This document shows positions 1-6,307 of a stretch of DNA of 6,307 nucleotides, piece by piece. The position numbers and the translations under genes are program-made. Position 1 is the first letter of the stretch, and every line of letters begins with the position of its first letter. The notes beneath the pieces were generated by a model. The model made no database searches and was not told where the DNA came from. It was given only the letters and a program-made list of their open reading frames with translations. The stretch comes from Fidelibacterota bacterium (lineage in GTDB: Bacteria; Marinisomatota; SORT01), in assembly GCA_022563775.1 (NCBI GenBank), contig JADFMS010000070.1:1-6307 (forward strand). Direction: 5' to 3'.

Positions 1-156
1 CTTTTCAAATTCAGAATCGGGGAAACCCGCCTTTTCGCCCGCACCCTGCTGCATTATGACTTCGAGGCCGGCTTCGACCAATAGATGCACAACAGAGGGT
101 ACTACGGCAACGCGATTTTCGTTCGGATAGGACTCAACCGGCACTCCAACTTTCAT
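1..156 (-). CDS. pntA: NAD(P) transhydrogenase subunit alpha, N-terminal fragment
   Basis: The first 52 codons of a gene that runs off the left edge of the window. The translation begins MKVGVPVESYPNENRVAVVP and continues with LLVEAGLEV and a GAGEKAGFPDSEF segment. This is the N-terminal pattern of the alanine dehydrogenase/PntA family: an I/VGVPxE start, NExRVAxxP, then GAGxxAGFxD. The AGFPD wording is closer to proton-translocating Re/Si-specific NAD(P) transhydrogenase alpha (domain I, NAD-binding) than to alanine dehydrogenase, but the fragment cannot fully exclude the latter. The family transfers hydride between NADH and NADP at the inner membrane, coupled to proton movement. The ATG at 154-156 is supported by a GGAGG five bases upstream. 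The gene lies 162 bp downstream of the secreted PHP-domain gene on the same strand, and no clear terminator lies between them. Confidence 0.82.
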   Translation of the reverse strand, partial: MKVGVPVESYPNENRVAVVPSVVHLLVEAGLEVIMQQGAGEKAGFPDSEFEK

Positions 157-318
157 CTAAACCTCCACATTGATTCGTCCCAATATCCGTACTACCTCTT
201 AATGTTACTGATTATGCGTCTATATTGCACGGAATATTTGCGGAGATAGACATTTGAATCTTGATCAGTCTAAAGTCATAAAGTACGGAGTGATTTGGTT
301 TTTTTCGTGCGGGTTATC
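157..318. other. intergenic gap between the PHP-domain gene and pntA
   Basis: This 162 bp gap separates two genes on the minus strand. Apart from the Shine-Dalgarno site next to pntA, I see no convincing -35/-10 pair and no GC-rich hairpin followed by a T-run on the minus strand. Whether pntA has its own promoter here or is read through from the upstream gene cannot be decided by eye. Confidence 0.5.
162..166 (-). promoter_or_regulatory. Shine-Dalgarno site of the pntA-like gene
   Basis: On the minus strand GGAGG sits five bases before the ATG at 154-156. It is the only strong Shine-Dalgarno sequence in the window and it fixes the start of the transhydrogenase gene. Confidence 0.7.
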
Positions 319-3012
319 CTACTTCAACAGAACCATCTTCCTCGTCCGGACGAAATCACCTGCTTGGAGCCTATAGAAGTAGATACCGGAGGAAACGTTT
401 GATGCGTCCCATCGTGCCGAGTGCAGACCGGCCGGTTTCTCTTCGTCCACCAATCGTGCCACTTCCCTGCCTCTGAGATCAAAGATAATAAGCGATACTT
501 CCGACCGCGACGGCAAGGCGTAATCTATTGTGGTGACGGGATTGAAAGGATTCGGGAAGTTTTGTTTTAATTCGTATGAAACGATAACTCCTGTTCTTCC
601 CGGAGCGACACCAACTGGCTTTGAAGACATTTTCAAATTCCGGACACCCCAATCTGAAAGCCCGGAGCTCAGTAATGCATTCGTATTCTCGAATCTTATG
701 ACATTAAGGGTGTCAACGAGATGCTTGGGGATGGTCATTGATCCGGTCGTTCCCCAATTGTTTTCACCGGTCGTTTCCAGATATGACAGAAATATGCCGT
801 TAACGAATACGGATACTTCATCACTCTCACGAATATTATAGGCTTCAAAACTCAAAATATCACTGACGCTGAAGGGTATAGCGTCGGACCTGAAACTAAA
901 ACCGATCTCATATTTATAAGAGCTTTCCGATTCCGGGGAATATAAATATTCATCCGTAACAGGGAGTTCCACCAACTCCGGTAACATAGGTTTATCCACC
1001 CATACCGGACTCGACCACGCGAACCTATCGTTTGCGTTTCCGACAGACGTTACCCGCAGGTAGTAAAATGAACTCCGCACATATAATGAATCCCTGTAAG
1101 AGAAATCAAATGATAAATCAGTTCCATCCAAATCGAGATCTGTTATTTCGTAGTTCATACCGTTATATTTTACAATCTCAACGTTTCTGATCGGGGTGTG
1201 CGACAAAACGCTTCCTGTGATCAGCGGGAGCGAATCTGATATGATTTCAGAGCCCATCCAGGCGTCATTAACTTTAAATTCGACTATCGTCCTATGATCC
1301 GTGGTTCCGAATACCCTGCGGGCTTTAATCGCCTCAAACAGCGTTTCTCTGGAAAGGTTATTTGCATATACTCCTGTTAATCCGGTTCCACGAGATGTGA
1401 AATCCAAAGCTGTGGGCGCCCACATCCATCCATATCCCGGATATCCGAAGTGACCGTCGCTTGAGGCTAATATACCAAGTTTATGACCCATTGCAAGCGC
1501 ATCCCTGACATAATGCCCGGCTGATCTTCCGCCAGAAGTTATATGGTCTAATGGATTTAAAAGAAATTCGTTTGCACCGTGTTGCGAATATATTTCAACA
1601 AGACGCTGAAATTCATCACTTCTAAAGGTCCAGTCCACTTTGCGTGAACCCCATGCAATATGATGAGGTATTGTTAAAGCTCTCTGTCCCTCCAAAGCAG
1701 TCCAAAGATCGGATGCTAAGGGATAAGTTTTATTACTGTAAGGCTCGCCGTCATCTCCGGGATAGATAATGTGTTTGTGACCTCTACTCTCGTTTGTCCA
1801 TTCCCACCCTAAAAAAGAAACGAATTTGCCCTCGCTGTTATGGGCTTTGGCGAATTCCCTTATCTTTTCCCAGACTCCGGGTGTCAGATAGTTTACACCA
1901 TAGGTATGATCGTGATCGGTCAGCGCAACGAAATCGAGATTTGCGACATTCTTGGCATAGTTATAAAAATCTTCAATAGTGCCGTTCCCGTCACTGATAT
2001 TCGAGTGATTTTGTATATCACCCCAGTACAGATTATACTCGGGAGGAGACAGCGACACTATATACGGATTACTGAAGTGTTCCGTGCCCGAAAAATCCTT
2101 GGCGAGTAATTGATGTTCCCCTTCACCGGATTGGAAAGTAATGACCACGCGGCCCGAGTCTGTTAAATCAAACTCGACCGTGTTTTGTGTTCCGCAATCC
2201 GAACCTCCGAAACATGTAACCTCAAGAGTACCGGAATATTCGGTATCGATATTGTTGTATTCATCGAATGCAACAAAAACAGCCGATACGGATTCTTCGA
2301 TTGTAAGAAGTGACGGCACTGTTATCTGAAAATGCTTGGCAGAATTATTAACTACCTGTATGGTGGGTATAGGTGTGATAATATTCCACGAATTCGACCC
2401 GGTTTTATCAGCGAGCATGCGGAACTCATAATAAGTTGCGTGAACATTGCTCGTAGCCCTTCCACTCAACGATCCGGAGATGTCTCCGTAGGTGAAAGTA
2501 ATAGTATCGCCAATTGCGGGCGGTTCGCCGCTAAAAGTCGCCACGATATTATAACTAAAAGGTAATCTCGATCTCTTTGCCAATTGAATCCCGGTCGCAG
2601 GATTAGAAGAGCGTACCTTCACAAAACCTCTCTGGTTCGGATAATTTATTTGAGGATAGGTCCAGCTTTTTTGGTTTGGGAGGAAGGCAAAAGGAATTTC
2701 TAACATCAATTTCCCGCCTGAAACAAAAGTACCGCTTTTCGGAATGTATGTGAAGGTCCAAGTTCCCTTTTGAGAAGGATTAGCTTCTGAAGGTGTTACA
2801 AAAACTGTATCAACGCCATCCGATCCGCTGATTTGAATATGTACCCGTGGGATTGAATCCTGAAAATCCATAAGTTGCTCTTCCAAAAGAATATACTCTC
2901 TCGGTGTGAGTTTTTTATCCTGGACAACCGGACCATCAAACGAAATGAAAAATGCGACACTCAAACTGAGTATGAGATAAGTTCCGGTTTTGGATCGATT
3001 CGTCTTATGCAT
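319..3012 (-). CDS. secreted PHP-type (DUF3604/CehA-McbA-like) metallohydrolase with type IX sorting domain
   Basis: An 897-residue exported multidomain protein. Residues 1-25 look like a signal peptide (basic HKTNRSK, then hydrophobic YLILSLSVAFFISF). Residues about 60-220 are beta-rich and resemble the N-terminal part of other large DUF3604 proteins. Residues about 225-322 look like an Ig-like domain (AFDEYNN, EYSGTLEV). The PHP-type domain covers about 325-600. Its likely metal ligands are H336 and D341 (NHSNISDG), H367 (LTDHDH), E404 (GWEWT), H450/H451 (IPHH), H478 (SQHG), and D519 and H521 (SSDGH); a TTDHR motif lies at 570-574. The usual first histidine of the HxH motif is Q334. Residues about 697-800 look like a beta-sandwich. 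Residues 812-897 form a type A sorting/FlgD-like Ig domain (QNFPNPFNP at 817-825), so the protein is probably exported by type IX secretion or anchored at the surface. The substrate is unknown; relatives hydrolyse ester, carbamate or phosphoester bonds. The ATG has only a weak ribosome site (AAAGAT region). The gene is divergent from the his operon. Confidence 0.85.
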   Translation of the reverse strand: MHKTNRSKTGTYLILSLSVAFFISFDGPVVQDKKLTPREYILLEEQLMDFQDSIPRVHIQISGSDGVDTVFVTPSEANPSQKGTWTFTYIPKSGTFVSGGKLMLEIPFAFLPNQKSWTYPQINYPNQRGFVKVRSSNPATGIQLAKRSRLPFSYNIVATFSGEPPAIGDTITFTYGDISGSLSGRATSNVHATYYEFRMLADKTGSNSWNIITPIPTIQVVNNSAKHFQITVPSLLTIEESVSAVFVAFDEYNNIDTEYSGTLEVTCFGGSDCGTQNTVEFDLTDSGRVVITFQSGEGEHQLLAKDFSGTEHFSNPYIVSLSPPEYNLYWGDIQNHSNISDGNGTIEDFYNYAKNVANLDFVALTDHDHTYGVNYLTPGVWEKIREFAKAHNSEGKFVSFLGWEWTNESRGHKHIIYPGDDGEPYSNKTYPLASDLWTALEGQRALTIPHHIAWGSRKVDWTFRSDEFQRLVEIYSQHGANEFLLNPLDHITSGGRSAGHYVRDALAMGHKLGILASSDGHFGYPGYGWMWAPTALDFTSRGTGLTGVYANNLSRETLFEAIKARRVFGTTDHRTIVEFKVNDAWMGSEIISDSLPLITGSVLSHTPIRNVEIVKYNGMNYEITDLDLDGTDLSFDFSYRDSLYVRSSFYYLRVTSVGNANDRFAWSSPVWVDKPMLPELVELPVTDEYLYSPESESSYKYEIGFSFRSDAIPFSVSDILSFEAYNIRESDEVSVFVNGIFLSYLETTGENNWGTTGSMTIPKHLVDTLNVIRFENTNALLSSGLSDWGVRNLKMSSKPVGVAPGRTGVIVSYELKQNFPNPFNPVTTIDYALPSRSEVSLIIFDLRGREVARLVDEEKPAGLHSARWDASNVSSGIYFYRLQAGDFVRTRKMVLLK

Positions 3013-3293
3013 CAGTGAACAATCTTTAACTATTTCCTGTTTAGCGGTGTGTCATATGATACCAGAGCAAAAATATAATATAATGAATAATAAATTGCTG
3101 GAAGTATTATGGATAATCAAATTGCAGAATGATTGATTGAAGTGTTGTATTGAGGTGTTACTATTACCTTACATCCTCGTCTTCTTCGCCGAATTCGGGT
3201 GCTTTTTCAGCTAACCGGGAGTTATAATCCTCCTCAGTCAGAACTTTGAATATTCCCTTTCGAAAGAATAGTGCCTAATACTTAAAAAAACTC
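3013..3293. other. divergent intergenic region, AT-rich on the left
   Basis: With the promoter and operator that follow, this makes a 340 bp stretch between two divergent genes. The left part (about 3060-3140) is very AT-rich and presumably carries the promoter of the minus-strand PHP-domain gene, but I could not pick a -35/-10 pair with confidence. The part at 3164-3274 holds a start-less protein-like open stretch on the minus strand, described separately. I see no tRNA, riboswitch, CRISPR repeats or transposon ends. Confidence 0.5.
3164..3274 (-). pseudogene. possible gene remnant, 36 codons with no start codon
   Basis: On the minus strand an open stretch runs from just after a TAG (3275-3277) to a TAA at 3164-3166. 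It has no ATG, GTG or TTG in frame. It reads GIFKVLTEEDYNSRLAEKAP, followed by an acidic tail (EFGEEDEDVR). This looks like real protein rather than random translation: it is amphipathic, rich in charged residues and has a natural-looking acidic end. The KVLTEEDY...LAEKA wording vaguely recalls the C-terminal tail of cytochrome c oxidase subunit II (a ...V.s.EEy..WL.e pattern), but that is a weak impression from memory. If real, it is the decayed 3' end of a lost gene whose upstream part has been replaced by the his promoter region. It could also be a chance open frame. Confidence 0.28.
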
Positions 3294-3322
3294 TTGACAA
3301 GACAGGCCTGATGAGTTATAAT
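3294..3322 (+). promoter_or_regulatory. sigma-70-type promoter of the his operon
   Basis: TTGACA at 3294-3299 and TATAAT at 3317-3322 are separated by exactly 17 bp (3300-3316). Both hexamers match the housekeeping sigma-70 consensus perfectly. A run of seven A at 3284-3290, just upstream of the -35, could act as an UP-element-like booster. The expected transcription start lies around 3328-3331, giving a 5' leader of only about 22-25 nt before the ATG at 3353. That leaves no room for a leader peptide, T-box or attenuator. Confidence 0.9.
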
Positions 3323-3323
3323 A

Positions 3324-3345
3324 GCACTTTACTAAGGTAAAGTGC
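3324..3345. promoter_or_regulatory. perfect inverted repeat, candidate operator of the TrpR-like regulator
   Basis: GCACTTTAC (3324-3332) and GTAAAGTGC (3337-3345) are perfect reverse complements, nine base pairs each, separated by TAAG. The repeat begins one base after the -10 hexamer and covers the expected transcription start, a standard place for a repressor site. TrpR-superfamily regulators bind palindromes as dimers, and the gene that follows encodes such a protein, so autoregulation is the simplest reading. Because transcription should start inside the left arm, the complete hairpin would not form in the RNA, which favours a DNA operator over an RNA element. Confidence 0.75.
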
Positions 3346-3352
3346 CTGGCAA

Positions 3353-3649
3353 ATGAAAAAATTAAAGAAAAAAGACTTAACCAATTTGTACGAAGCGGTT
3401 GTCAGTCTCAAATCCGTTGAGGAGTGTAAAAATTTCTTGCGGGATCTTTTAACTAAAACCGAGATTGACGAAGCCGCCATGAGATGGAAAGTCGCCCGTT
3501 TGCTTAATGACGGCAAAACTTACATAGAAATTGAAAAAATTACCGGACTCAGCTCCACTACGGTTGCAAGAGTTCACAAATGGCTTAAAAAAGGCAAGGG
3601 TGGATATTCAAAAATGCTTAGAAATATTTCACAAACCAACGATAAATAA
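3353..3649 (+). CDS. hisR: TrpR-superfamily (YerC/YecD-type) transcriptional regulator, candidate histidine repressor
   Basis: A 98-residue all-helical DNA-binding protein. It follows the YerC/YecD pattern of the Trp repressor superfamily: DLTNLYEAVVSLKSVEECKNF at the N-terminus, an LLTKTEIDEAAMRWKVARLL central segment (about 32-51), then a helix-turn-helix with TYIEIEKITG (about 56-65) and recognition helix SSTTVARVHKWLKKG (about 67-81), ending GGYSKML. The length is usual for the family, which works as a dimer. It is the first gene of the his operon, 11 nt before hisG, and its promoter carries a perfect palindrome at the transcription start. TrpR-family regulators linked to his genes have been called HisR in Gram-positive bacteria, so I infer a histidine-responsive autorepressor; the effector is not shown by the sequence. 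The ATG fits the family N-terminus, but no good Shine-Dalgarno sequence precedes it. The gene symbol is a functional proposal. Confidence 0.85.
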   Translation: MKKLKKKDLTNLYEAVVSLKSVEECKNFLRDLLTKTEIDEAAMRWKVARLLNDGKTYIEIEKITGLSSTTVARVHKWLKKGKGGYSKMLRNISQTNDK

Positions 3650-3660
3650 GAGACTATAAT

Positions 3661-4545
3661 TTGGAAAATTTAAACAAAGATAATGGAAGGTTGAAATTAG
3701 CCTTTCAAAAATCAGGCAGGATAACCAAGGGATCGATTGACTTACTAAGCGGTTGCGGATTCAGTTTTTCATACCGGGAGGGTGTGCTATATTCTCCCGT
3801 AAGCAATTTTCCCCTCGATATTTTAGCGATCAGAGATGACGATATTCCCCGGTATGTTCAGGAAGGGATCTGTGATCTTGGAATAGTGGGTTCCAACATC
3901 GTTGAAGAGGAAAATTCAAATGTAGAAATCCTGTCCCGTCTGGGTTTCGGCAGATGCCGCATTTCGATTTGCGTACCAAAAATTGCCCAGATAGATAAAT
4001 TGGAAGAGCTTGAAGGTAAAACCATCGCTACATCTTACCCGAAAATCCTGGCAAAATTCTTAGCTGAAACAGGTCTCAACTCTAAGATCACGAAAATTAG
4101 CGGCTCTACAGAAATTACTCCGTCCATTGGAGTAGCGGATGCTATCTGCGAGATTATTTCCTCGGGCAGCACGTTGAAAATACACGGACTTATCGAGATG
4201 GTAGAATTAGTTAAGTCAGAAGCGGTATTGATAGCGCACAAATCCACTCTTGCCGATAAAAACCGGGAACGGCTCATCGGCAACCTTTTGTCTCGTGTCC
4301 AAAGTAGGGTGCTTGCTCAGGGTAAAAAATATGTTGCCATGAATGCCGGCATTGAAAGTATCGAAAAGATTAAAACCTTGATACCGGGCATTAAAAGTCC
4401 CACTATTATTCCCCTTCTCGAAGATGACATGGTAGCACTGCATTCTGTGGTAGATGAACAGGAATTTTGGAATGTACTCGATGATTTGAAGAGTGCCGGT
4501 GCAACCGGAATAGTTGTGTCTTCAATCGATAACATCATCCTGTAA
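3661..4545 (+). CDS. hisG: ATP phosphoribosyltransferase, long form
   Basis: Catalyses the first step of histidine synthesis: ATP plus phosphoribosyl pyrophosphate gives phosphoribosyl-ATP, in the cytoplasm. The 294 residues match the long HisG form (E. coli about 299). Visible signatures are LAFQKSGR near the start, IRDDDIPRYV (around 57-66), CDLGIVGSNIVEEE, GKTIATSYP, and the PRPP-binding segment DAICEIISSGSTLK at 160-173. Residues from about 222 onward (KKYVAMNA, PTIIPL, FWNVLDDLKSAGATGIVV) form the C-terminal ACT-like domain that gives feedback inhibition by histidine, so no HisZ partner is needed. The start is TTG at 3661, the first possible start after an upstream in-frame stop, with a weak AAGAGA seven bases before it. 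A second TTG at 3691 would also fit the family but has its purine-rich site directly abutting. The gene ends 2 nt before hisD, suggesting coupled translation. Confidence 0.96.
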   Translation: MENLNKDNGRLKLAFQKSGRITKGSIDLLSGCGFSFSYREGVLYSPVSNFPLDILAIRDDDIPRYVQEGICDLGIVGSNIVEEENSNVEILSRLGFGRCRISICVPKIAQIDKLEELEGKTIATSYPKILAKFLAETGLNSKITKISGSTEITPSIGVADAICEIISSGSTLKIHGLIEMVELVKSEAVLIAHKSTLADKNRERLIGNLLSRVQSRVLAQGKKYVAMNAGIESIEKIKTLIPGIKSPTIIPLLEDDMVALHSVVDEQEFWNVLDDLKSAGATGIVVSSIDNIIL

Positions 4546-4547
4546 GC

Positions 4548-5840
4548 ATGAATATACGCCTTCTTAAAAGTTTAAATCAGCACGAACTGAGTGCGCTGTT
4601 AAACAGAAATGTCGATCCCGAATCCTCTTTGACATCTACCGTCGAAGGAATCTGTCTGGATGTGAAAAAAAACGGGGACAGTGCCGTGCGTTCCTACACA
4701 AAGAAATTCGATAAGATCGATCTTGATCATTTTTCGGTGACCGGGGAAGAAATTGATAACGCCTACGACAGCATCGATAAGAATCTCGATAGTTCGATGC
4801 GTACGGCACGCGATAATATTCTAAAATTTCACGAAGCGCAGCAATCGCAAATCAGAGAAGTCATAACCGATGTCGGTATCTCGTGCAGCCGCGAGCCAAG
4901 GGCTATAGAAAACATAGGGCTTTATATACCGGGCGGAACAGCTCCTCTTGTTTCAACAGTTTTGATGCTCGGTGTTCCCGCACAGTTGGCGGGATGTGAA
5001 CGGATTGCGATGACAAGCCCAACTGGCAGAAATAGAGAAATAAATCCCTCATTGCTTGCGGCAGCAAAATTGGTCGGGATACAAGAAATTTACAAAATTG
5101 GCGGAGCGCAGGCTGTAGCGGCATTGGCGTATGGCACCAACTCCATTCAAAAGGTAGATAAGATTTTCGGACCGGGAAATCAATTTGTCACCGCGGCTAA
5201 AAAGTTTGTCTCGAACGACCCGGACGGCGCCGCAATAGATATGCCGGCCGGACCCACAGAACTTTTGATTATCGCCGATGATCAAGCCGATCCTCTGTTC
5301 GTTGCGCTTGATCTCGCCGCTCAAGCCGAGCATGGAACTAATTCTAACGTTCTATTATTAACCGACAGCCCGGAATTTGCAAATTCTGTTCTCGATGCAA
5401 TTTCAAAACTATCTTTACCCGATGACCGTAAGGAGATTATAAATAATTGCTTAAATAAATCCGTAATTCTCAAAGTCGAAAATATTGAAGAAGCAATTCG
5501 CTTTTCGAACGAGTACGCGCCTGAGCACCTTTCCCTTCAAATAAAGAAGGCTGATTTATTTAAGGAAAAGATTAAAAACGCCGGAACGGTTTTTCTCGGC
5601 AGCAATACGCCGCCTGCCGCCGGTGATTATGCTACCGGTGCGAATCACATACTTCCTACAAACGGTAATGCAAAATCTTACAGCGGATTAGCTTTGAGCG
5701 ATTTTCAAAAATTTATCACTTTTCAAAAAACGGATGATACCGGTTTAGAAAATATAGCGTCTGCTGTAAAAGGATTGGCGGAAGCTGAGGGACTTTATAT
5801 GCATTATGAATCTGTGCAGGCAAGGCTTAACAATGCTTGA
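4548..5840 (+). CDS. hisD: histidinol dehydrogenase
   Basis: Zinc enzyme that oxidises L-histidinol to L-histidine in two NAD-dependent steps, the end of the pathway. The 430 residues are full length (E. coli 434). Key residues fall at the same numbers as in the E. coli enzyme: zinc ligands Q259 and H262 (AQAEHG), D360 (AAGDYATG) and H419 (LYMHYE), and the catalytic pair E326-H327 (EYAPEHL). Other family segments are NIGLYIPGG (122-130), KIGGAQAVAALAYGT and KIFGPGNQFVTAAKK (205 onward). No essential residue is missing. The ATG is 2 nt after the hisG stop with no clear Shine-Dalgarno sequence, so translation is probably coupled to hisG. The 3' end overlaps hisC by 8 nt. Confidence 0.98.
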   Translation: MNIRLLKSLNQHELSALLNRNVDPESSLTSTVEGICLDVKKNGDSAVRSYTKKFDKIDLDHFSVTGEEIDNAYDSIDKNLDSSMRTARDNILKFHEAQQSQIREVITDVGISCSREPRAIENIGLYIPGGTAPLVSTVLMLGVPAQLAGCERIAMTSPTGRNREINPSLLAAAKLVGIQEIYKIGGAQAVAALAYGTNSIQKVDKIFGPGNQFVTAAKKFVSNDPDGAAIDMPAGPTELLIIADDQADPLFVALDLAAQAEHGTNSNVLLLTDSPEFANSVLDAISKLSLPDDRKEIINNCLNKSVILKVENIEEAIRFSNEYAPEHLSLQIKKADLFKEKIKNAGTVFLGSNTPPAAGDYATGANHILPTNGNAKSYSGLALSDFQKFITFQKTDDTGLENIASAVKGLAEAEGLYMHYESVQARLNNA

Positions 5841-6307
5841 ACTAAAGAGTTTTATCCGTCCGGAACTCCTTAATTTCAAGCCTTATACCAGTGCTCGCCA
5901 TCTTGCTGGGAACGGCGGAATACTGCTGGACGCTAACGAGAACCCGTTCGATAAAATTATTGATATTAGTGATATAATCGCAAACAGATATCCTGATCCA
6001 AGTTATAAAACCCTGAGAGATGCTTTTTCTGATTATATAGAACTGCCAGGGGAAAACATATTTGCCGGAGCAGGTTCGGACGAAATTATTGATCTTTTAT
6101 TAAGACTTTTCTGCGTTCCGAATCAGGATGGAGTAGTGATCATTGAGCCAACCTACGGCATGTACAAAGTATCTTCAGAATTGAATGGAGTCATAGTAAG
6201 ATCCTGCTTGCTCGGTGATGACTTTGATATTGATATTTCAAAACTACATGAAGCGGTAAGCGAAGAGACAAAACTCGTTTTTTGTTGTTCACCCAACAAT
6301 CCGACAG
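5833..6307 (+). CDS. hisC: histidinol-phosphate aminotransferase, N-terminal part
   Basis: The first 158 codons of a gene cut by the right edge. The product is a pyridoxal-phosphate enzyme (aminotransferase class I/II fold) that converts imidazole acetol phosphate plus glutamate to histidinol phosphate. Family signatures visible are LLDANENPFD, RYPDPSYKTLRDAF, AGAGSDEIIDLLLRLF (cofactor phosphate region), EPTYGMYKVSSEL and, at the edge, FCCSPNNPT, which includes the conserved asparagine and proline next to the cofactor ring. The lysine that binds PLP lies beyond the window. The ATG at 5833-5835 overlaps the last 8 nt of hisD (shifted frame), with AAGG seven bases upstream inside hisD. The operon order so far is regulator-hisG-hisD-hisC; further his genes are expected downstream but cannot be seen. 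Confidence 0.95.
   Translation, partial: MLELKSFIRPELLNFKPYTSARHLAGNGGILLDANENPFDKIIDISDIIANRYPDPSYKTLRDAFSDYIELPGENIFAGAGSDEIIDLLLRLFCVPNQDGVVIIEPTYGMYKVSSELNGVIVRSCLLGDDFDIDISKLHEAVSEETKLVFCCSPNNPT

Follow-up and report, generated by a model that had tools for sequence, protein, structure and literature searches.

A predicted HisR autorepression circuit before a Marinimicrobia his operon, and hisR as a possible attenuator leader in a subgroup of Patescibacteria

The closest described systems are those of the YerC-type proteins of the TrpR family, which Ashniev et al. (2022, PMC9413887) named HisR. Their article gives an operator consensus, cacTTTAnnnnnnTAAAgtg, that covers most lineages of Firmicutes, Actinobacteria and Synergistetes. 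It also reports that autoregulation by HisR is frequent and that hisR heads the his operon in several lineages. Histidine-dependent DNA binding was demonstrated there for HisR of Ruminococcus gnavus, with L-histidine promoting binding, and some paralogues of the family were linked to tyrosine or tyramine genes. The groups that the article lists as bearing HisR are Firmicutes, Actinobacteria, Proteobacteria, Synergistetes, Dictyoglomi, Elusimicrobia and one species of Mollicutes. Its main text holds no occurrence of Bacteroidetes, Chlorobi, Marinimicrobia, Ignavibacter, Fibrobacter, Patescibacteria or "candidate phyla", and we found no report of HisR in FCB bacteria among other open-licence papers.

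We analysed positions 1 to 6,307 of contig JADFMS010000070.1 (assembly GCA_022563775.1, Fidelibacterota bacterium), a stretch of 6,307 nucleotides hereafter called the window. A sequence-only reading of it had proposed a self-controlled his operon. It noted that his regulation by a TrpR-family protein had been described for Gram-positive bacteria and knew of no description from the FCB group. The HisR-operator system is already published, and Marinimicrobia is a new phylum for HisR. Judged from its sequence, the window very probably holds an autoregulated HisR circuit with a perfect palindrome as its predicted operator.

Promoter, palindrome and genes in the window

The features of the locus are as follows; L007, L008 and L001 are related loci described in the next section.

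3294-3299, + strand: -35 hexamer TTGACA, part of a 12-of-12 promoter match, identical in L007, L008 and L001
3317-3322, + strand: -10 hexamer TATAAT, also TATAAT in L007 and L008, TATTAT in L001
3324-3345, no strand assigned: predicted HisR operator, a perfect 9-4-9 palindrome in which the published 20-bp motif occupies 3325-3344
3353-3649, + strand: hisR, TrpR-superfamily repressor (YerC/YecD family), 98 aa, assigned by TIGR02531, PF01371 and fold match
3661-4545, + strand: hisG, ATP phosphoribosyltransferase, TTG start
4548-5840, + strand: hisD, histidinol dehydrogenase
5833-6307, + strand: hisC, histidinol-phosphate aminotransferase, truncated by the end of the window

The two hexamers lie 17 bases apart and form the sole 12-of-12 match among 18 promoter-like sites in the window, counted at a 9-of-12 threshold at which shuffled sequence averages 12.9 sites. 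A single A (3323) separates the -10 hexamer from the left arm GCACTTTAC (3324-3332), which is followed by the spacer TAAG (3333-3336), the right arm GTAAAGTGC (3337-3345) and the 7-bp CTGGCAA before the hisR ATG at 3353. The sequence-only reading had placed a TTGACA-17-TATAAT promoter at 3294-3322 and, one base past it, a 9+9 bp inverted repeat around TAAG; both were exact to the letter. It had also inferred an operator motif from the repeat. The palindrome as operator stands as the best reading, but the motif needed no inference, being the published HisR consensus: at 3325-3344 the window reads CACTTTACTAAGGTAAAGTG, which agrees with that published sequence at 14 of 14 fixed bases with 0 mismatches.

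Chance rates were estimated from order-1 random sequence (2 Mb) with the window as its model. Such sequence yields about one match per Mb to the published consensus of 20 bp at no more than one mismatch, and about 6 perfect 9-4-9 palindromes per Mb. Within the window, the palindrome pattern at up to three mismatches has one occurrence, compared with none in 200 shuffles.

Family matches confirmed the proposed gene order, in which the promoter leads directly into a TrpR-superfamily gene and hisGDC. The four genes are closely packed or overlapping. We chose an internal ATG at 5833 as the start of hisC; the mechanical open reading frame opens at 5806. Divergent from hisR, the minus strand at 319-3012 encodes a protein of 897 aa with a T9SS sorting tail and a CehA/McbA-like metallohydrolase region that scores below that model's cut-off.

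The window HisR exceeds the curated cut-off of TIGR02531 (YerC/YecD) with 74.9 bits against 42.2, scores 20.6 bits against TIGR01321 (TrpR), under the cut-off of 67.25, and is a member of PF01371. An AlphaFold model built from a 26-row alignment had a mean pLDDT of 93 and served solely to confirm the fold. The modelled fold is closest to 3frw, 3g1c and 3kor (TMq 0.79-0.86); chains of E. coli TrpR gave TMq 0.60-0.72, with one chain at 0.52, and Foldseek E values of at least 0.1.

In the proposed circuit, the consensus sigma-70 promoter would drive hisR-hisGDC and whatever follows. A HisR dimer loaded with histidine, or with a near relative of histidine, would bind the 20-bp palindrome just past the -10 hexamer, over the start site, and shut off its own gene together with the biosynthetic genes. 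When histidine drops, the apo-repressor would leave and the strong promoter would fire. Dimer binding, repression, the start site, expected within the left arm of the palindrome, and histidine as the ligand are what we infer from the arrangement. The co-repressor in particular is carried over from the published, distant orthologue in Firmicutes, for which histidine-dependent binding is described. We favour the HisR-operator reading because the palindrome matches the consensus, the protein belongs to the family, site and spacing are conserved, and HisR and site occur together.

Conservation of operator and regulator in related genomes

The closest named relatives place the window in Candidatus Marinimicrobia: the nearest named protein to the window HisR belongs to a bacterium of that name (P0002; 97% identity over 97% of the query), and the HisR of L001 (about 70-71% identity) comes from a Candidatus Neomarinimicrobiota MAG. 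A search of that MAG's phylum with the window HisR found matches in 37 of 245 genomes, 3 of them close and 34 distant (23-39% identity). The close proteins are 96, 81 and 70% identical (L007, L008 and L001/L004), and all three precede hisG and hisD. The operator stands before hisR-hisGD in all three of these genomes, with 0, 0 and 1 mismatches. Across the window, L007, L008 and L001, the 17-bp promoter spacing is unchanged and the operator begins at +9 from the first -10 base in four of four loci. Promoter spacers and flanks drift, while the hexamers are constant except for one base in L001. This is the pattern that the sequence-only reading had put forward as support, a kept palindrome with drifting flanks before orthologous operons, and it supports the self-controlled operon. 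Within the phylum, independent support comes from L008 and L001 only, since L007 hardly differs from the window.

As a control, we examined 30 hisG loci from the 65 of 245 phylum genomes that have hisG. In the three loci with a close HisR, the site lies no more than 340 bases from hisG. Among the 27 loci without a close HisR, 4 of which have fewer than 500 bases upstream, there were no sites at two or fewer mismatches. Three of the 27 (L093, L100 and L114) have a match at three mismatches, where about one is expected, and 10 of the 27 control genomes contain a distant TrpR-like match. The his repressor and its site thus go together: the site occurs with the close regulator and was not found in the examined hisG loci that are without it. 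This bears on whether the palindrome could be another regulator's site or a product of chance, as the rate of perfect palindromes in random sequence might allow. Set against the HisR consensus match, the conservation of the site and its link to the presence of HisR, we regard that explanation as extremely improbable.

We searched ten genomes for the perfect core ACTTTA-N6-TAAAGT. It occurs once each in G001, G198 and G199, just before hisR, and once each in G002 and G325, just after hisR; it is absent from the other five. Genes matching TIGR02531 (the YerC family) are single-copy in each of G001, G198 and G199. Besides the perfect core, these three genomes contain 10, 6 and 8 cores with one mismatch, compared with 25, 34 and 12 matches to a reversed control pattern. 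One-mismatch cores are rarer than the control, and we therefore claim no further targets beyond the his operon.

A different question is which ligand HisR senses. HisR could bind this operator yet respond to another amino acid, to a pathway intermediate or to no ligand. Of the six acidic residues of 3g1c at alignment positions 22-42, four are acidic in the window HisR, one is Asn and one is Arg. The recognition helix reads S-S-T-T-V-A-R in place of S-T-A-T-I-S-R in 3g1c. The DNA-contact residues Ala80, Thr81 and Arg84 (TrpR numbering) are reported in PMC9413887 as conserved in most HisR; by our mapping through 3g1c, two of the three are kept and Ala80 is replaced by Thr. The two altered acidic residues and the departing helix, together with the tyrosine/tyramine-linked paralogues described in that article, favour another ligand. 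Against this, hisR heads hisGDC, the sole perfect core in G001, G198 and G199 precedes the operon, and the published R. gnavus protein responded to L-histidine. On balance, a ligand other than histidine seems improbable, and we retain the histidine-responsive circuit.

Three of the 34 distant matches (L009, L013 and L031) were scored against the family models. None reaches the TIGR02531 cut-off (L009 comes to 41.4 against 42.2), and all three score better with the TrpR model, yet under its cut-off. In L013 and L031, both from the window's phylum, the TrpR-like gene immediately precedes a TrpB-type gene (of PRK12391 type in L013, TIGR00263 in L031), which is possibly a trp counterpart of the HisR circuit.

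The operator also extends to the phylum of L002, which by its title we take to be an Ignavibacteria MAG, presumably Bacteroidota in GTDB. Among 395 genomes drawn from that phylum, HisR matches were found in 6, and sites at three or fewer mismatches adjoin hisR in 4 of these 6. In L002 (2 mismatches) and L037 (1 mismatch) the site lies between hisR and hisG. L036 and L038 each have two weak sites of 3 mismatches, one before hisR and one between hisR and hisG, near the hisG start. Sites with 3 mismatches are weak alone, arising about 54 times per Mb in the random sequence, and it is their position that supports them. The pre-hisR operator of L036 and L038 starts at -10 position +3 and includes part of the hexamer TATACT. 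L039 and L040, the most distant matches in this phylum, have no site.

The locus of L002 itself (5001-5383) has hisR, then the site, then a hisG-like start, recognised by reading, that runs for 17 codons before a stop. A tblastn search of the locus gave no match to hisG, hisD or hisC. It is either a broken operon or an assembly fault.

In the protein tree, eight rows (the window, L007, L008, L001, L002 and L036-L038) cluster with support 91/95, and L039 and L040 are placed elsewhere. The window is thus placed among sequences from its own phylum and four from that of L002, and the three Firmicutes rows lie outside this cluster. Since 15 of the 40 inner branches are open and long-branch warnings attach to the TrpR-like rows and to L040, we do not argue for transfer or its direction.

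These loci also bear on a role for the palindrome in RNA. A transcript containing the whole palindrome could form a 5'-terminal hairpin that controls mRNA stability or translation, with 7 nt between the palindrome and the ATG. The expected start, however, would fall inside the left arm. The motif moreover overlaps the -10 hexamer from +3 in nine related loci (L036, L038, L058, L060, L061, L064, L069, L071 and L072), and therefore the left arm would not be transcribed from that promoter. Rfam gave no match in the window at gathering score, where a his leader attenuator or T-box was looked for. We consider an RNA hairpin highly unlikely as the function of the palindrome; a DNA operator for HisR remains our preferred reading.

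Tandem sites and a possible attenuator in Patescibacteria

In L003, a locus of Candidatus Taylorbacteria, sites lie at 1748-1767 and 2097-2116, one before hisR and the other before a LOG-like gene identified by reading its translation; the 7-kb locus has no hisG, hisD or hisC match. A search from its HisR found relatives in 143 of 379 Patescibacteria genomes, with up to 7 per genome. Two features recur among the best 30 loci. In 11 of them, two sites at three or fewer mismatches lie exactly 18 bp apart near the hisR start. In 21, HisR has at least two His residues beyond the GY that is conserved in its C-terminal part.

Tandem-site loci: L059, L060, L062, L063, L064, L066, L068, L071, L072, L083, L086
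His-tail loci: L059-L073, L075, L077, L078, L081, L086, L087

A terminator-like hairpin lies near or after the hisR stop in 18 of the 21 His-tail loci, and in 16 of these 18 the preceding stretch pairs with the 5' arm of the hairpin better than 95% of shuffles. Of the 9 loci among the best 30 that have no His tail, one has a hairpin. The next 20 loci served as a test set for this pattern. Only one has a His tail, and its hairpin lies inside the gene without pairing; terminator-like hairpins occur in 7 of the 19 without a tail, 1 of the 7 pairing well. The pattern therefore belongs to a subgroup and not to the whole family, and hairpins alone are common.

We then compared pairing within and between loci. 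We took a fixed 36-base segment from the end of hisR in each of the 18 loci; its pairing with the terminator arm of its own locus averages -14.3 kcal/mol, compared with -10.6 kcal/mol for partners from other loci. No permutation out of 20,000 reached the own-arm mean, but the 18 loci are related. By rank, the arm of the same locus came first in only 4 of 18 cases and the segment of the same locus in 7 of 18; pairing with the fixed segment is poor in L060, L061 and L087.

The genes downstream vary. hisG directly follows hisR in L065 and L068 (by Pfam) and in L069 (by reading the translation). The downstream gene of L063 and L064 belongs to the SLOG family and, in L063, is itself followed by a HisG-like gene; that of L070 encodes a GNAT-type protein. 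Downstream genes of L060, L062, L066 and L072 gave no Pfam match. When 19 of the best 30 loci, along with L036, were scanned with Rfam, the credible matches were tRNAs and none of these elements matched a family. We found nothing relevant in open-licence papers on a repressor gene that doubles as an attenuator leader.

These observations suggest that in the Patescibacteria subgroup hisR may have a second role as the leader-peptide gene of a histidine attenuator before hisG or other genes. Taken as a whole, we did not find this set of HisR loci from Marinimicrobia, L002's phylum and Patescibacteria, the window included, in print. We think it likely that hisR of the subgroup combines two controls: it encodes the repressor, which often has two operators spaced 18 bp apart, and its last codons make a His-rich leader peptide, the bases after them forming the antiterminator of an attenuator before hisG or other genes. 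The window has the repressor half only: its hisR does not end in a run rich in His, and no terminator-like site turned up between this gene and hisG. A repressor gene with an attenuator-leader 3' end, if true, would be a compact joining of histidine sensing and His-tRNA sensing.

Comparison with known systems

What is known of Marinimicrobia as a phylum comes mostly from metagenome assemblies. The present locus carries the published HisR regulon model into this phylum and provides an exact operator for annotation. E. coli TrpR, the repressor of an amino-acid operon, resembles the window HisR in fold and size. The window protein differs in missing the TIGR01321 cut-off, and the TrpR operator consensus, as published, is different from its site. 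The tandem sites of Patescibacteria recall the tandem binding of TrpR named in the title of 1trr. For HisR of alpha- and gamma-Proteobacteria, PMC9413887 gives the motif TGTAnTArnnnnyTnTTACA, which is nearer to that of TrpR, whereas the window motif is of the Firmicutes type. The likeness to the HisR that the article describes from Firmicutes, Actinobacteria and Synergistetes comprises a TrpR-family protein, the 20-bp consensus, a his operon as target and common autoregulation; unlike 3g1c, the window protein carries SSTTVAR and not STATISR in its recognition helix.
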